From positions 124,001 through 188,000 of the forward strand of contig NZ_KB907789.1 of the NCBI RefSeq assembly GCF_000382205.1: a DNA stretch of 64,000 nucleotides, in the 5' to 3' direction. The notes below the pieces were generated by a model. That model was given only the letters and a program-made list of their open reading frames with translations, ran no database searches and was not told the origin of the DNA. Positions 1 to 64,000 of the stretch are shown here, one piece after another. Position numbers and translations under genes: made by a program. This stretch comes from Dyadobacter beijingensis DSM 21582 (GTDB taxonomy: Bacteria; Bacteroidota; Bacteroidia; Cytophagales; Spirosomataceae). Numbering within the stretch: position 1 is the stretch's first letter; every line of letters starts with the position of its first letter.

Positions 1-130
1 TGGCTTCGGCGGCATGGACGATCTTCGCTGATTTGGCATTGCCTGGCCAGTAAAAACCCAGCGAGAGCACGGCGCCGGTCATACCGGATGTTTTCAGAAA
101 ATTTCTTCTGGATAATGTCTGGTTCTCCAT
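1..130 (-). CDS. Xanthine dehydrogenase-family molybdopterin-binding subunit, N-terminal part (cut by window edge)
   Basis: Only the first 43 codons are inside the window; the gene runs off the left edge. The start is the ATG at 130-128. The N terminus carries a twin-arginine signal (SRRNFLKTSG at residues 7-16) followed by a hydrophobic stretch, so the folded cofactor-bearing protein should be exported to the periplasm. It starts 18 bp after a cytochrome c gene and follows a 2Fe-2S subunit gene, the usual order for isoquinoline 1-oxidoreductase or aldehyde dehydrogenase type molybdenum hydroxylases. The large-subunit identity is inferred from the Tat signal and the neighbours, because no catalytic domain is visible. 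A decayed paralogue of such a subunit lies at 1866-2323. Confidence 0.75.
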   Translation of the reverse strand, partial: MENQTLSRRNFLKTSGMTGAVLSLGFYWPGNAKSAKIVHAAEA

Positions 131-148
131 GGTGGATTCAGTTTGAGA

Positions 149-793
149 TTATTTCTTCGGAGCATATGCACCTTTGTTGAGCCAGGTCAGCCAGGCCTTT
201 TTAAATTCGGCATGACTTACCGGCGGCAGCGTCCGTCCTTCTCCCGGGTTCCAGCCAGCAAGCACCAATCCGTCGTCGGCGTGCTCGATCAGCTTTTTAA
301 TATCCTTATTCCCGTTCTTTTTCTTGTCGACCAGCTGTTTGGCAAGCTCATGGGCGCTTTTCCCCTGAAATACCATTTTCATATCCGCCGGCGGCAAATG
401 CCAGTCGGGATTCCCCGGAGGCGTATGCAGGCCTGGCGTATTGGTTTCCTGATGACAGTTAGAACATTTCATCGCAAACACGCCCTTGCCATCATGGCCG
501 CGTTTGGGAGCCATCGTGTGCAAATGACTGTCGTCACCCTGCAACGGCACGTCGCCCGCCGGATGGCAGTTCATACAGCGCGGGCTCATGAGTACTTTGT
601 AAACCGTAGCAAACGCCTTGACAGACTCGATGCTGTCACGGTCGGCGGCGCTCCATTTAACTTCTTTCACCGGCGCATCGTCCTTGCGGAATGCCGATGC
701 TCCTACGGCCATAATGAATACCAGTATCGACAGAATAGTGGCCGTCTTGACCGAAAAGAGATCCCCCTTCCCGTTTTTTGAATATCGTTTCAT
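149..793 (-). CDS. Membrane-anchored cytochrome c with two CxxCH motifs
   Basis: A 214-residue protein with a hydrophobic segment at about residues 17-35, which is a signal anchor, followed by a periplasmic domain. Two haem c attachment motifs are visible, CMNCH at 73-77 and CSNCH at 110-114. It lies 23 bp downstream of the 2Fe-2S subunit gene and 18 bp upstream of the molybdopterin subunit gene, so all three are probably one transcript. Electrons released by substrate hydroxylation probably pass from the FeS clusters through this cytochrome to the respiratory chain. That role is inferred from context; the substrate is unknown. Confidence 0.85.
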   Translation of the reverse strand: MKRYSKNGKGDLFSVKTATILSILVFIMAVGASAFRKDDAPVKEVKWSAADRDSIESVKAFATVYKVLMSPRCMNCHPAGDVPLQGDDSHLHTMAPKRGHDGKGVFAMKCSNCHQETNTPGLHTPPGNPDWHLPPADMKMVFQGKSAHELAKQLVDKKKNGNKDIKKLIEHADDGLVLAGWNPGEGRTLPPVSHAEFKKAWLTWLNKGAYAPKK

Positions 794-816
794 AGCGTGA
801 GATTAAGGTGAGCGAA

Positions 817-1293
817 TTATCCCTGTGAAGTCTTCTTCTGCATTTCGGCAGCCAGATGTATTGCTTTGCGAATGCGCAGGTAGGTCCCGCACCGGCAAAT
901 GTTTCCGGCCATGGCATCGTCGATATCCTGGTCGGTCGGATCCGGCTTCTCGCGCAGCAACACAGCAGCGGACATGATCTGCCCGGAATGACAATACCCA
1001 CATTGGGGTACGTCGATTTCCTGCCATGCCTTTTGGACCGGATGGCTGTTTGTTTCGGACAAACCTTCGATGGTCACCACCTTCTTGCCGACTGCCCGGC
1101 TCACTTTGGTCACGCAGGAGCGCACAGCTTCCCCGTCCAAATGCACCACGCAAGCCCCGCACTGGGCCACGCCGCAACCATACTTGGTACCTTTCAGCCC
1201 GGCCAGATCGCGGATCGCCCATAAAAGCGGCATCTGCGGATCAGCTTCAAGGGGATAATCCTTTTTGTTGATGTTTAATGTGATTTTCGCCAT
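817..1293 (-). CDS. (2Fe-2S)-binding subunit of a molybdenum hydroxylase (IorA-like)
   Basis: A 158-residue protein of normal length for the small subunit of isoquinoline 1-oxidoreductase or aldehyde-oxidoreductase-type molybdenum hydroxylases. The plant-type ferredoxin cluster ligands are Cys40, Cys45, Cys48 and Cys60. The second, all-helical domain binds its cluster through Cys98, Cys101 (CGYC), Cys133 and Cys135 (CRC). It has no signal peptide, so export is presumably by hitch-hiking with the Tat-bearing large subunit. It is the first gene of the three-gene unit and starts with [10 protein letters not shown]. The family assignment is secure; the substrate cannot be told from this subunit. 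Confidence 0.92.
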
Positions 1294-1372
1294 GGTGAAT
1301 GATTCAGTTGATGGTGAGATTATAGCTCAAGACTTGGCCTACAAAAATTTAGAATAAAACTGGGCCAGCGTG

Positions 1373-1566
1373 TCAACAGAGCTCGCGCGCGCTGCTGAAT
1401 GTCAGCGCCAGCAGCTTCCAATCGCTGGCCTGTTTGGTATATACCTCCGTAACCGTGAATTCCGTATTGGCTTCGCTGCCGCGTACCATTGCATACAAAG
1501 TGATCCGGCTCCAAACAATCGCGGTGTTTCCAACGATTTCAACGGCAACATCATGCTCTGGGAAGC
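1373..1566 (-). pseudogene. C-terminal remnant of an NTF2-like/DUF4440 (SnoaL-type) protein
   Basis: Reading the minus strand from about 1566 to the TGA at 1375-1373 gives about 60 residues. They begin EHDVAVEIVGNTAIVWSRIT and end LLALTFSSAREL, which matches the last three strands of the NTF2-like fold used by DUF4440 and SnoaL proteins. No start codon belongs to this frame and a stop lies just upstream, so the N-terminal half is gone. The break point abuts the AraC remnant on the opposite strand with no spacer. The family call rests on the pattern of the remaining strands and is moderately sure. Confidence 0.5.
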
Positions 1567-1567
1567 T

Positions 1568-1797
1568 ATTTTATGTCGGAGAAACCCAAAACCGTCGGTC
1601 TGCCCACGGTGGCCTACTGCGCCGGTGAGCTTAACCTGACCCCCAAATACTTTGGCGACCTGATCAAAAAGGAAACCGGCGCTGCGAGCCTGGAACTGAC
1701 GGCGCAAGATGTTGCCACGATTGCCGAAGCGGCCAATGACTTACAAGTAATGGGCGATCGGTATATTGAGCGCATGGAGAAGACCACGGGACTGTGA
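1568..1797 (+). pseudogene. Chimeric remnant: AraC-family HTH piece fused to an aldo/keto reductase C terminus
   Basis: An open frame from ATG 1573 (74 codons) is made of two unrelated pieces. The first part, through GLPTVAYCAGELNLTPKYFG and DLIKKETG, is the first helix-turn-helix of an AraC regulator. At about 1682 it switches to a stretch (ELTAQDVATIAEAAN, then MGDRYIERMEKTTGL) that looks like the C-terminal end of an aldo/keto reductase. Neither part could work alone. I read it as a deletion fusion of two formerly adjacent genes rather than a new small protein, although the frame has stayed open across the junction. Confidence 0.55.
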
Positions 1798-1865
1798 TGG
1801 GTTTCACCGGGCGCCACTATCCAATCCCAGCTCAAACGGCTGATCATCCGGTATTGACTGAAATT

Positions 1866-2323
1866 TTACTTATCCGGCACGCCATTCTTGAATGTCATAT
1901 TGCCGAAAAGCGCCGTTCCGATACCGTCGACGATGGCCCCTTCGGTCATGTTAATGGCTGCATCCGGGTTGATGACGATGCCGCAATCTACGGCGCACGT
2001 AACCTTGTTTACGACGGGTTTACCATTTTTGATCTCCAAAGCTTCATTCCGAATGCAGGCGGATGCACGATCATCGCAATCAGCATTCCCGGGGCCGACT
2101 GATCGATACCGAATAACGGGGCGCCTTTGATGATGTTGCCAAGCTCGACATTCTTCTGCGAATGGCCGATGATCTTAAAGTCCTTCACGTTTTTCAGGGA
2201 AACGTCTTTCGGAACAGGGGTCTTCGCCGCTGCCGAAGCCATTTCCCCATACTTAGCTGATTTACCGCTTTTTTTTTTGTGATATAAAACACCGGCCTCA
2301 GTGGTAATCTCCTCAACCGGCAC
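1866..2323 (-). pseudogene. Internally deleted second copy of a molybdopterin-binding hydroxylase subunit
   Basis: The minus strand from 2323 encodes about 95 residues (EITTEAGVLYHKKKSGKSAK through GMLIAMIVHPPAFGMKL) typical of the N-terminal third of IorB-type subunits. At about 2038-2046 the frame shifts and continues as LEIKNGKPVVNKVTCAVDCG and IVINPDAAINMTEGAIVDGI, which belong to the C-terminal catalytic part, ending at the TAA at 1868-1866. The intervening several hundred residues are missing and a stop sits directly upstream of the apparent GTG start. This is a dead paralogue of the family whose live copy begins at 130. Confidence 0.8.
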
Positions 2324-2434
2324 TTTTCATTGATCGGCGGCGGCTGTCCGGAATTTTGTCGCCCTTATTTTTCATCCTATAAATATACCAAATGTTATAG
2401 CCGAATCGAGGGTGCCCTGCGCTGCACACTGATC

Positions 2435-3460
2435 CTATTGAATGACTGCGATTTTTAGCGCTTTGACCTTGCCGGATTGATCCAAAATCTCCACCACATA
2501 TGAGCCGCTGCCGAACGCGCTGATGTCGATGGTTTTTGAAATACCTTTTCCATTGGCTGAATATACCGCTTTACCGCTGAGGTCATAAATCCGGACATAA
2601 GTCAGGGATCGAATATCCTTTACCCCGAGGTGGATCCTTTCGGATGCCGGGTTGGGGAATACGATATTCTGACCTTGAATCCCATCAAACGTCACACTTT
2701 GTATGCTGCTGTATGCAAAAGTTTTATCCTGGTCGACCATTTTCAGGCGATACAGGTTTTCGCCGTTGACCGGCCCGGTATGGACAAACGAATAGTGCAG
2801 CAATACAGCACTTTCGCCGTTCGCCTCCACGCTTCCTACGGCATTCCAATTCAGGCCATTCAGGCTGTGTTCGATCTGAAACTTTTCGCTGTTGGTTTCC
2901 TCCGTCGTCGTCCATTTCAGTAGAGCGGTAGTCCCCTCACGGGCTGCTGCAAAACTGGTGAGTGTTACGGGAAGCGCCACGTCATCGACGGTGATCGCCA
3001 CGCGGGTGAGCGGTGCGGAGATCGTCCAGTCGCCGTCCAGTTGTTGTATCTGGCTGGTGACGGCCAGGCTTTGGTCGCTGCGCCCCCTTACTGACGTTAC
3101 CGGAATATTCCATTCCGGGTTCTGCTCTGACGCATTTGTCCAATCCTCGGTTAGGGTAAAACGGATGTTCGTCGGCGTCGAATTGGAGGCTAGTGTCCAG
3201 CCGACAGGCGTGATGATCGGCCTGCCATCCCAGGGGACTTCGGGCACCATTGTAAATATCACCTGTGCAGTCCCGGCAGGTACCGTTCCGCTCGTCTTTC
3301 CGAATGTTGCCAGAAATGTGCCTTTCCGGGGATACCCGTCGAATGCTTCGGGGGTAAATTCTGCCAGCGCCGCATTCACTTCCTGCGCATGAAGCCGGCT
3401 CCCGAAAAGAAGTATCATAGCGATAAAGCATGACAATGTAATATTTGGTCTGATTTTCAT
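2435..3460 (-). CDS. Secreted protein with type IX secretion C-terminal sorting domain
   Basis: A 341-residue protein with an N-terminal signal peptide (about residues 1-25, ending near LHAQ). The first half, residues 30-160, is a beta-rich region I do not recognise. It is followed at about 165-255 by a module starting LPVTLTSFAAAREGTTALLK, which is common in T9SS cargo. The last about 75 residues (from IVFPNPASERIHLGV to the end) are a type A T9SS sorting domain, so the protein is probably secreted or fixed to the cell surface. It lies 29 bp downstream of the giant secreted protein and is probably co-transcribed with it. Function unknown. Confidence 0.85.
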   Translation of the reverse strand: MKIRPNITLSCFIAMILLFGSRLHAQEVNAALAEFTPEAFDGYPRKGTFLATFGKTSGTVPAGTAQVIFTMVPEVPWDGRPIITPVGWTLASNSTPTNIRFTLTEDWTNASEQNPEWNIPVTSVRGRSDQSLAVTSQIQQLDGDWTISAPLTRVAITVDDVALPVTLTSFAAAREGTTALLKWTTTEETNSEKFQIEHSLNGLNWNAVGSVEANGESAVLLHYSFVHTGPVNGENLYRLKMVDQDKTFAYSSIQSVTFDGIQGQNIVFPNPASERIHLGVKDIRSLTYVRIYDLSGKAVYSANGKGISKTIDISAFGSGSYVVEILDQSGKVKALKIAVIQ

Positions 3461-3489
3461 AGGTCTGGTTTTTAATGCGTTGGAATATT

Positions 3490-6400
3490 TTATTGTTTCG
3501 ACACCCCGATAATTACATTGTTGTTCGTGTAACCCGCCGGGACCTCCCCTCCCGAATTGTCCTTTATGAATGTCCGGAAATTGTAAGCGCCTTTACTCGG
3601 GCTTGCCGGTATGGTGAGCGAGGCAGTTATATTGTAACCTCCCGTCGATGAATACGGTATGTCCACATCGGTGTAGAATTCGTAGAAGCTGATGTTCACG
3701 CTCGACTGCACCCAGTCGGCAGCTGACTGTCCCGTCAGGGTTATGACCGATGCACTGGTGGGTTTAAAAATCTGCAAATAGATCCGGGCGGTCGCATTGG
3801 TATTGATCTTTGTATTTCTGATCCTGATAACCAGGGGATTTGTGGTCACGGCCGTTGTGAATTCCACATTATCCATCACCATATAAGGCCGCAGATCGCT
3901 CGGGCCGGAACAGTCGACTGACGTCGTGGTTACTACTGCCGAAGAATTGTCGGTATTGAAACAGGCATTGGCGCCGTCAAAATAGAAGGCGTAATACACC
4001 CCTGGAACGGGGGCAACCGATGGGTCGGCAACCAGTGTGCCCTCCTGGTGACCGGCCGTTGTGTAGAACACAACCGTCGTTCCCGCAGGCGCGGCGCTGG
4101 TTACCAGGGCGCCCAGGTTAACAGTCGTGACCGGGCACATATTGGACGCCGTAGCCTCAGAAAGAACTACCTGGTCGGTCCCCGCATTGCAGATTACGAC
4201 CACATCGCCGCAGGCGATCGCCATTTTCTGCAACACCGGTGTTACGGCCGTATTCGAAGTGGCGAGGTCGGCGCGGTATTGGATGTAGCGCGACGAGCCC
4301 CCGACATCGCTACCGCTGCTCGGGATCGGTGCAAATGCAGTCCAGGAAGCATCCGGAACGGCTACATTACCCTGTCGCTGGAACAGTTGCAGACTTGCAC
4401 CGTCCGGTACGCCCGCCGACCAGGTGGCGGCCCCCCAGGTTTTTGGCATACCACCGTCAAAAACCCTTGACGTAAATGTTCCCGACGGCTGATAGGGCGT
4501 GACACGCAGCCAGTCAACGCTCACGCCCGGAGCACTTTCCGAGAAATCACTGATTCCCACACGCATGGGCGTCGCCAGGGCCGTGTTGCTGGTATGGACC
4601 AATGCTCCGTCAATGTAAAACAGGATGTTGGCAGGATTCCAGTCGATTCGGTAAAGGTGCGGGGTTCCGTTAAAATTTCCGGGGAGGTTTACGTTTTCTG
4701 CCGCTCCATTCAGGTTCACGCGGGCTTGCAGCACGTTGGTACTGCTACCGGTGCTAAACATGATCCAGGTGGCTGTATTGTTGTACATATCCACATTATT
4801 ACCGGCCCCGAACCCGATATGCTGGAACGATGAAGCGCCGAAAGTGCCCACAAATTCGAGAGAAGTGCCGGGCGACAAGGTAGCTCCTTCCGGCTGGGTG
4901 TTGAAGCGGGCACCATTCACTACCAACTGGCCGCTTGTGATAACCGAGCTCCCGCCCCCGCTCCATGGAAAGCTTTGCCACTGGTCTGTCGGAGGCAGGA
5001 TCGAAAATTCTTCGCTCAGTGCCGGTTTCAGGGTAACACCCGCATTTGTAACGGCTGAGCCGCTTCCGGTTTCTCCGGAATTGAAATTTTCGAAGGTCAG
5101 ATCTTCAAAACAGGCGGGTTCCGGCTCGGCGGCAGTCGCAAAGCTCAAAGGTGCATCCGGCGATGCAGGCGAAGTTGAACTGGCCGACAGGGCGTCAGCG
5201 GAACTCACCCGGAAATAATACGTGCTACCAGCAGCAAGGCCTGTAATCGTAACGGAATGGCTGGTAACCAACCCTCCCTCACCGGCAGCACTTTGGTTAA
5301 GCTGATCGGCACCAGTACCGTAATACACCAGTGTGCTGGCGGGCTCGTCGGTAGACCATGTGAACGTCGCCGATCCGGGCGCCGGTTGCGTCACAATCAG
5401 ATTGGTGATCTGCGGCGCCTGGTTGGCTACGGCTTCGTAGGTAGCGATGTAGCTGCCATTATTCGCTGGGAAAAAGGCATAGGAAATGCCTTTGATCGTC
5501 TGGGTTGTGTAAGCCACTGCATTGCCGTTCGCTGTGATGCCTGTCAGCTGGCCGCTTTGGGCGGCCGACGGCACCATGGCCTGCATATTGTTGGAACCGG
5601 CGGCCGCAGCAATGTCGAATTGCAGGGCATTGGCCGTCCAGCTCACCGCACCGAACGAAGAGTTATTCCGTCCGTCGAGCCAGGTAAGCATTTGCCGGGC
5701 GGCAATGACGGGAATTTGTCGGGCCTGCGCCGCGCTGATGATCGCGTCGGATCCCGCCGAACTGGCGGCATCGGTATGCATATTGGCCGTGAAAACGCCA
5801 TAGTAACCTTTGCTGCCCGTCGCATTGTCGAGCAGGTAGGCAATGTGCGCCGGATAATCTATCCCCGACTCGTCGGTGAGCTGCGTTGTGGCCTGGTAAA
5901 CGTCGATCAGCGAGCCGTCCCGGTCTGCAAACCGCATGGGGATACCCGAGCCTGTGAACATTCCGGGGCGGTTGCCTACCCATTGTCCAGGCCAGTAGTA
6001 GTAGTTGACATCCAGCCGTATCCCGTTTTCCAGTTCCAGCTTGGGCATGGTGGCCCAGTCACTCCAGGCAATGCAATGCGTCCTGTGGGTGATGGTGGGC
6101 GAAAGGCCGGGAAATGCGGCCGACATCTGGGCCAGCTGATCGCTGAAAAACCCTCTCAGCGAATTCTCGTCAAAATTATTGCAGCCGGTAGACAAATGAA
6201 GCCCTATTTCGAAACCCTGCGCCTGGAATGCCGCTGCCTGAGCAGCGGTGATCGGTGTTCCGGGATAAATGTACGATGTTCCCCGCACGGCCGTCCAGTT
6301 GTCGACTGCCTGCTGGTCATTGGCCGTACTTTTGGTAACATACTCTTCGAATCTTGCGCTCGTACCACCATTTCCGTGGTCGTCCCCGGTCATGATCACA

Positions 6401-9400
6401 GCGGCTTTCAATCCGCGGGGCAGGTACCAGAAGCGCGGCAGCGGCTTTTTATGCAAGTTGCCTTGCAGGATGATGTTAGCCAAAAGGCGCTGTTGCTCGT
6501 CGGCCTGCGGGATGCCTACTTTGTTGAAGTCAATCCAATCCGGGTAAAACAGGTCATCCGAACGGATCGGTCCCTCCTGCCCGTCGCGCTTTTGTCCGCT
6601 CCACGCGGGGTTACCCTGGCGCGTGTAAACGACAGAACGGGCCAGATCATAAGTGAATGCGACTGCCTGGCCCCCGTTTGCCCCCACTTTGTTGAGCGTT
6701 ACCGCCGGATGAAGCGTGGCTGTTCCGGCATCGGAAAAGAGGGTTGCGATGCTGGTAGCACCATTCAGTGTGTACAGATCGGCGGTTCCGTGAAATTGAA
6801 TGCTTTCGTCGACAATGCCTGCCCCGGGACCGGTCGCTGTCTGAACTTTCAAATATTTGTCGGTGAGGGTCCCTCCCGCAGGCGTGATGCCGAACAGGGG
6901 CGCGAGGCCCGCCGCAGGTTTGAAGGCGATCAGCGTCCCACCGGCATTAACCCAGTTGGTGAGAACGGTAATATTGTCCCCCGATAACCCGATTTCTCCC
7001 AAAACAATCACATCGTAGCTGTTCAGCAGGCCCGGATCGGCGCTGATTTCGGCAATATCCTTTGCAGCAAATTCATTTAAACCCTCCGCTCTCAAAATCT
7101 CGACCGGGTAGCGGCTGAATGGATTTGACACCGAGCTGATCACCAGGATCGGCCCGCCCGGCCCGTCATTCGGCGAAGGTCCGGGTGCCGGCTGCGTCGT
7201 GAATGAGAAAGATAGATCGGCCGCCAGTGCGTTCCCCGCGATGTCTTTAATCCGGGCCGCCGCAGCACCGCCTTTTACCAACACATTGTAGGTAGTAGCA
7301 TAGCCCAATGCCGTGGCGGGATCGATGGTGACCATCAGGTTTCCGGCGTCGTACGCAATACTTGCGGCAACCTCCTGGCCCGCATTGCTGAATACAATGC
7401 TGGCGTTTGAAACAGTGGCAGGGTCAATGGCTTCGCTGAATCTGACAGTAATATTGCTGCTGATATTGATGCCGGCAGCATTTGCACCGGGAACCGTGGC
7501 TATCACCGTTGGCGGAGTTACATCCGGGCGATCCTCAGTTTCAAATACCACATCCACGAAATAATTGCTCGACTGATAGTTGTCTGTCGGGAATGCAGGC
7601 GCCGGCGAATATTTATACACCCCATTTTTGCCGTCCTCGTCATTGGCGAGTCCTTTCAGCGGCCCATTGATCCTGGCTGCATCGAAATAAGGATTCGCGG
7701 CTGAGTAGAAGGCCGACCCGCTATGGTAGGAAATGATGTAAGTAGTGTTTGCCAAAATAGCAACAGGCTGGCTGAACATGACCTGCTGCCACCCGGAAGC
7801 CGTTTCGTTGATGAAAGTGGCCTGAGCGAGCAGGTCTCCCGCCCTGCTGTAAAGCTGTCCGATATGCGTGCCGATATTACCCGGGTGTTTGTAAAAACGT
7901 GCACCGGTCACAAAGCCGTCGATCGAGGAGCGGAACTTCATCCCCAGCTGGATCGCCTGGTTGCCATCCTGGTTCAGGGTTTGATCGGGCACATCGGTAG
8001 CCCGGAACACCGTACAGGGGCAAGGAAGTATGCCGGGCTCCGTCACATCCACGTTGGTGGCGGCGATCGTACTGATATTACCCGAATCGTCAAAAGAACG
8101 CGCCCGGACCGTCGCTGCGCCCTGGCTTGCCGGTACCCACGCATATGTCCAGCTGTTGGTGCCGGTGGCCCGGTGCCAGGTGATGCCGCCATTCACGGAG
8201 ACCTCCACCCCAGCCACGATGTTCGCATCCGCCGCCGTGCCGCTAATGACCACCTCCGAGCCCGCCGCAACGCTCCCCGCCTCTGCCGGAGCCGTTATCT
8301 GGACCGTTGGCGCCTGCAAGTCGCCAGACTCGGTAGCAATCGTAAGTTCCTCCTGAATGGTCTGGGGCTGCACGCCCATGTCGGCAAAAAGGTTGATGGT
8401 TGCCTGTTGCATGGCCAAACTCACGGGATCGCTACCGCGGTCGTGCTGGTCGTCCAGCCCCCAGGCCCATTGCACCGTGCCTGCACCGAACACCAGTGCA
8501 CCGCCCGAATGCCTGTAAAGGCTCAGGTGGTGTGTCTTTCCAGCCACGACGGTGCGCGAAAGGATGATCCGTCCCGCCGGGTACGAGCTGCGATAGCTTT
8601 CCTGCTCGGGATTCCATTCGTAACCCAGCGTGTTTTCCGCCAGCGTGGCGGAAGTGCCGTCGTTTATCGAAGCCACAGTGGTATTACGCCAGAAACGCAG
8701 GCTCTTGTAGTCGCTGGGGACTTGAATCGTACCGGTGGTGCCTTCCCAGCTGATCTGCCCGGTCAATTCATTTTCGGGGTTACAGCCATCGGCAGCCGCA
8801 AACTCGCAACCGCTCCGCCACAGGCCCGTCCATTCGTCGGTACTCGTGTCGCATTTGCCATTACACTGGTTTTCTCCGTCGGCACCTTCCTTGTAGCAGA
8901 CCAGCGTACGGTAGGGCGTACCGGCCACATCCACGCTGTTTTCCCACCGTGTTTTCCAGTAAATTTCGTTGCCGCTGAAAAACGCCAGGTGGGTACGGCT
9001 GTCCCGGGCGGCGGTCACATGCTGCCGCATGCCTTTGGACCAATATTCATCATGTCCCACCGACATAAAAACCTGATGGTTCGCGATGAGTGCACCCCTT
9101 CTGTCGGTATCGACATTGGTGGTATAGGTTACATCAAATCCGTTCTTTTCAAGAAAGCGGATCATCGGATACTCTGAATTGAACAGAAAATCCTCATAAG
9201 CTCCCCCACCTCCGCCGCCGCTTCGCGTAAGAAAAGGCCGGTTGTAGCTTACCTTCGACGCCTTGCCTCCTGCACCCGTATACAGGCTCCTTCCGTTGCC
9301 GTTATCTCCATATACATTGTAGGCTTGCCAGGTGGCGTCCGAGGTCTGAAACATCAGCGCGGCACTACTCCCATCGTCGCGGACGACGAAGGTGATATGA

Positions 9401-9879
9401 CTGGCCCCCTGGTTATCCCCGCGGACCAGTTTGGCAATGTAAATACCCGAAACGGCATCGCCGGGGATCTGCCACGAAGCCGACTGGGCCCAGTTACCGC
9501 AATCTACCAGACCAGTAGCAGGATCCGTGAGGCAGGTGGGCTGCGTTTGGGGCAATACCGCCGAAATCTGGGCCGTGCCCTTCAGACGCGCGCCAGTCCC
9601 ACCGTAGTAACCCAGACGGTAGATCGTGACCGTATAGGCTGCTGCATCGGTCTTGATTTTAAAAACAGCGGTTTCTCCTTTATTGTAGCTGATGTCGGTA
9701 GCGAAGCCCTGGATCGTTAAGTCCCCGGCATCTCCCACATCCCACACCGACGGCAGGCTGCCCTCCAAACCGTTCTCAGTCACGATCTGGTTCTGGGCAG
9801 CTGTCTGTGTGCTGAGCAAACCGATCATGGAGACACATACGATGAAAGAGGAGATTGATTTAAGTAGTTTTCGTAGCAT
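3490..9879 (-). CDS. Giant secreted multidomain protein (N,N-dimethylformamidase-like, DUF4082, Ig-like, deacetylase-like, FN3)
   Basis: I take the start at the ATG 9879-9877 (MLRKLLKSIS), which gives a signal peptide ending near TAAQ and a 2129-residue protein; an in-frame start exists at 9933. Approximate modules: 70-500, a domain like the large subunit of N,N-dimethylformamidase (FFSGNEIYWK, GHDEYW); 520-610, Ig-like; 620-780, DUF4082; 785-895, SbsA-type Ig; 905-1140, a glutamine-amidotransferase-like fold; 1145-1410, a polysaccharide-deacetylase-like region (VIMTGDDHGNGG, EIGLHLS, THRTHC); 1490-1585, fibronectin III; 1600-1790, lectin-like beta sandwich. No T9SS sorting domain is seen at the C terminus. 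Its real substrate is unknown. Confidence 0.85.
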   Translation of the reverse strand: MLRKLLKSISSFIVCVSMIGLLSTQTAAQNQIVTENGLEGSLPSVWDVGDAGDLTIQGFATDISYNKGETAVFKIKTDAAAYTVTIYRLGYYGGTGARLKGTAQISAVLPQTQPTCLTDPATGLVDCGNWAQSASWQIPGDAVSGIYIAKLVRGDNQGASHITFVVRDDGSSAALMFQTSDATWQAYNVYGDNGNGRSLYTGAGGKASKVSYNRPFLTRSGGGGGGAYEDFLFNSEYPMIRFLEKNGFDVTYTTNVDTDRRGALIANHQVFMSVGHDEYWSKGMRQHVTAARDSRTHLAFFSGNEIYWKTRWENSVDVAGTPYRTLVCYKEGADGENQCNGKCDTSTDEWTGLWRSGCEFAAADGCNPENELTGQISWEGTTGTIQVPSDYKSLRFWRNTTVASINDGTSATLAENTLGYEWNPEQESYRSSYPAGRIILSRTVVAGKTHHLSLYRHSGGALVFGAGTVQWAWGLDDQHDRGSDPVSLAMQQATINLFADMGVQPQTIQEELTIATESGDLQAPTVQITAPAEAGSVAAGSEVVISGTAADANIVAGVEVSVNGGITWHRATGTNSWTYAWVPASQGAATVRARSFDDSGNISTIAATNVDVTEPGILPCPCTVFRATDVPDQTLNQDGNQAIQLGMKFRSSIDGFVTGARFYKHPGNIGTHIGQLYSRAGDLLAQATFINETASGWQQVMFSQPVAILANTTYIISYHSGSAFYSAANPYFDAARINGPLKGLANDEDGKNGVYKYSPAPAFPTDNYQSSNYFVDVVFETEDRPDVTPPTVIATVPGANAAGINISSNITVRFSEAIDPATVSNASIVFSNAGQEVAASIAYDAGNLMVTIDPATALGYATTYNVLVKGGAAAARIKDIAGNALAADLSFSFTTQPAPGPSPNDGPGGPILVISSVSNPFSRYPVEILRAEGLNEFAAKDIAEISADPGLLNSYDVIVLGEIGLSGDNITVLTNWVNAGGTLIAFKPAAGLAPLFGITPAGGTLTDKYLKVQTATGPGAGIVDESIQFHGTADLYTLNGATSIATLFSDAGTATLHPAVTLNKVGANGGQAVAFTYDLARSVVYTRQGNPAWSGQKRDGQEGPIRSDDLFYPDWIDFNKVGIPQADEQQRLLANIILQGNLHKKPLPRFWYLPRGLKAAVIMTGDDHGNGGTSARFEEYVTKSTANDQQAVDNWTAVRGTSYIYPGTPITAAQAAAFQAQGFEIGLHLSTGCNNFDENSLRGFFSDQLAQMSAAFPGLSPTITHRTHCIAWSDWATMPKLELENGIRLDVNYYYWPGQWVGNRPGMFTGSGIPMRFADRDGSLIDVYQATTQLTDESGIDYPAHIAYLLDNATGSKGYYGVFTANMHTDAASSAGSDAIISAAQARQIPVIAARQMLTWLDGRNNSSFGAVSWTANALQFDIAAAAGSNNMQAMVPSAAQSGQLTGITANGNAVAYTTQTIKGISYAFFPANNGSYIATYEAVANQAPQITNLIVTQPAPGSATFTWSTDEPASTLVYYGTGADQLNQSAAGEGGLVTSHSVTITGLAAGSTYYFRVSSADALSASSTSPASPDAPLSFATAAEPEPACFEDLTFENFNSGETGSGSAVTNAGVTLKPALSEEFSILPPTDQWQSFPWSGGGSSVITSGQLVVNGARFNTQPEGATLSPGTSLEFVGTFGASSFQHIGFGAGNNVDMYNNTATWIMFSTGSSTNVLQARVNLNGAAENVNLPGNFNGTPHLYRIDWNPANILFYIDGALVHTSNTALATPMRVGISDFSESAPGVSVDWLRVTPYQPSGTFTSRVFDGGMPKTWGAATWSAGVPDGASLQLFQRQGNVAVPDASWTAFAPIPSSGSDVGGSSRYIQYRADLATSNTAVTPVLQKMAIACGDVVVICNAGTDQVVLSEATASNMCPVTTVNLGALVTSAAPAGTTVVFYTTAGHQEGTLVADPSVAPVPGVYYAFYFDGANACFNTDNSSAVVTTTSVDCSGPSDLRPYMVMDNVEFTTAVTTNPLVIRIRNTKINTNATARIYLQIFKPTSASVITLTGQSAADWVQSSVNISFYEFYTDVDIPYSSTGGYNITASLTIPASPSKGAYNFRTFIKDNSGGEVPAGYTNNNVIIGVSKQ

Positions 9880-10509
9880 AAGTTTGTTGATTTTGAGGAA
9901 AACAAAAGGACATACTTCTCCCACCCTCACCATTGGTGAAGTTCTTGCCGATCCAGCACCGGCAGTCAGGATTTCTGGCAGCCGGAGATCGTAATATGGG
10001 CAGGTAATCGCGTTGGCCGCCAGTGCCGGTTACTGATCTGCAAACGAATGAAGATCAATGCTGCTTTTTAGCCGGACGCATGGGAACAGATTGGTGGGAG
10101 AATGTCTCTCATAGAAGGGTTAAATTGGGTTAACAAAATGAAAGGAATTGCTTCAAAAACGAAAGGCAGGAGGGCAAGGCAGTTTTTAATTTCAGTTATA
10201 TTAAAACTCCTTTTCAATGCATAAAAATAGGATTGAACAAGATGTCTATAATATATTTTAAAACATAGCAAATTCTGAGATATTTCGCATTTAACTATCT
10301 AATTATAAAATAGTTACTATTCGAAATCAAATAAACATTTTGTCACTGCAAACTATCTGAGGAAGTCATTTGAAAAAGGAGAAATAAACTCGGTAACGGT
10401 CGAACAATACGTACGGAACGCGCATGATTGTTTATTCGACGACTGAGTTTCCTTTGTCTACGTGGGGTGTTATAATAGCGCGGCAATTGATTGAGAAAGT
10501 CCCGTTTAT
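9880..10509. other. Gene-free, AT-rich intergenic region
   Basis: This 630-bp stretch lies between the start of the giant secreted protein and the stop of the response regulator gene, both on the minus strand. The part at about 10190-10380 is much more AT-rich than its surroundings. I found no convincing coding frame; a 67-codon minus-strand frame at 10068-10271 has no recognisable composition or start context. It probably holds the promoter of the giant gene, but no TAnnTTTG element in the right orientation was found. Confidence 0.6.
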
Positions 10510-11166
10510 TCAGATTTCTTTCATTCCCAGAATTTCTTTTAGCGCAAGAACATTATCGATGCCCAGTTTCGCAAAAATGGCGGCTTTGAATGTGCTGATC
10601 GTAGAGAGGTGAAGTCCTGTTTTTTCAGCGATCGAAGAGGTCGACATTCCCTGTACGAGGTAGTCGGCCACTTCTTTTTGCCTTCGCGTGAGCAGGTCGG
10701 ATCTTTTTTGCGGGGTATGGCTGGCGATCAGGTATTCGAATATGAATGCCATATGCTCAACGCTCAAATATCGCTTCCCGCCCATGACAGACCTGATGCA
10801 AATCAGCATTTCCGACATATCCGCATATTTGGATAAATAGCCGTTGACCCCCTTCTTAAAATAATCGATAATTACCTCGGGCTGCATTTCCGGCCCATAA
10901 ACGATGACCCGCGAACCGGAATATTTCTGCCTGATTTCTGAAATGGATGGGTATCCCTCCTCTTCAAAATCGGCATGCAATACATAAATCACCAGATCAG
11001 GCTCCGGTCTCCCTGCATTCTGATCATAATCACGCATATCCTTTGATTCTACGACCTCTGCTTCCTCAAAATTTTCTCTGAGAAGAATTGCCAGGCCCGT
11101 GCGCATTACGGGGTGAGTATCAAAAATTGCAAACGTCGGACGGCTAAGTGCCAGGTGGATATTCAT
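10510..11166 (-). CDS. Atypical NarL/LuxR-type response regulator
   Basis: The chosen start at 11166 (MNIHLALSRP) gives 218 residues. An N-terminal receiver-like domain (1-125) is followed by a LuxR-type helix-turn-helix at about 150-215 (LLTRRQKEVADYLVQGMSTS, then HLSTISTF). The acidic residue of the metal site is present (Asp16) and so is the lysine (YLSK). At the place of the phospho-acceptor aspartate, however, the sequence reads DLVIYV, so residue 62 is Val. The domain is therefore probably not phosphorylated in the usual way. No histidine kinase is adjacent. The gene is divergent from a fatty acid desaturase, a possible target. Confidence 0.85.
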   Translation of the reverse strand: MNIHLALSRPTFAIFDTHPVMRTGLAILLRENFEEAEVVESKDMRDYDQNAGRPEPDLVIYVLHADFEEEGYPSISEIRQKYSGSRVIVYGPEMQPEVIIDYFKKGVNGYLSKYADMSEMLICIRSVMGGKRYLSVEHMAFIFEYLIASHTPQKRSDLLTRRQKEVADYLVQGMSTSSIAEKTGLHLSTISTFKAAIFAKLGIDNVLALKEILGMKEI

Positions 11167-11391
11167 AGATAAAGGTAGCTGCAATAAGCATAGCAATCAC
11201 CCTTTCATAAGCTTATTAAAATGTTTTTCAAATCTCCAAAACCATGGATATTATTCTCCAATTTCTTTGAGAATTTTCTACAACAAATATTGATTTTCAG
11301 CGTTTTATATCAAACGGCCTATGCCAGAGCAGATTTAGCATCCCTGTATCTTCCAAAGTCATTTTACTACACCGACTTAAACTGGAAGGCC

Positions 11392-12501
11392 ATGAATGCA
11401 GAGAGCAAAATCAAGTTTGTCGCTATCGACAAAACCCTTTTTTTCCCCACGCTTAAAAAAAGGGTTGAACAATATTTCAAAGAAAATCACAAATCAAAGT
11501 ATGCCGACAAGAGGATGGTTTTAAAAACGATCGTCTTGCTGACTTCCTATGCGCTGCCATTTCTGGCAATACTATTGCTGGCGCCTGATTTCTGGATCAG
11601 TATGGTACTGTGGCTGGTGATGGGTGCCGCCATTTCGGGAATCGGGATGAGTGTGATGCACGATGCCAATCATGGTGCTTTCTCCAAAAATCCAACGGTA
11701 AATAAATGGGTAGGTTTTACGATCTGCCTCGCCGGTGCAGGGGTATCGAACTGGAAATGGCAGCATAACATCTTGCACCATACCTACACCAACGTCGCCA
11801 ACCTGGACGAGGACATCAAAGACCGGGGCGTGATCAAGCTGTCGCCTCACGAAACGGTAAAGCCCTTTCACCGTTTCCAGTGGGTGTATGCGTTCTTTTT
11901 TTACGGAATCCTGACCTTGTACTGGGTGTTGCTGAAAGATTTTATCCAGTATGCCCATTTCATCAAATCCGGGTTGAACCGCCAGACAAAACGCGAAAAC
12001 CGGGGAATGCTTGCCGGGCTGATCGTGATGAAACTGGTCTATTTCGGCATATTTCTCGTACTGCCCACGGTCGTTTTTCACATTCCCTTCGGCTTTATCC
12101 TGGCCGGCTTTTTACTCATGCATTTCTTTGCGGGCCTGATGCTGACGGTAATCTTTCAACTCGCCCATTCGGTGGAAGGAACCCAGTACCCGTTGCCCAA
12201 TCCGGAGGGTGTCATCGAGAAAGACTGGGCTGTGCACCAAATGGAAACCACGGTTAACTTTTCACCCGGGAACAAATGGCTGAGCTGGTACATCGGCGGA
12301 TTGAACTTTCAGATCGAACACCACCTTTTTCCCAAAATATGTCATATCCATTATCCGGGAATTGCACCTATCGTCAGAAAAACGGCAAAGGAGTTCGGAT
12401 TGAATTATATGGAACATCAAACTTTCGGCATGGCCTTCAGGTCTCATATCGCCGCGCTTAAAAAATTCGGCATGCCCGGTATGAATGATGGAATTGTTTA
12501 A
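11392..12501 (+). CDS. Membrane fatty acid desaturase (acyl-lipid/acyl-CoA type)
   Basis: Introduces double bonds into fatty acyl chains at the cytoplasmic membrane using a di-iron centre. The three histidine boxes are present: HDANH at residues 90-94, HNILHH at 125-130 and QIEHH near the C terminus. Four hydrophobic membrane segments lie between them. The final QxxHH box is the form seen in front-end type desaturases. I use the ATG at 11392 (MNAESKIKF), giving 369 residues, because the frame upstream to 11221 encodes a sequence unlike the family's N terminus. It is divergently oriented from the response regulator gene, 225 bp apart. Confidence 0.9.
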   Translation: MNAESKIKFVAIDKTLFFPTLKKRVEQYFKENHKSKYADKRMVLKTIVLLTSYALPFLAILLLAPDFWISMVLWLVMGAAISGIGMSVMHDANHGAFSKNPTVNKWVGFTICLAGAGVSNWKWQHNILHHTYTNVANLDEDIKDRGVIKLSPHETVKPFHRFQWVYAFFFYGILTLYWVLLKDFIQYAHFIKSGLNRQTKRENRGMLAGLIVMKLVYFGIFLVLPTVVFHIPFGFILAGFLLMHFFAGLMLTVIFQLAHSVEGTQYPLPNPEGVIEKDWAVHQMETTVNFSPGNKWLSWYIGGLNFQIEHHLFPKICHIHYPGIAPIVRKTAKEFGLNYMEHQTFGMAFRSHIAALKKFGMPGMNDGIV

Positions 12502-12669
12502 CACGGCTAAATCTCATATGGGGGTATTAGGTCTACAAAAGCATTACGTGTGTTTGTGTAAAATCAGTCCCTGGTCTATTCAGTTGAATGCTCTGCCCGT
12601 TTCGATACGCCGGCATTTGTCGTGGCATAACATTCGCTAGTGAGGGCTGAAAACAAACTAAAAATCAAA

Positions 12670-13125
12670 ATGTCAACTAGCGAAAAAACAACCGGCATCA
12701 TCGAAGATCTGATTGAAATCAATAACGACCGCGTAGCCGGTTTCGAAAAGGCAATTGAAGATATCAATGATGAGAATATTGATTTGAAAACATTATTTGA
12801 AGGTTACGCTCAGCAAAGCCGTAAAAATGTACAGGAATTGGCTGCGATTGCAGGATCGGCACCACATCTTGAAGATGACAAAAGTGTGAGCGGCGCATTG
12901 CACCGCGTGTGGATCGATGTCAAGTCACTTTTCGGCGGAAGCGACCGTGCCAGTATTTTGTCTGAGGCCGAACGCGGCGAGGATGCTATCAAAAAAGCGT
13001 ATCATGACGCATTGGCGGACAATCAGCTTCCGTTCGATGCGGTTGAAATCGTAAATCGCCAGTCACAGGATATCAATGCGGCCCATGATCGCATCAAAGC
13101 GCTGCGAGACACTGCGAAAGCGTAA
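12670..13125 (+). CDS. DUF2383 / PA2169-type four-helix-bundle protein
   Basis: A 151-residue all-helical soluble protein beginning MSTSEKTTGIIEDLIEINND, the typical opening of the DUF2383 (PA2169) family, which adopts a ferritin-like four-helix bundle. I chose the ATG at 12670 over the frame start at 12640. The biochemical role of the family is not established. It tends to be found with stress proteins, and here it stands near an ankyrin protein, an HPII-type catalase and a DUF892 ferritin-like protein. A stem-loop with a T-rich tail follows directly. Confidence 0.88.
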   Translation: MSTSEKTTGIIEDLIEINNDRVAGFEKAIEDINDENIDLKTLFEGYAQQSRKNVQELAAIAGSAPHLEDDKSVSGALHRVWIDVKSLFGGSDRASILSEAERGEDAIKKAYHDALADNQLPFDAVEIVNRQSQDINAAHDRIKALRDTAKA

Positions 13126-13145
13126 TCAAAATTCATTCAATGATA

Positions 13146-13178
13146 AAGGCTGCCTGAAAAGGCGGCTTTTATTTTGCG
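13146..13178 (+). terminator. Rho-independent terminator after the DUF2383 gene
   Basis: AAGGCTGCC at 13146-13154 pairs with GGCGGCTTT at 13161-13169 through a six-base loop. The stem is nine base pairs including two G-U pairs. A T-rich run (TTTTATTTT, 13167-13175) follows. The element sits 20 bp after the DUF2383 stop codon. Confidence 0.65.
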
Positions 13179-13194
13179 CTCTCAATTAAATCTC

Positions 13195-13665
13195 ATGGAA
13201 ATAACGATCGACATTATAATACATGCGGCCCGTCTCGGCGAGGTGCCCGTTCTTGAGGAAATCATCCGTCAGGGCGCGGATATCAACATGCACGACGCAA
13301 AGGGCTTTACGCCACTGATCGTGGCCTGCTACAATAATCAGTTTGAAGCAGCCAGATTACTGCTTGCATCCGGCGCAGACGTCAATGCCGTCGACCTGGG
13401 TGGGAACACCGCCCTGATGGGCGTTTCGTTCAAAGGCTACCGGGATATTGCCGAGCTGTTGATTGCGCATGGCGCTGATCTGAACATGCAGCACGGTAAC
13501 GGAGGAACGGCGCTGATGTTTGCGGCGATGTTTGGCCGCAACGACCTGGTCGAATTGCTGTTGGCAAATGGAGCGGATAAGTCGATTCTGGACAGCAGGG
13601 GATTTTCAGTGATCGATCATGCCACGCAGCAGGGAAACCAAAAGGCGCTGGAATTCCTTTCGTAG
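13195..13665 (+). CDS. Ankyrin repeat protein
   Basis: A 156-residue protein built almost wholly of four to five ankyrin repeats, with the repeat signatures GFTPLIVACYNN, GNTALMGVSFKG, GGTALMFAAMFG and GADVNAVD. The ATG at 13195 (MEITID) is preferred to the upstream TTG. No signal peptide is visible, so it should be cytoplasmic. It is convergent with the catalase gene, with a shared terminator between them. In Pseudomonas aeruginosa an ankyrin protein gene next to katB is needed for full catalase activity, so an accessory role for the neighbouring catalase is possible here but not shown by sequence. Confidence 0.9.
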   Translation: MEITIDIIIHAARLGEVPVLEEIIRQGADINMHDAKGFTPLIVACYNNQFEAARLLLASGADVNAVDLGGNTALMGVSFKGYRDIAELLIAHGADLNMQHGNGGTALMFAAMFGRNDLVELLLANGADKSILDSRGFSVIDHATQQGNQKALEFLS

Positions 13666-13690
13666 CTATTTTTGAATGCTGTATAAAATT

Positions 13691-13719
13691 AGAGCCGTAG
13701 TTTTGTAAACTACGGCTCT
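13691..13719. terminator. Bidirectional terminator between ankyrin and catalase genes
   Basis: A perfect 13-bp inverted repeat, AGAGCCGTAGTTT (13691-13703) with AAACTACGGCTCT (13707-13719), encloses a 3-base loop. It lies between two convergent stop codons, with a T-rich stretch to its right and an A-rich stretch to its left, so it can stop transcription from both sides. Confidence 0.85.
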
Positions 13720-13726
13720 GCTATTT

Positions 13727-15913
13727 TTATGAAGGGACTTTCCGGGCTTTTTCCCTATCCCAAAACCTGTGCTGGGAAATCGCCAGGACAAATTTGTCGG
13801 CCAACTCTCCGGGATCGTCCGTGACGACAATTCCTTCTTTCACGACCGTCTCATCCGAGAAGTCCGTCGGGATTTTTTTAACAAAATATGTGGCTTCCAG
13901 AACCTGTATCGCCGAAGCGTCGGCGGCAACCGCCTTGCAATGCCTGAACGCTTCATTCAAAAAATGTATCGCATCGGCATCTGCCTCCACCGAAGCCACG
14001 CTATTCGTCCCGCCCGGCACGTAAACCGCGTCAAAAAGAACGGAAGCGGCGGTGAGGAAGCTGTGCTGAACGGGAATCTGCGTGTCGCCGTCCGATAGTA
14101 TATAACTCTGGCGGGGCGCGATGATTTCCACTACCGCACCTTGCGATTCCAGGGCATCCTTAACCGTCATCAGCGATTTTTCGTCTACGCCGTCTGCTGC
14201 CAGAAAAGCGATCTTGCGCGTGGCAATGCTGTCTTTGGGCGTACCTGCCATGCTCAGTGCTGCCGATTTGCTCAGCGAACCCTCCACCATCAGCGAATCA
14301 TAGTCGGCCGGATCGCCATCGGCGGGAATGCTGTGATTGACCGGCAATTCCGGGTCCTGCGGAACGGGCATACGCAGTGCAAATGCAACGCCCGCTGCCA
14401 GGTTCTGGTCGATGAGCGACAGAATGCCGAGCATCCGCTCGCGAATAGCCGCTTCTTTCACTTTACCCAGCTCAAAGCTCAGGGCGTCCACGATATGGTC
14501 TTTTTCAGGGTCCGACTGGCTGTTGAAAAACAGTTTGGCCTGACTGAAATGGTCGAAGAAACTTTTGCTCCGCGCCCGCACTTTACGGGCATCGATACGT
14601 TCGGGGTAGGATGTAAAGCCACCTTCGGATGCCTTGGCCTGCTGTGGAAAATTATCGCCTATTTTATTGGGACCGTAGCTTGCCTTCCCTTTGTTGATGG
14701 TCTGGCGCATATGGCCGTCGCGCTGGTTGTTAAATACCGGCACGATCGGCCTGTTGATCGGGATTTCCTGGAAATTGGGTCCGCCTAGTCTCGATAGCTG
14801 GGTATCTGTGTAGGAGAACAATCTTCCCTGCAACAGGGGGTCGTTTGAAAAATCGATCCCGGGCACAACATGTCCCAGGTGAAATGCGACCTGTTCTGTT
14901 TCTGCAAAAAAGTTATCAGGATTGCGGTTCAACGTCATTTTGCCGATTCGCTGAACCGGCACCAGCTCCTCGGGGATCAGCTTGGTCGGATCGAGCAAGT
15001 CAAATTCGAACTTGAACTCATCCTCCTCGGGCACGATCTGTACGCCCAGCTCCCATTCCGGGAAATTTCCGCTTTCTATCGCATCCCAAAGGTCGCGGCG
15101 GTGAAAATCCGGATCTTTTCCGGAAATCTTCTGTGCTTCATCCCAGGCAACCGAATGGACGCCCAGCAGCGGTTTCCAGTGGAATTTGACAAAACTGGAA
15201 ACACCCTCCGCATTTACAAAACGGAATGTATGTACGCCAAAGCCTTCCATCATCCGGTAGCTACGAGGCAATGCCCGGTCGCTCATCGCCCACATAACCA
15301 TATGGGCAGACTCAGGCATCAATGAAATAAAATCCCAGAAAGTATCGTGTGCCGAAGCAGCCTGCGGAATCTCATTATCGGGTTCCGGCTTCACGGCGTG
15401 GATGAGATCCGGGAACTTGATTGCATCCTGGATGAAAAATACGGGCATATTATTGCCCACCAGATCGAAATTGCCTTCCTGTGTGTAAAATTTCACGGCG
15501 AATCCCCGAACATCACGGGCAAGGTCCGAAGAACCCCGCGATCCTGCTACCGTCGAAAACCGGACGAAGACCGGCGTTTCCAGGGATGGGTCGTTTAAGA
15601 ACCCGGCTTTTGTCAGCTCGGCCAGCGGCTTATAAACTTTGAAAACACCGTGCGCTCCCGAACCTCTCGCATGAACGATCCGCTCCGGAATGCGCTCATG
15701 GTCGAAATGGGTCATCTTTTCGCGGAAAATGAAGTCTTCCAGCAATGTAGCGCCACGCTCTCCCGCTTTCAGGGAATTCTGGTCGTCGTTGATGCGCAAA
15801 CCCGTGTTTGTATTCATCAACTCGCCGGTTGCGTCGGCGGTGTGCGGTGCCAGGTTCTCCGTCTTATCGTTGGCGGGCTGTTCCTGAACTAATATATCTT
15901 TCTTTTTTGCCAT
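13727..15913 (-). CDS. katE: Large-subunit monofunctional catalase (HPII type)
   Basis: Decomposes hydrogen peroxide to water and oxygen. The length of 728 residues is that of clade 2 catalases with an extra C-terminal flavodoxin/DJ-1-like domain, seen here at about 565-725 (KIAFLAADGVDEKSL). The catalytic His is His81 (VHARGSGAHG), the distal Asn is about 154 (VGNN), and the proximal haem-ligand Tyr is Tyr368 in RLFSYTDTQLSRLGGPNF. No signal peptide is present. It lies 25 bp downstream of the DUF892 gene on the same strand and is probably co-transcribed with it. The symbol is given by family; orthology to E. coli katE was not tested. Confidence 0.95.
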   Translation of the reverse strand: MAKKKDILVQEQPANDKTENLAPHTADATGELMNTNTGLRINDDQNSLKAGERGATLLEDFIFREKMTHFDHERIPERIVHARGSGAHGVFKVYKPLAELTKAGFLNDPSLETPVFVRFSTVAGSRGSSDLARDVRGFAVKFYTQEGNFDLVGNNMPVFFIQDAIKFPDLIHAVKPEPDNEIPQAASAHDTFWDFISLMPESAHMVMWAMSDRALPRSYRMMEGFGVHTFRFVNAEGVSSFVKFHWKPLLGVHSVAWDEAQKISGKDPDFHRRDLWDAIESGNFPEWELGVQIVPEEDEFKFEFDLLDPTKLIPEELVPVQRIGKMTLNRNPDNFFAETEQVAFHLGHVVPGIDFSNDPLLQGRLFSYTDTQLSRLGGPNFQEIPINRPIVPVFNNQRDGHMRQTINKGKASYGPNKIGDNFPQQAKASEGGFTSYPERIDARKVRARSKSFFDHFSQAKLFFNSQSDPEKDHIVDALSFELGKVKEAAIRERMLGILSLIDQNLAAGVAFALRMPVPQDPELPVNHSIPADGDPADYDSLMVEGSLSKSAALSMAGTPKDSIATRKIAFLAADGVDEKSLMTVKDALESQGAVVEIIAPRQSYILSDGDTQIPVQHSFLTAASVLFDAVYVPGGTNSVASVEADADAIHFLNEAFRHCKAVAADASAIQVLEATYFVKKIPTDFSDETVVKEGIVVTDDPGELADKFVLAISQHRFWDREKARKVPS

Positions 15914-15938
15914 GGTGATGTTTGTTGATAAATAATGC

Positions 15939-16490
15939 TTAGGCTTCTTCTGCTGCCTGATAGTTGACTTCGTTTTCCGCTACCTCTGTGAGCAGTTCGT
16001 CGGCGAGCTTCTCCTCCGCCAGCGTCTGGGCAAGAATCTCTGCCACCTCATCGAGTCCAAGCGTTTTGGCCAGTTGAGTAAGTCCGCCGTACGTAGCGAT
16101 TTCGTAATGTTCTACCTTTTGCGATGCCAGTATGATACCCACGTCCCGGGTGGCGGTGCCCTCGTCGGTACCCTCGACGATCCCTTCGCCTTCTTTGGCC
16201 AGGCCTTCCATCGCGTCACATTTTTTGGCGACTGCCACTTGTCCAAGCATATCAAAAATCACTTCCAGACGACTGACGTGCTCTTTTGTCTCGGCAAGAT
16301 GGTTTTCAAGGGCTTCCACCAGTTTCGCCGAGGTAGCGGCCTGGCTCATTTTTGGGAGCACTTTTACCAAATGGTTTTCTGCCCAGTAAATGTCGCGGAG
16401 GCTGTCGAGGAACAGTTCGTTTAATGCTGGCTCGGCTTTGGGAGATGTTTTGGTTTTAAATTTTGGCTCTGAGCCGGATTCGGTGTTCAT
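15939..16490 (-). CDS. DUF892 / YciE-YciF-type ferritin-like protein
   Basis: A 183-residue helical protein. After an about 20-residue polar N-terminal extension it follows the YciF pattern (ELFLDSLRDIYWAENHLVKV, then ENHLAETKEHVSRLE and VEHYEIATYGGL), in which Glu and His residues form a di-iron site of the rubrerythrin/ferritin type. A protective iron or peroxide-handling role under stress is the usual suggestion for the family and is not proven. It is the first gene of a two-gene unit with the catalase, which supports an oxidative stress role. Confidence 0.9.
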   Translation of the reverse strand: MNTESGSEPKFKTKTSPKAEPALNELFLDSLRDIYWAENHLVKVLPKMSQAATSAKLVEALENHLAETKEHVSRLEVIFDMLGQVAVAKKCDAMEGLAKEGEGIVEGTDEGTATRDVGIILASQKVEHYEIATYGGLTQLAKTLGLDEVAEILAQTLAEEKLADELLTEVAENEVNYQAAEEA

Positions 16491-16569
16491 AGTTGCAGAT
16501 GATTAAGTTTGCCGTGCTACTACAAAAGGCGTTCCCTGCGCCGACACTTTTACCATATTGGTCTATAAA

Positions 16570-18012
16570 ATGAATTTTCAATTTTCGAACAAAGACAGGC
16601 CGCCTGCCTCGGCTCCGCTCCCCTGGATCCTGGTCAACCAAAACAGCGCCTATTTTCAGGATGAAAATGGTGAAAACTGGCACCCGATCGGGCAGAACGA
16701 TGCGATTACCTGGCCCGATTTCCAGGGCTTGTTCCAGCGCAGCAATGTGGGCGAAGTGGAAGGCCATATGGCCTGGCTCGCTTCGCACGGCGTCACGTGC
16801 ATCCGGATGATGATGGAGTATTGCCAGACAGAGCACCGCTATCTCGAGAAACCCGTTGGCCGGTTCCAGCCTAATATGGTACAATTCTGGGACGACCTTT
16901 TTGCGCTTTGCGAAAAATACAAAATCCGGCTCCTGCTGACGCCATTCGATACTTTCTGGATGGCCAGGCGCTGGAAATTTCATCCTTATAGCCAGCTTTC
17001 CGGCGGCCCCTGCAAAAGCAAACGGCAGTGGCTGAGCTGCCCGGAAATGCTTAATGCGGTCAAGAAAAGGTTTACGTTTTTTATTGAGCGGTGGGGCGGG
17101 AGCGGCGCTTTGTTTGGCTGGGATCTGTGGAACGAGATCAGCCCGCTGCACGCGGGCGGGAACATGGAGGAACTAACGCGGTATATAGCAGAAATCAGCG
17201 CCCATATCCGGAAAAAAGAAGTGCAGCTCTACCGGAAATCCCATCCTCAAACCGTGTCTGTTTTTGCCCCCATATTAAACCGGCACGATATGAATGCGCT
17301 GGTATTCCAGCATCCGCTGCTTGACTTTGCATCTACGCATTTCTACCACGCCGGGACGATCGACTATCCAAAAAATACATCCTCAGCAGCTTTGATAACG
17401 GCACGGATGGTCCGGGAGGCGTTGGAACTAGTTCCGCCAGGCCGACCCTTTTTCGACAGCGAGCACGGCCCGATCGCCTATTTCCGAAGAAACAAAAGAG
17501 GGCTGCCCGAAGCTTTCGACGATGCGTACTTCCTGCATATGCAATGGGCGCATTTTGCGTCCGGGGCCGCGGGCGGCGGCATGCGGTGGCCCTACCGCTA
17601 TCCGCATGTGCTTACGCACGGTATGCGACGGGCGCAACGAAACCTTTCAGAATTTACAGCGTTCATCGATTGGGGAAATTTTAAGAGAGTGAATTTAAAT
17701 GAAGAGATTTTGTGCGACCCGCCCGCTGCGAACGTATTTGGCTGCGGCGATGCAAATCAGGCGATCGTCTGGATACTTTTAACAGAAAACAAAAAGGCCC
17801 GGAAGAAACCGCAGAAGCAGTACGTAAACATAGCTATACCACGGCTCGGAAACGGAATTTACCAGGCGCTCTTCTGGGATACGGAAACGGGCGCTTTACG
17901 CAGGGAAAATTTCGTAAAATCCGGTGATCACTTACATATTGAATGCGCGATGGCGAAAGGGAATATAGCCATCGCGGTGGGTCGTTGCCCGGCCGCAGAA
18001 CTACTGCCATAG
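16570..18012 (+). CDS. GH5-like TIM-barrel glycoside hydrolase, apparently cytoplasmic
   Basis: A 480-residue protein from the ATG at 16570 (MNFQFSNKD). It has a GH5/clan A type barrel: the motif GWDLWNEISPLH carries the candidate acid/base Glu on strand 4, and FFDSEHGPIAYF carries the candidate nucleophile Glu on strand 7. A small C-terminal beta domain follows. It is close in style to mannanase/cellulase-like proteins. No signal peptide is recognisable, which is unusual for a polysaccharide-degrading enzyme; it may act on a cytoplasmic or periplasmic oligosaccharide, perhaps one related to the neighbouring glycosyltransferase cluster. Its stop codon overlaps the 3' end of the acyl-CoA dehydrogenase gene by 12 bp. 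Specificity unknown. Confidence 0.75.
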   Translation: MNFQFSNKDRPPASAPLPWILVNQNSAYFQDENGENWHPIGQNDAITWPDFQGLFQRSNVGEVEGHMAWLASHGVTCIRMMMEYCQTEHRYLEKPVGRFQPNMVQFWDDLFALCEKYKIRLLLTPFDTFWMARRWKFHPYSQLSGGPCKSKRQWLSCPEMLNAVKKRFTFFIERWGGSGALFGWDLWNEISPLHAGGNMEELTRYIAEISAHIRKKEVQLYRKSHPQTVSVFAPILNRHDMNALVFQHPLLDFASTHFYHAGTIDYPKNTSSAALITARMVREALELVPPGRPFFDSEHGPIAYFRRNKRGLPEAFDDAYFLHMQWAHFASGAAGGGMRWPYRYPHVLTHGMRRAQRNLSEFTAFIDWGNFKRVNLNEEILCDPPAANVFGCGDANQAIVWILLTENKKARKKPQKQYVNIAIPRLGNGIYQALFWDTETGALRRENFVKSGDHLHIECAMAKGNIAIAVGRCPAAELLP

Positions 18013-19164
18013 TGACGATACTGTCTGTTGTTCCAAAATATAGTTTCCGGCGGAAGTGAGTGCTGCGTCCGGGCCTGGCTGTTTGAGATACGTGGTAAGG
18101 TCGCGGTGGATCATTTCCAGCGGGTGTGGCTGCATCAGCGCACGTAGCCCCACGGAGCGCTCCGACAATGCCAGTGTTTTGAGACAGATTTCATTCATGA
18201 CCGTTCGGGTGAGGTTCATGTAGGCTACCAATTTGTCGTTCTGCTCGGGCGACCATTTCCAGGTGTCGGTCATGGCGGCCGCGCGTTTGATCCAGAGGTT
18301 TCCGGTTTCTACCAGACAAGCTATTTCTGCGGTCCTCGCTTTTTGAAAAGGATCATCTGCCCTGTCATTTTCCCTTAAAAACTGATGCGTTTCTTCCTGC
18401 ACCGCCTGGGCGGCACCCAGCTGTACGGCTGCAAAACGCACCGCTCCGGCCGAAAAATAAGGTTGCCGGTAGTAGGCATCCGGCGGGCCGATCAGGTCGG
18501 TTTGGTCAAGGACGATTCCCGAAAAATCCATTTTGTAGCTTACCGAGGCACGCATACCCAATGGCCGCCAAAGCGTACCGTCGGTGCGTACCGCTTTCAT
18601 CTTTTCTGCGGGTACTACACACATCTGCCAGCCGGGCTTCCAACCGGGCTTCCAGCCGGACTTCCAGCCGGACTCCCTGTTTTCTGTACCTTTCTGCAAT
18701 AACTCCCCCGTGATAATCGGACAAGCAACGGCCCCGGCGCCCGAACAAAAGTTCTTCGAACCTTCGAGCTGGTATTGTCCATTGCCCAGCTCTTTTATCT
18801 TCACCCCGTCCCGATCCTGGGTATTCCATACCCCGAATAGCGATTGGGATTCGAAAACCTGGCTGAAATAAAAATCTTTCTGGGCTTGGCTGGCAAACAG
18901 GTCGATCAGTTGTAATGCATTGACGTGACCTTCAAAAATACGTCCCGCCGGTAAACTGGCCGATCCTATCATTTTCAGCGTGTCGAGCAGCCCGGCGGTC
19001 TGCCCTGGCCTGAACCGCAGCGGGTGTTTTTCCAGGAACATGTGCAGCAGGCCTGCATTTCTTAAAAGCTTGAATTCCATTTCCGGAAACACTCCCTCCT
19101 GGTCGCTAATGGCAGCAAAGTGTTTAAGCTGATTCAGAATCGGCCGCAGAGCGTCATTGGTCAT
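18001..19164 (-). CDS. Acyl-CoA/acyl-ACP dehydrogenase-like protein
   Basis: A 387-residue protein with the general layout of flavin-dependent acyl-CoA dehydrogenases: N-terminal helices, a middle beta domain (about 115-215, with LFGVWNTQ) and a C-terminal helical domain. The similarity is distant and I cannot place the catalytic base with certainty. Residues about 164-179 are a repeated tetrapeptide (SGWKSGWKPGWKPGWQ) encoded by four 12-bp tandem repeats. It is divergent (122 bp apart) from the glycosyltransferase gene, and the same four gene types (this, GT2, methyltransferase, PIG-L deacetylase) stand together here. An acyl-modifying role in a glycolipid pathway is an inference. Confidence 0.78.
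   Translation of the reverse strand: MTNDALRPILNQLKHFAAISDQEGVFPEMEFKLLRNAGLLHMFLEKHPLRFRPGQTAGLLDTLKMIGSASLPAGRIFEGHVNALQLIDLFASQAQKDFYFSQVFESQSLFGVWNTQDRDGVKIKELGNGQYQLEGSKNFCSGAGAVACPIITGELLQKGTENRESGWKSGWKPGWKPGWQMCVVPAEKMKAVRTDGTLWRPLGMRASVSYKMDFSGIVLDQTDLIGPPDAYYRQPYFSAGAVRFAAVQLGAAQAVQEETHQFLRENDRADDPFQKARTAEIACLVETGNLWIKRAAAMTDTWKWSPEQNDKLVAYMNLTRTVMNEICLKTLALSERSVGLRALMQPHPLEMIHRDLTTYLKQPGPDAALTSAGNYILEQQTVSSLWQ
18628..18675. repeat. Four tandem 12-bp repeats inside the acyl-CoA dehydrogenase gene
   Basis: Units of CCAGCCGGGCTT type start at 18628, 18640, 18652 and 18664, with one to three differences between units. Being a multiple of three, they add or remove Gly-Trp-Lys-Pro/Ser tetrapeptides without breaking the frame. 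Confidence 0.9.
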
Positions 19165-19286
19165 GGGTGGCGTGGATCGGTGAGTGCTCCTATCCTAACA
19201 TTATCATACCTGCTACAAACGAATCCGCCCGATTTCCGGCATGGCATGGATTTTACTTGAATAAACGGTAAATGTAGATCATTGAA

Positions 19287-20483
19287 ATGACAGACGACTG
19301 CCCTACAGACCCAGAAACCGGATTCGCATTCCTTCCGGAAGTTTTTAAAAATCAAGAAGTTAATCCAGCACTAAAGATTTCAGTCATACTGCCGGTCCGT
19401 AATGAAGAGGAAAACCTGGCCAGGACGCTGGAAGCGCTTCGCATGCAATCCGAGCAGGACGGACAGCGTGTAGCTGATAGTCATTATGAGGTATTATTGC
19501 TGGCTAATAATTGTACGGACGGTTCGGTCGGGATCGCGCGGGCTTACCAAACAAGTTACCCCGATTTTAACCTGCATATCGAAAACATAGAATTACCTGC
19601 CCCGGTAGCCCACATCGGCACGGTACGGCGGATGCTCATGGATGCGGCGTACGAAAGATTTATCAGCATCGGAAAACCGTCGGGTGTGATCGCGAGCACG
19701 GACAGCGACTCCGAGGTGGACCGGTACTGGATTTATCAGACCTTAAAAGAAATCGGCAATGGGAATGATGTGGTCGGTGGGCGCATTTTCACCAGACCGG
19801 CAAAAAGTATTTCCAGGCTGTATTATCTGCGGGATATAACGTATAAGCATCTGGTTTCGCGACTGGAAGATTTGGTTGACCCGATTGTCAACGATCGCTG
19901 GCCAAGGCATTTTCAGTGTTTCGGGGCGAGTTTTGCCGTGACCTGCGGCATTTACGACCGCTCCGGCCGACTGCCGGTGGTCCCATTTTTAGAAGACATG
20001 GCATTTCACAAATCCCTGATCCGTATCGACGCCAAAATCCGACTTAGTCCGTATGTGCAGGTTTTTACTTCCGACAGAATCGTGGGCCGGGTGGATTTTG
20101 GGTTGTCGATCCAGCTTAAACAATGGGGAGAAATGAACGCCAGCCAACACGCGCTGATGGTCGAGCCGGTGGGTTCGCTGCTGATTAAACTCAGGGCCAG
20201 AAAGTTACTTCGCGAAATCTGGAACAGTCAGGCGAATGCCGAAAAATTGCTGGAAAAAGTATCGACGCTGTTGGATTTCGACCCCGGCTGGATGCTGCAC
20301 CAGTTGCAGAATGCAACCTATTTCGGCAGACTTTGGGAGGACTTTGAAGAGCAGCTCAGCCTAGCAGGCTGGTCGGCGAGATGGCCGCAGGTCGACATAG
20401 TAGAAGCTATTTCAGGTTTGAAAAAGGAAATTCACGGGATCAGCTGCGGGATTTCCGCTAAGCAGGAACCGGCTTTCTCTTGA
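19287..20483 (+). CDS. Family 2 glycosyltransferase (GT-A fold)
   Basis: A 398-residue protein with the GT2 N-terminal Rossmann-like fold: ISVILPVRNEEENLARTLEA at about 31-50, then a nucleotide-binding region and a DxD-type metal motif in ASTDSDSEVD at about 135-144. No membrane span is evident, so it is a soluble or peripheral enzyme that moves a sugar from a nucleotide donor to an unknown acceptor. Its stop codon overlaps the 3' end of the convergent methyltransferase gene by 26 bp. The neighbouring PIG-L deacetylase and NodS-like methyltransferase suggest that the product is an N-acetylhexosamine conjugate that is then deacetylated and methylated; this is inference. Confidence 0.88.
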   Translation: MTDDCPTDPETGFAFLPEVFKNQEVNPALKISVILPVRNEEENLARTLEALRMQSEQDGQRVADSHYEVLLLANNCTDGSVGIARAYQTSYPDFNLHIENIELPAPVAHIGTVRRMLMDAAYERFISIGKPSGVIASTDSDSEVDRYWIYQTLKEIGNGNDVVGGRIFTRPAKSISRLYYLRDITYKHLVSRLEDLVDPIVNDRWPRHFQCFGASFAVTCGIYDRSGRLPVVPFLEDMAFHKSLIRIDAKIRLSPYVQVFTSDRIVGRVDFGLSIQLKQWGEMNASQHALMVEPVGSLLIKLRARKLLREIWNSQANAEKLLEKVSTLLDFDPGWMLHQLQNATYFGRLWEDFEEQLSLAGWSARWPQVDIVEAISGLKKEIHGISCGISAKQEPAFS

Positions 20484-21075
20484 ACAGGTCCATCCGGTAC
20501 TCGGGTTCCTTTCTATTTTTCAGGTGATCCAAAGGACCTGACTCATCCGATTCTTCGATAAAAAATTCATGCACCTGATCGCCCGTCAGCGGGAACTCCT
20601 CCACTACCGGCGTCCAGTGTACCATCAGTAAATGTCCGCCCGGCAGTAATGCCGCGATCAACTTATCGCGCAATGCAAGCAGTTCTTCCGCTACCATGAA
20701 GTACCCTACCTCCGACAGCAGGATCAGGTTAAATTTCAGCGCCGGAAATTCCCTCGGAACTTCCATCTCTACGACGATTACATGGTGATATTTTTCCAGT
20801 CTTTTTTTGGCATTTTCCACAGCCACTCTACTGGAATCTACCGCCAGGAGCCTCTGGCTTCGGTTTTGCAGCATTTCGGTGAGCACGCCATTCGAGCAGC
20901 CGATCTCGAAAACGCGTGCGTACACATCGTCCGGGATCATCAGCATTGTTTGCGCATATTTGTTTTTTTCATAGTCGCTTCCCTCAAAATTCCAGGGGTC
21001 CTGGTTGTTGCCGTAAAGCGCATTGAAATAAGATGCGTCGAGCGTTTTTTTATGGTTATTCATTGACCTGGTCAT
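20458..21075 (-). CDS. NodS-like SAM-dependent methyltransferase
   Basis: A 205-residue class I methyltransferase. The opening (YFNALYGNNQDPWNFEGSDY, then EKNKYAQTM) is typical of the NodS-like branch, and the SAM-binding motif I is FEIGCSNGVLTEML at about 71-84. In rhizobia NodS N-methylates the de-acetylated terminal glucosamine of Nod factors. Here the gene overlaps the end of the PIG-L deacetylase gene by 20 bp, so deacetylation and methylation are probably coupled. An alternative in-frame start is the ATG at 21063. The substrate is not known; the family call is firm, the Nod-like chemistry is an inference. Confidence 0.88.
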   Translation of the reverse strand: MTRSMNNHKKTLDASYFNALYGNNQDPWNFEGSDYEKNKYAQTMLMIPDDVYARVFEIGCSNGVLTEMLQNRSQRLLAVDSSRVAVENAKKRLEKYHHVIVVEMEVPREFPALKFNLILLSEVGYFMVAEELLALRDKLIAALLPGGHLLMVHWTPVVEEFPLTGDQVHEFFIEESDESGPLDHLKNRKEPEYRMDLFKRKPVPA

Positions 21076-21817
21076 GTAGATTTTGAAAAAATATTTCCCT
21101 GCCGTGGTTGAAATGGGCGATCATCCGGTCCGACAACCGGAAGCCGCGAGGATCATCGTCGATCAGGTTTGTTACCTGCGATTCGTGCGCTTTCAACGCG
21201 GCGAGTTTAACGGGCAAAGTCGCGCTGATATCCACGGCGCAAACCTGCATTTTACCAATCATCGCGACGTCTTCCTGGTTTCCCATTTCCCAAAACCAGA
21301 CCGGATACTGCATCAGGGAAGGTCGTGTTGTCAAGCTCGAAACTGCCGCAGTGACGATCTGAAAGGTGGCCCGATGGTCGGGATGCGGGTCATTCTCCCA
21401 TGGAATGAATATGGTTTTGGGCTTCTTTATTGTCAAAATGCTGTACAGATAGCGTACAGCGGCTTCGAAATAAATGCTTTCACGCGCGGGCACATTCCGG
21501 TCGGGAAAGGCACAAAAAGTAGTATCGTCTTCGTTTCCGCCCAATATTTTTACCGCACGAAGGGCCTCCTGTTCACGTAACGCCCTCAGCCGGGCAGCCG
21601 GATATTTGATCGAGCCGGGATGCGATAATGTACCGTCGCTGACAAAGACAAAATCCACGTGTATACCGCATTTGAGCATGATAGCCGCAGTGCCGCCGCA
21701 ACCCAATGTTTCATCATCAGGATGGGGCGCCACCACCATGCTATCGCCAAAAGACTGTGGATTCACAGTTTTGATCGCTGGGATATTTCGCTCGAAATCG
21801 CTTACAGAATTGCCCAT
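21056..21817 (-). CDS. PIG-L/LmbE family N-deacetylase
   Basis: A 253-residue zinc-dependent deacetylase. The hallmark metal and catalytic motif APHPDDETLGCGG is near residues 31-43, and the third metal-site His is in NDPHPDHRATF. Family members remove acetyl groups from N-acetylglucosamine in glycolipids, mycothiol and bacillithiol precursors and antibiotics. It has no signal peptide and is therefore cytoplasmic. It is the first gene of the minus-strand pair with the NodS-like methyltransferase. In other bacteria these two activities can be fused in one polypeptide, supporting consecutive steps on one substrate. Confidence 0.92.
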   Translation of the reverse strand: MGNSVSDFERNIPAIKTVNPQSFGDSMVVAPHPDDETLGCGGTAAIMLKCGIHVDFVFVSDGTLSHPGSIKYPAARLRALREQEALRAVKILGGNEDDTTFCAFPDRNVPARESIYFEAAVRYLYSILTIKKPKTIFIPWENDPHPDHRATFQIVTAAVSSLTTRPSLMQYPVWFWEMGNQEDVAMIGKMQVCAVDISATLPVKLAALKAHESQVTNLIDDDPRGFRLSDRMIAHFNHGREIFFQNLHDQVNE

Positions 21818-21871
21818 TGTTTTCTTTAAGTAGTGCGTTGGTCGTTTCGAAACCGGGCATCCAGAACGACT

Positions 21872-22051
21872 TTAAATACTTTTTGATATTTCCCTTTCAA
21901 AAAAAGCGTATTCCTTATCTGAACCATCTACTGCCCGGCAATAGTAGATTCTCTTGTAATACCGCCTGATAATCAGCTTCTCGCCGGGGTTCACATTAGC
22001 ATAGACACACTGTCCATCAAAATATTTGTTATCAACTATGGGCTCGTTCAT
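21872..22051 (-). CDS. Small conserved-looking hypothetical protein
   Basis: A 59-residue frame from the ATG at 22051 (MNEPIVDNKYFDGQCVYANV); an upstream in-frame ATG lies at 22078. The composition, rich in Tyr, Lys and Arg with a compact KLIIRRYYKRIYYCRAV core, looks like a small beta-barrel protein rather than a random frame. It sits between the 154-residue secreted protein gene and the PIG-L gene on the same strand. I do not recognise a family and give no function. Confidence 0.5.
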   Translation of the reverse strand: MNEPIVDNKYFDGQCVYANVNPGEKLIIRRYYKRIYYCRAVDGSDKEYAFFEREISKSI

Positions 22052-22090
22052 CTTATTGGGTTGATGTAGGTTGTGCAACCTTCGGTTTCA

Positions 22091-22555
22091 TTACATCGGT
22101 TCTGGATGTACGGCAGGCTGCATATCGGTCAGTTTCTTTTCATCCTCCTGAATACTCGCTTTCAGAGAGTTAATATCGTTGTCGAGTTTTTCCAGACTAT
22201 ACCCGGCCTTCCGGGCTTTCTTGGCATCCGACTTCGCTGAACCAGCGCTATTGTTCGCCCTGCGGGCCAGTTTGCGGTCCTGGGACTCCTCCCCGAGTTT
22301 GTCTGCGGCCTGCTTGTTAGCATCTGCCGCTTTCTGTGCGTTCTCGGATGTTTGCGACACCGCCGCTACCTTTCCTTCCCGCTCATTTTCGAGCTTGGCC
22401 AGCTCCGTCTTGTTTTCGTTTAACCTTTTGCCGATTTCCAGCATCTGCCTTTGCTCTTTCAGGGTTGCAAGGGAGTCTTTTGAGACTACCTGCGCGGTTA
22501 AGGGGAAGGCGAGCAGGATTAAGCTCAGGCCAGCTATTATTTTGTTGGTTTTCAT
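22091..22555 (-). CDS. Secreted coiled-coil hypothetical protein
   Basis: A 154-residue protein with a clear signal peptide (MKTNKIIAGLSLILLAFPLTAQ). The rest is highly charged and Ala-rich and should form long helices or a coiled coil (LKEQRQMLEIGKRLNENKTE at about 32-51 and a second segment at 120-145). It should be periplasmic or envelope-associated. It has no recognised domain. It lies just downstream of the BON-domain gene on the same strand, in a run of envelope and stress genes, so an envelope-stress role is plausible but unproven. Confidence 0.75.
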   Translation of the reverse strand: MKTNKIIAGLSLILLAFPLTAQVVSKDSLATLKEQRQMLEIGKRLNENKTELAKLENEREGKVAAVSQTSENAQKAADANKQAADKLGEESQDRKLARRANNSAGSAKSDAKKARKAGYSLEKLDNDINSLKASIQEDEKKLTDMQPAVHPEPM

Positions 22556-22604
22556 GATTGTATCTCGTGTGAAATGGATATTTTCTACCGCTGGGAACAG
22601 ACTG

Positions 22605-23282
22605 TCAGCTGTCCGCAGTCACAGGATGTTGTTCAACTATTAATTCATTATAAACGATTTCGACCCCGGGGGCTTTCCAGGCCTGCCGCGCAGCTTCATC
22701 TTTTTCGTAACAGGAGCTTACCGTGCCTGTGAGGATAACTTTACTTTTGACCACTCTTACACGAATGCCTTCCTGGGTGATGGAACTGCTTCGGGTAAAA
22801 GCGCTTTCTATCGCCGCCTTGTCAATTTCAGACGTCGGTTCGTATTTGATTCTGATATTGTTGGACATGCCCTTTACTCCTGGAAGCTCCCCGATCAACC
22901 GCTCCGCTGCATCGCGCTGATAGTTCCATTGCAGATCTCCTTCCAGGGTTATCCAGCCATTCTCCACTTTGACTGTAACTCGATCCGAAGGTATTTCCTG
23001 TGTCCATTGATAGGCGTTCAGTATTTCGTTGGCCAGATCGGTATCATCGCGGATAGTCGTTTCGTCTTTTGGTTTAACACTTAGCTGCCCTGTCACCATC
23101 TTAACGCCTTCCACGCGCCTGGCAGCCTCTTCCGCCTCCGATTTCTTGCCATAGGTATCCACAGTGCCAGTAAGGCTTATCACACCGTCTCTCGCGGTGA
23201 CGCCAATATCTGTTTCTCGCAACAATGGCTCCCATCTGATTGCATCGCAAACATCCCTTTGCAAATCTTCATTCGTTTTCAT
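22605..23282 (-). CDS. Protein with three BON domains (OsmY-like)
   Basis: A 225-residue protein made of three consecutive BON domains at about 1-70, 78-146 and 150-220. Each has the pattern of a short helix, VxVxxGxVxLxGxV and a closing VxN/Y strand (DGVISLTGTV, ENGWITLEGDL, KSKVILTGTV). BON domains bind phospholipid or stabilise the envelope, and OsmY-type proteins are induced by osmotic stress. No signal peptide is visible here, unlike OsmY, so it may be cytoplasmic. The placement beside other stress-type genes fits a general stress function. Confidence 0.9.
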   Translation of the reverse strand: MKTNEDLQRDVCDAIRWEPLLRETDIGVTARDGVISLTGTVDTYGKKSEAEEAARRVEGVKMVTGQLSVKPKDETTIRDDTDLANEILNAYQWTQEIPSDRVTVKVENGWITLEGDLQWNYQRDAAERLIGELPGVKGMSNNIRIKYEPTSEIDKAAIESAFTRSSSITQEGIRVRVVKSKVILTGTVSSCYEKDEAARQAWKAPGVEIVYNELIVEQHPVTADS

Positions 23283-23330
23283 GTTATTCCATTAAGTGTG
23301 ATTATTTGAATGCTTGTCCTCTTGCCGGCT

Positions 23331-23573
23331 TTACGCCCGGGCTCTGCTTATATTACCACGTGGTTTTGCCGGAAGGTCTGCGACCATTTTATCGACTTGA
23401 CGCTTGAAATTTGTCACTCTGTTCAGTGTATCCACTGCACCTCGGGGCACTCGCCTGTTCAGCCGAACGCTTTGCCATATACGACATCTTTTGCCGGACG
23501 TAAGCCACAGCCCCAAACACAGGCCCAGGGAAGTGATCAGCGCCAGTCTGAACGATGCTTTTTGCGTTTTCAT
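23331..23573 (-). CDS. Putative small membrane-anchored protein
   Basis: An 80-residue frame from the ATG at 23573. It begins with a lysine-containing N terminus followed by a hydrophobic segment (LALITSLGLCLGLWLT, residues 10-25), then a basic helical tail. That layout resembles small YtxH-like stress proteins, though no diagnostic motif is seen. It lies upstream of the BON gene on the same strand, 48 bp away. The size and the signal-anchor-like start support a real gene, but it could be a chance frame. Confidence 0.45.
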   Translation of the reverse strand: MKTQKASFRLALITSLGLCLGLWLTSGKRCRIWQSVRLNRRVPRGAVDTLNRVTNFKRQVDKMVADLPAKPRGNISRARA

Positions 23574-23832
23574 AGTAATCAGTTTAGTAGGCAGCAGCGG
23601 GTGCAGCGCTTATGCGGGAACATGCTATGCTTTGACGGTGGGAATGACCCGGAACATGCTGCCCCGGATAGTGCCTGACAGACCAGCCACATATCGAACC
23701 CCTTTCGAATCATATGGTACAAAGGTCGGCACCGGCGAGCCAGTAACTGTTACACAACTGAATAGAAAACTTACATTGATCACTGATTATCGCTTACGGA
23801 AAATCTACTTTCTCCGCGACGACCAACCAGCC

Positions 23833-24393
23833 TCATATGTTCTCCAGGTTACTGTCGCGCTTTCTCCGAAGTTTTTTATAGTAGGTGGGAGAAAGGCCTG
23901 TAACCTTTTTGAATTGATTGGACAAGTGCGCTACGCTGCTGTAATGCATCTTGTAAGAAATTTCCGTGAGGTTCAAGTCCTCATAGAGCAACAGCTCTTT
24001 CACTTTCTCAATCTTGTGATGGATAATAAATTGCTGAATATTGATGCCCTTCACCTCTGAAAACATGTTGGAAAGATAAGTGTAGTCGTACCCCAGTTTT
24101 TCCGCGATGTAATCCGAATAGTTGGTTTTAGGAAGTTCATCCTGGTAATGTATCATTTCCACGATGACATTTTTGATTTTCTCAATCAGAATACTCCTTT
24201 TATCGTCCAGCAGTTCCAGGCCCGATTTGAGCAGATTCCTTTTGAGTGCTTCGCGCTGCCCGAACGTGATATCTTCGAGCACCTCGACACTTCCCAGGTC
24301 CACAACCACATAATGCAAGCCCAGATTTTTCAGTTCTTGCTCCACCATCATTTTACACCTCAGGCTAACCATGTATTTGATATACAATATCAT
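23833..24393 (-). CDS. AraC-type transcription regulator with a short N-terminal domain
   Basis: A 186-residue protein. The C-terminal about 100 residues are an AraC double helix-turn-helix (TNYSDYIAEKLGYDYTYLSN, then LNLTEISYKMHYSSVAHLSN and QFKKVTGLSPTYYKK). The N-terminal about 75 residues (VSLRCKMMVEQELKNLGLHY, VDLGSVEVLEDIT) form a small alpha/beta domain seen in a Bacteroidota-specific group of AraC regulators of unknown ligand. It is divergent from the Na+/H+ antiporter gene (about 200 bp apart), a possible target. An alternative start is Met8 at 24372. Confidence 0.88.
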   Translation of the reverse strand: MILYIKYMVSLRCKMMVEQELKNLGLHYVVVDLGSVEVLEDITFGQREALKRNLLKSGLELLDDKRSILIEKIKNVIVEMIHYQDELPKTNYSDYIAEKLGYDYTYLSNMFSEVKGINIQQFIIHHKIEKVKELLLYEDLNLTEISYKMHYSSVAHLSNQFKKVTGLSPTYYKKLRRKRDSNLENI

Positions 24394-24596
24394 AATCGAT
24401 AAACTCAGTTACTACACCGGCAATGAATCCAAAGCCAACCTGTTACAATATAACTGATACCAACGGGTTTACAGCAGTCTTCGGGTCGATTTTGCGGGGA
24501 ATGGGTGCCTGTTGATTTTCATCATTACTTCCCATTTTCAGCGTCCGCGATTTCATTGTGATGACCATGTTGATTTTGATATGTGTACCTTTAAAG

Positions 24597-26180
24597 ATGG
24601 TCCATCAAAATCTGCTACTGGTACTGATCCTGTTCTTCTTTATAGCCCTGTTATATCTATGGAGCGAAAGGTTGAAAATTTCTTACCCTATCCTGCTCGT
24701 ACTGGGAGGATTGATTATCTCCCTGATTCCCGCTGTCCCCAACATCAGCATAGACCCGGATATTATTTTCCTGATATTTCTGCCGCCGCTGCTTTTTGAA
24801 GCCGCGTGGACTACGTCATGGAAAGATTTCTGGGCAAGAAAAGAGTCGATTTTCTCGATGGGCTTCGGACTTGTTTTCTCCACGTCGCTGGTCATCGCCT
24901 ATTTATCGGTAGCCATCATTCCCGGCTTTACGCTGGCCCTGGGCTTCTTGCTTGGAGGGATTATCTCACCACCCGATGCGGTTGCAGCAAGCTCCGTTCT
25001 GAAAGGCCTTGAGATGCCCCGGCGCGGAATGACGATTCTGGAAGGCGAGAGCCTCGTCAATGACGCTGCGTCATTAACCGTTTTCCGATTTGCCACTATT
25101 GCCGTGCTGACAGGCCATTTCACGCTCAAAGAGGCCGTCGTCGAGTTTGCAGTCCTGGCATTTATGGGAACGGCCATTGGCCTTGTCGTAGGCCATCTCA
25201 TATACCTGGTACTTCGTTATTGGGCAAGATCATCGCGCATTACCGCCCCGATCATTCTGATGGCTCCCTATCTGATGTATGTCACTGCTGAAAAGTTTCA
25301 TTGGTCGGGGGTGCTGGCGGTGGTGAGCGGAGGCCTTTACCTGTCTTTCCACGCAAAGGATTTTCTCAACTATCAGACAAGGCTACAAAACCGGGAAATA
25401 TGGCTCATGCTCGTTTTCCTGCTGAATGCGTTTGTATTTATCCTGATCGGCCTGGAACTGCCGACGATCGTGGACGGCCTGGATACTTATTCACTCCGGG
25501 AAGCGATTGGCTACGGACTTGTTATTAGCATTACCGCCATTATGGTCAGGATTATTCTGGTATACCTGACAACCTTCCTTCCACGTATGCTGAGCCGGAA
25601 TGTGAGAAACAGGGAAAATAGTCCGGGGTGGGGGCTCACTTTTGTGATGGGGTGGGCTGGAATGCGCGGGGTGGTGTCACTTGCGGCGGCACTGACCATC
25701 CCCCTAAGTACGCAGCAGGGCAGCGCTTTCCCGCACCGCAATCTGATCCTGTTCATTACCTTCATCGTAATACTGGTCACACTCGTTTTTCAGGGACTAA
25801 CGTTACCCATTGTCCTCCGGCTTTTCCAGGTACGCGAAGTCGAAGAGGACCTGTCCGTTGAACAGCAAATGGAAATGATACGACTGCACCTGGCGAGGCG
25901 GTCGGTGGACTACATGAAAGAACACTACCACTCCGAAATCCGTAACTACGGATCGGTGAAACGCATGATGGAGCAACTTCAAAGAACGATCGCCTTCGCA
26001 GATCCGGCGCAGGATGACCGCGACTCGGCCAGAGCGCTAAAAAAGAAAATCATGATTGAACTCGTTGCCATGCAGAGAGCATGCCTGCATGCCATCGATG
26101 ATGAAAACAAATTCGATGAAGATGTGATACGAGATGCTGAACATAATCTGGACCTGGAAGAATCCAGGCTTAAAAAGTAG
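24597..26180 (+). CDS. CPA1-family Na+/H+ antiporter (NhaP-like)
   Basis: Exchanges Na+ for H+ across the inner membrane for pH and salt homeostasis. From the ATG at 24597 (MVHQNLLLV) it has 527 residues: about 12 membrane segments through residue 410, then a charged cytoplasmic tail of about 110 residues. Ion-site motifs typical of the family are SPPDAVAASSV and EGESLVNDAASL. The frame is open to an earlier ATG at 24558, but the start at 24597 puts the first membrane helix at the normal distance. Divergent from the AraC-type regulator; probably under its control, which is an inference from orientation alone. Confidence 0.9.
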   Translation: MVHQNLLLVLILFFFIALLYLWSERLKISYPILLVLGGLIISLIPAVPNISIDPDIIFLIFLPPLLFEAAWTTSWKDFWARKESIFSMGFGLVFSTSLVIAYLSVAIIPGFTLALGFLLGGIISPPDAVAASSVLKGLEMPRRGMTILEGESLVNDAASLTVFRFATIAVLTGHFTLKEAVVEFAVLAFMGTAIGLVVGHLIYLVLRYWARSSRITAPIILMAPYLMYVTAEKFHWSGVLAVVSGGLYLSFHAKDFLNYQTRLQNREIWLMLVFLLNAFVFILIGLELPTIVDGLDTYSLREAIGYGLVISITAIMVRIILVYLTTFLPRMLSRNVRNRENSPGWGLTFVMGWAGMRGVVSLAAALTIPLSTQQGSAFPHRNLILFITFIVILVTLVFQGLTLPIVLRLFQVREVEEDLSVEQQMEMIRLHLARRSVDYMKEHYHSEIRNYGSVKRMMEQLQRTIAFADPAQDDRDSARALKKKIMIELVAMQRACLHAIDDENKFDEDVIRDAEHNLDLEESRLKK

Positions 26181-26311
26181 CGCTCTACGCTAGCCCCTTT
26201 TTCCTAACCATCAGCAAAGGCGTCATCGGCCAGTGGACCTATATTACCACCAGTACCGATGCCAGGCATTTTGAAAAATAATCCAATCCGCTTTACCGCA
26301 ACATAGAAAAA

Positions 26312-26340
26312 GCCTGCAATCTGATGATTTGCAGGCCCTT
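26312..26340. terminator. Terminator hairpin between the antiporter and GH92 genes
   Basis: GCCTGCAA (26312-26319) pairs with TTGCAGGC (26329-26336) across a 9-base loop, with AAAAA on the left and CCCTT on the right. It lies in the 191-bp gap between two convergent genes. The A/T flanks favour stopping minus-strand transcription from GH92, and it may act in both directions. Confidence 0.6.
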
Positions 26341-26371
26341 CGATTATTATTAGCTATACAAAAAACCAATT

Positions 26372-28642
26372 TCACGGCCGGCTTGCCGCACTCACGCCAT
26401 ACGTCTTTCCGGGCGTAGCACCCATATAAAACACCAGCTCCCCGCCCGCCATTACGTCGGAATGACGAATGTAGGTAAAAGGATAGGGCTTGCCGTTGAA
26501 TTCGACCTTCTGGATGTACCTGTTCTGCGCGCTGTTATCCTTCGACCTGATCGTGAATGTCTTGCCGTTTTCCAGTTTAAGTGCAGCCGAGTCGAACAAG
26601 GGAGAGCCGAAAACGTATTTCCCTTCCATCGGGTTTACCGAATACATGCCCAATGCGCTGAACGCGTACCAGGCGCTCATCTGGCCCACATCCTCGTTGC
26701 CGCTGAGGCCGTTGGGCGTAGGCTTGTAGAACTTCTGCATTACCTCGCGCACCAGATCGGCCGTTTTCCACGGCTCTCCCAGGTAGTTGTAGAGGTAGGT
26801 AATATGATGGCTCGGCTCGTTGCCGTGCGCATACTGCCCGATCAGGCCCGAAATGTCCGGCGCGGTACCTTCGCGCAGCTCCGAAGAAACGGTAAAGAGG
26901 CTGTCGAGCCGCGATTTGAATGTTTTTTCGCCACCCAGCAATCCGATCAGCCCGTGCACGTCCTGGGGTACCAGGAACAGGTATTGCCACGCATTGCCCT
27001 CGGTATAGTCGGAAGTCACAGGCACCGAATAGAATGGATCGAACGGGCGGCGGGACTGGCCATTTTCGAAACGACCGTTGAAAAAGCCCGTCTGCTTGTC
27101 GTAATACAGCTTGTAGAGCTGGCTTCTTTTCGTGAAATAAGCCGCGTCGGCTTTCTTGCCCAATGTCGCGGCTACCTTCGCGATGCCGGCATCGGCGATG
27201 GCATATTCCATGGCCCAGGCTACGGATTCGTGCATTTTATCGGCCGGAATGTAGCTGAGCTTGTTCAGGTATTGCAGGCCCATCGAGTCGCGCTGCGCGG
27301 TGTGTTTCATCGCCTCGTAAACCTGCTCGCGCTGGCCGGCGGGAATGAGCCCCTTCCCGAACGCGTCCGCGAGGATGATAATCGCAGGACTGCCCACCAT
27401 ACAATCCGTTTCGCTGCCCACGAGCGGCCAAACGGGCAAGCGTCCCTGCTGCTGGTGAATGGCCAGCATCGATCCCGCAATGTCCTTCACCAGGCCCGGC
27501 TTCACGATCGACATGAATGGTCCCCAACCCCGGTAAATGTCCCAGAGCGACATCGTCGTGAGGTTTTTAAATGGCGCACTCTTGTAAACCTGCTTGTCCG
27601 TGCCGCGGTAGTCGTTGTTGGCGTCGTTGAAGAGCGTCGGGCCGAGAAACATATGATAAAGCGCCGTGTAAAACAGCTGCTTATCCGTATCGTTCCGGCC
27701 TTCTACCTGAATGGCGCCCAATGATTTCTCCCAAACCTGATCGGCCTTGATGCGATAGGCCTCGAAATTACCCGACGGCGCCTCGGCAGCCATATTGGCC
27801 AATGCATTCTCCTCGCTCACCGGCGATAATGCCACTTTCAGCGTCATGTCCGGGTTACGCCCGGCATCGAAAAACAGGGCGGCGCTGGCGCGTTTGCTTT
27901 CTACTTTCCGGCCGTTTTGCAAAACGCTGTCGCTGTAAAATTCGGCTTTCAGGATGGGCTGCGACGTACGGATAGCGAAGTACAAACGCTGATCTTTCGA
28001 CCAACCGGTCGAAAAACGGTAACCCGTGAAAGTGGAGTCGTTCACCTGTTGGATAAATGTCCTCACCGGGCTGTCCCAGTTCATCGCAAAGCCCAGGTCC
28101 ACGAGGATATGCGCATTGTCGGTCTTCTTGTAATGGTATTGGTGAATGCCCACGCGCTCGGTGGCCGTCAGCTTCGCATCCACATCGTATTTGTCGAGGT
28201 GTACCTGGTAAAAACCCGGGTGGCATTGCTCCGATTGCTTGGAAAAAAGCGATCCATAGCCCGTTTCGGGCTTTTCAAATTGCATTGGGCGCAGTTGCAA
28301 CGGCCCGTTCGCAGGTACGATCATCAGGTCGTTGAGATCGCCGATACCCGTGCCGCTCAAATGTGTATGCGTAAAACCAAGGATTTCCCGGCTGATATAA
28401 TTGTAACCCGAGCACCAGTCCCACCCCTTAAATTCATCCCAGCTCCGCCCGATCTGCGTCGGCCCCAGCTGCACCGCTCCAAAAGGCACATTAGCGCCCA
28501 CAAAAACATGCCCGTGTTCCTCGGAGCCGATAAACGGGTTAACATAGCTGGTCAGAGCGTGGGTTTGCGCATCCGCGTGGCTAGCCGAAAGGGTCATAAA
28601 GCCCGCCGCCAGGCAATTCTTTACTATTTTCGATATATTCAT
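26372..28642 (-). CDS. GH92 family glycosidase (alpha-mannosidase type)
   Basis: A 756-residue protein with a signal peptide (residues 1-25, ending near HADA). It carries the GH92 pattern throughout: YVNPFIGSEEHGHVFVGANV near the N terminus, GFTHTHLSGTG, SLWDIYRGWGPF, and the C-terminal signature GNEDVGQMSAWYAFSALGMY. GH92 enzymes are calcium-dependent inverting exo-alpha-mannosidases acting on N-glycans or mannans; the signal peptide places it in the periplasm or on the surface. It is transcribed divergently from the MFS transporter; the space between them holds a putative GntR operator. Linkage specificity cannot be assigned. Confidence 0.93.
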   Translation of the reverse strand: MNISKIVKNCLAAGFMTLSASHADAQTHALTSYVNPFIGSEEHGHVFVGANVPFGAVQLGPTQIGRSWDEFKGWDWCSGYNYISREILGFTHTHLSGTGIGDLNDLMIVPANGPLQLRPMQFEKPETGYGSLFSKQSEQCHPGFYQVHLDKYDVDAKLTATERVGIHQYHYKKTDNAHILVDLGFAMNWDSPVRTFIQQVNDSTFTGYRFSTGWSKDQRLYFAIRTSQPILKAEFYSDSVLQNGRKVESKRASAALFFDAGRNPDMTLKVALSPVSEENALANMAAEAPSGNFEAYRIKADQVWEKSLGAIQVEGRNDTDKQLFYTALYHMFLGPTLFNDANNDYRGTDKQVYKSAPFKNLTTMSLWDIYRGWGPFMSIVKPGLVKDIAGSMLAIHQQQGRLPVWPLVGSETDCMVGSPAIIILADAFGKGLIPAGQREQVYEAMKHTAQRDSMGLQYLNKLSYIPADKMHESVAWAMEYAIADAGIAKVAATLGKKADAAYFTKRSQLYKLYYDKQTGFFNGRFENGQSRRPFDPFYSVPVTSDYTEGNAWQYLFLVPQDVHGLIGLLGGEKTFKSRLDSLFTVSSELREGTAPDISGLIGQYAHGNEPSHHITYLYNYLGEPWKTADLVREVMQKFYKPTPNGLSGNEDVGQMSAWYAFSALGMYSVNPMEGKYVFGSPLFDSAALKLENGKTFTIRSKDNSAQNRYIQKVEFNGKPYPFTYIRHSDVMAGGELVFYMGATPGKTYGVSAASRP

Positions 28643-28750
28643 AAAGTATTTAAAGAAATCACATCCATTTCGAATGATTTTTTAAAAATACGCCAAATCG
28701 CGGAGTTTGGCACTATCCTGAAAAGATTCCCACATTTTTTTCACTGCATA

Positions 28751-28781
28751 TTGCTTTTTGTACTTTCCTATTTTATTTTTG
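28751..28781 (+). promoter_or_regulatory. Candidate Bacteroidota-type promoter of the MFS gene
   Basis: TATTTTTG at 28774-28781 fits the Bacteroidota minus-7 consensus TAnnTTTG, and TTG at 28751-28753 lies 20 bases upstream, where the minus-33 element is expected. A transcript start near 28788 would put the operator copy at 28794-28806 directly downstream, a position suited to repression. Confidence 0.55.
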
Positions 28782-28793
28782 ACAGAAATTAAG

Positions 28794-28806
28794 TTAGTGC
28801 GTTAAG
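28794..28806 (+). promoter_or_regulatory. Putative GntR operator, copy 1 (MFS gene)
   Basis: TTAGTGCGTTAAG, five bases before the ATG of the MFS gene and in the divergent region shared with GH92. The core TTAGTGCGTTAA is an imperfect palindrome centred on GC, the symmetry expected for a dimeric GntR regulator. Identical 13-mers occur at 30159 and 46822. Confidence 0.7.
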
Positions 28807-28811
28807 TTATC

Positions 28812-30104
28812 ATGAAGAAAAACTACGTCCGCTGGTGGGTTGTTTTCCTCGTCTTCATCGCGACCGGTCTGAGCTTTCTCGACCGGCAGGTGTTGTCCAT
28901 CGCAGTGATCCGCATTCAGCAGGAATTCGGGTTCAGCGATGTGGAGTATGGCTGGGTAAATACAAGTTTTCTAATGAGTTACGCATTGATGTTCACCGTT
29001 GGCGGATGGCTCATTGATCGCATCGGGGCGCGGAAAGGGCTGGGTATCGCGGTGGGGTTATGGTCGGTGGCGAATGCGCTGCACGGCCTGATGACGAGCC
29101 TGCCGCAGCTGCTCACCTTCCGCTTTTTCCTGGGCATGGGCGAAGGCGCGTGCTTTCCGGGCGCGGCGAAAACGGTGCATGAATGGTTTGATAAAAAAGA
29201 AAGGGCCTTTGCCAACGGCATCGCCATCGGCGGCTCGGCAATCGGGGCTGTGGTTGCACCGCCCCTGACAATCTGGCTTTCCAACAGTTACGGCTGGCGC
29301 TCGGGATTCGTCGTGCCGGGAATCATCGGGTGCATATGGGTGATTGTATGGCTGCTTTTGCCGTGGAAACGGTCTGCTCCGGGAACCAATGAAGACGGCA
29401 TCATGCAGAACGATGCCAGTCCCAGAAATACATCTCAATTCAACCACAATCTGAAGGTACCCTTTTCAACGATTTTAAAACAACGCGAAACCTGGGTATT
29501 CATACTAATGCGTTTCCTGCTCGACCCGGTGATGTATTTCATGATGTTCTGGATTCCGAAATACCTGAGCGACGTGCGCCACGTGCCGTTCGACCGCATT
29601 GGACAGCTGTTTTGGATACCGTTCCTGTCGCTGGGCATTTCCAATATCCTCGGCGGATTTTTCTCGGACCAGTTAGTTAAAAATGAGATCGATACCGGTC
29701 GCGCTCGGAAGATCGTCATGGGTTGTGCGGCGGCGCTGACATTAGCAGTACCGCTTACGGAATTTACCTCGTCGGTCGGCATCGCGGTGGCTTGCATGGC
29801 GCTGTATATGTTCGCGCACGGCTGCTGGATCACCAATTACATCACGGCCATTTCGGACGTTTTCGGGCCGGGGGCGACGTCTACCGTCGTGGGTTTGTCG
29901 GGCACGGCGGGCGCATTATCCAGCCTCATTCTGAACCCGATGATCGGAAAAATCGTGGAGGACTATTCATACAAGCCGCTCTGGATCGCTTCGGGACTGC
30001 TGTACCCTATCGCGTTCATCGCATTTATCGTACTGATTCCCAGGCTCCGGCCACTTTTTGAACAGCCCGCGGCCATTGCAGCACCTGCGGAAATCACCGA
30101 TTAG
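28812..30104 (+). CDS. MFS transporter, anion:cation symporter (sugar-acid/hexuronate) type
   Basis: A 430-residue inner-membrane protein with 12 predicted membrane helices. Motifs of the ACS branch are present: FLDRQVLSIAVIRIQQEFGF near the start, GWLIDRIGARKG between helices 2 and 3, and GMGEGACFPGAAKTVHEWFD. This branch moves galactonate, glucarate, hexuronates and similar acids by proton symport. It precedes the isomerase-led operon by 101 bp but has its own putative promoter and operator. The likely role is bringing the monomer released by the locus into the cytoplasm. Confidence 0.9.
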   Translation: MKKNYVRWWVVFLVFIATGLSFLDRQVLSIAVIRIQQEFGFSDVEYGWVNTSFLMSYALMFTVGGWLIDRIGARKGLGIAVGLWSVANALHGLMTSLPQLLTFRFFLGMGEGACFPGAAKTVHEWFDKKERAFANGIAIGGSAIGAVVAPPLTIWLSNSYGWRSGFVVPGIIGCIWVIVWLLLPWKRSAPGTNEDGIMQNDASPRNTSQFNHNLKVPFSTILKQRETWVFILMRFLLDPVMYFMMFWIPKYLSDVRHVPFDRIGQLFWIPFLSLGISNILGGFFSDQLVKNEIDTGRARKIVMGCAAALTLAVPLTEFTSSVGIAVACMALYMFAHGCWITNYITAISDVFGPGATSTVVGLSGTAGALSSLILNPMIGKIVEDYSYKPLWIASGLLYPIAFIAFIVLIPRLRPLFEQPAAIAAPAEITD

Positions 30105-30158
30105 TATTTTTTATTTTTAAGCAAAACCCGAAAAGGGAAAAACTGTTGCCCGAATAAC

Positions 30159-30171
30159 TTAGTGCGTTAAG
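30159..30171 (+). promoter_or_regulatory. Putative GntR operator, copy 2 (isomerase-SusCD operon)
   Basis: TTAGTGCGTTAAG again, here within the longer symmetric context CTTAGTGCGTTAAG (30158-30171), 34 bp upstream of the isomerase ATG. Because the downstream genes to 45898 are closely spaced, this one site could control the whole operon. Confidence 0.7.
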
Positions 30172-30205
30172 ATTAAAACTTTAAAAAACAATATTTCAGT
30201 CACTC

Positions 30206-31702
30206 ATGGAAAATCCATTACCGAACGAAAATCACGTTGCCGAAGAAGCCATTATCCGGAAACGCCAGCCTACCAAACCGCGCATCGGCGTGTTTGGGGT
30301 CGGGTATTTCAAATATTGGAGCCAGTTCGATGGCCTGCTCGACGATATGCTCCGTAAACAGGCCGTTTTCATCGAAAAAATCGAAACCGTAGGTCACGCC
30401 GAGCTCGTCGATTTCGGGCTGATCGATACGGTACAGAAAGCTTACGAGCTCGTTCCGAAACTCAATGCGGCCAACCTCGACCTGATTTTCTGCGATATGC
30501 TTACCTACGCGACCTCCAACACGTTCGGTGCCATTATCCGCAACCTGAATGTCCCCATCGTACTCGTGGCCTTGCAGCCCGACCAGGCGATGGATTACAG
30601 CAGGGCGTCCACCTACATGCAGCTGTACAACGACGACATCTGCTCCCTGCCCGAGTTTGCGGGCGTGGCCGCGCGTATGGGCAAGCCCGTGCCCGAGATT
30701 ATCATCGGCACGCTGTACGACGACCCGCAGGCCGACGCCGAGATCGAAGAATACTGCCGCATTGCCGCCGTCCTGCACGATTTGCGCACTTCCCGCATCG
30801 GCCACATCGGTCATCCCATCGAGGCCATGCTGGATATGCATTCGGATTCGACGATGTTTACCGCCCATTTCGGCGCGCACATCGTGCAATGCGAGGCGCA
30901 CGAGATCGTGACGCAGTACCAGCAGACGGAGCGGGCCGACATTGAAAGCATGAAGGAGCGCATTCTCGACTTTTTCGATACGCCCGACCCCGTTTCGGAT
31001 CCCATTTCCGAAAAACTCCGCGATACCGACCTCGAAACCGCCGCCCGCGTGACGGTCGCATTGGAAAAATTCGTGGAAGCCAAACAGCTCGATGGCCTCG
31101 CCTACTATTACGAAGGTCCCGAAAACAGCGAAACGCGGCTCGTGATGTCCAACCTCATCGTCGGCAACTCGCTGCTCACCGGCGCGGGCTTCCCGATGTG
31201 CGGGGAGTCGGATCTGAAAACCTGCTTCGCCATGCTCATCATGGAACGTTTAGGCATAGGCGGTAGCTTTGCGGAGTTTCACCCGGTGGATTTCAAAGAG
31301 GGTTTTGTACTCGTAGGCCACGACGGCCCCCATAATGTCGCGATTGCCAACGGAAAACCTGTTTTACGCAGCCTTACCAAGTACCACGGCAAGCCCGGTT
31401 TCGGCGCGGGCGTGGAGTTCAAGATCAAGGAAGGACCTATTACGATGCTGAGTATCAACTCTACCTTCGACGGCAAGTTCAAGTTCATTATCGCTGAGGG
31501 ACAGTCGGTTGAGGGCCCCATCCCGCCCACCGGCAATACCAATACGCGTGGCTTTTTCAAGCCCGACGTGCGCACGTTTTTGAAAAAATGGATGAAAGAA
31601 GGCCCTACCCATCATTTCGCACTGGGCGTAGGGCACCACGCGGCCGCCATTGCCAAAATCGCCGGTTACCTTGGCCTGGAAGCCGTCGTGATCGACCAGT
31701 AA
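30206..31702 (+). CDS. L-fucose/L-arabinose isomerase family protein
   Basis: A 498-residue cytoplasmic protein of the fucose/arabinose isomerase fold. It opens with a Rossmann-like segment (PRIGVFGVGYFKYWSQFDGL), has FCDMLTYATSNTFGAII in the second domain, and a C-terminal half with the conserved Glu/His-bearing loops (LTGAGFPMCGESDLKTCFAM). The family interconverts aldoses and ketoses with a divalent metal, but many members like this one are uncharacterised and the true sugar is unknown. It is the first gene of the operon, placing monomer catabolism under the same control as uptake. Confidence 0.85.
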   Translation: MENPLPNENHVAEEAIIRKRQPTKPRIGVFGVGYFKYWSQFDGLLDDMLRKQAVFIEKIETVGHAELVDFGLIDTVQKAYELVPKLNAANLDLIFCDMLTYATSNTFGAIIRNLNVPIVLVALQPDQAMDYSRASTYMQLYNDDICSLPEFAGVAARMGKPVPEIIIGTLYDDPQADAEIEEYCRIAAVLHDLRTSRIGHIGHPIEAMLDMHSDSTMFTAHFGAHIVQCEAHEIVTQYQQTERADIESMKERILDFFDTPDPVSDPISEKLRDTDLETAARVTVALEKFVEAKQLDGLAYYYEGPENSETRLVMSNLIVGNSLLTGAGFPMCGESDLKTCFAMLIMERLGIGGSFAEFHPVDFKEGFVLVGHDGPHNVAIANGKPVLRSLTKYHGKPGFGAGVEFKIKEGPITMLSINSTFDGKFKFIIAEGQSVEGPIPPTGNTNTRGFFKPDVRTFLKKWMKEGPTHHFALGVGHHAAAIAKIAGYLGLEAVVIDQ

Positions 31703-31740
31703 GCCATACCCTTTTAATCAAAAAGTAAATCCGAACCTTT

Positions 31741-34700
31741 ATGAAACACTTTTTATGCAAAAAGCTGCCGCCTTGTGCGCGGTGGGCTGTGCTGTGTTTG
31801 CTCTTTTTGCCCTGCCGGCAGCTGTTCGCGCAGTCGGGCGGGCGGGTCACGGTCACGGGCCAGGTGCTTTCCGGCACCGACAATACGCCGCTCATCGGCG
31901 CGACCATCGCGGAAAAAGGCACGACCAACGGCACCAGCACGGACGGTAACGGTATGTACAAAATCACCATTTCGGCCACAAGCGACCTCGTGATCAGCTT
32001 CATCGGCTACATGGCCGAGGAGGTGAAGCCGGGCAGCCGCTCGGTGATCGACGTGACGCTCAAAGCGGATATGCAGCAACTGCAGGATGTGGTGGTCGTC
32101 GGCTATGGTACCCAAAAGAAATCGACGCTGACGGGCTCGGTGGCTTCGGTGAAGTCGGACGAGATCCTGAAAGCGCCTACCGCCAACGCTACCAACAGCC
32201 TCACCGGCCGGATGCCGGGGGTGTTCGTCGTGCAGCGCAGCGGCAAACCGGGTGATAACCAGGCCGATATATTCATCCGCGGCCGGGCCACAACCGGCGA
32301 CAGCGCCCCGCTCATCATCGTGGACGGGGCCGAGCGCCAGAGTTTCGGCGACATCGACCCCAACGAGATTGAAACGGTGTCTGTCCTCAAAGACGCCTCG
32401 GCGACGGCCCTTTTCGGGATCAAGGGCGGTAACGGGGTCATTCTGGTGACGACCAAAGTGGGTAAGGAAGGCAAGCCGCGCATCAGCTATTCGGGCAACG
32501 TGGCATTACAAACCTATACGAGTTTACCCAAAACATTGAATGCATTCACGGCCGCCAGCCTGCTCAACGAAGCCAATGCAAACGTAGGCAAGGCCCCGGC
32601 ATTCACCGACGTGGAATTGCAGAAATTCCAGGACCATTCGGATCCGTACAAATACCCGGATTTCAACTGGTTCGACTACATTACCCGCAAATTTTATCCC
32701 CAAACCCAGCATAACGTCAATGTATCGGGCGGGACCAGCGTGGCGCGGTATTTCGTTTCGGCAGGCTATCTGTTCGAGGATGGTTTTCTGAAAAAATTCG
32801 ACAATCCCTACGGCTATTCCACCTCGCCGAATTACAGCCGCTACAATTTCCGCTCGAACCTGGACCTGACATTGAGCAAGGACCTGACTGTGTCCGTAAA
32901 ACTCGGTGGCCGCCTCGAAGAGCGCTACGCCCCCGCCGGCGATCCTTTTTATGCCAATGCCGAGATTGAATACCTGCTTTCCCGTGTGAACGGTATCCCG
33001 GCCTATGCCTACCAGCCGTTCCTGCCCGACGGCCGCTTCATGGAAAATCCCAATGCGGGTGTGAACCTCACCAATCCGCTCGGCTGGATCTCGCGCCGCG
33101 GCTACTATATCCAGCAGAACAATTCCATCGAAAGCACGCTCGCATTGAACTACGACCTGCACAAGCTCGTGAAAGGCCTGTCGTTCCGCACACAGTATGC
33201 CTACGACGCCTATTTCATCGCCACACGCCGCCAGCAGGGTACTTTTACCTCCTATTATATTAACAAACAGACCGACCAGATCGTGAAAGGCAACAGCTCG
33301 TTCAGCGACGCGGATACGCCGTTGGGGGCGGTAGTGGCTACTTATGACGGTACCATTGCCTACAACCTGCAATCGAGCCTGAACTACAACAACACTTTCG
33401 GCAACCACACCGTAACAGGCCTCGCATTGTTCCAGCGGCAGGCGCGGCGGGTGATCGGCGCGCAGCCCGCATATGCCTCGCAGGGGCTCGTGGCGCGGGT
33501 GACGTACAGTTTTATGGATAAATATTTCGCGGAGTTCAACGGGGCTTACAATGGTTCGGAAAATTTCGCCTCAGGCAAGCGTTACGGCTTTTTCCCGGCG
33601 GTGTCGGCAGGCTGGACGGTAAGCAAGGAGGATTTTATGAAAAATGTTACCTGGCTCAGTTACCTGAAAATCAGGGGTAGCGCGGGCAAGATCGGCTTTG
33701 ATAAAATCGGCGGCAACCGCTTTTTGTACCTCGACGAATATACCCGCAATTCCACGGTGTATGGCGGCGGCGCCAACCTCGGACTAGCCGTGAAGCCTAA
33801 CACCGCGGCACAATTCGGCCTGCCAACAGCCATTAACACCTATCCGGTGATCACGCATTCGCGCATCGGCAACCCGAACATTACCTGGGAAACGTCTACC
33901 AAACGAAACATCGGTTTCGAGAGTAGCTTTTTCAACGATATGTTCTCCCTGAACTTCGATATTTTTAATGAAACGAGAAAAAACATCCTGCTCAACCGCC
34001 AATCCGGCCTCACGACCTATGGCGAGGCTTACCCGAGCCTGAACTACGGCGAGGTGCATAACCACGGCTACGAGATCGAGCTCCGGCATTTGCGGCGGGT
34101 GGGCAACATCGGCTATGGCATCACGGCACAGGCCAGTTTTGCCAGAAACAAGGTCATTAACCTCGACGAACCCGCCGGAAAACCGGCTTACCAGAAGTCC
34201 GCAGGCTACCAGATCGGCCAGTACCGGGGCTACGTGACCGACGGCTTTTACCAGTCGCAGGACGATATCAACAGCTACCTGCCCAACCTGCTCGGCAAGC
34301 CCATTCCCGGCGACCTCAAATACAGGGATATCAATGGCGACGGCGTCATCTCGACCGACGACATCACGCCCATCGGCTATTCCAACGTGCCGGAGTACAC
34401 GTACAGCGTAGAACCGACATTCAGTTTCAAAGGCCTTTCCTTCTCCGTCATGCTGCAAGGCGTGGCCCACGTGAGTTCGGATATCCAGTTCGACCAGCGA
34501 AACCTGAGCAGCAACCAGATGTATGAAAACATGCTCGGACGGTGGACGCCCGCCACGGCCCAAACGGCCACCTGGCCCGCATTGCAGCCGGCTGTCGGCG
34601 GTAACTTCATGAGCTACGCCACGAACGATTTCCTGCTTACCAATGCCCGTTTTCTCAAAATCCGCAATGCGCAGCTCGCCTACCAGCTGCCTTCTGCAAT

Positions 34701-34878
34701 GGTGAAAAAAGTAGGGGTAAAAGGGATTCGCGTCTCGGTATCGGGCCAAAACCTCTATACCTGGACAAAAGTACTCTACCGTGATCCCGAAAACTTCCAG
34801 CGCCGCGCGCCGCAGGGACCCTACAACGTGTACCCGACCTCCCGGCTTGTCAACCTGGGCCTCAACATCGAGTTCTGA
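31741..34878 (+). CDS. SusC/RagA-family TonB-linked outer-membrane transporter (first pair)
   Basis: A 1045-residue TonB-dependent transporter. After the signal peptide (to about residue 30) comes a carboxypeptidase-regulatory-like domain (35-110, GATIAEKGTTNGTSTDG), then the TonB plug (115-230) with the SusC signature GNGVILVTTKVGKEG, then a beta-barrel ending LVNLGLNIEF. It imports oligosaccharides across the outer membrane with its SusD lid, whose gene starts 12 bp downstream. It lies 38 bp after the isomerase gene. The ligand is unknown. Confidence 0.95.
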   Translation: MKHFLCKKLPPCARWAVLCLLFLPCRQLFAQSGGRVTVTGQVLSGTDNTPLIGATIAEKGTTNGTSTDGNGMYKITISATSDLVISFIGYMAEEVKPGSRSVIDVTLKADMQQLQDVVVVGYGTQKKSTLTGSVASVKSDEILKAPTANATNSLTGRMPGVFVVQRSGKPGDNQADIFIRGRATTGDSAPLIIVDGAERQSFGDIDPNEIETVSVLKDASATALFGIKGGNGVILVTTKVGKEGKPRISYSGNVALQTYTSLPKTLNAFTAASLLNEANANVGKAPAFTDVELQKFQDHSDPYKYPDFNWFDYITRKFYPQTQHNVNVSGGTSVARYFVSAGYLFEDGFLKKFDNPYGYSTSPNYSRYNFRSNLDLTLSKDLTVSVKLGGRLEERYAPAGDPFYANAEIEYLLSRVNGIPAYAYQPFLPDGRFMENPNAGVNLTNPLGWISRRGYYIQQNNSIESTLALNYDLHKLVKGLSFRTQYAYDAYFIATRRQQGTFTSYYINKQTDQIVKGNSSFSDADTPLGAVVATYDGTIAYNLQSSLNYNNTFGNHTVTGLALFQRQARRVIGAQPAYASQGLVARVTYSFMDKYFAEFNGAYNGSENFASGKRYGFFPAVSAGWTVSKEDFMKNVTWLSYLKIRGSAGKIGFDKIGGNRFLYLDEYTRNSTVYGGGANLGLAVKPNTAAQFGLPTAINTYPVITHSRIGNPNITWETSTKRNIGFESSFFNDMFSLNFDIFNETRKNILLNRQSGLTTYGEAYPSLNYGEVHNHGYEIELRHLRRVGNIGYGITAQASFARNKVINLDEPAGKPAYQKSAGYQIGQYRGYVTDGFYQSQDDINSYLPNLLGKPIPGDLKYRDINGDGVISTDDITPIGYSNVPEYTYSVEPTFSFKGLSFSVMLQGVAHVSSDIQFDQRNLSSNQMYENMLGRWTPATAQTATWPALQPAVGGNFMSYATNDFLLTNARFLKIRNAQLAYQLPSAMVKKVGVKGIRVSVSGQNLYTWTKVLYRDPENFQRRAPQGPYNVYPTSRLVNLGLNIEF

Positions 34879-34890
34879 ACCATCTTTTTT

Positions 34891-36546
34891 ATGATGATGA
34901 AAAAACATTTCCTTTCCCTGCTTGTCGCCGCGCTGGCCGTGCTGTCGGGCTGTGACGACAAGTTCCTGAACGTGGCCCCCGATGTGGCGCTGGACGAGGC
35001 GAAAGTCTTCGCCGACCCGGTGATGGCGGCCCAGTACGCCGACAACGCGTACAGCTTCCTGCCCGACGATTACCTTCGTTTCAATGAAGGCAACGGCGTG
35101 GCGCAGGCATCCGACGAAGCGGTGGGCATTGATGTGACCAACCCGATGCTCTACAGCCTTTCCAAGGGCCTCTACCACGACCACACGGCGTTCACCTCCC
35201 TGGCGATCAACGACATCGGCGGCCAATACGACCGCCTGTACGCCGGCATCCGCATTGTCAATAAAATGCTTTCCAAGATCGACGAGGTGAAATGGACGGC
35301 CGACCAGAACCCGCAGCGCATCAAGGGCGAAATGTACTACCTGCGCGCATTCATGTATTTCGAACTCATCAAACGCTTCGGCGGCGTGGTGCTCATCGAC
35401 AAGGCTTATGCGGCCACCGAGGATATCGACCTGCCCCGGAACAGCTACGACGAATGCGTAAAATTCATCCAGGCAGACATTGCCCAGGCTGTTTCGCTGC
35501 TGCCCACCGAGCATGACGAGGCGAATTACGGTCGGCCGACGATCGGTGCAGCGCGGGCACTCAAAAGCCGCCTGCTGCTGTACGCGGCCAGCCCATTGCA
35601 CAATGCTTCGGGCGACCCGGCCAAATGGCAGGCAGCGGCGGATGCGGCCAAGGAGGTGATGGATATGAACAAATACAAGCTGCACCCGCGCTACGAGGAG
35701 CTGCTTTCGCCAGCCGGCAATGGTACGACCGACGAGTACATTCTCATCAAAATCAAAAGACCGCGGACCTGGGACTGGGCCATCCTGTCGGTAGTGTCGC
35801 CGGGCTCGGGCGGGCGTATCGGCACTTACAATCCTACCCAAAACCATGTGGATCTGTATGAAATGAAAAATGGCTTGCCTATTACCGATCCGACCTCCGG
35901 CTACGATCCGAAGAACCCCTATGCCAACCGTGATCCGCGTTTTTATGCCAACATCCTCTACAACGACGCGCCCTGGCAGGAGCGGAAAATGCAAATGTGG
36001 GATGGCGGCGCGGATTACAGTTCCAGCAGTTCGTCGTACACCGCTACCCGGTATTATTCCAGAAAATTGTGGCCCGAAGTATACAAAACACCCGGCACGC
36101 AAACCGCTTTTGTAAACTTCATTTTCTTCCGCTACGGCGAGATCTTGCTCAACTATGCGGAGGCGAAAAACGAAGCCTCCGGCCCGGATGCGAGCGTGTA
36201 CGGCGCCATTAACCAGCTCCGAAAGCGTGCAGGCATGCCCGATCTCCCCACCGGCCTCACCAAAGACCAGATGCGCGCCCGGATCTACAACGAACGCGCC
36301 GTGGAGCTGGCTTTCGAGGATAACCGCTGGTATGACATCATGCGATGGAAAAAAGGGAAAGAACTCGTGGCGCAGAAGATGTACGGGATGAATGTGGTGA
36401 AGAATGCCGACGGCACATTTACCTATTCCAAAGTGGAGCTGGCGGCGTCGTTCCAGCGGGTGTATGAAGACCATATGCACCTCTACCCCATCCCGCGCAG
36501 CGAAGTGCAGAAGAGCAAAAAGCTGGAACAGAACCCCGGCTGGTAA
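34891..36546 (+). CDS. SusD/RagB-family surface glycan-binding lipoprotein (first pair)
   Basis: A 551-residue lipoprotein. The signal is MMMKKHFLSLLVAALAVLSG followed by the lipobox Cys (LSGCDD). The TPR-rich SusD fold shows the usual landmarks: RIKGEMYYLRAFMYFELIKR, RALKSRLLLYAASPLH and the C-terminal LNYAEAKNEASGPDASVYGA, then YPIPRSEVQ and QNPGW at the end. It caps the barrel of the preceding SusC protein and binds the incoming glycan at the cell surface. Confidence 0.95.
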   Translation: MMMKKHFLSLLVAALAVLSGCDDKFLNVAPDVALDEAKVFADPVMAAQYADNAYSFLPDDYLRFNEGNGVAQASDEAVGIDVTNPMLYSLSKGLYHDHTAFTSLAINDIGGQYDRLYAGIRIVNKMLSKIDEVKWTADQNPQRIKGEMYYLRAFMYFELIKRFGGVVLIDKAYAATEDIDLPRNSYDECVKFIQADIAQAVSLLPTEHDEANYGRPTIGAARALKSRLLLYAASPLHNASGDPAKWQAAADAAKEVMDMNKYKLHPRYEELLSPAGNGTTDEYILIKIKRPRTWDWAILSVVSPGSGGRIGTYNPTQNHVDLYEMKNGLPITDPTSGYDPKNPYANRDPRFYANILYNDAPWQERKMQMWDGGADYSSSSSSYTATRYYSRKLWPEVYKTPGTQTAFVNFIFFRYGEILLNYAEAKNEASGPDASVYGAINQLRKRAGMPDLPTGLTKDQMRARIYNERAVELAFEDNRWYDIMRWKKGKELVAQKMYGMNVVKNADGTFTYSKVELAASFQRVYEDHMHLYPIPRSEVQKSKKLEQNPGW

Positions 36547-36569
36547 CCCACCTCAACCTTAGGCTAACT

Positions 36570-39395
36570 ATGAAAATAAATAAGACGATCCGCGGGCTGA
36601 TGGTGACGCTCGCGGTGCTTTCGGGCCGGGCAATGGCCCAGGATACCGTGCCGGCAGCCGGCACGGCGACCGATACGGTCCAGGTGACCGTGGCGGACAC
36701 GGACGACAAGGTATTCATTCCGTTCGGGGTGCGTAAAAACCGGGAAATCAACGGATCGGTATCGACGCTGAAAGCCAATGTATTGCCGCAGATTCCCGCC
36801 AGCTCGCTGACCAACCTTTTCGCAGGGCAATTACCCGGACTGAATGTGTGGCAAACCGGTACCCAGCCCGGTCGCGACGAGACCACCATCGTGATCCGCA
36901 ACCGCACGTCCTTCGCAGGCGCAAACGTACCCCTGGTACTCGTGGACGGGGTCGCGCGGGATTTTTCAGACATGGACCTGAGCGAGATCGAGTCCATTAC
37001 CGCATTGAAAGACGCGGCTTCGCTGGCCTGGTATGGCAACCGCGCCGCTAATGGTGTGCTGCTCATTACCACCCGCCGAGGCATTGCGGACAAAACGCGG
37101 TTTTCCTACGATATGCAAATGGGCGCACAGCAACCGACCAGGCTCATGAAGCCGCTGGATTCCTACAACTTCGCCAACCTGTACAACCAGGCCCTGAAAA
37201 ACGACGGGTTTGGGCCGCTCTACACCCAGGAACAGCTCGATGGCTACCGCAATGGTACCGACGCGTACAAATACCCCAATAACAATTTCGTGAACGAGTT
37301 CCTGAAATCCAGCGCATTCGTGCAGCGGCACGTGCTCACGGCTTCGGGCGGTTCCAAAGCCGTGCGGTATTTCACCAACCTCAGCTTTTTCGACCAGCGC
37401 GGCCTGTACGACCATGCCGACGCGCCAATGTTCAATTCCAACGTGGGCTATCGCCGTTACAACCTCCGTACCAACCTGGATATTCAGGTAACGCCATTGC
37501 TGAGCGTGCAGCTCGATATGGGCGGGCGGATCGAGGACCGGCGCGAACCGGGCGGTACCAGCGCAACCTTTCTCAGCACCATTTTCAACACACCGGCCAA
37601 TGCATTCCCGTTGCTCAACGAGAACGGCTCCTACGGCGGCAGCAACCTCTTCCGCGCCAACCCGCTCGCGCAATTGCGTGCGCAGGGCAACCGCAGCGAG
37701 GTGACCCGCGTGCTGCTCGGCACATTGAATGCGACCCATCAACTGGATTTCTGGCTGCCGGGCCTGAGCGCGAATGTGTTTTATACGTTCGACATTTCGG
37801 GCCGGTACCTGAGCGGCCGCAGCCAGGAATACGAGGTCTACGAAAGAGGCGCCAGCGGGACGCTCACCCGCTTCGGCACGTCTACGCCCCTGGGCTACCT
37901 GGCCGCCACCTTCGCCGACAATGTCCGCACCAACGAACTCTGGACGGGCTTCGACTATGATCGCACATTCGGCCGGCACGACCTCAAAGCGACGGTGCGC
38001 TACCAGCAGGCCGTGACCTTCAACCCTACCCGCCTGCAAGACAAGCGCCAGGGTTTTTCGGGCCGCATTTCGTATGGTTTCAACAACCGCTATTATGCCG
38101 ACGTCGTGGCCAGCTATACCGGGGCCGACAACTATATGCCAGGCAAGCAGTTCGGCTTCTTTCCGGCGGTGGCAGCGGGCTGGGTGATTTCGGAAGAATC
38201 GTTTTTGAAAAACGCCAAATCCATTAATTACCTCAAACTGCGGGCTTCTTACGGGAAGGCGGGCAACAATGCGACGGGCGAGGCGGGCAAGTTTCCGTAT
38301 GCCTATCTGTTCAGTCCGGCCAATGGCAGCTATGCATTCGGGACGAGCTTCGCGGCCCAGGCGGGGGCTTCGGAAAATATATTGCCTAACCCGGACATTA
38401 CCTGGGAATCGGCTTACAAGACGGATATCGGGCTGGATGCCACGCTGTTTAAAAACACCGTCACTTTGTATGCCAATTATTTCAATGAGTTAAGAAAAAA
38501 CATCCTGACCGCGCCCATTAACCCGTCGATCCTCGGGCTGACGACCTACCGCATTAACGACGGCGAAACCCGTTTGAGGGGTTTTGAAGGCTCCATTGAT
38601 TTCACCAGAACATTCGGCGAGGTAACCTTATCATTGGGGGGCAACTACACTTTTGCCAAAAACAAGATCCTGCGCATCAACGAATCGGCGGGCTTGCTTG
38701 ACTACCAGAAACAGGCGGGCCACAACATTGCCGGTGTGACCGATTACGGCAAGCTGATGCTCATTTCGGACGGCATTTTCCAGTCGCAGGCAGAGATCGA
38801 TCAAAGCCCCGTACAGCGCTTCGCAGGAAAGCTCCAACCCGGCGACATCAAGTACAGGGATGTGAACGGCGACAAGGTAATCGACAACTACGACCGCGTG
38901 ATGACCGATTTCAATGACACGCCCAATGCCTATTACGGCTTCCACATCGGCGCACGCTACCGCGCATTCGATTTCAATGTAATTGGCCAGGGCGTTACCG
39001 GCCGTACGATCCAGGTCCGTTCGCTCGTCATGGCGGGGTCAAACAATACGGGGTATATCAACCAGTTCAGCCCTCAGGCACGGACGCAGGACAATCCCGC
39101 AGCACCCTACCCGAGGCTCGGCATTTCCGACCGGGGCAATAATACGGCCGATTCGGATTTCTGGCTGCGGTCGGGCGATTACCTACGGGTCAAATCCGTG
39201 GAGCTGGGATATACCATTCCCCAGGGCATTACAGACAAGCTGCGGATCAGGAGTCTGCGGGTGTATGCCAATGGGTTTAACCTGTTTAATTTCAATAAAA
39301 CCCACATGGATATCGACCCTGAAATGCCTTTCGCGGGCTATAACGCCTATCCCTACCTGCGGACGATCACGGCGGGCATTAACCTCAAATTCTGA
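36570..39395 (+). CDS. SusC/RagA-family TonB-linked transporter lacking the N-terminal regulatory domain (second pair)
   Basis: A 941-residue transporter, about 100 residues shorter than its upstream paralogue. It has a signal peptide (to about residue 24), then a short linker (TVPAAGTATDTVQVTV) and goes directly into the plug domain; the carboxypeptidase-like domain and a clear TonB box are missing. The plug has the SusC signature in the form AANGVLLITTRRG, and the barrel ends ITAGINLKF. It begins 23 bp after the first SusD gene and is followed by its own SusD gene, so two importers are made from one transcript. Confidence 0.93.
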   Translation: MKINKTIRGLMVTLAVLSGRAMAQDTVPAAGTATDTVQVTVADTDDKVFIPFGVRKNREINGSVSTLKANVLPQIPASSLTNLFAGQLPGLNVWQTGTQPGRDETTIVIRNRTSFAGANVPLVLVDGVARDFSDMDLSEIESITALKDAASLAWYGNRAANGVLLITTRRGIADKTRFSYDMQMGAQQPTRLMKPLDSYNFANLYNQALKNDGFGPLYTQEQLDGYRNGTDAYKYPNNNFVNEFLKSSAFVQRHVLTASGGSKAVRYFTNLSFFDQRGLYDHADAPMFNSNVGYRRYNLRTNLDIQVTPLLSVQLDMGGRIEDRREPGGTSATFLSTIFNTPANAFPLLNENGSYGGSNLFRANPLAQLRAQGNRSEVTRVLLGTLNATHQLDFWLPGLSANVFYTFDISGRYLSGRSQEYEVYERGASGTLTRFGTSTPLGYLAATFADNVRTNELWTGFDYDRTFGRHDLKATVRYQQAVTFNPTRLQDKRQGFSGRISYGFNNRYYADVVASYTGADNYMPGKQFGFFPAVAAGWVISEESFLKNAKSINYLKLRASYGKAGNNATGEAGKFPYAYLFSPANGSYAFGTSFAAQAGASENILPNPDITWESAYKTDIGLDATLFKNTVTLYANYFNELRKNILTAPINPSILGLTTYRINDGETRLRGFEGSIDFTRTFGEVTLSLGGNYTFAKNKILRINESAGLLDYQKQAGHNIAGVTDYGKLMLISDGIFQSQAEIDQSPVQRFAGKLQPGDIKYRDVNGDKVIDNYDRVMTDFNDTPNAYYGFHIGARYRAFDFNVIGQGVTGRTIQVRSLVMAGSNNTGYINQFSPQARTQDNPAAPYPRLGISDRGNNTADSDFWLRSGDYLRVKSVELGYTIPQGITDKLRIRSLRVYANGFNLFNFNKTHMDIDPEMPFAGYNAYPYLRTITAGINLKF

Positions 39396-39416
39396 CCATT
39401 CATCCTGATGATAACC

Positions 39417-41039
39417 ATGAAAAGGTACCAAGCCATTATCCCATTGATCCTCGCCCTGCTCGTGAGCGCATGCAAGGAATCACGGTTCCTGGAATTTCCC
39501 TACTACGACGGCCCGGTGACCGAAGACCAGTTCTGGAACCTCAATGCATCGGCCCGTGGACAGCTCAACCGCGGCTACAATTTCCTGCAAGAGGGCTACA
39601 ACCGGTACAGCGGCGCCATGCTCGCGGCCGGTTCCGACGAGGCCGTGAACTCAAACCTCAATTCGGACATCAACATTTTCAACAACGGCACGTGGAGCTC
39701 ACTGCGGACGCTGGACGACAGCTATGCCACGAATTACAATGGCCTCCGGCAGGTGAACCTGTTCCTCGAAAACGCCCACCGCGCCAACATTATCCCGCTC
39801 ACCGACATTCCCCGGCTCCGCGCCGAGGCGTTTTTCCTCCGCGCATTCTTCCATTTCGAACTCTGGAAACGCTACGGCGGCATCATCATCGCCGACCATG
39901 TTTTTAACCAGAACGACAACCTCGACCTGCCCCGCAACACGCCGGAAGAAACCCTGGCCCAGATCCTGAAAGACTGCGACTCGGCTGCCGTGAAGCTACC
40001 GCTCTCGCCCGCGCAATACGGCGCTGGCGACAAAGGCCGCGCTACCAAAGCCGCGGCGCTGGCGTTGAAATCCAGGGCATTGCTCTATGCCGCCAGCCCG
40101 CTCAGTAATGCCAGCGGCGACATCGCATTATGGCAAAAAGCAGCAGCCGCGTCGAAAGAGCTGATAGATACAAAAGCGCACAGCCTACTGCCGAAGTATA
40201 CCGACATTTTCAATTTCTCGACGGCCGCCTACAACGCAGAAGTGATTTTCGCCACTGCCGCTAACCTGCGCAACGACATTGAAACCAACAATGCGCCGAT
40301 CAGCTACAACGGCGCATTAGGCCTCACCAATCCCACGCAGGAGCTGGTGGATGCCTACGAAATGAAAAACGGCCTGCCCGTTACCGATCCGCAGTCGGGC
40401 TACAATGCGGCTGACCCTTACAAGGACCGTGACCCGCGCCTGGGCTGGTCGGTGATTTACAATGGCTCCACTTTCAAAGGCACGCAGGTGAATACGATGG
40501 CGGGCGGCAAGGACGGCCTGGGCGTGAGCGTGAATGCGACCAAGACCGGCTATTACATGCGCAAATTCCTCAGCGAGGCCGCGAGCTGGAACCAGACCAC
40601 CAATGCGACCGTGCGCCGGCCCTGGGTGATATTCAGGTACGCCGAAATCCTGCTCAACTACGCCGAAGCCCAGAACGAAGCCGCCGGACCCGACGCAACC
40701 GTGTACGACGCGGTAAACCAAATACGCCAGCGCGCAGGCATGCCCGTGCTCCCGCAAGGGCTGTCCAAAGACCAGATGCGTAGCCGCATCCGCAACGAGC
40801 GGCGCGTGGAGCTGGCTTTCGAGGAACACCGGTTTTTTGATGTAAGGAGATGGAAAACGGGGGAAAAAGACTTCGCTGCGCCGGTATCGGGGATGCGGAT
40901 ATCCACTAGTGGCACCGGCGCGGTCTACGAGCGCTTCATAGTAGCCCAGCGGGTGTTCAGCGACCGGATGTACCGCTACCCGATACCGCAAGGCGAGATC
41001 AATAATACGACGAAGCTGGTACAGAACCCGGGATATTGA
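39417..41039 (+). CDS. SusD/RagB-family lipoprotein (second pair)
   Basis: A 540-residue lipoprotein from the ATG at 39417 (MKRYQAIIPLILALLVSACK), with the lipobox Cys at residue 19. SusD landmarks: LRAEAFFLRAFFHFELWKRY, ALALKSRALLYAASPLSNAS, EILLNYAEAQNEAAGPDATV, and the C-terminal YPIPQGEINN with QNPGY. The start at 39408 adds three residues and is less likely. It serves the second SusC transporter. Overall pattern matches that of the first SusD closely, suggesting duplication of the pair. Confidence 0.94.
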   Translation: MKRYQAIIPLILALLVSACKESRFLEFPYYDGPVTEDQFWNLNASARGQLNRGYNFLQEGYNRYSGAMLAAGSDEAVNSNLNSDINIFNNGTWSSLRTLDDSYATNYNGLRQVNLFLENAHRANIIPLTDIPRLRAEAFFLRAFFHFELWKRYGGIIIADHVFNQNDNLDLPRNTPEETLAQILKDCDSAAVKLPLSPAQYGAGDKGRATKAAALALKSRALLYAASPLSNASGDIALWQKAAAASKELIDTKAHSLLPKYTDIFNFSTAAYNAEVIFATAANLRNDIETNNAPISYNGALGLTNPTQELVDAYEMKNGLPVTDPQSGYNAADPYKDRDPRLGWSVIYNGSTFKGTQVNTMAGGKDGLGVSVNATKTGYYMRKFLSEAASWNQTTNATVRRPWVIFRYAEILLNYAEAQNEAAGPDATVYDAVNQIRQRAGMPVLPQGLSKDQMRSRIRNERRVELAFEEHRFFDVRRWKTGEKDFAAPVSGMRISTSGTGAVYERFIVAQRVFSDRMYRYPIPQGEINNTTKLVQNPGY

Positions 41040-41094
41040 GCCGCGGAAATGCTTTTGAACACGTCGCGTCTGAACAATGGTAAACAATGCATTT

Positions 41095-42597
41095 ATGAAC
41101 AAGCCGGTAAGAGGCGTATTACTTTGGATATGGGGCATACTGGGCGCGGTGGTGTATAGCAGCTTCACCGCGCCGCCATTACCCGAAGCGAGGCTGGAAG
41201 TGTACAACGATTCAGTTCAAATTCCTGATTTCAAAGGCGTGAATGCGGTGTACCACGGGTTTTCATTCATGGAAGACCCCGGTGTAAAACCGATGACCGA
41301 GGCCGACCGCAAAGCCGAATTTGCCCGGGTGAAGGCGATGGACCTGAAAATAGCCCGCACCTGGTACCGCCCCGACTGGGCCTGCGGCGACAATTTGTAC
41401 AACGATTTCAACTGGCAAACCCCGCGTATGCAGGCATTCTACGCCTGGCTCGACCAAATGAAGGCCCTGCATGTGGATGTGGCGTTGCAAGCGGGCTGGT
41501 GGTTTACCCGCGACACTTACCATAACACCCGCATCCCCGCCGACCAGGCCCAACCCGACCCGGAAAAGGACCCAGCGCGGTTTGCGGAATGGGTGAATGC
41601 ATCGCTGCATCAGCTCATTATAGTAAAAGGGTATACCCATATCAAATACCTCGTCCTGTTCACAGAGCCGCTCAACTACCGCTCGGGCAACCAGCCGGAG
41701 GGTATGAGTTCGCCGGAATATTATGATGTCGTCGGCACGGCCATTCACCGCCGTTTACAGCAATCGGGACTGCGGAAGGCCGTGCAGCTGGTGGGCCCCA
41801 ACAGCGGGAGCACCGATACCGCGGCATTTGTAGGTTGGAGCGCGGGCAAAATGAACGACATCATCGACATTTACAGCTGGCACAGCTACAATGGCAGGCA
41901 GTCGGGCACCAACCCGCCGCTGGAATACGAGGGCTGGAAGCAGATTGCATTGGCCGGGAAGGTTAAAATTGCCCATACCGGCAAACCTTTCTGGATCGAC
42001 GAATATGGCGCAAGCAAGCCTACGGAGGAAGTGCGTTTCCGGCCCGATTACGGCAATTACCTCGCGCAATGCGTAGCCGCATTCACCCACGCAGGCGCGC
42101 AAAGTTCGCTGCTCTGGATTCTTTTTGACCAGAAATATCCTGCTTCCAAAGTCACGAATAAGGACAGTTTTTACAACGGCGTCCACCGCTGGGGCCTCGT
42201 GCGGTCGCCGCAGGACGACCTTCCCGACGCCGGCACGCCCTACCCGGCCTGGTATGCATTCAGCATGATGAGCCGTTACCTGGGCGGGCGGGATACTACG
42301 CCGGCATTCAAAACCCGGTCGGCGGATAGCCTTTATGTGGTCGCGACGAGTCCTTCCGGTAAGGGCACTTCCGTGATGGTCGTCAATGCGTCGCATGCCG
42401 CGCGGAAGTTTACCGTGGGTTTTTCGAAACCCGTACGCACCCGTATGGGCCGGTGCCTGTACGATCCCGCGCAGATACCCGGAGCAGGCGCGCCAGCCAT
42501 TTTGCCTTTTGATAAACAATTTAAATCTGTAACAAACAGCATAACGGACGAGCTGCCACCGAGAGGCGTAGCCATTTATACTACCCTCAAACAGTAG
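41095..42597 (+). CDS. Secreted clan A-like glycoside hydrolase (family not assigned)
   Basis: A 500-residue protein from the ATG at 41095 (MNKPVRGVLLWIWGILGAVV), with a signal peptide or anchor at residues 5-25. A TIM barrel follows (GVNAVYHGFSFMEDPG, LKIARTWYRPDWACGDN). The candidate acid/base Glu is in KYLVLFTEPLNYRSG and the candidate nucleophile Glu in KPFWIDEYGASKP, the spacing expected for GH5/GH30/GH39-like enzymes. A small C-terminal beta domain ends PPRGVAIYTTLKQ. It lies 55 bp after the second SusD gene. It probably attacks the polysaccharide imported by the SusCD pairs; specificity is open. Confidence 0.75.
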   Translation: MNKPVRGVLLWIWGILGAVVYSSFTAPPLPEARLEVYNDSVQIPDFKGVNAVYHGFSFMEDPGVKPMTEADRKAEFARVKAMDLKIARTWYRPDWACGDNLYNDFNWQTPRMQAFYAWLDQMKALHVDVALQAGWWFTRDTYHNTRIPADQAQPDPEKDPARFAEWVNASLHQLIIVKGYTHIKYLVLFTEPLNYRSGNQPEGMSSPEYYDVVGTAIHRRLQQSGLRKAVQLVGPNSGSTDTAAFVGWSAGKMNDIIDIYSWHSYNGRQSGTNPPLEYEGWKQIALAGKVKIAHTGKPFWIDEYGASKPTEEVRFRPDYGNYLAQCVAAFTHAGAQSSLLWILFDQKYPASKVTNKDSFYNGVHRWGLVRSPQDDLPDAGTPYPAWYAFSMMSRYLGGRDTTPAFKTRSADSLYVVATSPSGKGTSVMVVNASHAARKFTVGFSKPVRTRMGRCLYDPAQIPGAGAPAILPFDKQFKSVTNSITDELPPRGVAIYTTLKQ

Positions 42598-42616
42598 CCG
42601 ACCTGACCTTTTTACC

Positions 42617-45163
42617 ATGAAATTAAAACTCGCATTATCCTGCCTGAGCCTGCTTGCCAGCGTTTCGCTTTCTGCCCAAAACAAGCTGGGAACTTTGAAA
42701 GGGAAGAATTTCAATAATATTACCCTGGAAGTTTCGCTGAAACCATTCAAAAAGAACGACAAGGCCTACATCCGCGAGGTGGCCAGGGAAATGTTCATGC
42801 AATGGTCGTCGATGCTGCGGCATGCGGACACGGTATCGGTAATGCTCTGGACGAGCGACGGCTCCGAAATCCTCGACTACAAGGGCACACCCACCCAGCC
42901 GCTCGAATGGGCGAAATACATGGGTAACCCCAATACCGAACATGCCGTGAATTCGGGGCCGAAGGAGCTGTCCATTCACGAACGGGCCTATCTCTACCTC
43001 GATAACCCGCCCGCATTTACCTACGGCGACCTGAAATTCATTGTGCAAACTTTGAAGGAAGAAGGCCGCAAAGCGACCGGCAAGCCCGTGCTGGTCGGCG
43101 AGACATTCGATCCCGGTCCTGAATTCGCGAAGTCGGATTTTAAATACAAAAAACACCGGGAGATCCTCGGCGGCAGCGCGATGGGGCATAATACCATGGT
43201 GAGCTGCTATTCCGTGCTCAATGCCGACAGCGAGGCTTATGCGGGTTTTCCCAAAGGCATCCCGGCTAATACACGGTTTGGGACGTTCCTGGGCAGGCAG
43301 AGCAGGCATTTTTTAAAGGATATGGGGTTTGATTTCCTGTGGCTGAGCAATGGCTTCGGCTATGGCGTGGAAGGCTGGTCGTCGACCGGCGCGATCTTCG
43401 ACGGCAAGGGTTTCGACCAAGCCAAACTGGCGGATACGAAGGACAAGATCGCCGGCTTCTGGAAATATTTCCGGGCCGAAAACCCTGATGTGCAGATCCA
43501 GACCCGCGGCACCAATCTTTCCACCGGCACCGACCTCGCCCGCGACGGCGTGAACCTGGAAGCCATTTACCGCGACAAAAACATGCTGCCGCCGCCTAAC
43601 TCGCCCTGGGCCGCCCTGGACGGCGATTTCGGGCTTGAAATGGTGGGGTACATGTCGCGTATGGCCGAGCTACCCGACGAGCGCTTCCTCTTCCGCTTTT
43701 ACACGCACGACCCGTGGTGGCTCAACAGCCCCTGGCTCGACCGCTACGGCCGCGAGGCGCATGATATTTACCTGCCGATGTCCGTCAGCCGCATTAATGC
43801 GAAGGGCGAGGTCAAAATCCCTTCGCACCTGAGCTTCCTCAGCATCGACGACACCCACGGCGATATGCCCACGCAGGTACCCGACGAGGTGACGCCACAC
43901 ATCCTCAAAGCCCGCTACGACGCTCCTACTGCGCCGGGGCCGCTGGTGTGGGTGTACCCATTTGAGGAATACCACCGCTGGGCGTTTGCTTACAAGGACC
44001 GCCTCCCCGAAATCTATTACGGCGACTGGCTTATCCGGCAGGCGATCAACAATGGTTTGCCGCTCAATACGGTCGTTTCTACCAACGCATTTCAAAGTGT
44101 GCTGAAAAGCAAGCCGGGCTTTTTCAAGGAATCCATCCTCGTCAGCGTGGTACCGGATGCGGATTCCCCATTGGAAAGGGCACTGATTGGTTTTGTCAAA
44201 AATGGGGGAAAATTAATGGTATACGGCCCCGCCGGTCACGCCGGAAAGGCGTTTTTGGAATTACTAAACCTGAAAAACGGCACACCGCTGGAAGGGGAAT
44301 TCAAGATTTCTGGCCAATATGAAGGCGACCGGCTTAACACGGCTTACCCGAATGTGGTACGGCATGAAGCATTGTTTTCGGGCGGCGGCATCGCCACGAA
44401 CCTGGCAAACCCGAATGACCCCAATACCCGCCTTATGGCAACCGTGACACCAGCTGGCCAGGTGCCCGCCGGCCAGGTGCCCGCCGGCCAGGCGCGGGAT
44501 GTGGCGTGGGTACGCACGGGGAACGACTGGAACGGCGGCAAAGTGGTGTATATCCGGGGCACCAATTCCAGCAAATTCAATGGCGGCAAGCTGCTGAACC
44601 CCGACGACCCCTCGAAATTCTTCACCGGCCCGCTGCTGATGCGCTATGCGTTGGCCGCATTCGATATGCATTGTGTGATCGAAAAGGAAAACCCCGCCGT
44701 GAAAAGCCCCGTGCTGACGATCGCGCGGAGCCATAACGCGTTCATTTTCTCGGGTTATCATCCCAACAGCACCATCACCGACCGCTTCAAGTTCCCGCAG
44801 GGCGCGCCTTTGCTGCTGGGACTGGAAACCAAGCTGGATGCCGGGCATTCGGTGTACAACCTGCCGACAGCCTGGAACCGCGAATGCCGCATTTTCGTGA
44901 CGCAAAACGAGGGTATCGTTTCTTACAAGGAGCTGCATTCGGGCGTGAAGGACATCGACAAACGGTTCCAAGTAAGCGGCTTGGAGGGTGCTACCGTGCG
45001 GGTTTACGCGCCGGAGCACATTAGTTTGGAAAAGTTCGAAGCTTATATCAATGCGGCCTATCCCTGGAAAACGGGCCGGATCAAAGTCAGCGAAGGCGAT
45101 CCGAAGCTGGGCAGGCATTTCGTAGCCGAGCACGTCACCGGCACGTTGACGGTAGCGTGGTAA
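42617..45163 (+). CDS. Large secreted protein of unrecognised family in the glycan operon
   Basis: An 848-residue protein with a clear signal peptide (to about SLSAQ at residue 21). I recognise no named family. The first about 470 residues look like an alpha/beta barrel (VLVGETFDPGPEF, FDFLWLSNGFGYGVEGW, RFLFRFYTHDPWW). Residues about 510-570 (ILVSVVPDADSPLERALIGF, VKNGGKLMVYGP) resemble the amidotransferase-like domain placed after the barrel in GH42-type enzymes. The C terminus is beta-rich. A run of PAGQV repeats lies at about residues 611-626. Position in the operon and domain order suggest a glycoside hydrolase, possibly of a new family; no activity is claimed. Confidence 0.7.
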   Translation: MKLKLALSCLSLLASVSLSAQNKLGTLKGKNFNNITLEVSLKPFKKNDKAYIREVAREMFMQWSSMLRHADTVSVMLWTSDGSEILDYKGTPTQPLEWAKYMGNPNTEHAVNSGPKELSIHERAYLYLDNPPAFTYGDLKFIVQTLKEEGRKATGKPVLVGETFDPGPEFAKSDFKYKKHREILGGSAMGHNTMVSCYSVLNADSEAYAGFPKGIPANTRFGTFLGRQSRHFLKDMGFDFLWLSNGFGYGVEGWSSTGAIFDGKGFDQAKLADTKDKIAGFWKYFRAENPDVQIQTRGTNLSTGTDLARDGVNLEAIYRDKNMLPPPNSPWAALDGDFGLEMVGYMSRMAELPDERFLFRFYTHDPWWLNSPWLDRYGREAHDIYLPMSVSRINAKGEVKIPSHLSFLSIDDTHGDMPTQVPDEVTPHILKARYDAPTAPGPLVWVYPFEEYHRWAFAYKDRLPEIYYGDWLIRQAINNGLPLNTVVSTNAFQSVLKSKPGFFKESILVSVVPDADSPLERALIGFVKNGGKLMVYGPAGHAGKAFLELLNLKNGTPLEGEFKISGQYEGDRLNTAYPNVVRHEALFSGGGIATNLANPNDPNTRLMATVTPAGQVPAGQVPAGQARDVAWVRTGNDWNGGKVVYIRGTNSSKFNGGKLLNPDDPSKFFTGPLLMRYALAAFDMHCVIEKENPAVKSPVLTIARSHNAFIFSGYHPNSTITDRFKFPQGAPLLLGLETKLDAGHSVYNLPTAWNRECRIFVTQNEGIVSYKELHSGVKDIDKRFQVSGLEGATVRVYAPEHISLEKFEAYINAAYPWKTGRIKVSEGDPKLGRHFVAEHVTGTLTVAW
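44450..44494. repeat. Three tandem 15-bp repeats in the unknown 848-residue gene
   Basis: Units starting at 44450, 44465 and 44480 share the pattern CCCGCCGGCCAGGTG with few changes and encode PAGQV three times. The frame is kept, so the repeat can expand or contract without loss of the protein. Confidence 0.9.
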
Positions 45164-45190
45164 TGCTTTTTATTTGAAATAATACTGAAC

Positions 45191-45898
45191 ATGAGATACT
45201 TAAAAATTTACAGCATCGCATTGCTGGCCCTTTTTGTAAACACTAAAACCCGTGCACAGGTCGCCGACAGCAGCCAGTATTTGCAAAAACTAAAACAGGA
45301 ATTGCAGACCGAATGGCCGAAAAGCCATACGATCAATGTCGTTTTTCACGGGCATTCCGTCCCGGCGGGGTATTGGGAAAACCATGAGGTGCATACGCTG
45401 GAATCGTACCCCAACCTCTTCCTGAAAGCATTGAAGGCGAAGTATCCTTACGCCGTCGTGAATGTGATCGTGACGGCCATTGGCGGCGAGAATGCGATCA
45501 GCGGGCAGGCGCGGTTTGAAAAAGACGTGCTGCCCCACAAACCGGAGCTGCTTTTCATCGACTACGCATTGAACGACCGCTTTTCGCCTTTGGACAAAGT
45601 CAAAGAATCCTGGGCCAAAATGATCGAAACCGCGCAGGCCAAAGGCATTCCGGTGATCCTGCTCACCCCCTCCCCCGATCAGCGTATCAACATCGCCGAC
45701 CCCGCCAACCCGCTCGACCCGTACGTGGTACAGATCCGCGAACTGGCTAAGCAGTACAAAACCGGCCTGGCCGATCCGTATGTCGTATTTCAGCAATTGG
45801 TCAGAGACGGGAAACTGAAAGAAGTAATGGCCTCCGTGAACCACCCGAACGAAACCGGGCATATGGTGATCGTGAACCGCATTATGCCGTATTTCTGA
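45191..45898 (+). CDS. SGNH/GDSL-type hydrolase (carbohydrate esterase-like)
   Basis: A 235-residue secreted protein with a signal peptide ending near TRAQ (residue 23). SGNH blocks are visible: block I is VVFHGHSVPAGYW (GHS rather than GDS, nucleophile Ser kept), block II has TAIGGENA, block III is IDYALNDRF, and block V is SVNHPNETGH with the catalytic His. Proteins like this in polysaccharide loci are usually acetyl or acyl esterases that strip decorations from glycans. It is the last gene of the plus-strand operon, 27 bp after the unknown protein gene. Confidence 0.88.
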   Translation: MRYLKIYSIALLALFVNTKTRAQVADSSQYLQKLKQELQTEWPKSHTINVVFHGHSVPAGYWENHEVHTLESYPNLFLKALKAKYPYAVVNVIVTAIGGENAISGQARFEKDVLPHKPELLFIDYALNDRFSPLDKVKESWAKMIETAQAKGIPVILLTPSPDQRINIADPANPLDPYVVQIRELAKQYKTGLADPYVVFQQLVRDGKLKEVMASVNHPNETGHMVIVNRIMPYF

Positions 45899-45945
45899 GT
45901 GTTTGAGTTTAGATAAATAGCTGGTGGAATGGTCGGAGCGACTGT

Positions 45946-46695
45946 TCAGGCATCGTGGTAATCGGGATTGGCGCTGATGGCGAACTTGTATTTATCGCCC
46001 CGGTAAAACGACCGCTCGATTTCCACCACCTGTCCGTCCTTGCAGATCACGGCGCTGTCGAGAATAAACATCGCCGTAGCCGCGGAGAGCTCGAAATTGT
46101 CTATTTCCGATCCGGGCTGGACGATTTCGGTGCTCAATGTCTGCTTCACTTCGTCGATGCGCAGGTGGTAGGTCGTTTCGTAGGTTTTGAAATAGGAAAT
46201 TTCCGTGGGCATGCGGTTGATCTTCGGGCAGAGCGAGAGGGAAATGTACCGGATCTCGTCCTTGATGATCTCGTTGTCAGCATAGCGCAGCTGGTGCACT
46301 TTCAGCACAGGCCCGCCGATGATGAAATGCTTGCCTCCTATTTCGGATGAAATGCCGTCGTCGAGCACCGTTTTTTCCAGCACGACATTATGCGGCTCGA
46401 AGCCCTCGGCGATGAGGCTTTCGTGAAAGCCGCGGCGGGTGGCATTAATGGAGCCTAATGTGCGGATGAGATGGTGCCCTACCGTGCGGTTCAGCACGAA
46501 TGTACCCTTGCCCTTGATCCGCCTCGCCCAACCCTGATTTTCGATTTCCAGCAGGCTTTTACGCGCCGTGGTGTTGCTGATCCGGTAAGTTTTGATCAAA
46601 TCGTTTTCCGAAGGGACCTTGTCGCCGGGCTGCAATTCCCCGGTTTTGATCCTATCGATAATCTCCTCACTGATACTGACAAACTTCGGTTTCAT
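45946..46695 (-). CDS. GntR-family transcription regulator with UTRA sensor domain (HutC type)
   Basis: From the ATG at 46695 (MKPKFVSISEEIIDRIKTGE) it is 249 residues. Residues 1-70 are a winged helix-turn-helix (LQPGDKVPSENDLIKTYRIS, then TTARKSLLEIE), and 90-245 a UTRA ligand-binding domain (LKVHQLRYADNEIIKDEIRY, VEIERSFYRGDKYKF). The upstream extension to 46797 is not family-like. UTRA regulators usually repress until a sugar or sugar phosphate binds. It lies at the 3' end of the operon, head-to-head with the tannase gene. Three identical 13-bp near-palindromes upstream of the locus units are its best candidate operators. Confidence 0.92.
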   Translation of the reverse strand: MKPKFVSISEEIIDRIKTGELQPGDKVPSENDLIKTYRISNTTARKSLLEIENQGWARRIKGKGTFVLNRTVGHHLIRTLGSINATRRGFHESLIAEGFEPHNVVLEKTVLDDGISSEIGGKHFIIGGPVLKVHQLRYADNEIIKDEIRYISLSLCPKINRMPTEISYFKTYETTYHLRIDEVKQTLSTEIVQPGSEIDNFELSAATAMFILDSAVICKDGQVVEIERSFYRGDKYKFAISANPDYHDA

Positions 46696-46821
46696 CGGCG
46701 CACTGGACAATAGGTAAAAGGGCAAATTTACCGGAAGCAAATTCATGTGCAATAGGAAAAACGCACATTCCCGTGTTCGTATGCCTTCGGAGCCCAATTA
46801 CGGCATTTTTGACGAGTATGG

Positions 46822-46834
46822 TTAGTGCGTTAAG
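46822..46834 (+). promoter_or_regulatory. Putative GntR operator, copy 3 (tannase / GntR divergent region)
   Basis: TTAGTGCGTTAAG, third exact copy, 50 bp upstream of the tannase-family ATG and 126 bp from the GntR start. Its place between the divergent genes would allow control of the esterase and autoregulation of the regulator. Confidence 0.7.
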
Positions 46835-46884
46835 AGACTTTTTGCGTAAAAGCCCGTTCTACCCGGGCCATTTTATTTTTTGTC

Positions 46885-48477
46885 ATGATTAAAATCGCTG
46901 CATTCTCGCTGGCGGCGGCATTCAGTATGCTGTCGGCATTATCCATCGCCCAGTCCGCAACAAGTACCGGCTGTCCGTGCGCGCAGCTCGCGAAGGCGCG
47001 CATCCCGCAGGCAACGATCACGGCCGCCGAATGCGTCCCCGCAGGAACTTTCTCCCCGCCCGGTAGCACGCAGCCAGTCACCGGACTGCCAGCATTTTGC
47101 CGCGTGGCCGCCGTGCTGAAACCTACACCCGATTCGCATATCCGCATTGAATTGTGGCTGCCCGAAACAGGCTGGAACGAACGGTTTCTCGGCACAGGCA
47201 CGGGGGGCGGGGCCGGCTACATCAATTACGGCTCGCTCGCGATGGGACTTCGGAAAGGTTTCGCCACCGTCAATACCGACATGGGCACGTCGCCCGGCGC
47301 GAACGAACAGACCGGTCACCCCGAAAAATGGGCCGATTTCGGTCATCGCGCCACGCACGAAATGACCGTCGCCGGCAAGGCCATTACCGAAGCATACTAT
47401 CAAAAAGCTGCCCGAACGGCCTATTTCTCAGGCTGCTCCACCGGCGGCCAGCAGGCGTTGATGGAGTCGCAGCGGTATCCCGACGATTACGACGGCATCC
47501 TCGCAGGCGCCCCGGCCAATAACCGCACGCATTTGCATACCGGATTCGTATGGATTCTCCGCGCCACCAACGACATCCCCGGCGGCGCATTACCCAAGGC
47601 CAAACTCGACCTCGTCACCCGCGCCGTGCTGAGCGCCTGCGCGGGCAAGGACGGCGGCGCACCCGGTGACCGTTTCCTCACCAACCCTGCGGCCTGCCGG
47701 TTCGATCCCGAAACGCTGCCCGTTTGTCCAGACGGCACCGACGACAGTACCTGCCTCACAAAAACCCAACTGGCCGCATTGAAAAAGATCTGGCAAGGCC
47801 CCGTGAACCCGCGTACGGGCGAGCGGATTTACACGCCGATTCCGCTCGGAAGCGAAAGCGTGGCCGCGGGCATCGATATGCAGCAAAACCCGGCCCAGGC
47901 GCCCCATGCACTGTTTTACCAATACAAATGGGCTTTTGGCAAAGATTTCGACTACAAAACCTTTGATTTCGACCGGAACCAGGACCAGCTCGACGCCCTG
48001 CTCGGCCCCGTCCTGAACGCGAACAGCACCGACCTGTCCGCATTCAAAAACAAAGGTTCCAAACTTCTGATGTACACCGGCACCGCCGATCCGCTCGTAC
48101 CTTACCAGGACGCATTGAGCTATTACGAACGCGTGATGGGTGTCCAGGGCGGCCTCCGGCAAACGCAGGATTTTTTCCGCCTCTACCTCATCCCCGGCAT
48201 GGGCCATTGCAGCGGCGGCCCAGGCCTGAACGACGGCGGCGACATGCTCACCGCATTGATCGAATGGAAAGAAAAAGGCACCGCCCCCAGGCAGCTCGTC
48301 GGCACGGCCTACGAAAGCGGCGACGCAAAAAAGGGCATCCGTTTCCGCCGGCCCGTGTACCCCTACCCGCTGCTGCCTGCCTACAAAAGCGGGGACGAAA
48401 CGAACCCCGAAAGCTACGAAGGCGTCGCACAGCCGGATGTGAAGGTGAAGGAGCCTGCGGGGCGGTATTTGAAGTAG
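46885..48477 (+). CDS. Tannase/feruloyl esterase family hydrolase
   Basis: A 530-residue secreted alpha/beta hydrolase with a signal peptide ending about residue 23. The nucleophile elbow is FSGCSTGGQQALMESQRYPD, with the catalytic Ser between the Cys and Thr as usual in this family. The acid is likely in LLMYTGTADPLVPYQDAL and the catalytic His in YLIPGMGHCSGGPG, where the Cys can pair with the Cys next to the Ser. Members cleave gallate or hydroxycinnamate esters, for example ferulate on arabinoxylan or pectin. An operator copy upstream links it to the glycan locus. Confidence 0.92.
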   Translation: MIKIAAFSLAAAFSMLSALSIAQSATSTGCPCAQLAKARIPQATITAAECVPAGTFSPPGSTQPVTGLPAFCRVAAVLKPTPDSHIRIELWLPETGWNERFLGTGTGGGAGYINYGSLAMGLRKGFATVNTDMGTSPGANEQTGHPEKWADFGHRATHEMTVAGKAITEAYYQKAARTAYFSGCSTGGQQALMESQRYPDDYDGILAGAPANNRTHLHTGFVWILRATNDIPGGALPKAKLDLVTRAVLSACAGKDGGAPGDRFLTNPAACRFDPETLPVCPDGTDDSTCLTKTQLAALKKIWQGPVNPRTGERIYTPIPLGSESVAAGIDMQQNPAQAPHALFYQYKWAFGKDFDYKTFDFDRNQDQLDALLGPVLNANSTDLSAFKNKGSKLLMYTGTADPLVPYQDALSYYERVMGVQGGLRQTQDFFRLYLIPGMGHCSGGPGLNDGGDMLTALIEWKEKGTAPRQLVGTAYESGDAKKGIRFRRPVYPYPLLPAYKSGDETNPESYEGVAQPDVKVKEPAGRYLK

Positions 48478-48552
48478 GGAATATTCATTGTTCCGAGCAC
48501 GGTGAATTTCATTTCGAGAGTTAAGAATATTCCTTACTGAGCCTGCCGGTCC

Positions 48553-48930
48553 CTAGCTGTTTTGTAGCTCCAAACTGGCCATGGTCGTCAATTCAACACG
48601 CGCTTGTTTCGGCAAACCGGCCACGGCGATGCAGGTGCGGGTCGGGAAGCGGCCCGTGAAATAGGTTTGGTATACCTCGTTCAGCTCGTCGAAATAGCGC
48701 ATGTCGGTCAGGTATACCGTCACGCTTACGATATGGCTGAAAGTGAGGTTGTGCTCATTCAATATGGCTTCAATATTGGCAAAAACCTGTTTCACTTCGT
48801 CCTGGAAAGAGGTGGTCACCAACTGCCCGCCCGCCGAGCCGATCTGCCCCGAAATAAACAGGAACCCGTTAGAAACCAATGCTTTTGAAATCGGCACCGC
48901 CGGTGCAGCCGCCTTTTCGATAGTACTCAT
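48553..48930 (-). CDS. RidA/YjgF-family enamine/imine deaminase-like protein
   Basis: A 125-residue cytoplasmic protein of standard RidA length. Signature segments are SNGFLFISGQIGSAGG, VSVTVYLTDMRYFDELNEVY and FPTRTCIAVAGLPKQARVEL, which holds the substrate-carboxylate-binding Arg. Such proteins form trimers and hydrolyse reactive enamines and imines, mostly from PLP enzymes. It is convergent with the tannase gene and has no evident functional link to it. Confidence 0.92.
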   Translation of the reverse strand: MSTIEKAAAPAVPISKALVSNGFLFISGQIGSAGGQLVTTSFQDEVKQVFANIEAILNEHNLTFSHIVSVTVYLTDMRYFDELNEVYQTYFTGRFPTRTCIAVAGLPKQARVELTTMASLELQNS

Positions 48931-49027
48931 GTTGTTAATTTTAATTGATCTATATTTCCAATTTACCTAATACTGAGCTTTCGCCGAGGGTGCAATATAC
49001 CGCAAATAGGTTTTATGTGCTACCCGA

Positions 49028-51280
49028 TCACCCGTCCGAAGCACTCGTTTCAACAACTTCTTCCCGCCTGGCTGCCGATACAAAATCGAACCGGATGCTG
49101 ATTTCCGTGCCATTGGTATTGCTCAGATGCAGCTCCCCGCCGAGCTCGCCCGTCAGGCCTCGCATGAGTATAATGCCCAGCGATCCCGATTTTCCCTTCA
49201 CATATTGATCCGGCAGGCCGACGCCGTCGTCTTTCATGGACAACACAATACCGGAACCGGCCGGTTGTATTTGCAGCACGATGTCTATCGCCCCGCTCGC
49301 CCGATTCGGAAATGCATATTTAAGGGAATTGGTAATGGCCTCGTTCAGGATCAGGCCGATGGGGATCGCCTGCGATACGTCCAGGTCGACCGGCGCGATG
49401 TCGGTGCGGAGCTGAATGCCGCGGGCGTCGAAACTGTCGCGGAGGTATTCCACGAGATCGCTCACGTAATCGGGCATATTCACGACCGCCAGCTTATCGG
49501 CCAGATACAGTTTCTGATGGATCAGCGACATGGCCTGGACGCGGTGCTGACTTTCCTTCATCGCATTGAGCGCGTCGCCTTTCAGGAAAACGGATTGTGA
49601 TTCGAGCAGGCTGATCACCGTCTGAAGATTGTTTTTCACCCTGTGGTGCAGCTCGCGAATAAGCCATTCGCGCTCCTTCACCATTTTTTGGAGCACACGA
49701 TTGTTCTCCGCCGTGGCCAGGGTGATCTGTTGCTTCGTTTTATACCGGTTATAGAGCAGGATGATAAAAAGTACCGAAAGGATCAGAAATGCCGCCGTAA
49801 TGTTCCGGTTTCGTTTCGTTTCCGTCAGTATCTGATTTTGCAACGTGGCGCGCCGCTGGAGCTGACTGATATCCCGCGCTTTCATTTTCAATTCATTATC
49901 CTTTTGTTCCGTATCAAACCGGATATTCAGCATCGCGATCTGGTCTTCCTTGGCCTTGCTTTGCAGGGAATCCCGAAGCACTTTGTGCAATTGGTAATTC
50001 TGAATGGCCGACAGGTACTTGCCATTGAGGGAATCCAGCTTAAAACTCCACAGATAACTGTACATCAGCTGATATTTCAAATTGCCTTCCAGCGACTGGC
50101 GGCGATGCTCCAACAGGTATTTATGGGCCAGATCGAGCTGCCGGGTAGCCAGAAAATGCTGCACGGCCGTGTTGGAAACGTTTAGCCAGGCATTGCTCAG
50201 CAGCTTGTTCGTGTTTGCCAATGCGAGCATTTCGTCGAAATAGCGCTGCGCCAATGCGTGCTTTCCGAGGTTGTCGCAGGCCTTTACGACAATCGCGTAA
50301 AGTCCTATTTTAGAGCCCGGTGCCATAGCCGGGTACCTGTCGATCGTGGACAGCGCGTAATCGATTGCGGCCTGGTAATGGGGATATTTGTCCAGGTTCT
50401 GACGGTTTGCGAAATTGGTCGCTATCATTGCGATACTGGGGCTATCTTTATGGCGCACTGCCACATCCATCGCCAACCGGTCATATTCGAACGACTTTTT
50501 AAAGTCATTGGATATGAAATAGCCGTAGGACAGCCTATTGTAAATCGTACACAGCTGCATCGACGAATCCTTTTGCGCAATTGCCACTTTTTCCGCCAGC
50601 CTCCCGTACCGGACGGCCTCATCGATGATCCCCATTTTCGCATACACGTAACCGATCAGGTCGTAAACACCCTGGACATTCCTGTAACGGGCTGCCTCGT
50701 ACAACGCGAGCGACCGCTTCAATTCCGACAGCGCCGCGAAGGGTTCCTTGCCGATAATCTGCAACAAGTCGCCCATTTCACGCCGCGCATCCGCTTCCTC
50801 TTTCTTTGCTCCGGCCTTGCCGTATGCCGCCGTCGCCTGCCTGACGACCTCTACACGCTGATTGATATTGTTGGCAAAATCGGAGTACCGGAAGCGTTTT
50901 TCCATGAGCGCATTCCCCTCTCCCAGAAAATTGCCGATGCTGCGGTAAATGCCGAGCGACTTTTCCAGCAAGGCTGCCGCCTCTTCGGGCCGCCTGCTTT
51001 CCTTCGTGATCATGGAGGATAAAAGGTACGCATCCGCCTCCCGGGATTTGTCCTTCCATTCAAGACTGAGGTCCAGCGCCTTTTTGGCATAACCCGCCGC
51101 CATTTGCATATCGCTTTTCGCCTCCCCCGGCTTCAAAAGATACTGGTAGCCAGCTTCCAGGAGCGACGCAAAGCGTACCGAATCCGGATCTGACAAAGGG
51201 CCGCCGGCCCCCTCGGCAGGCAAGGCATCAGCAGCAGTAAAGCAAATAGTGCAAAGAAAAATGGTCAGGACGGCTTTCAT
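49028..51280 (-). CDS. TPR-containing sensor histidine kinase (HisKA_2 type), orphan
   Basis: From the ATG at 51280 (MKAVLTIFLCTICF) it is 750 residues: signal peptide, about 430 residues of TPR-like helical repeats in the periplasm, one membrane helix (ITAAFLILSVLFIILLYNRY), then the kinase. The H-box is IRELHHRVKNNLQTVISLLE, about 205 residues before the end, which is the HisKA_2/HWE-like form, followed by an ATPase domain (GLILNEAITNSLKYAF, DDGVGLPDQY). This architecture is common in Bacteroidota. No response regulator is adjacent, so the partner is unknown. The in-frame extension to 51367 is less likely. Confidence 0.9.
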   Translation of the reverse strand: MKAVLTIFLCTICFTAADALPAEGAGGPLSDPDSVRFASLLEAGYQYLLKPGEAKSDMQMAAGYAKKALDLSLEWKDKSREADAYLLSSMITKESRRPEEAAALLEKSLGIYRSIGNFLGEGNALMEKRFRYSDFANNINQRVEVVRQATAAYGKAGAKKEEADARREMGDLLQIIGKEPFAALSELKRSLALYEAARYRNVQGVYDLIGYVYAKMGIIDEAVRYGRLAEKVAIAQKDSSMQLCTIYNRLSYGYFISNDFKKSFEYDRLAMDVAVRHKDSPSIAMIATNFANRQNLDKYPHYQAAIDYALSTIDRYPAMAPGSKIGLYAIVVKACDNLGKHALAQRYFDEMLALANTNKLLSNAWLNVSNTAVQHFLATRQLDLAHKYLLEHRRQSLEGNLKYQLMYSYLWSFKLDSLNGKYLSAIQNYQLHKVLRDSLQSKAKEDQIAMLNIRFDTEQKDNELKMKARDISQLQRRATLQNQILTETKRNRNITAAFLILSVLFIILLYNRYKTKQQITLATAENNRVLQKMVKEREWLIRELHHRVKNNLQTVISLLESQSVFLKGDALNAMKESQHRVQAMSLIHQKLYLADKLAVVNMPDYVSDLVEYLRDSFDARGIQLRTDIAPVDLDVSQAIPIGLILNEAITNSLKYAFPNRASGAIDIVLQIQPAGSGIVLSMKDDGVGLPDQYVKGKSGSLGIILMRGLTGELGGELHLSNTNGTEISIRFDFVSAARREEVVETSASDG

Positions 51281-51396
51281 ATGAAGGCGGAATACCTTTA
51301 AGTAACAATACAGCAAAACAAACAATAAATACTTGGTTTTGAGACACATTAAGGGTAACTTATACAATTGTCACCCCATTAAACCCCCTCAATTAT

Positions 51397-52146
51397 ATGA
51401 AAACGATATTCCTGATTGCGCTTCTGTTAGGAAGCGCTGCCGTCGCACCTGCCCAGGATCATTACCTGCCGGTATCATCTACCTCCCAAACGGCCATTAC
51501 CTCGCTGCATCGCGCGGCCGATCTGTATTCGAACATTCATTTCAAAGAAGGCAAAGCGGAGCTCGACAAGGCAATGGCCGAAGACCCCAGTTTCTTCATG
51601 GCTTATGTCTACGCCATTCAATATGCGCCCAAAGCGGAAAAAGCACCATTGATCGAAAAAGCGCTGGCGATCGACCAGGCAAAGTTCAACAAGGCGGAGC
51701 AAATCATGCGCGGCTTCGTCGAAAAGTGGAGCAAGGACACCGCAGCGAAGGCCGGCGAAACGATGAAAGCGCTGGTAGCGGCCTACCCCAAAACGCCCCA
51801 GGCGCTGGAATGGGCATCGCTGCATTCATTTTACACGGATAAAGACACGGATGCGGCGGTGGAGTATGCCCAAAAGCTCGCCACACTGAGCCCGACATAT
51901 GCACCCAACTATAATATCCTGGGTTATCTGTATCTGGAAAAAAAGGAACCGGAGAAAGCCAGGGGAGCCTTCGAAAAATACCTGAGCCTGGCCCCGAATG
52001 AGCCCAACGCCTACGATAGCATGGCCGAATATTATCTGATCGGCAAAGAATACGCCAAATCCGCCGAACTCTATGACAAGGCCGCTGCCATGGGTCTCCC
52101 CGACGCCAAAGAGCGCGCAGACAAGGCCAGGGCCATGATCAAGTGA
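51397..52146 (+). CDS. Secreted tetratricopeptide repeat protein
   Basis: A 249-residue protein with a signal peptide (MKTIFLIALLLGSAAVAPAQ). The rest is helical with TPR units, the clearest at about 165-240 (NILGYLYLEKKEPEKARGAF, then YDSMAEYYLIGKEYAKSAEL). It should be periplasmic or envelope-associated and act in protein-protein contacts. It starts about 117 bp from the divergent histidine kinase gene, so the pair may share regulation. No specific function can be given. Confidence 0.85.
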   Translation: MKTIFLIALLLGSAAVAPAQDHYLPVSSTSQTAITSLHRAADLYSNIHFKEGKAELDKAMAEDPSFFMAYVYAIQYAPKAEKAPLIEKALAIDQAKFNKAEQIMRGFVEKWSKDTAAKAGETMKALVAAYPKTPQALEWASLHSFYTDKDTDAAVEYAQKLATLSPTYAPNYNILGYLYLEKKEPEKARGAFEKYLSLAPNEPNAYDSMAEYYLIGKEYAKSAELYDKAAAMGLPDAKERADKARAMIK

Positions 52147-52249
52147 ATGCGAGCCGACCTCGCGCACGCAGGAGACCGTTTCTTGATGTCGATCAAGATG
52201 GCCGGTCGCAATAATGCGCTATTTTTGGCAAAAACACATCAGCGTCGCA

Positions 52250-52621
52250 ATGAACCATCGAGCATTATCCATCCGCCCATTTATCGGAGCAGCCGATTTT
52301 GACACTTCCCGGGCATTCTACCTCGATCTGGGCTTCGAGGAATCGGTGCTCTCACCGTCCATGTCCCGTTTCAGAACGGGGGATTTCAGTTTTTACCTTC
52401 AAAATGCATTCGTGAAAGACTGGATCGACAACACCATGGTGTTTCTCGAAGTCGAGGATACGCAGCGGTTCTGGGAGGACCTGGTAAAACTGGACCTTCC
52501 CGCGAAATACCAAAATGTGCGCCTCACCCCGATCCGCACCGAACCCTGGGGACGCGAATGCTTCCTGCACGATCCATCGGGCATACTCTGGCATTTCGGA
52601 GAGTTCTTCCAACACAAATGA
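52250..52621 (+). CDS. VOC-superfamily (glyoxalase/bleomycin-resistance-like) protein
   Basis: A 123-residue protein from the ATG at 52250 (MNHRALSIRPFIGAADFDTS). It has the paired beta-alpha-beta-beta-beta modules of the vicinal oxygen chelate fold (SRAFYLDLGFEESVLSP; WGRECFLHDPSGILWHFGEF). Members bind metals and act as isomerases, dioxygenases or drug-binding proteins; the sequence does not tell which. It is followed 7 bp later by a broken second VOC-like gene. Confidence 0.88.
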   Translation: MNHRALSIRPFIGAADFDTSRAFYLDLGFEESVLSPSMSRFRTGDFSFYLQNAFVKDWIDNTMVFLEVEDTQRFWEDLVKLDLPAKYQNVRLTPIRTEPWGRECFLHDPSGILWHFGEFFQHK

Positions 52622-52628
52622 TCGCCGC

Positions 52629-52843
52629 ATGATGAACTTCAGCAAACTCGTTCCCAACATATTTACGTCGATATCCGCGACGCCATGCCGCTGTTCGTCG
52701 ACTGCCTCGGCTTCACGATCACGCACGACGAGCTGCACTCCCACCAGCCGTTCTGCATGATCGAGAAGGACGGCCTGCGCTTGAATCTCTTCCAAAACGA
52801 GCATCTCGCCAGGGAGCATAACCGCAGGTTTTTCACCGGCTAG
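52629..52843 (+). pseudogene. Frameshifted, truncated VOC/glyoxalase-like gene
   Basis: From the ATG at 52632 the frame reads MNFSKLVPNIF, then stops matching. One frame over, from 52667, it continues VDIRDAMPLFVDCLGFTITH and HSHQPFCMIEKDGLRLNLFQ to the TAG at 52841-52843. The join ATATTTACGTCGAT lacks one T relative to an in-frame version, so a single-base loss in a T run explains the break. The C-terminal half of the fold is also missing after FFTG. It may be a recent pseudogene, or the T loss could be a sequencing error, but the missing C terminus argues for a true pseudogene. Confidence 0.75.
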
Positions 52844-52930
52844 CACAATGCGGCCGGGATCGTTACACGTGCCGTGAGATACAGAACCTGTATTTGAGCA
52901 CATAAGTCTGTCATTCAACCATTTACCACG

Positions 52931-54670
52931 ATGAAGCCAGGCAACACCTTACTCATAATTACCATATCGGTCCTTTGGGGCTGTTTCAAAAAACAGGAAA
53001 AAAAGGAAGAAAGCCAATCGCCCGACAGCACGACACGGATCACCGTTTGCTACAATCCTCAAACGACCGATATGGATTGGTATAGTTCGAAAAAAAAGGC
53101 GCCCCTGCTCGAAGGGCTGCAAGGCATTAATTTTAACATAACCACCTCTAAACCGGCAGCTCAGGCGTATTTCAACCAGGGTATGATGCTCGCTTACGGT
53201 TTCAACCATGCCGAGGCCGCACGGTCGTTCCATGAGGCCATCCGGCTCGATTCTGCGTGTGCCATGGCGCAATGGGGCTTCGCGTACGTGCTCGGCCCGA
53301 ACTACAATGCGGGTATGGAAGAAGATAACTTTCAACGTGCCTGGAAAGCCGTTCAAAAAGCACAGCAACTTTCCGCCGGTTGCACGCCGAAGGAAAAAGC
53401 GCTCATAGTGGCACTCGCCGCACGTTATGCGGAGGTCCCGCCGGCAAACAGAATGCCGCTGGATATCGCTTATGCCCGTGCAATGGAAAAAGTGTACCGC
53501 CGGTTCCCGTCCGACCCGGACATCGGAGCGATTTACGCCGAGTCGATCATGGACCTGCATCCCTGGGATTTATACGAGAAAAAAACCAAAGCGCCGAAAT
53601 CGTGGACGCCGCAGTTGCTGGCCGTATTGGAAAATCTCCTGAAAAAGAACCCGGAACATCCCGGCGCGCACCACCTGTACATACATGCGCTGGAAGCTTC
53701 GGCAACCCCGGAAAAAGCACTCGCCTCGGCCGCCCTGCTCGACACCCTCGTGCCCGGCGCCGGCCATCTGCTCCATATGCCGTCGCACATTTATATCAAC
53801 ACGGGCGATTACCACCAGGGCTCGTTCTCCAATATCCGGGCCGTCGGGGCCGACAGCTCCTACATCACCGCCTGCCACGCTCAGGGTGCCTACCCCCTCG
53901 CCTATTTTCCTCATAATTACCATTTTCTGGCGGCCACCGCCACACTCGAAGGCAACGCCGGCCTCGCCTGGACGGCCGCGGAAAAGGTACAGCAGTACAC
54001 CGCCAAAGCGGTTATGCGGACGCCCGGTTGGGGTACGTTGCAGCATTACTACACGATCCCCTATTACATTGCCGTCAAGTTTTCGATGTGGGACCGCGTG
54101 CTGTCGCTTCCCGGCCCGGCCAAAGACCTCGTGTACCCGCGCGCGGTATGGCATTATGCGCGCGGAATGGCGTTTTTGGGTAAGCGAGACCTCTCCCGCG
54201 CGCAGGAAGAAATGAGCAGCCTCGCCCGGCTGGCAAAAGACACCACCCTGAACGCCATCACCGTCTGGAACATTAATACGGGCAGTGATCTGGTGAAAAT
54301 AGCCTCCAAAGTGTTGGCCGCCGGCCTGGCCGCCCGGCAAAACCAGCTCGATAAATCGGCCGCGCTGCTACGGGAGGCCGTTTTGATCGAAGATAACCTC
54401 AATTACAACGAGCCGCCGGACTGGTTCTTCTCCGTTCGCCACCACCTCGGCGCGGTGCTGCTCAAAGCCGGCAGAAATGCCGAAGCCGAGCGCGTTTACC
54501 GGGAAGACCTGCTCACCTGGAAGAAAAACGGTTGGGCATTGATAGGCCTTTACAACGCTTTAATGCAACAAAAGAACACGGGTGAAGCGCAATCCGTGAA
54601 GTCGGCATTTGACCAGTCGTGGAAGTATGCCAATGTAAAAATCAGCAGCTCATCGACGATCGCCGACTAG
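52931..54670 (+). CDS. TPR-repeat lipoprotein with conserved His motifs
   Basis: A 579-residue predicted lipoprotein: the signal MKPGNTLLIITISVLWGC ends at the lipobox Cys18. TPR-like repeats run from about 70 (FNQGMMLAYGFNHAEAARSF) to the end. Three His-rich segments stand out between repeats: GAHHLYIHALE, LLHMPSHIYINTGDYHQG and FPHNYHFLAATA. These recur in a family of uncharacterised bacterial TPR proteins and suggest metal or ligand binding. Its function is unknown; envelope location follows from the signal. Confidence 0.82.
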   Translation: MKPGNTLLIITISVLWGCFKKQEKKEESQSPDSTTRITVCYNPQTTDMDWYSSKKKAPLLEGLQGINFNITTSKPAAQAYFNQGMMLAYGFNHAEAARSFHEAIRLDSACAMAQWGFAYVLGPNYNAGMEEDNFQRAWKAVQKAQQLSAGCTPKEKALIVALAARYAEVPPANRMPLDIAYARAMEKVYRRFPSDPDIGAIYAESIMDLHPWDLYEKKTKAPKSWTPQLLAVLENLLKKNPEHPGAHHLYIHALEASATPEKALASAALLDTLVPGAGHLLHMPSHIYINTGDYHQGSFSNIRAVGADSSYITACHAQGAYPLAYFPHNYHFLAATATLEGNAGLAWTAAEKVQQYTAKAVMRTPGWGTLQHYYTIPYYIAVKFSMWDRVLSLPGPAKDLVYPRAVWHYARGMAFLGKRDLSRAQEEMSSLARLAKDTTLNAITVWNINTGSDLVKIASKVLAAGLAARQNQLDKSAALLREAVLIEDNLNYNEPPDWFFSVRHHLGAVLLKAGRNAEAERVYREDLLTWKKNGWALIGLYNALMQQKNTGEAQSVKSAFDQSWKYANVKISSSSTIAD

Positions 54671-54811
54671 AATCGCACATTTACAGGAGATGCCGGAAAC
54701 GAATACAACCATTCCCCGCGCTGCTACATTTCCCCCATGCATTCCGCCAGTTAAATTCGCATCCATTTTTTTACTATTTTCCCCCAAAACCACCACTACA
54801 ACCCCAAAACC

Positions 54812-55348
54812 ATGAAAACCATTTCCGTTCCTGCCCGCGAGCAGGTGAACCCGCAGTCACAGGAACTGTTCGACGCATTGACCAAGCGGCTCGGCCGGGT
54901 ACCTAATCTGTATGCGACGATCGGATATTCGCATGCGGCATTGAAAATGATGCTTGACGCCGAGGAAACGCTCGGCCACGGGAAGTTCAGTGCAAAAGAG
55001 CGGGAGGCCGTTTACCTCGTGGTGTCGCAGGTGAACCAATGCGAGTATTGCCTCGCAGCCCACACTATTCTGGCTACCAAAAGGGGCTATTCACAGGAGG
55101 AGACGATACTTTTTCGTAAAGGTTTCGCATCCGATCCGAAGCTGCAAACGGCGATACAGCTCGCCAAATCGATCGCCGAGAACAAGGGCGACGCGGACGA
55201 AACGTTGAAGGAGGCATTCTTTGATGCCGGATACGATGAGGCGGCGCTGATGGACCTGATCGGCCTGGTAACCATTCGCACATTTACGAATTATGTTTTC
55301 GTCATGAGCAAAATCCCCGTCGATTTTCCGGCGGCGGAAAAAATCTAG
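54812..55348 (+). CDS. Carboxymuconolactone decarboxylase/AhpD-family protein
   Basis: A 178-residue all-helical protein with the AhpD-type redox motif ECYCLAAH-like segment NQCEYCLAAHTI at about 73-84: the CxxC pair plus His expected for peroxidase-related activity. N-terminal text (PQSQELFDALTKRLGRVPNL) matches the alkylhydroperoxidase-like group. It overlaps by 4 bp, tail to tail, with an AraC regulator gene. A role in removing organic peroxides is likely by family and unproven here. Confidence 0.9.
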   Translation: MKTISVPAREQVNPQSQELFDALTKRLGRVPNLYATIGYSHAALKMMLDAEETLGHGKFSAKEREAVYLVVSQVNQCEYCLAAHTILATKRGYSQEETILFRKGFASDPKLQTAIQLAKSIAENKGDADETLKEAFFDAGYDEAALMDLIGLVTIRTFTNYVFVMSKIPVDFPAAEKI

Positions 55349-56160
55349 TCGTTCAGCAGGTCGGACGGCGCTTTGCCGAATTTCTTTTTGAATGCGTGGG
55401 AAAAATGTGAAAGGCTTTCGAAACCGAGATCGAGGTAGAATGCGGAGGGTTTCCGGTTCCTTTTCTCGATCAGGTGCCGGGCTTCGAGCAGGCGGCGTTC
55501 CAGCAGCCAATGCCGGGGAGGCATACCGAATGTTTTCTGGAAATCGCGTTTGAAAGCCGCCAGGCTACGTCCGGTCAGCTGCGCAAACTTTTCGACCGGC
55601 ACATTGAAGTGAAAATTATGGAGCATAAACCGTTCGAGATCGATCTTGTGCGGCTCCGAAAAATCGAACAAAAAACGGCTGAGGCCAGGCATGGCGTGCA
55701 GCAGCAGCTGCACGCCTTCCTTCACCTTCAATAAGCCCATCGTGCTCGTCAGCTGGGCCTGCGGGTTGCGCACGTAGGGCACGATGGACTTGAAATAACC
55801 TTCCAGAAAATCGTTAGCGGGGATCAGGATGTTGGGCGGCCCCACGTATTTCTGCCCTACCGGGATGCTCTCTTCCAACGCAATTTGCCGCAAAAGATCT
55901 TCCTGAAGTGAGATCACGATCGTCTCGTAATCCTCGTCCGGCAGCGGCGTTTTAGTGATTTGGCCCAACTGGTTCTTCCCGACCAGCAGCATTTCGCCCC
56001 GTCGCATCGACACCTTTTCCGTGGCCGTTTCGAGCGTAAACTGCCCTGCGACCTGCAAAACGAGGGTATTATGTTTCATAAAAGCTACCTTATCCTTCCG
56101 TTTGGTAGAAAGGTAAGAGTAGAAAATTACGCCCGGGAGTATTTCAGCTGGATTCGTCAC
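55345..56160 (-). CDS. AraC-family transcription regulator
   Basis: A 271-residue regulator. The N-terminal part is a cupin-like sensor domain (VLQVAGQFTLETATEKVSMR, then RGEMLLVGKNQLGQI). The C-terminal about 100 residues hold the double helix-turn-helix (NVPVEKFAQLTGRSLAAFKR, DFQKTFGMPPRHWL, LDLGFESLSHFSHAFKKKFG). It lies 32 bp downstream of the aldo/keto reductase gene on the same strand, so it probably regulates that gene or is co-expressed with it. Its effector is unknown. Confidence 0.92.
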   Translation of the reverse strand: MTNPAEILPGVIFYSYLSTKRKDKVAFMKHNTLVLQVAGQFTLETATEKVSMRRGEMLLVGKNQLGQITKTPLPDEDYETIVISLQEDLLRQIALEESIPVGQKYVGPPNILIPANDFLEGYFKSIVPYVRNPQAQLTSTMGLLKVKEGVQLLLHAMPGLSRFLFDFSEPHKIDLERFMLHNFHFNVPVEKFAQLTGRSLAAFKRDFQKTFGMPPRHWLLERRLLEARHLIEKRNRKPSAFYLDLGFESLSHFSHAFKKKFGKAPSDLLND

Positions 56161-56192
56161 CGTGTAAAGATATTAAAAGCGACGCTACGCGG

Positions 56193-57164
56193 CTAACGTT
56201 GGAGGTAAGTGTTTCCGAGAATCGCGCCCGGCGCGAAGTGGGCATTGAGCAGCTGCATTTCCTCCGGTGTGAACCCGATAGTCATCGCCTCCAAATTCTC
56301 GGGCAGGCGGCTCCTGCGGCTCATGCTCACGAGCGGCATGATATGCCCGCCCTGCGCATTCACCCACGCAATGGCCAGCTGTGTCGGCGTGTAGCCTTTG
56401 TCGGCGGCCATTTGTTTCAAAACCTGCACTTTTTCCAGGTTTTGAACGAGGTTATCCCCCTGAAAACGTGGGAAATGACTTTGGTAAGAGCCCTCGGGCA
56501 ATGGCGCCGTCAACTGACCCGTAAGCAGGCCTTCGGCTGTATTGGCAAATGCGACCACGCCAATGCCCAGCTCGGCCGCCGCAGGCAACAGATCGCTTTC
56601 GATCTGCCTGTCGGCCAGGGAGTAACCTATTTCCAATGCGGTCACCGGATGTACGGCGTGGGCTTTCCGCAGTTGGTCGGCGCTGATCTCCGACACGCCC
56701 AGGTACCGCACTTTTCCTTCCTGAATCAAATCGCCGACAGTACCGATCACGTCTTCCAAAGGTACGCTGTTGTCGAGCCGGCAGGGTTGGTAGAGGTCGA
56801 TCGTATCGATGCCGAGGCGTACGAGCGAGTAGTTGATGAAGTTTTTAATGGCGATCGGGCGCAGGTCGAGGCCCAGCCATTGGTTGCCATAAAAAATCGC
56901 CCCGAATTTCACGCTGATTAATGCCTCGTCGCGGCGGCCTTTGATCGCCTTCCCGACCAGCAGCTCGTTATGGCCGGCGCCATAGAAATCGCCGGTATTC
57001 AAAAAATTAATGCCGCTGTCGAGCGCCTGGTGAATGGTTGCGATCGCTTCGTTTTCGTCTTTGGCCTCGCTGCCCCACACGGGCGACATGCGCATACAGC
57101 CCAATCCCAGTTTCGATACCAGCGGGCCATTGTTGCCCAGGTTTATTTTTCCAATTGTTGTCAT
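56193..57164 (-). CDS. Aldo/keto reductase
   Basis: A 323-residue NAD(P)H-dependent oxidoreductase from the ATG at 57164 (MTTIGKINLGNNGPLVSKLG). Catalytic residues are in place: Asp and Tyr in INFLNTGDFYGAGHNELL and Lys in DEALISVKFGA. The C terminus has the cofactor-binding loop (PLVSMSRRSRLPENLEAM). It is of the AKR13-like subfamily common in bacteria. The upstream extension to 57251 is probably non-coding. It forms a two-gene unit with the AraC regulator; substrate unknown. Confidence 0.92.
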   Translation of the reverse strand: MTTIGKINLGNNGPLVSKLGLGCMRMSPVWGSEAKDENEAIATIHQALDSGINFLNTGDFYGAGHNELLVGKAIKGRRDEALISVKFGAIFYGNQWLGLDLRPIAIKNFINYSLVRLGIDTIDLYQPCRLDNSVPLEDVIGTVGDLIQEGKVRYLGVSEISADQLRKAHAVHPVTALEIGYSLADRQIESDLLPAAAELGIGVVAFANTAEGLLTGQLTAPLPEGSYQSHFPRFQGDNLVQNLEKVQVLKQMAADKGYTPTQLAIAWVNAQGGHIMPLVSMSRRSRLPENLEAMTIGFTPEEMQLLNAHFAPGAILGNTYLQR

Positions 57165-57254
57165 CGTTTTCCGTGTTAAGTTTAACGATACAAAGTTGGC
57201 TGTAATCGGGCGCAGCGCATTTCGCGTACGGCTCAATTTACTTGTCTGCACGGA

Positions 57255-58502
57255 TCACGTCGCCTTGAACAGCACCTGGCCGTCCTTCTGCAAATACCAG
57301 GCCGTAACCGGGTTGAAGTGGTACCCCATATTGCCGCCGCGTGCAGCCATGAGTTGTTTTAGAAATGGCTGTACATACCCGGTTTCGTCCACCGTGCGGC
57401 TCATGATCTCGGTAGGGTTGCCGTCCCAGTTCCAGAGGTATCGGAATGCCGCAATGGCTTTGTCAAGCACCGGTTCCTGCAATGCGGCATGCTGCCAGGT
57501 CTTTCCGGCATCGGTACTCACTTCCACGCGCGCCACTTTGCCGCGCCCACTCCACGCAATGCCCCGTATTTCAATCCAGCCCTTTTCCACCCTGGCGGGA
57601 TAGGAAGGGAAAGTGATGACTGAACGGGCATCCATCGTGAAGCTGAACTGCCTGATCTTGCCGCCGCCCACGGCTTCGGTGTATTTGGAAGTTTCCTCGC
57701 GGGTCATAAACGGCGCGTCGGAGAGCTCGATGCGCCGGAGCCATTTCACATTGGCATTCCCCTCCCAGCCGGGCAGGAAAAGCCGTATCGGGTAGCCCTG
57801 TTCGGGCCGGATAGCCTCGCCGTTCTGGCCGTAGGCGATGATCGCGTCGTCCCAGCCCTTGTGCACGGGCACGCTGCGCGTCATCACGGCCGCGTCCCCG
57901 CCCTCGGCCAGGAACCAGCTCGCTTTCGGGTTCACGCCCACTTCCCGGAACAATGTCGATAGTTTCACGCCCGTCCATTCGCTCTGGCTCGTGAGCCCGC
58001 AAATTTCCTGCGGACGGATCTTGCCATCGTTCGCGCCGCGGTAATTGCCCGAGCATTCGAGAAATGCAATGCGGGACACGGACGGAAACCGTTTGAGATC
58101 GGCCAATGTGAACACCATCGGCTTGTCGACCATACCGTGTATTACCAGCTCGTGCTTGGCAGGATCGATGGCCGGGACGCCGCCGTGGTGCCGCTCGTAA
58201 TGCAGGTCGGAAGGCGTGATCATGCCCTGCAAATCCTGCAATGGCGTACGGGAAGACGTATCGGAATATATTTTCGCCAATTTTTCGAACGGTGAGCGGG
58301 TACCGAGCGTGCCGGGTGGAACGCCGGGGACTTTGGTAGGGTCTTCGGGACCGCGCTCCGAGGCCGTCAGCGCGGCCTGGAATGCCTTTCCGCTGGCCGT
58401 TTGCACGAGTACCACCGATGCGGCGGCCGCGCCCGCCAGCAGGTTGCGCCGGCTGATCCTGCCGCCGGTAATGGATTTATCCTGATCGTCGCGTTGCTGC
58501 AT
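57255..58502 (-). CDS. Tat-exported sulfite oxidase-family molybdoenzyme (SorA/SoxC-like)
   Basis: From the ATG at 58502 (MQQRDDQDKSITGG) it is 415 residues. A twin-arginine signal (ISRRNLLAGAAAASVVLVQT, residues 16-35) sends it to the periplasm with its cofactor. The sulfite-oxidase fold follows, with the Mo-ligand Cys150 in AFLECSGNYRG, and a C-terminal dimerisation domain (TDAGKTWQHAAL). SorA and SoxC-type proteins oxidise sulfite or a protein-bound sulfane sulfur and pass electrons to a cytochrome c. The cytochrome gene here ends two bases before its start, a strong sign of a functional pair. Actual substrate not shown. Confidence 0.9.
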   Translation of the reverse strand: MQQRDDQDKSITGGRISRRNLLAGAAAASVVLVQTASGKAFQAALTASERGPEDPTKVPGVPPGTLGTRSPFEKLAKIYSDTSSRTPLQDLQGMITPSDLHYERHHGGVPAIDPAKHELVIHGMVDKPMVFTLADLKRFPSVSRIAFLECSGNYRGANDGKIRPQEICGLTSQSEWTGVKLSTLFREVGVNPKASWFLAEGGDAAVMTRSVPVHKGWDDAIIAYGQNGEAIRPEQGYPIRLFLPGWEGNANVKWLRRIELSDAPFMTREETSKYTEAVGGGKIRQFSFTMDARSVITFPSYPARVEKGWIEIRGIAWSGRGKVARVEVSTDAGKTWQHAALQEPVLDKAIAAFRYLWNWDGNPTEIMSRTVDETGYVQPFLKQLMAARGGNMGYHFNPVTAWYLQKDGQVLFKAT

Positions 58503-58503
58503 A

Positions 58504-59100
58504 TTATCTGATTTCGGGGCCATCCACGCGGTCGTCGGGGACGAACTTGTCGCGGGCCGGCATTTTGATTTGCGGAAGGGTTTTGGCATTCAGTTTCGCA
58601 TTCTCCGCCAGCAGGCCATTGGCATGGAGGAGGAAGGCCGTCAGGCTGTATACCTCCTGGTCGGTGAGCGAGCCGGGCTGGTTGAACGGCATCGCCCTGC
58701 GAATGTAGTCGAATACCGTGGTGGCATATGGCCAGTAGTTGCCGATTGCCCTGATGCGCCGCGCCCGGGTGGTATCGCCGGCCACCAGGCGGTCGTTGGG
58801 GCCTTCGGTACCGGTGGCACCGTGGCAGCCCGCGCATTTCAGCCCGTAAATGGCCCTGCCTTCCGTGGCACTGCCCTCGCCTTTGGGCAGGCCTTTACCG
58901 TCGGGCCGGACGTCGATGTCCAATGCCGCGATTTCCGCCGCCGTAGCCACCCGGCCGAAGCCGAACTGCGCCGGGTGTGAAAGGGTGTCAGCCGACAACA
59001 CACCTGGGTGCTGCCGGCTGATTTTGAGGCTGGTACCCGTGAACGCCACCGTCACGAGCACCAGCGCGGTGCCGATATACTTAATCGTACTTCCCTGCAT
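58504..59100 (-). CDS. Monohaem cytochrome c (SorB/SoxD-like partner)
   Basis: A 198-residue protein from the ATG at 59100 (MQGSTIKYIGTALVLVTVAF), with a signal peptide or anchor at 7-25 and one haem site, CAGCH at 89-93. The likely distal Met is in RRAMPFNQPGSLTDQEVY. The pattern (FGFGRVATAAEIAALDIDVR, then PDGKGLP) matches cytochromes encoded beside sulfite dehydrogenases. Its start overlaps the end of the DoxX-like gene by 20 bp, and its stop directly precedes the molybdoenzyme start, showing tight co-expression. It should carry electrons to the terminal oxidase chain. Confidence 0.9.
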   Translation of the reverse strand: MQGSTIKYIGTALVLVTVAFTGTSLKISRQHPGVLSADTLSHPAQFGFGRVATAAEIAALDIDVRPDGKGLPKGEGSATEGRAIYGLKCAGCHGATGTEGPNDRLVAGDTTRARRIRAIGNYWPYATTVFDYIRRAMPFNQPGSLTDQEVYSLTAFLLHANGLLAENAKLNAKTLPQIKMPARDKFVPDDRVDGPEIR

Positions 59101-60766
59101 TGAGCGTGCTTTTAGCCAGAACATAAGGTCTCTCCACCCGGTCCAGCACTACATAAATCGAATCTTTCTTCTCGTTGATCCCTTGCAGGACCACCCGCGA
59201 CCCGTCGGTTGTAGCATACCTCAGGACCATGCGGTTGCGTTTGTCGCGGCGGGGCTTCTCGGCAAACTCGCGGTCGCGGCGGGCCGACCAGCCCCGCGGG
59301 TCTATCAGCTTGTTCTCGTCCCCGATCCTGTCGAGCGCGTCTTGGGGAATCCAGTTGCGGTCCTGGCCATCCTTTTTGTCTGGGCCATTGCCCCGCTCGT
59401 TGCCGCGGCGTCCTTCGCGTGGTGCATTGCTGTCACCGCCTTGTTTCTGCCGGGCCTCGCGCTGTTGCAGCTGCCCTACCCCGTCGCGCAGGCCTCCTTT
59501 GGCATATTTATCCTGCAAATACAAGGTGTGCTCCAACGTATCGGCCAGGTAATGGAACACCCGCTGGCCGCCTCCCGTACCCGTGAGCTCGAACGTGCGC
59601 CCGACGTCACGCATGGGTGCGCCGCCGCCATTGGAGAGGTCCAGCGGCGTCGGTTTGTTTACTTTGAATGTCAGCGTCGTCCAGTTTTCGAATGTCGCCC
59701 ATTGCCACCTCAGCGTGTCCGTCGGTGAGTATGGGATGGTTTTGTTATTGATTTTAAACTCCGTGACCTGATAGTTGCCCCGCAGGGTCCTGATGCCCGC
59801 CGTCGAAGGCTGTTTGTACGGGTCGAATTTGAAATTGACATACTGCAGATAAAACAAGTATACGAGGAACAGCCCGAAAACGCCGGCTTTCAGGCCGTAG
59901 CGTACATATTGCTGCCATTTCGGGGAAAATGCGGGATAAAATTTCTGAGGTACGGTAAAGCGTTCAAGGACAATCAGGTTCCAGACTTTTGGAATATCCC
60001 TGATCAGCAAAAACGCCGCCAGCAGCACAAAATAGGAGCTGTACACATGCACGCCGCCGTCATAGGCGAAATTGACATATACAATATCCCCCAACGCGCC
60101 CAGGAGCAGAATGGCCCCCAGCGTGGTAGTGCCCCTGAAAAACAGCAATATGCCCGCCGCCAGCTCCACCACCCCGGCAAATACCTGGTACCAGGGCACG
60201 ATGCCCACGGAAAGCCAGTAAATTTTTTGCAGGGTAAAATCACCGAAATTCGTGTTCAGCAGGCCGTACGACGGGTAAGGCATCTGCGTCGGCATCAGTT
60301 TGGTAAACCCAAAACCGATGATCCCGATGCCCGCCCGGTAGCGTACCACCACGCGGATCCAGTAATAGAGCAGGTTATACTCTTTCGGCTCTCGTTTGGC
60401 GACCTTCACAACGGCCGTCCAGATGAGCCCCACCACGATGGCCGCCAGCAAGGTTATGATCCAGGTCGCGTAGCCTTCGAGCGGCGAGCCGAAGATGGTG
60501 CGACCGAAAATGTCGAGCCCGGAGCCGAACCGTGCGATGTCGTATACGTCGCGGTAATGCAGGCGCGTCCAGTCGAAGGTCACGAGGTCGGTGTACCAGC
60601 TGGGGCTGTTGGGAATCGACATGGCGAGAAAAAACACGAATGCGATCCGGAAAAGGACCTTCTGCCATTCGGGCCAGCGGCTCGCGGCGGTACGGCCGGT
60701 GCCGCCGCCTTCCGCTTTTTCGGTGAGCGCCACGTCTTCGTCTGCGCTTGTTCTGATCGTTGACAT
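59081..60766 (-). CDS. DoxX-like membrane protein with C-terminal extracytoplasmic domain and charged insert
   Basis: A 561-residue protein. Residues about 30-330 hold seven or so membrane helices with DoxX-like features (GIGIIGFGFTKLMPTQMPYP, QVFAGVVELAAGILLFFRGT). The C-terminal part (335-561) is a beta-type domain with no membrane helix. At about 420-470 it carries a Gly/Arg/Lys/Asp/Gln-rich low-complexity insert absent from its upstream paralogue. DoxX/DoxD proteins form thiosulfate:quinone oxidoreductase in some archaea; most bacterial relatives are uncharacterised. Placed between SusD and a sulfite-oxidase-type enzyme, a sulfur electron-transfer role is an inference. Confidence 0.8.
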   Translation of the reverse strand: MSTIRTSADEDVALTEKAEGGGTGRTAASRWPEWQKVLFRIAFVFFLAMSIPNSPSWYTDLVTFDWTRLHYRDVYDIARFGSGLDIFGRTIFGSPLEGYATWIITLLAAIVVGLIWTAVVKVAKREPKEYNLLYYWIRVVVRYRAGIGIIGFGFTKLMPTQMPYPSYGLLNTNFGDFTLQKIYWLSVGIVPWYQVFAGVVELAAGILLFFRGTTTLGAILLLGALGDIVYVNFAYDGGVHVYSSYFVLLAAFLLIRDIPKVWNLIVLERFTVPQKFYPAFSPKWQQYVRYGLKAGVFGLFLVYLFYLQYVNFKFDPYKQPSTAGIRTLRGNYQVTEFKINNKTIPYSPTDTLRWQWATFENWTTLTFKVNKPTPLDLSNGGGAPMRDVGRTFELTGTGGGQRVFHYLADTLEHTLYLQDKYAKGGLRDGVGQLQQREARQKQGGDSNAPREGRRGNERGNGPDKKDGQDRNWIPQDALDRIGDENKLIDPRGWSARRDREFAEKPRRDKRNRMVLRYATTDGSRVVLQGINEKKDSIYVVLDRVERPYVLAKSTLNAGKYD

Positions 60767-60806
60767 ATGGGTAATATTTTGATTGACAGTTAAATGTGCC
60801 TTGCGC

Positions 60807-62222
60807 TTACAACTTAAACTCGCCCCTGCGACCGACCTTCTTCACTTCTTCGAAGAGGTATTTTTTATTGATTTTCTTCAAAAGCACCTGCAACGAGTCG
60901 CGGCCGCCGCTTACGCCGGAAAGGTGGATGGTAGCGCTGTCGGGACGGCTGTAATGCAGCACGAGCTGGTCTGCCGCATTCACTTTATTGGTCAGTTTCA
61001 AGGTTTTGGAAGCGTCGTCGAAGTCATAGCCGTAGTAATGGCGACCGCCAGAGCCTGCAAATTCGTAGTCTCTTTTGGCATCGTCGAAATGGATCTGCTC
61101 CACATTGGTGGAATCGATCACCTTCGGCGGGGCGGAACGAATGCTGAGCGTGGCCCATTTTTCGAATACCACATCTTTCCAACGAACCGAATCCAATGCC
61201 GAATAGGCCAGCGTATCGCCATTGACGATAAATTGCTCCACATTATAAAGGCCCGCGGCCCCGGCAATGCCCGGCTTGGTCGGGTAGTGATATGGGCCCG
61301 AATGGTAGCCCGCGTAGGTTTTTGAACCGTACACCACGACGAAAAAAAGGATGAATGCGGCCTTCAACGCCACCCGCCCGAAGCGCAGCTTCGAATTGCC
61401 GAGATCGGGTTTGAAGAGGTTCGGGACCGTCGGCTTTTCGAGTGCCAGCAACCGGTAGAGCCGGTTGGCATCGAATGCGAACAGGAACAATGCGAGCACG
61501 ATCAGGTAGAAGCTGTACACATATTCACCGCCCTCATAGGCGAGGTTGGAGAAGAACACATTACCGATAAATGGAATGATAATGAGCGTAGCGATGGTGG
61601 TAGTTTTCCGGTGGAGCAACAACAGGCCGCCCACCAGCTCCACCAATCCGAGGAACGACTCGTAATTAGGTACCACGCCCAGGCTCATCGCGAACAGCTT
61701 CCATGCGCTGAAATCGCCGTAGGGCGTATTCAGGTTGCTGATTGACGGCAGCGGCGCCTGTAACGGATAGAACTTAATAAAACCATAGGCGATCAGCCCC
61801 GCCGCCAGCCGGTAACGGACGATCACCCGCAGCCAGTAATATGCCTGGTTGTAATCGCGGCGGTCCTTATCGCGCATACCCCAGTAAATAGCGCCGCCAA
61901 CGGCGATCACCAGCACGACGAGCCAGTTCAGGAAAGTATCCTGTTCGCCGAAAAAGCGCGGCTGGTAGCGTGCCAGGTCAAAAATGTCGCCGTAGGTGAG
62001 GTTCAGCCAGTTAATCTGGAACACGCGCCGGTAATATTTCCAGTCCAGCGGAACGCTCTGGATCGTAAAATAAATGAATGCGACGCGAAATAGCGCCTTT
62101 TCGAGCGGGCTCCACGCGCCCGGTGTTGCCAAATCCGGTGTGGTGCGGCCGTTGCCGGGAGCGGCATATCCGGCCTGCAATGCAACCGTAGAAGGATGCT
62201 GGTAAATCGGTTTCTGTGCCAT
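60807..62222 (-). CDS. DoxX-like membrane protein, paralogue of the downstream gene
   Basis: The start is the ATG at 62222 (MAQKPIYQHPSTVALQAGYA), giving 471 residues; the longer frame to 62738 runs back through the SusD gene and is not real. Membrane helices cover about 30-310, with the DoxX-like stretches LAAGLIAYGFIKFYPLQAPL and LGLVELVGGLLLLHRKTTT. The C-terminal domain (320-471) matches the paralogue's domain strand for strand (NVEQFIVNGDTLAYSALDS versus its TEFKINNKTIPYSPTD). It starts 11 bp after the SusD stop and ends 40 bp before the paralogue, so it belongs to the same operon. Confidence 0.82.
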   Translation of the reverse strand: MAQKPIYQHPSTVALQAGYAAPGNGRTTPDLATPGAWSPLEKALFRVAFIYFTIQSVPLDWKYYRRVFQINWLNLTYGDIFDLARYQPRFFGEQDTFLNWLVVLVIAVGGAIYWGMRDKDRRDYNQAYYWLRVIVRYRLAAGLIAYGFIKFYPLQAPLPSISNLNTPYGDFSAWKLFAMSLGVVPNYESFLGLVELVGGLLLLHRKTTTIATLIIIPFIGNVFFSNLAYEGGEYVYSFYLIVLALFLFAFDANRLYRLLALEKPTVPNLFKPDLGNSKLRFGRVALKAAFILFFVVVYGSKTYAGYHSGPYHYPTKPGIAGAAGLYNVEQFIVNGDTLAYSALDSVRWKDVVFEKWATLSIRSAPPKVIDSTNVEQIHFDDAKRDYEFAGSGGRHYYGYDFDDASKTLKLTNKVNAADQLVLHYSRPDSATIHLSGVSGGRDSLQVLLKKINKKYLFEEVKKVGRRGEFKL

Positions 62223-62233
62223 TGGGTCAGGGA

Positions 62234-63568
62234 TTAGTAGCCGGGATTTTGTTTCAATGCCTTGTCGATCAGCAGCTGCTCGGCCGGGATGGGCAATACC
62301 AGCCGGTTGGCGTCCGTCACGCTGAGTACCGCCGCGGCGCGGCCTGTGCGCACGAGGTCGAACCAGCGGTGCGGTTCCAATGCGAACTCGACCCGGCGCT
62401 CGTTCTCGATCGCCAGCAGGAGCTGTTCGGAAGTGGCCGCGGTGCTTTTGGCAATGCCGGCGCGTTCGCGGATCGCATTCAGGTCGGCGAGGGCGCCGGT
62501 AAGGTTGTTGGTGTTCGCGCGGGCTTCGGCGCGGATGAGGTACAGCTCGGCAATGCGGATCACGAATGTCGGGTCGGTGGCCGGGCTCCGGTAGTACATG
62601 TTGCCGTACCAGCGGCCCTGGTTGTCCTTGGCTACGAGCGTACTGCGGTTTCCGCCGATCTCCGGATTGTTCACAAGCGCCACGAATGCGTCGTTTGGTG
62701 CCCACTGGCGCGTACCGCCTTTTTCCTGCGGCTGCCACTGCCCCCGATGACCGTTCGTTTCGTTAACACTGTAAAATATCTCGAAAACAGACTCGGTAGT
62801 CCCTCTCGCATCGTTCGCGAAGAAAGCATTATAGGGTTTCACGAGCTGGTAGCTGGCCGCGTCGGCGATGATCTTCGTGGCGTATTCCTCCGCCTTCGCG
62901 TAATCTTTTTGATACAAATAATACCGCGCCTTCAATGCCCACACCGTCTTCTGCGTAGCACGGAAACGATCGGTCGTCGCGGGCAGCAGCGGCTCGGCGG
63001 TGTTCAGATCGGCCAGCACCTGGGCGTACACCTGCTCCTGCGTGGCACGCTCGATCCCCCGGTTGTCGGATGGTGAGCCGGTCGGTTTGGTGACGATCGG
63101 CACGCCGCCCCAAATGCGCGCCAGATCGAAGTAGGCCAATGCGCGCAGGAAATGGGCCTCGCCCACGATCTTGTTTTTCAACGCGTCCGTTAGCAGCGCA
63201 TCCTGCACGGCGGGTACTTTTTCAATCACGTGGTTGATCCGGTTGAGCGAACTGTAAATGCCGCTCCAAACCGAAGCCACCGTCGAGTTTTCCGCATTGA
63301 CGCGGTGGTTAATAAATTCCTGGATCTGCGATTGCGAGCCCGTCCATTGAATATTATCGCCCGACAAATAGCCGATCGACTGAAAATCAACGCTATAATA
63401 GCTGCGGAAGGAGTCGTACACGCCATTGATCGCCGTTTCGGCCGATGCCTTGTCCACGATCGTCTGCGCATCGGAAATCGACGAGCGCGGCTGCACATCA
63501 AGGAAGCTGTCGCAGGAGCCGAGGCCGATGATCAGCGAAAGCGGCAGGATGAATTTAAATGCTTTCAT
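62234..63568 (-). CDS. SusD/RagB-family lipoprotein of the DoxX/sulfite-oxidase operon
   Basis: From the ATG at 63568 (MKAFKFILPLSLIIGLGSCD) it has 444 residues, with the lipobox Cys at residue 19. SusD landmarks: KIVGEAHFLRALAYFDLARI, VWALKARYYLYQKDY, ELYLIRAEARANTNNLTGAL and the C-terminal LPIPAEQLL with QNPGY. It is shorter than the two SusD proteins of the glycan locus, typical of the RagB-like group. Its gene starts 11 bp after the SusC stop codon. Together they form an outer-membrane importer whose cargo is likely the substrate or product of the downstream redox genes. Confidence 0.94.
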   Translation of the reverse strand: MKAFKFILPLSLIIGLGSCDSFLDVQPRSSISDAQTIVDKASAETAINGVYDSFRSYYSVDFQSIGYLSGDNIQWTGSQSQIQEFINHRVNAENSTVASVWSGIYSSLNRINHVIEKVPAVQDALLTDALKNKIVGEAHFLRALAYFDLARIWGGVPIVTKPTGSPSDNRGIERATQEQVYAQVLADLNTAEPLLPATTDRFRATQKTVWALKARYYLYQKDYAKAEEYATKIIADAASYQLVKPYNAFFANDARGTTESVFEIFYSVNETNGHRGQWQPQEKGGTRQWAPNDAFVALVNNPEIGGNRSTLVAKDNQGRWYGNMYYRSPATDPTFVIRIAELYLIRAEARANTNNLTGALADLNAIRERAGIAKSTAATSEQLLLAIENERRVEFALEPHRWFDLVRTGRAAAVLSVTDANRLVLPIPAEQLLIDKALKQNPGY

Positions 63569-63579
63569 ATACGCAATCA

Positions 63580-64000
63580 TTAGAATGTCAGGTTAAAGCC
63601 CAATTGAAAACTGCGGGGCTGCGGCGGGGTACCGAGGTCGATACCTTGCTCGTTTTGCGCGCTCGAAGCGCTGGATTCGGGATCGAGGCCGGTGTACTTG
63701 GTGATGGTGAACAGGTTGCTGGCCGTGGCGTAAATGCGCAGCGAGCTGATGTGGCGCACGGGCACGGTGTAACCCAATGTCAGGTTACGCAGGCGCGCGA
63801 ACGAGCCGTCTTCGAGCCAGCGGCTGCCGCCGTCTCGGTAGTTGTTCACATTCACGCCGTCGGGGCGCGGCACGTCGGTTACGTCGCCCGGCTTCTGCCA
63901 GCGGGCATTGTTGCTGGCGAAAATCACGCGCGCCGCGTCGCGGGCACCACCGCCTTCGCCGAAGAACTTGTTGTGGTTATACACCTTGTTACCGTAGCTG
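63580..64000 (-). CDS. SusC/RagA-family TonB-linked transporter, C-terminal part (cut by window edge)
   Basis: About 139 C-terminal codons are present, beginning beyond 64000. The sequence has the usual SusC ending: GGSRWLEDGSFARLRNLTLG, YTVPVRHISSLRIYATASNL, FTITKYTGLDPES, and a final strand LGFNLTF that closes the barrel. It is the first gene of the operon seen in the window and pairs with the following SusD gene. The N-terminal regulatory domain and the plug are outside the window. Confidence 0.93.
   Translation of the reverse strand, partial: SYGNKVYNHNKFFGEGGGARDAARVIFASNNARWQKPGDVTDVPRPDGVNVNNYRDGGSRWLEDGSFARLRNLTLGYTVPVRHISSLRIYATASNLFTITKYTGLDPESSASSAQNEQGIDLGTPPQPRSFQLGFNLTF

Follow-up and report, generated by a model that had tools for sequence, protein, structure and literature searches.

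What does an outer-membrane importer of the SusCD type, a class best known for the uptake of glycans, do in one row with redox genes? We addressed this question for a gene block of Dyadobacter beijingensis DSM 21582 at the end of the window, i.e. the whole 64,000-nt stretch of DNA that was analysed. Our main reading, to which we give a probability of roughly 55%, is that the block constitutes a Bacteroidota module for uptake and oxidation of a sulfur-bearing organic nutrient.

Layout and conservation of the gene block

The open reading frames bore out the proposal of a sequence-only reading that six minus-strand genes lie here head to tail in the order SusC, SusD, DoxX, DoxX, cytochrome c and molybdoenzyme, with intergenic distances from overlap to 40 bp (Table 1). 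The six belong to an 11-gene same-strand array that extends beyond the window. A gene for a cyanophycinase-like S51 peptidase is located 23 bp upstream of SusC2, and beyond it follow SusD1, SusC1, FecR and ECF sigma genes, with gaps below 50 bp according to the listed ORF ends. The automatic ORF call places the molybdoenzyme start at 58589, within the cytochrome gene. A start at 58502, 1 bp past the cytochrome stop, retains the twin-arginine signal, in line with the Tat export proposed earlier for this protein.

Table 1. Genes of the block within the window
Feature	Position	Strand	Basis and remarks
SoxC-type molybdoenzyme, twin-arginine signal, 415 aa	57255..58502	-	TIGR04555, PF00174 + PF03404, PDB 2xts_A
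SoxD-like cytochrome c, single CxxCH	58504..59100 (alternative start 59124)	-	PF13442/PF00034, PDB 2xts_B
DoxX2, 561 aa, without cysteine	59081..60766	-	Model: helical membrane part + C-terminal barrel; weak Pfam MauE/DoxX
DoxX1, 471 aa, without cysteine	60807..62222	-	Paralogue of DoxX2, 36% identical
SusD2 outer-membrane lipoprotein	62234..63580	-	PF14322, PF07980; orthologous across genera
SusC2, 3' end	63580..64000	-	Whole protein 1014 aa, extends past the window to L005 12625; TIGR04056

The neighbourhood comparison across genomes showed that the SusCD pair and the redox genes co-occur elsewhere, so the proposed association was not refuted. Gene order is identical in all 14 Dyadobacter genomes with a SoxC over cut-off (37 genomes of the genus examined). 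Within the host's order, Cytophagales, SoxC was found in 34 of 390 genomes; DoxX2 is present in 34/34 of these and lies at most 15 kb from SoxC in 32. SusC and SusD are among the four genes upstream of DoxX2 in 76 of the 80 named loci (the best 80 of 167), and the genera carrying the block include Dyadobacter, Spirosoma, Chitinophaga, Niastella, Runella and Emticicia. Together, these three observations counter a chance neighbourhood, and we regard it as practically certain that the SusCD-DoxX-SoxCD block is real and conserved. Its recurrence in many relatives of this soil-type host suggests a little-known route for using sulfur-containing nutrients. The parts can also occur separately. SusCD-DoxX blocks without SoxC are found in 8 of 42 genomes of the order, which indicates that SoxCD is an add-on, and SoxD-SoxC occurs without adjoining DoxX in G009 (fragmentary, L102), in G310 (L132) and on one Spirosoma plasmid, so SoxCD need not have the DoxX pair beside it.

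The SoxC-type molybdoenzyme and its cytochrome partner

The molybdoenzyme belongs to the SoxC type (TIGR04555, 488 bits vs. a cut-off of 420) and contains PF00174 and the dimerisation domain PF03404. It stays below the SorA/SorT cut-offs (NF052245, 134/600 bits; NF052247, 124/570 bits). The closest PDB matches of the enzyme and the cytochrome are 2xts_A (E 2.4e-89) and 2xts_B (E 1.4e-32), from Paracoccus pantotrophus SoxCD, with SoxC and the N-terminal domain of SoxD as best solved relatives. Our own twin-arginine pattern matches 56 of 71 SoxC. The sequence-only reading had named methionine sulfoxide in protein repair as an alternative substrate, and an MsrP-like enzyme does share the Oxidored_molyb superfamily; yet the MsrP model (NF003767) yields 20 bits vs. 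a cut-off of 207, and both PF03404 and a cytochrome c partner are present. The scores exclude this substrate, and the chance of a repair function is close to nil.

Mo-Cys150 of the enzyme is accompanied by Arg104, Arg155, Trp176 and Tyr224, the same four residues as in the substrate pocket of sulfite-oxidising enzymes (SO/SorA). The pocket was mapped from the PDB-search alignments with the chicken sulfite-oxidase numbering, in which Arg450 is a further pocket residue; the comparison covered the Mo-Cys and these four positions. Bacteroidota SoxC form one clade in the tree (100/100), with Arg104, Arg155 and Trp176 each in 73/73 sequences and Tyr224 in 71/73. In contrast, four canonical alphaproteobacterial SoxC carry Gly, Tyr and Phe instead of Arg155, Trp176 and Tyr224 (0/4). 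Allomeiothermus SoxC, which adjoins SoxYZ, has the Trp and Tyr and lacks the Arg, and the pocket Arg is missing from six of six proteobacterial stand-alone SoxC examined. In a second sulfite-oxidase-family protein of the D. beijingensis genome, inspection by eye shows an Arg equally far from the Mo-Cys.

Cys89 and Cys92 are the only cysteines of the SoxD-like cytochrome, which leaves one haem site vs. two in the Sox system. A single CxxCH was found in 72/72 SoxD of the named loci (best 80 of 167), none of which shows the di-haem form that marks the Sox system; outside Bacteroidota, both canonical SoxD have two motifs and that of Allomeiothermus has one. A search for SoxY (PF13501) found none in 18 genomes, among which one is 81% complete, but did detect it in one of four control records, an Allomeiothermus plasmid. 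Nor did SoxB (TIGR04486, cut-off 550) exceed the cut-off in any of 18 genomes, the relatives below it scoring 273 bits (G325), 260 bits (G356) and at most 85 bits. With no SoxY and no SoxB over cut-off in these 18 genomes, the Sox thiosulfate-oxidising multienzyme system was rejected, and soxC of these Bacteroidota genera in metagenomes should not count as evidence of thiosulfate oxidation. Sox-system SoxCD being the top match, the pair might instead serve as a sulfane dehydrogenase whose carrier is not SoxY. The sulfite-pocket Arg, Trp and Tyr, the lack of a SoxY match in the 18 genomes and the cysteine-free DoxX proteins speak against this, and we consider it very improbable. Judging from the sequences, SoxCD is probably a periplasmic sulfite dehydrogenase, and its substrate is most likely sulfite, in a last step, and not the imported nutrient itself. 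The earlier claim of a periplasmic sulfur oxidation feeding the respiratory chain thus gains support from the SoxC equivalog, the pocket residues and the cytochrome c partner.

SoxC with a one-haem cytochrome outside a sox operon also occurs in organotrophs such as Filomicrobium, in some cases next to sulfonate, dioxygenase or exporter genes. According to passages of PMC4433239, a putative SoxC-SoxD pair and TauE lie beside the Filomicrobium methanesulfonate cluster and were assigned to sulfite oxidation. Unlike the present block, the stand-alone stretches examined hold no SusCD or DoxX pair. In passages of PMC6704655, one species of Dehalococcoidia and four of Gemmatimonadetes are reported to have soxCD without other sox genes, its role being called not clear. 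Here, a large SoxCD clade of this kind is found in a close-knit gene neighbourhood and shows signature residues that predict its substrate. The combination of SusCD, DoxX and SoxCD is not described in passages of PMC4003848, PMC4433239, PMC6704655 and PMC9606717, nor among the literature matches listed, some of which were uninformative because 'SusC' was also hit within words like 'susceptible'.

The DoxX1-DoxX2 membrane pair

DoxX1 and DoxX2 match no Pfam or NCBIfam family at default cut-offs. The earlier label 'DoxX-like' is weakly supported, the best Pfam values (MauE, E 0.0069; DoxX, E 0.0078) being below cut-off. Relaxed Pfam matches of 23 DoxX2-type members comprised MauE in 14 and DoxX in 4, all below cut-off, and no DoxA or DoxD family. 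A PDB sequence-profile search with the DoxX2-type alignment gave no match, and Foldseek returned nothing below E 0.001 for either model (best for DoxX2, gamma-carboxylase, 0.08; for DoxX1, anti-sigma factor, 0.0044). Both models, of modest confidence (pLDDT 65 and 63), consist of a helix bundle and a lipocalin-like barrel. In the VIA fold comparison, which listed no DoxD structure and in this respect excludes nothing, the transmembrane part of DoxX2 aligned with NACHO/TMEM35A (Z 11.2, rmsd 2.8, 109 residues), a value that may reflect a common arrangement, as can Z below about 13 in helical bundles. The pair may resemble DoxDA thiosulfate:quinone oxidoreductase in a suspected DoxX-like membrane bundle, and it has sulfur neighbours; it differs in its tandem arrangement and in the barrel that the models show fused to the bundle. 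That it acts as a quinone-linked sulfur oxidase is a tentative suggestion. An IGDE patch in the DoxX2 linker, considered as a SoxCD docking mark, occurs in 39 of 81 DoxX2 and is not diagnostic.

In sister blocks L082 and L084 a secreted rhodanese follows DoxX1-DoxX2. The corresponding protein in L137, a block with a TauE exporter and a sirohaem gene as well, is a metallo-beta-lactamase-rhodanese protein with no NCBIfam match over cut-off, presumably resembling persulfide dioxygenases. Such neighbours, like the NACHO/TMEM35A alignment with the above caveat on its Z, would fit an oxidation of sulfane sulfur such as thiosulfate, polysulfide or persulfide. In this scheme SusCD imports polysulfide or a sulfur-loaded carrier, the DoxX pair takes the part of a thiosulfate:quinone oxidoreductase, and the last oxidation falls to SoxCD. 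The lack of DoxA/DoxD among the relaxed matches and of SoxY in the 18 genomes argues against it; S51 peptidase, amidohydrolase and amino-acid permease genes nearby suggest that the substrate is organic, and we know of no SusCD transporter that carries small inorganic anions. We hold this scheme to be unlikely.

The importer and a possible route of sulfur oxidation

The whole SusC2 protein scores 863 bits against TIGR04056 (cut-off 368) and adjoins the SusD2 lipoprotein, whose signal ends at Cys23, giving a TonB-linked SusC/RagA protein next to SusD as in SusCD uptake systems. The nearest solved relatives of both are SusCD/RagAB-type proteins, RagA, a peptide importer, being second best for SusC2. 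Outside Dyadobacter, median identities of the block SusC and SusD are 67.6% and 64.4% (the latter from 62 SusD). The comparison of the block proteins with other SusC/SusD is partly circular, as the two groups were told apart by our own 45% cut. Pairwise-distance congruence between block genes, SusC excluded, was moderate (correlations 0.26-0.58) and was not relied on. Orthology of the block SusC/SusD across genera suggests one ligand class, and the odds that this is an organosulfur compound are about even.

Like polysaccharide utilization loci and RagAB peptide-uptake operons, the array combines SusC, SusD, ECF sigma and FecR; unlike them, it holds redox genes and not carbohydrate-active enzymes. 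None of the latter was found by Pfam/NCBIfam among its 11 genes, and a glycan locus was rejected on this ground. The S51 peptidase falls just below the cyanophycinase cut-off (TIGR02069, 122.7 vs. 126.6 bits), and its four PDB matches are cyanophycinases or cyanophycinase-like. Its gene adjoins SusCD in this and other genomes, which, along with the kinship to RagA and the SusCD-DoxX blocks without SoxC, would suit import of an ordinary peptide or glycan, with DoxX-SoxCD as a co-regulated protection or side-energy module removing sulfite or reactive sulfur. Yet the block SusC/SusD are conserved as much as the redox genes, they precede DoxX in nearly all of the best 80 of 167 loci, and variant blocks keep adding sulfur genes, so we assign this explanation a low probability.

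Of the earlier proposal of importer-coupled organosulfur oxidation, the link of the redox module to a SusCD pair orthologous across genera stands, while we infer the organosulfur or sulfated ligand, the sulfite source and the redox role of the DoxX pair. In the sulfur-nutrient module, SusCD with TonB would bring an organosulfur nutrient into the periplasm, where the S51 peptidase or an amidohydrolase might free it in some species. Its sulfur would be released or oxidised to sulfite, perhaps aided by the DoxX pair with electrons passing to quinone; SoxC would convert sulfite to sulfate, and SoxD would hand electrons to cytochrome c and a terminal oxidase. A more specific version, in which the ligand is an organosulfur polymer or conjugate, the DoxX-lipocalin pair a new family oxidising sulfur with quinone, and orphan SoxCD the finisher to sulfate, would make the block a sulfur counterpart of a polysaccharide utilization locus. 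This is speculative; if true, it would let Bacteroidota that are widespread in soil and on plants draw energy from organic sulfur with no need for a Sox system. For the SusCD importers of the six genera named above, the module also suggests a role in sulfur use that can be tested.

Sulfur-related genes in and beside blocks of other genomes speak for the module, and the lack of three such genes here speaks against it. The D. beijingensis block is without the FAD oxidoreductase gene that occurs in 51 of 80 blocks (best 80 of 167). YeiH-family genes (PF03601 over cut-off, TIGR00698 below) are present in 23 of these 80, and in many relatives a YeiH-type carrier might export sulfate or sulfite made in the cell. 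YeiH has no match in the D. beijingensis genome and is found in 5 of 14 Dyadobacter genomes. An alkanesulfonate-monooxygenase relative, likewise without a match in this genome and present in 2/14, adjoins SoxD-SoxC together with amidohydrolase and amino-acid permease genes in two genera. Among further neighbours, an Rrf2 gene occurs in L083; a Cys/Met PLP enzyme in L183 and a sodium:sulfate-symporter-family protein in L188 are each confined to a single locus, and DUF4395 is found in five.

Gene order of the block and its recurrence

The order SusC, SusD, DoxX-like, DoxX-like, cytochrome c and molybdoenzyme, claimed for the minus strand in the sequence-only reading, was borne out in the 7.4-Mb genome (window at G000:C4:124001-188000), with spacing between neighbouring genes ranging from an overlap to 40 bp. 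We refer to the DoxX-like membrane proteins as DoxX1 and DoxX2, and to the last two products as SoxD and SoxC. Upstream and in the same direction are genes for an S51 (cyanophycinase-like) peptidase, a second pair (SusD1 and SusC1), FecR and an ECF sigma factor. The block is followed on this strand by an aldo/keto reductase gene and one for an AraC regulator, neither of which adjoins SoxC in the other 13 genomes of the genus; both were left out of the block. The TPR protein found in the window shares 27.6% identity over 594 aligned positions with a TPR protein neighbouring DUF1684 and SoxD-SoxC genes in other genera.

Features of the block, its surroundings and compared loci
Feature	Position	Strand	Remark
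SusC-SusD-DoxX1-DoxX2-SoxD-SoxC block	window 57255-64000	-	
S51 peptidase	23 bp upstream of block SusC	same direction	secreted
SusC1	upstream of S51/SusD1	same direction	carries STN domain
AhpD/carboxymuconolactone-decarboxylase-type protein	window 54812-55348	+	by AraC regulator and aldo/keto reductase, just downstream of block
TPR protein	window 52931-54670	+	apart from block, opposite strand
Second sulfite-oxidase-family protein, own genome	L006 9002-10315 (G000:C1:24001-25314)		Arg five residues past Mo-Cys
SoxD-SoxC remnant, genome G009	L102, G009:C39:51000-70900		SoxC split over two short matches
Second SusCD between DoxX2 and SoxD	L171 16478-19112		also in L183, L192, L195, L197, L210
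Long gene stretch, genome G758	L281 and L282, G758:C5:1000-39900	one strand	about 36 kb

SoxC scored over the cut-off in 14 of 37 genus genomes, and the same 14 carry DoxX2 at 68% identity or more. For wider comparison, named genomes were scanned with a DoxX2 alignment and the best 80 of 167 loci were kept, including 15 from Dyadobacter, mostly the same genomes as in the genus set; Dyadobacter loci were also the closest to our own among those kept. The sequence-only reading had tied the SusCD pair to the redox genes, and their co-occurrence elsewhere did not refute it: all six genes stood in a single order and strand in 14/14 genus genomes with SoxC, and SusCD, in some cases S51, and DoxX1-DoxX2 led directly into SoxD-SoxC at 59 of the best 80 of 167 loci. 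The remainder of these 80 had SusCD upstream and SoxC further on (10), SusCD and no SoxC within the fetched stretch (7), or no SusCD upstream (4), some contigs ending nearby. Contiguous blocks among the best 80 of 167 also contained a FAD oxidoreductase (51), a YeiH-family gene (23) or S51 (11); the upstream SusC1-SusD1-S51 part was present in 3 of the 14 genus genomes.

Compared with our own proteins, block SusC showed a median identity of 67.6% (63 non-Dyadobacter loci) and block SusD of 64.4% (62 loci), both among the best 80 of 167, vs. 33.1% (27 proteins) and 28.3% (15 proteins) for the remaining SusC and SusD of the retrieved stretches, with the two sets split at 45% identity, a cut of our choosing. 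On sequence grounds, the SusCD pairs of the blocks are predicted to be one importer type.

At the order level, SoxC was detected in 34 and DoxX2 in 42 of 390 genomes, and all 34 SoxC genomes also had DoxX2. The two genes were at most 3.5 kb apart in 23 genomes, 3.5-15 kb in 9, 25 kb in one and on separate contigs in one (G775). The hypergeometric figure for this co-occurrence, 10^-41, takes no account of relatedness among the genomes and should not be read as an actual probability. Sampling 395 genomes from across the phylum gave SoxC matches over the cut-off in just three: our own, G356, which carries the complete block, and G310. The trait is thus patchy.

Family assignment and substrate pocket of SoxC

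The molybdoenzyme reached 488 bits on NCBIfam TIGR04555 (sulfite_DH_soxC, cut-off 420) and did not reach the cut-off of the SorA model (134 vs. 600 bits). A methionine sulfoxide repair enzyme, the alternative named in the sequence-only reading, was rejected, as the MsrP score was 20 bits vs. a cut-off of 207. The closest solved structures were the two chains of a SoxCD entry, 2xts_A for the molybdoenzyme and 2xts_B for the cytochrome. A single CxxCH was present in 72/72 SoxD from named loci among the best 80 of 167, as in four stand-alone proteobacterial SoxD and that of Allomeiothermus, whereas two canonical SoxD have two each.

We also considered a Sox system as the identity of the block. 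Profile search found SoxY in 0/18 genomes, although a strongly diverged SoxY may escape such a search; the identical search detects SoxY in Allomeiothermus. SoxB reached the cut-off in 0/18 genomes. By these searches, the block does not appear to be a Sox system.

We aligned 84 SoxC sequences: 73 from Bacteroidota (our own, 71 from named loci among the best 80 of 167 and one from a plasmid), 5 beside SoxYZ and 6 stand-alone proteobacterial. Arg104 and Mo-Cys150 were present in all 84. Arg155 was found in 73/73 Bacteroidota sequences and in none of the SoxYZ-neighbouring (0/5) or stand-alone (0/6) ones; the respective counts were 73/73, 1/5 and 5/6 for Trp176, and 71/73, 1/5 and 5/6 for Tyr224. 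Sulfite oxidase 2a9d has Arg, Cys, Arg, Trp and Tyr at these five columns, which we take to be the substrate-pocket residues Arg138, Cys185, Arg190, Trp204 and Tyr322 of chicken sulfite oxidase, unlike SoxC of 2xts with a gap and Gly, Tyr and Phe at the pocket columns. Bacteroidota SoxC formed a single clade (support 100/100), the deeper order being unsure owing to long branches outside it. Since these proteins carry the sulfite-oxidase pocket residues, sulfite is most likely the substrate of SoxC. Matches resembling the second sulfite-oxidase-family protein of our genome were seen in most genomes of the genus.

A passage of PMC4433239 assigns a SoxC-SoxD pair by a methanesulfonate gene cluster to sulfite oxidation. 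Passages of PMC6704655 note that soxCD occurs in other phyla unaccompanied by the rest of the sox genes, call its role there unclear, and describe DoxX-family proteins wrongly annotated as DoxD. The parts of the block are of known kinds; for the fixed SusCD, DoxX and SoxCD combination and for the pocket signature, no description was found in the full-text literature searched, mostly outside subscription journals.

The DoxX pair and the separability of SoxCD

DoxX1 is a paralogue of DoxX2 (36% identity), and neither has a Pfam or NCBIfam match at default settings. In relaxed scans of 23 DoxX2-type members, the best hits to MauE and DoxX had E values of 0.007-0.008 and stayed below the cut-off; the DoxX2-type alignment had no match among PDB sequences. 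The AlphaFold model of DoxX2 (pLDDT 65) has a helical part and a C-terminal barrel. Its residues 131-259 resemble NACHO/TMEM35A (Z 11.2, 2.8 A over 109 residues), a member of the DoxX-like group, and the barrel (residues 325-546) resembles lipocalins (Z about 7-8); either likeness may be merely a common arrangement.

Eight order genomes (G305, G575, G666, G690, G717, G731, G739, G747) have DoxX2 without SoxC. All contain SusCD-DoxX1-DoxX2, seven a FAD oxidoreductase, five S51 and five YeiH (at least one of these two in each); the DoxX pair of G575 is of a more distant type. Conversely, SoxD-SoxC without adjoining DoxX was found in G310 (L132), where the gene preceding SoxD runs in the opposite direction, on a Spirosoma oryzicola plasmid, whose genes recur on the SoxC contig of G775, and in G009. 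The last, without SusCD or DoxX and next to thioredoxin-like and DUF1684-like genes, looks like a decayed copy. These three cases suggest that SoxCD can work, or persist for a time, away from the DoxX pair.

The SusCD recurrently inserted between DoxX2 and SoxD is mostly accompanied by a TPR and a DUF1684 protein. Single DoxX-type proteins adjoin an arylsulfatase in L091 and L097. Another such protein occurs in each of L085, L087-L090 and L094-L096; in the examples inspected (proteins read in L088 only) it is flanked by thioredoxin-like and di-haem MauG-type peroxidase genes and, across from these, by a SusC-like gene.

Possible sources of sulfite

Variant neighbourhoods included SusCD-DoxX1-DoxX2-rhodanese in L082 and L084 (the latter checked against Pfam), DoxX1-DoxX2-Rrf2 accompanied by a MetNIQ-type transporter in L083, and FAD oxidoreductase and YeiH in L135 and, by resemblance, L136. 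L137 combines a sirohaem gene and TauE on the upstream side with a metallo-beta-lactamase-rhodanese protein on the downstream side. On the Spirosoma oryzicola plasmid and in G758, from another genus, SoxD-SoxC occurs together with SusCD and genes for an amidohydrolase, an amino-acid permease and a luciferase-type monooxygenase. The last comes nearest to alkanesulfonate monooxygenase, at 247 bits against a cut-off of 518 that it does not reach. Such neighbourhoods would fit sulfite being freed from a sulfonated or similar compound. This monooxygenase had no match in our own genome or in 11 of 13 other Dyadobacter genomes tested, which counts against a general sulfonate route. In our organism sulfite may be supplied by the DoxX pair or by enzymes elsewhere. 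The long G758 stretch comprises TauE, three SusCD pairs, three DoxX genes, the monooxygenase, amidohydrolase and permease, S51, SoxCD and a FAD oxidoreductase.
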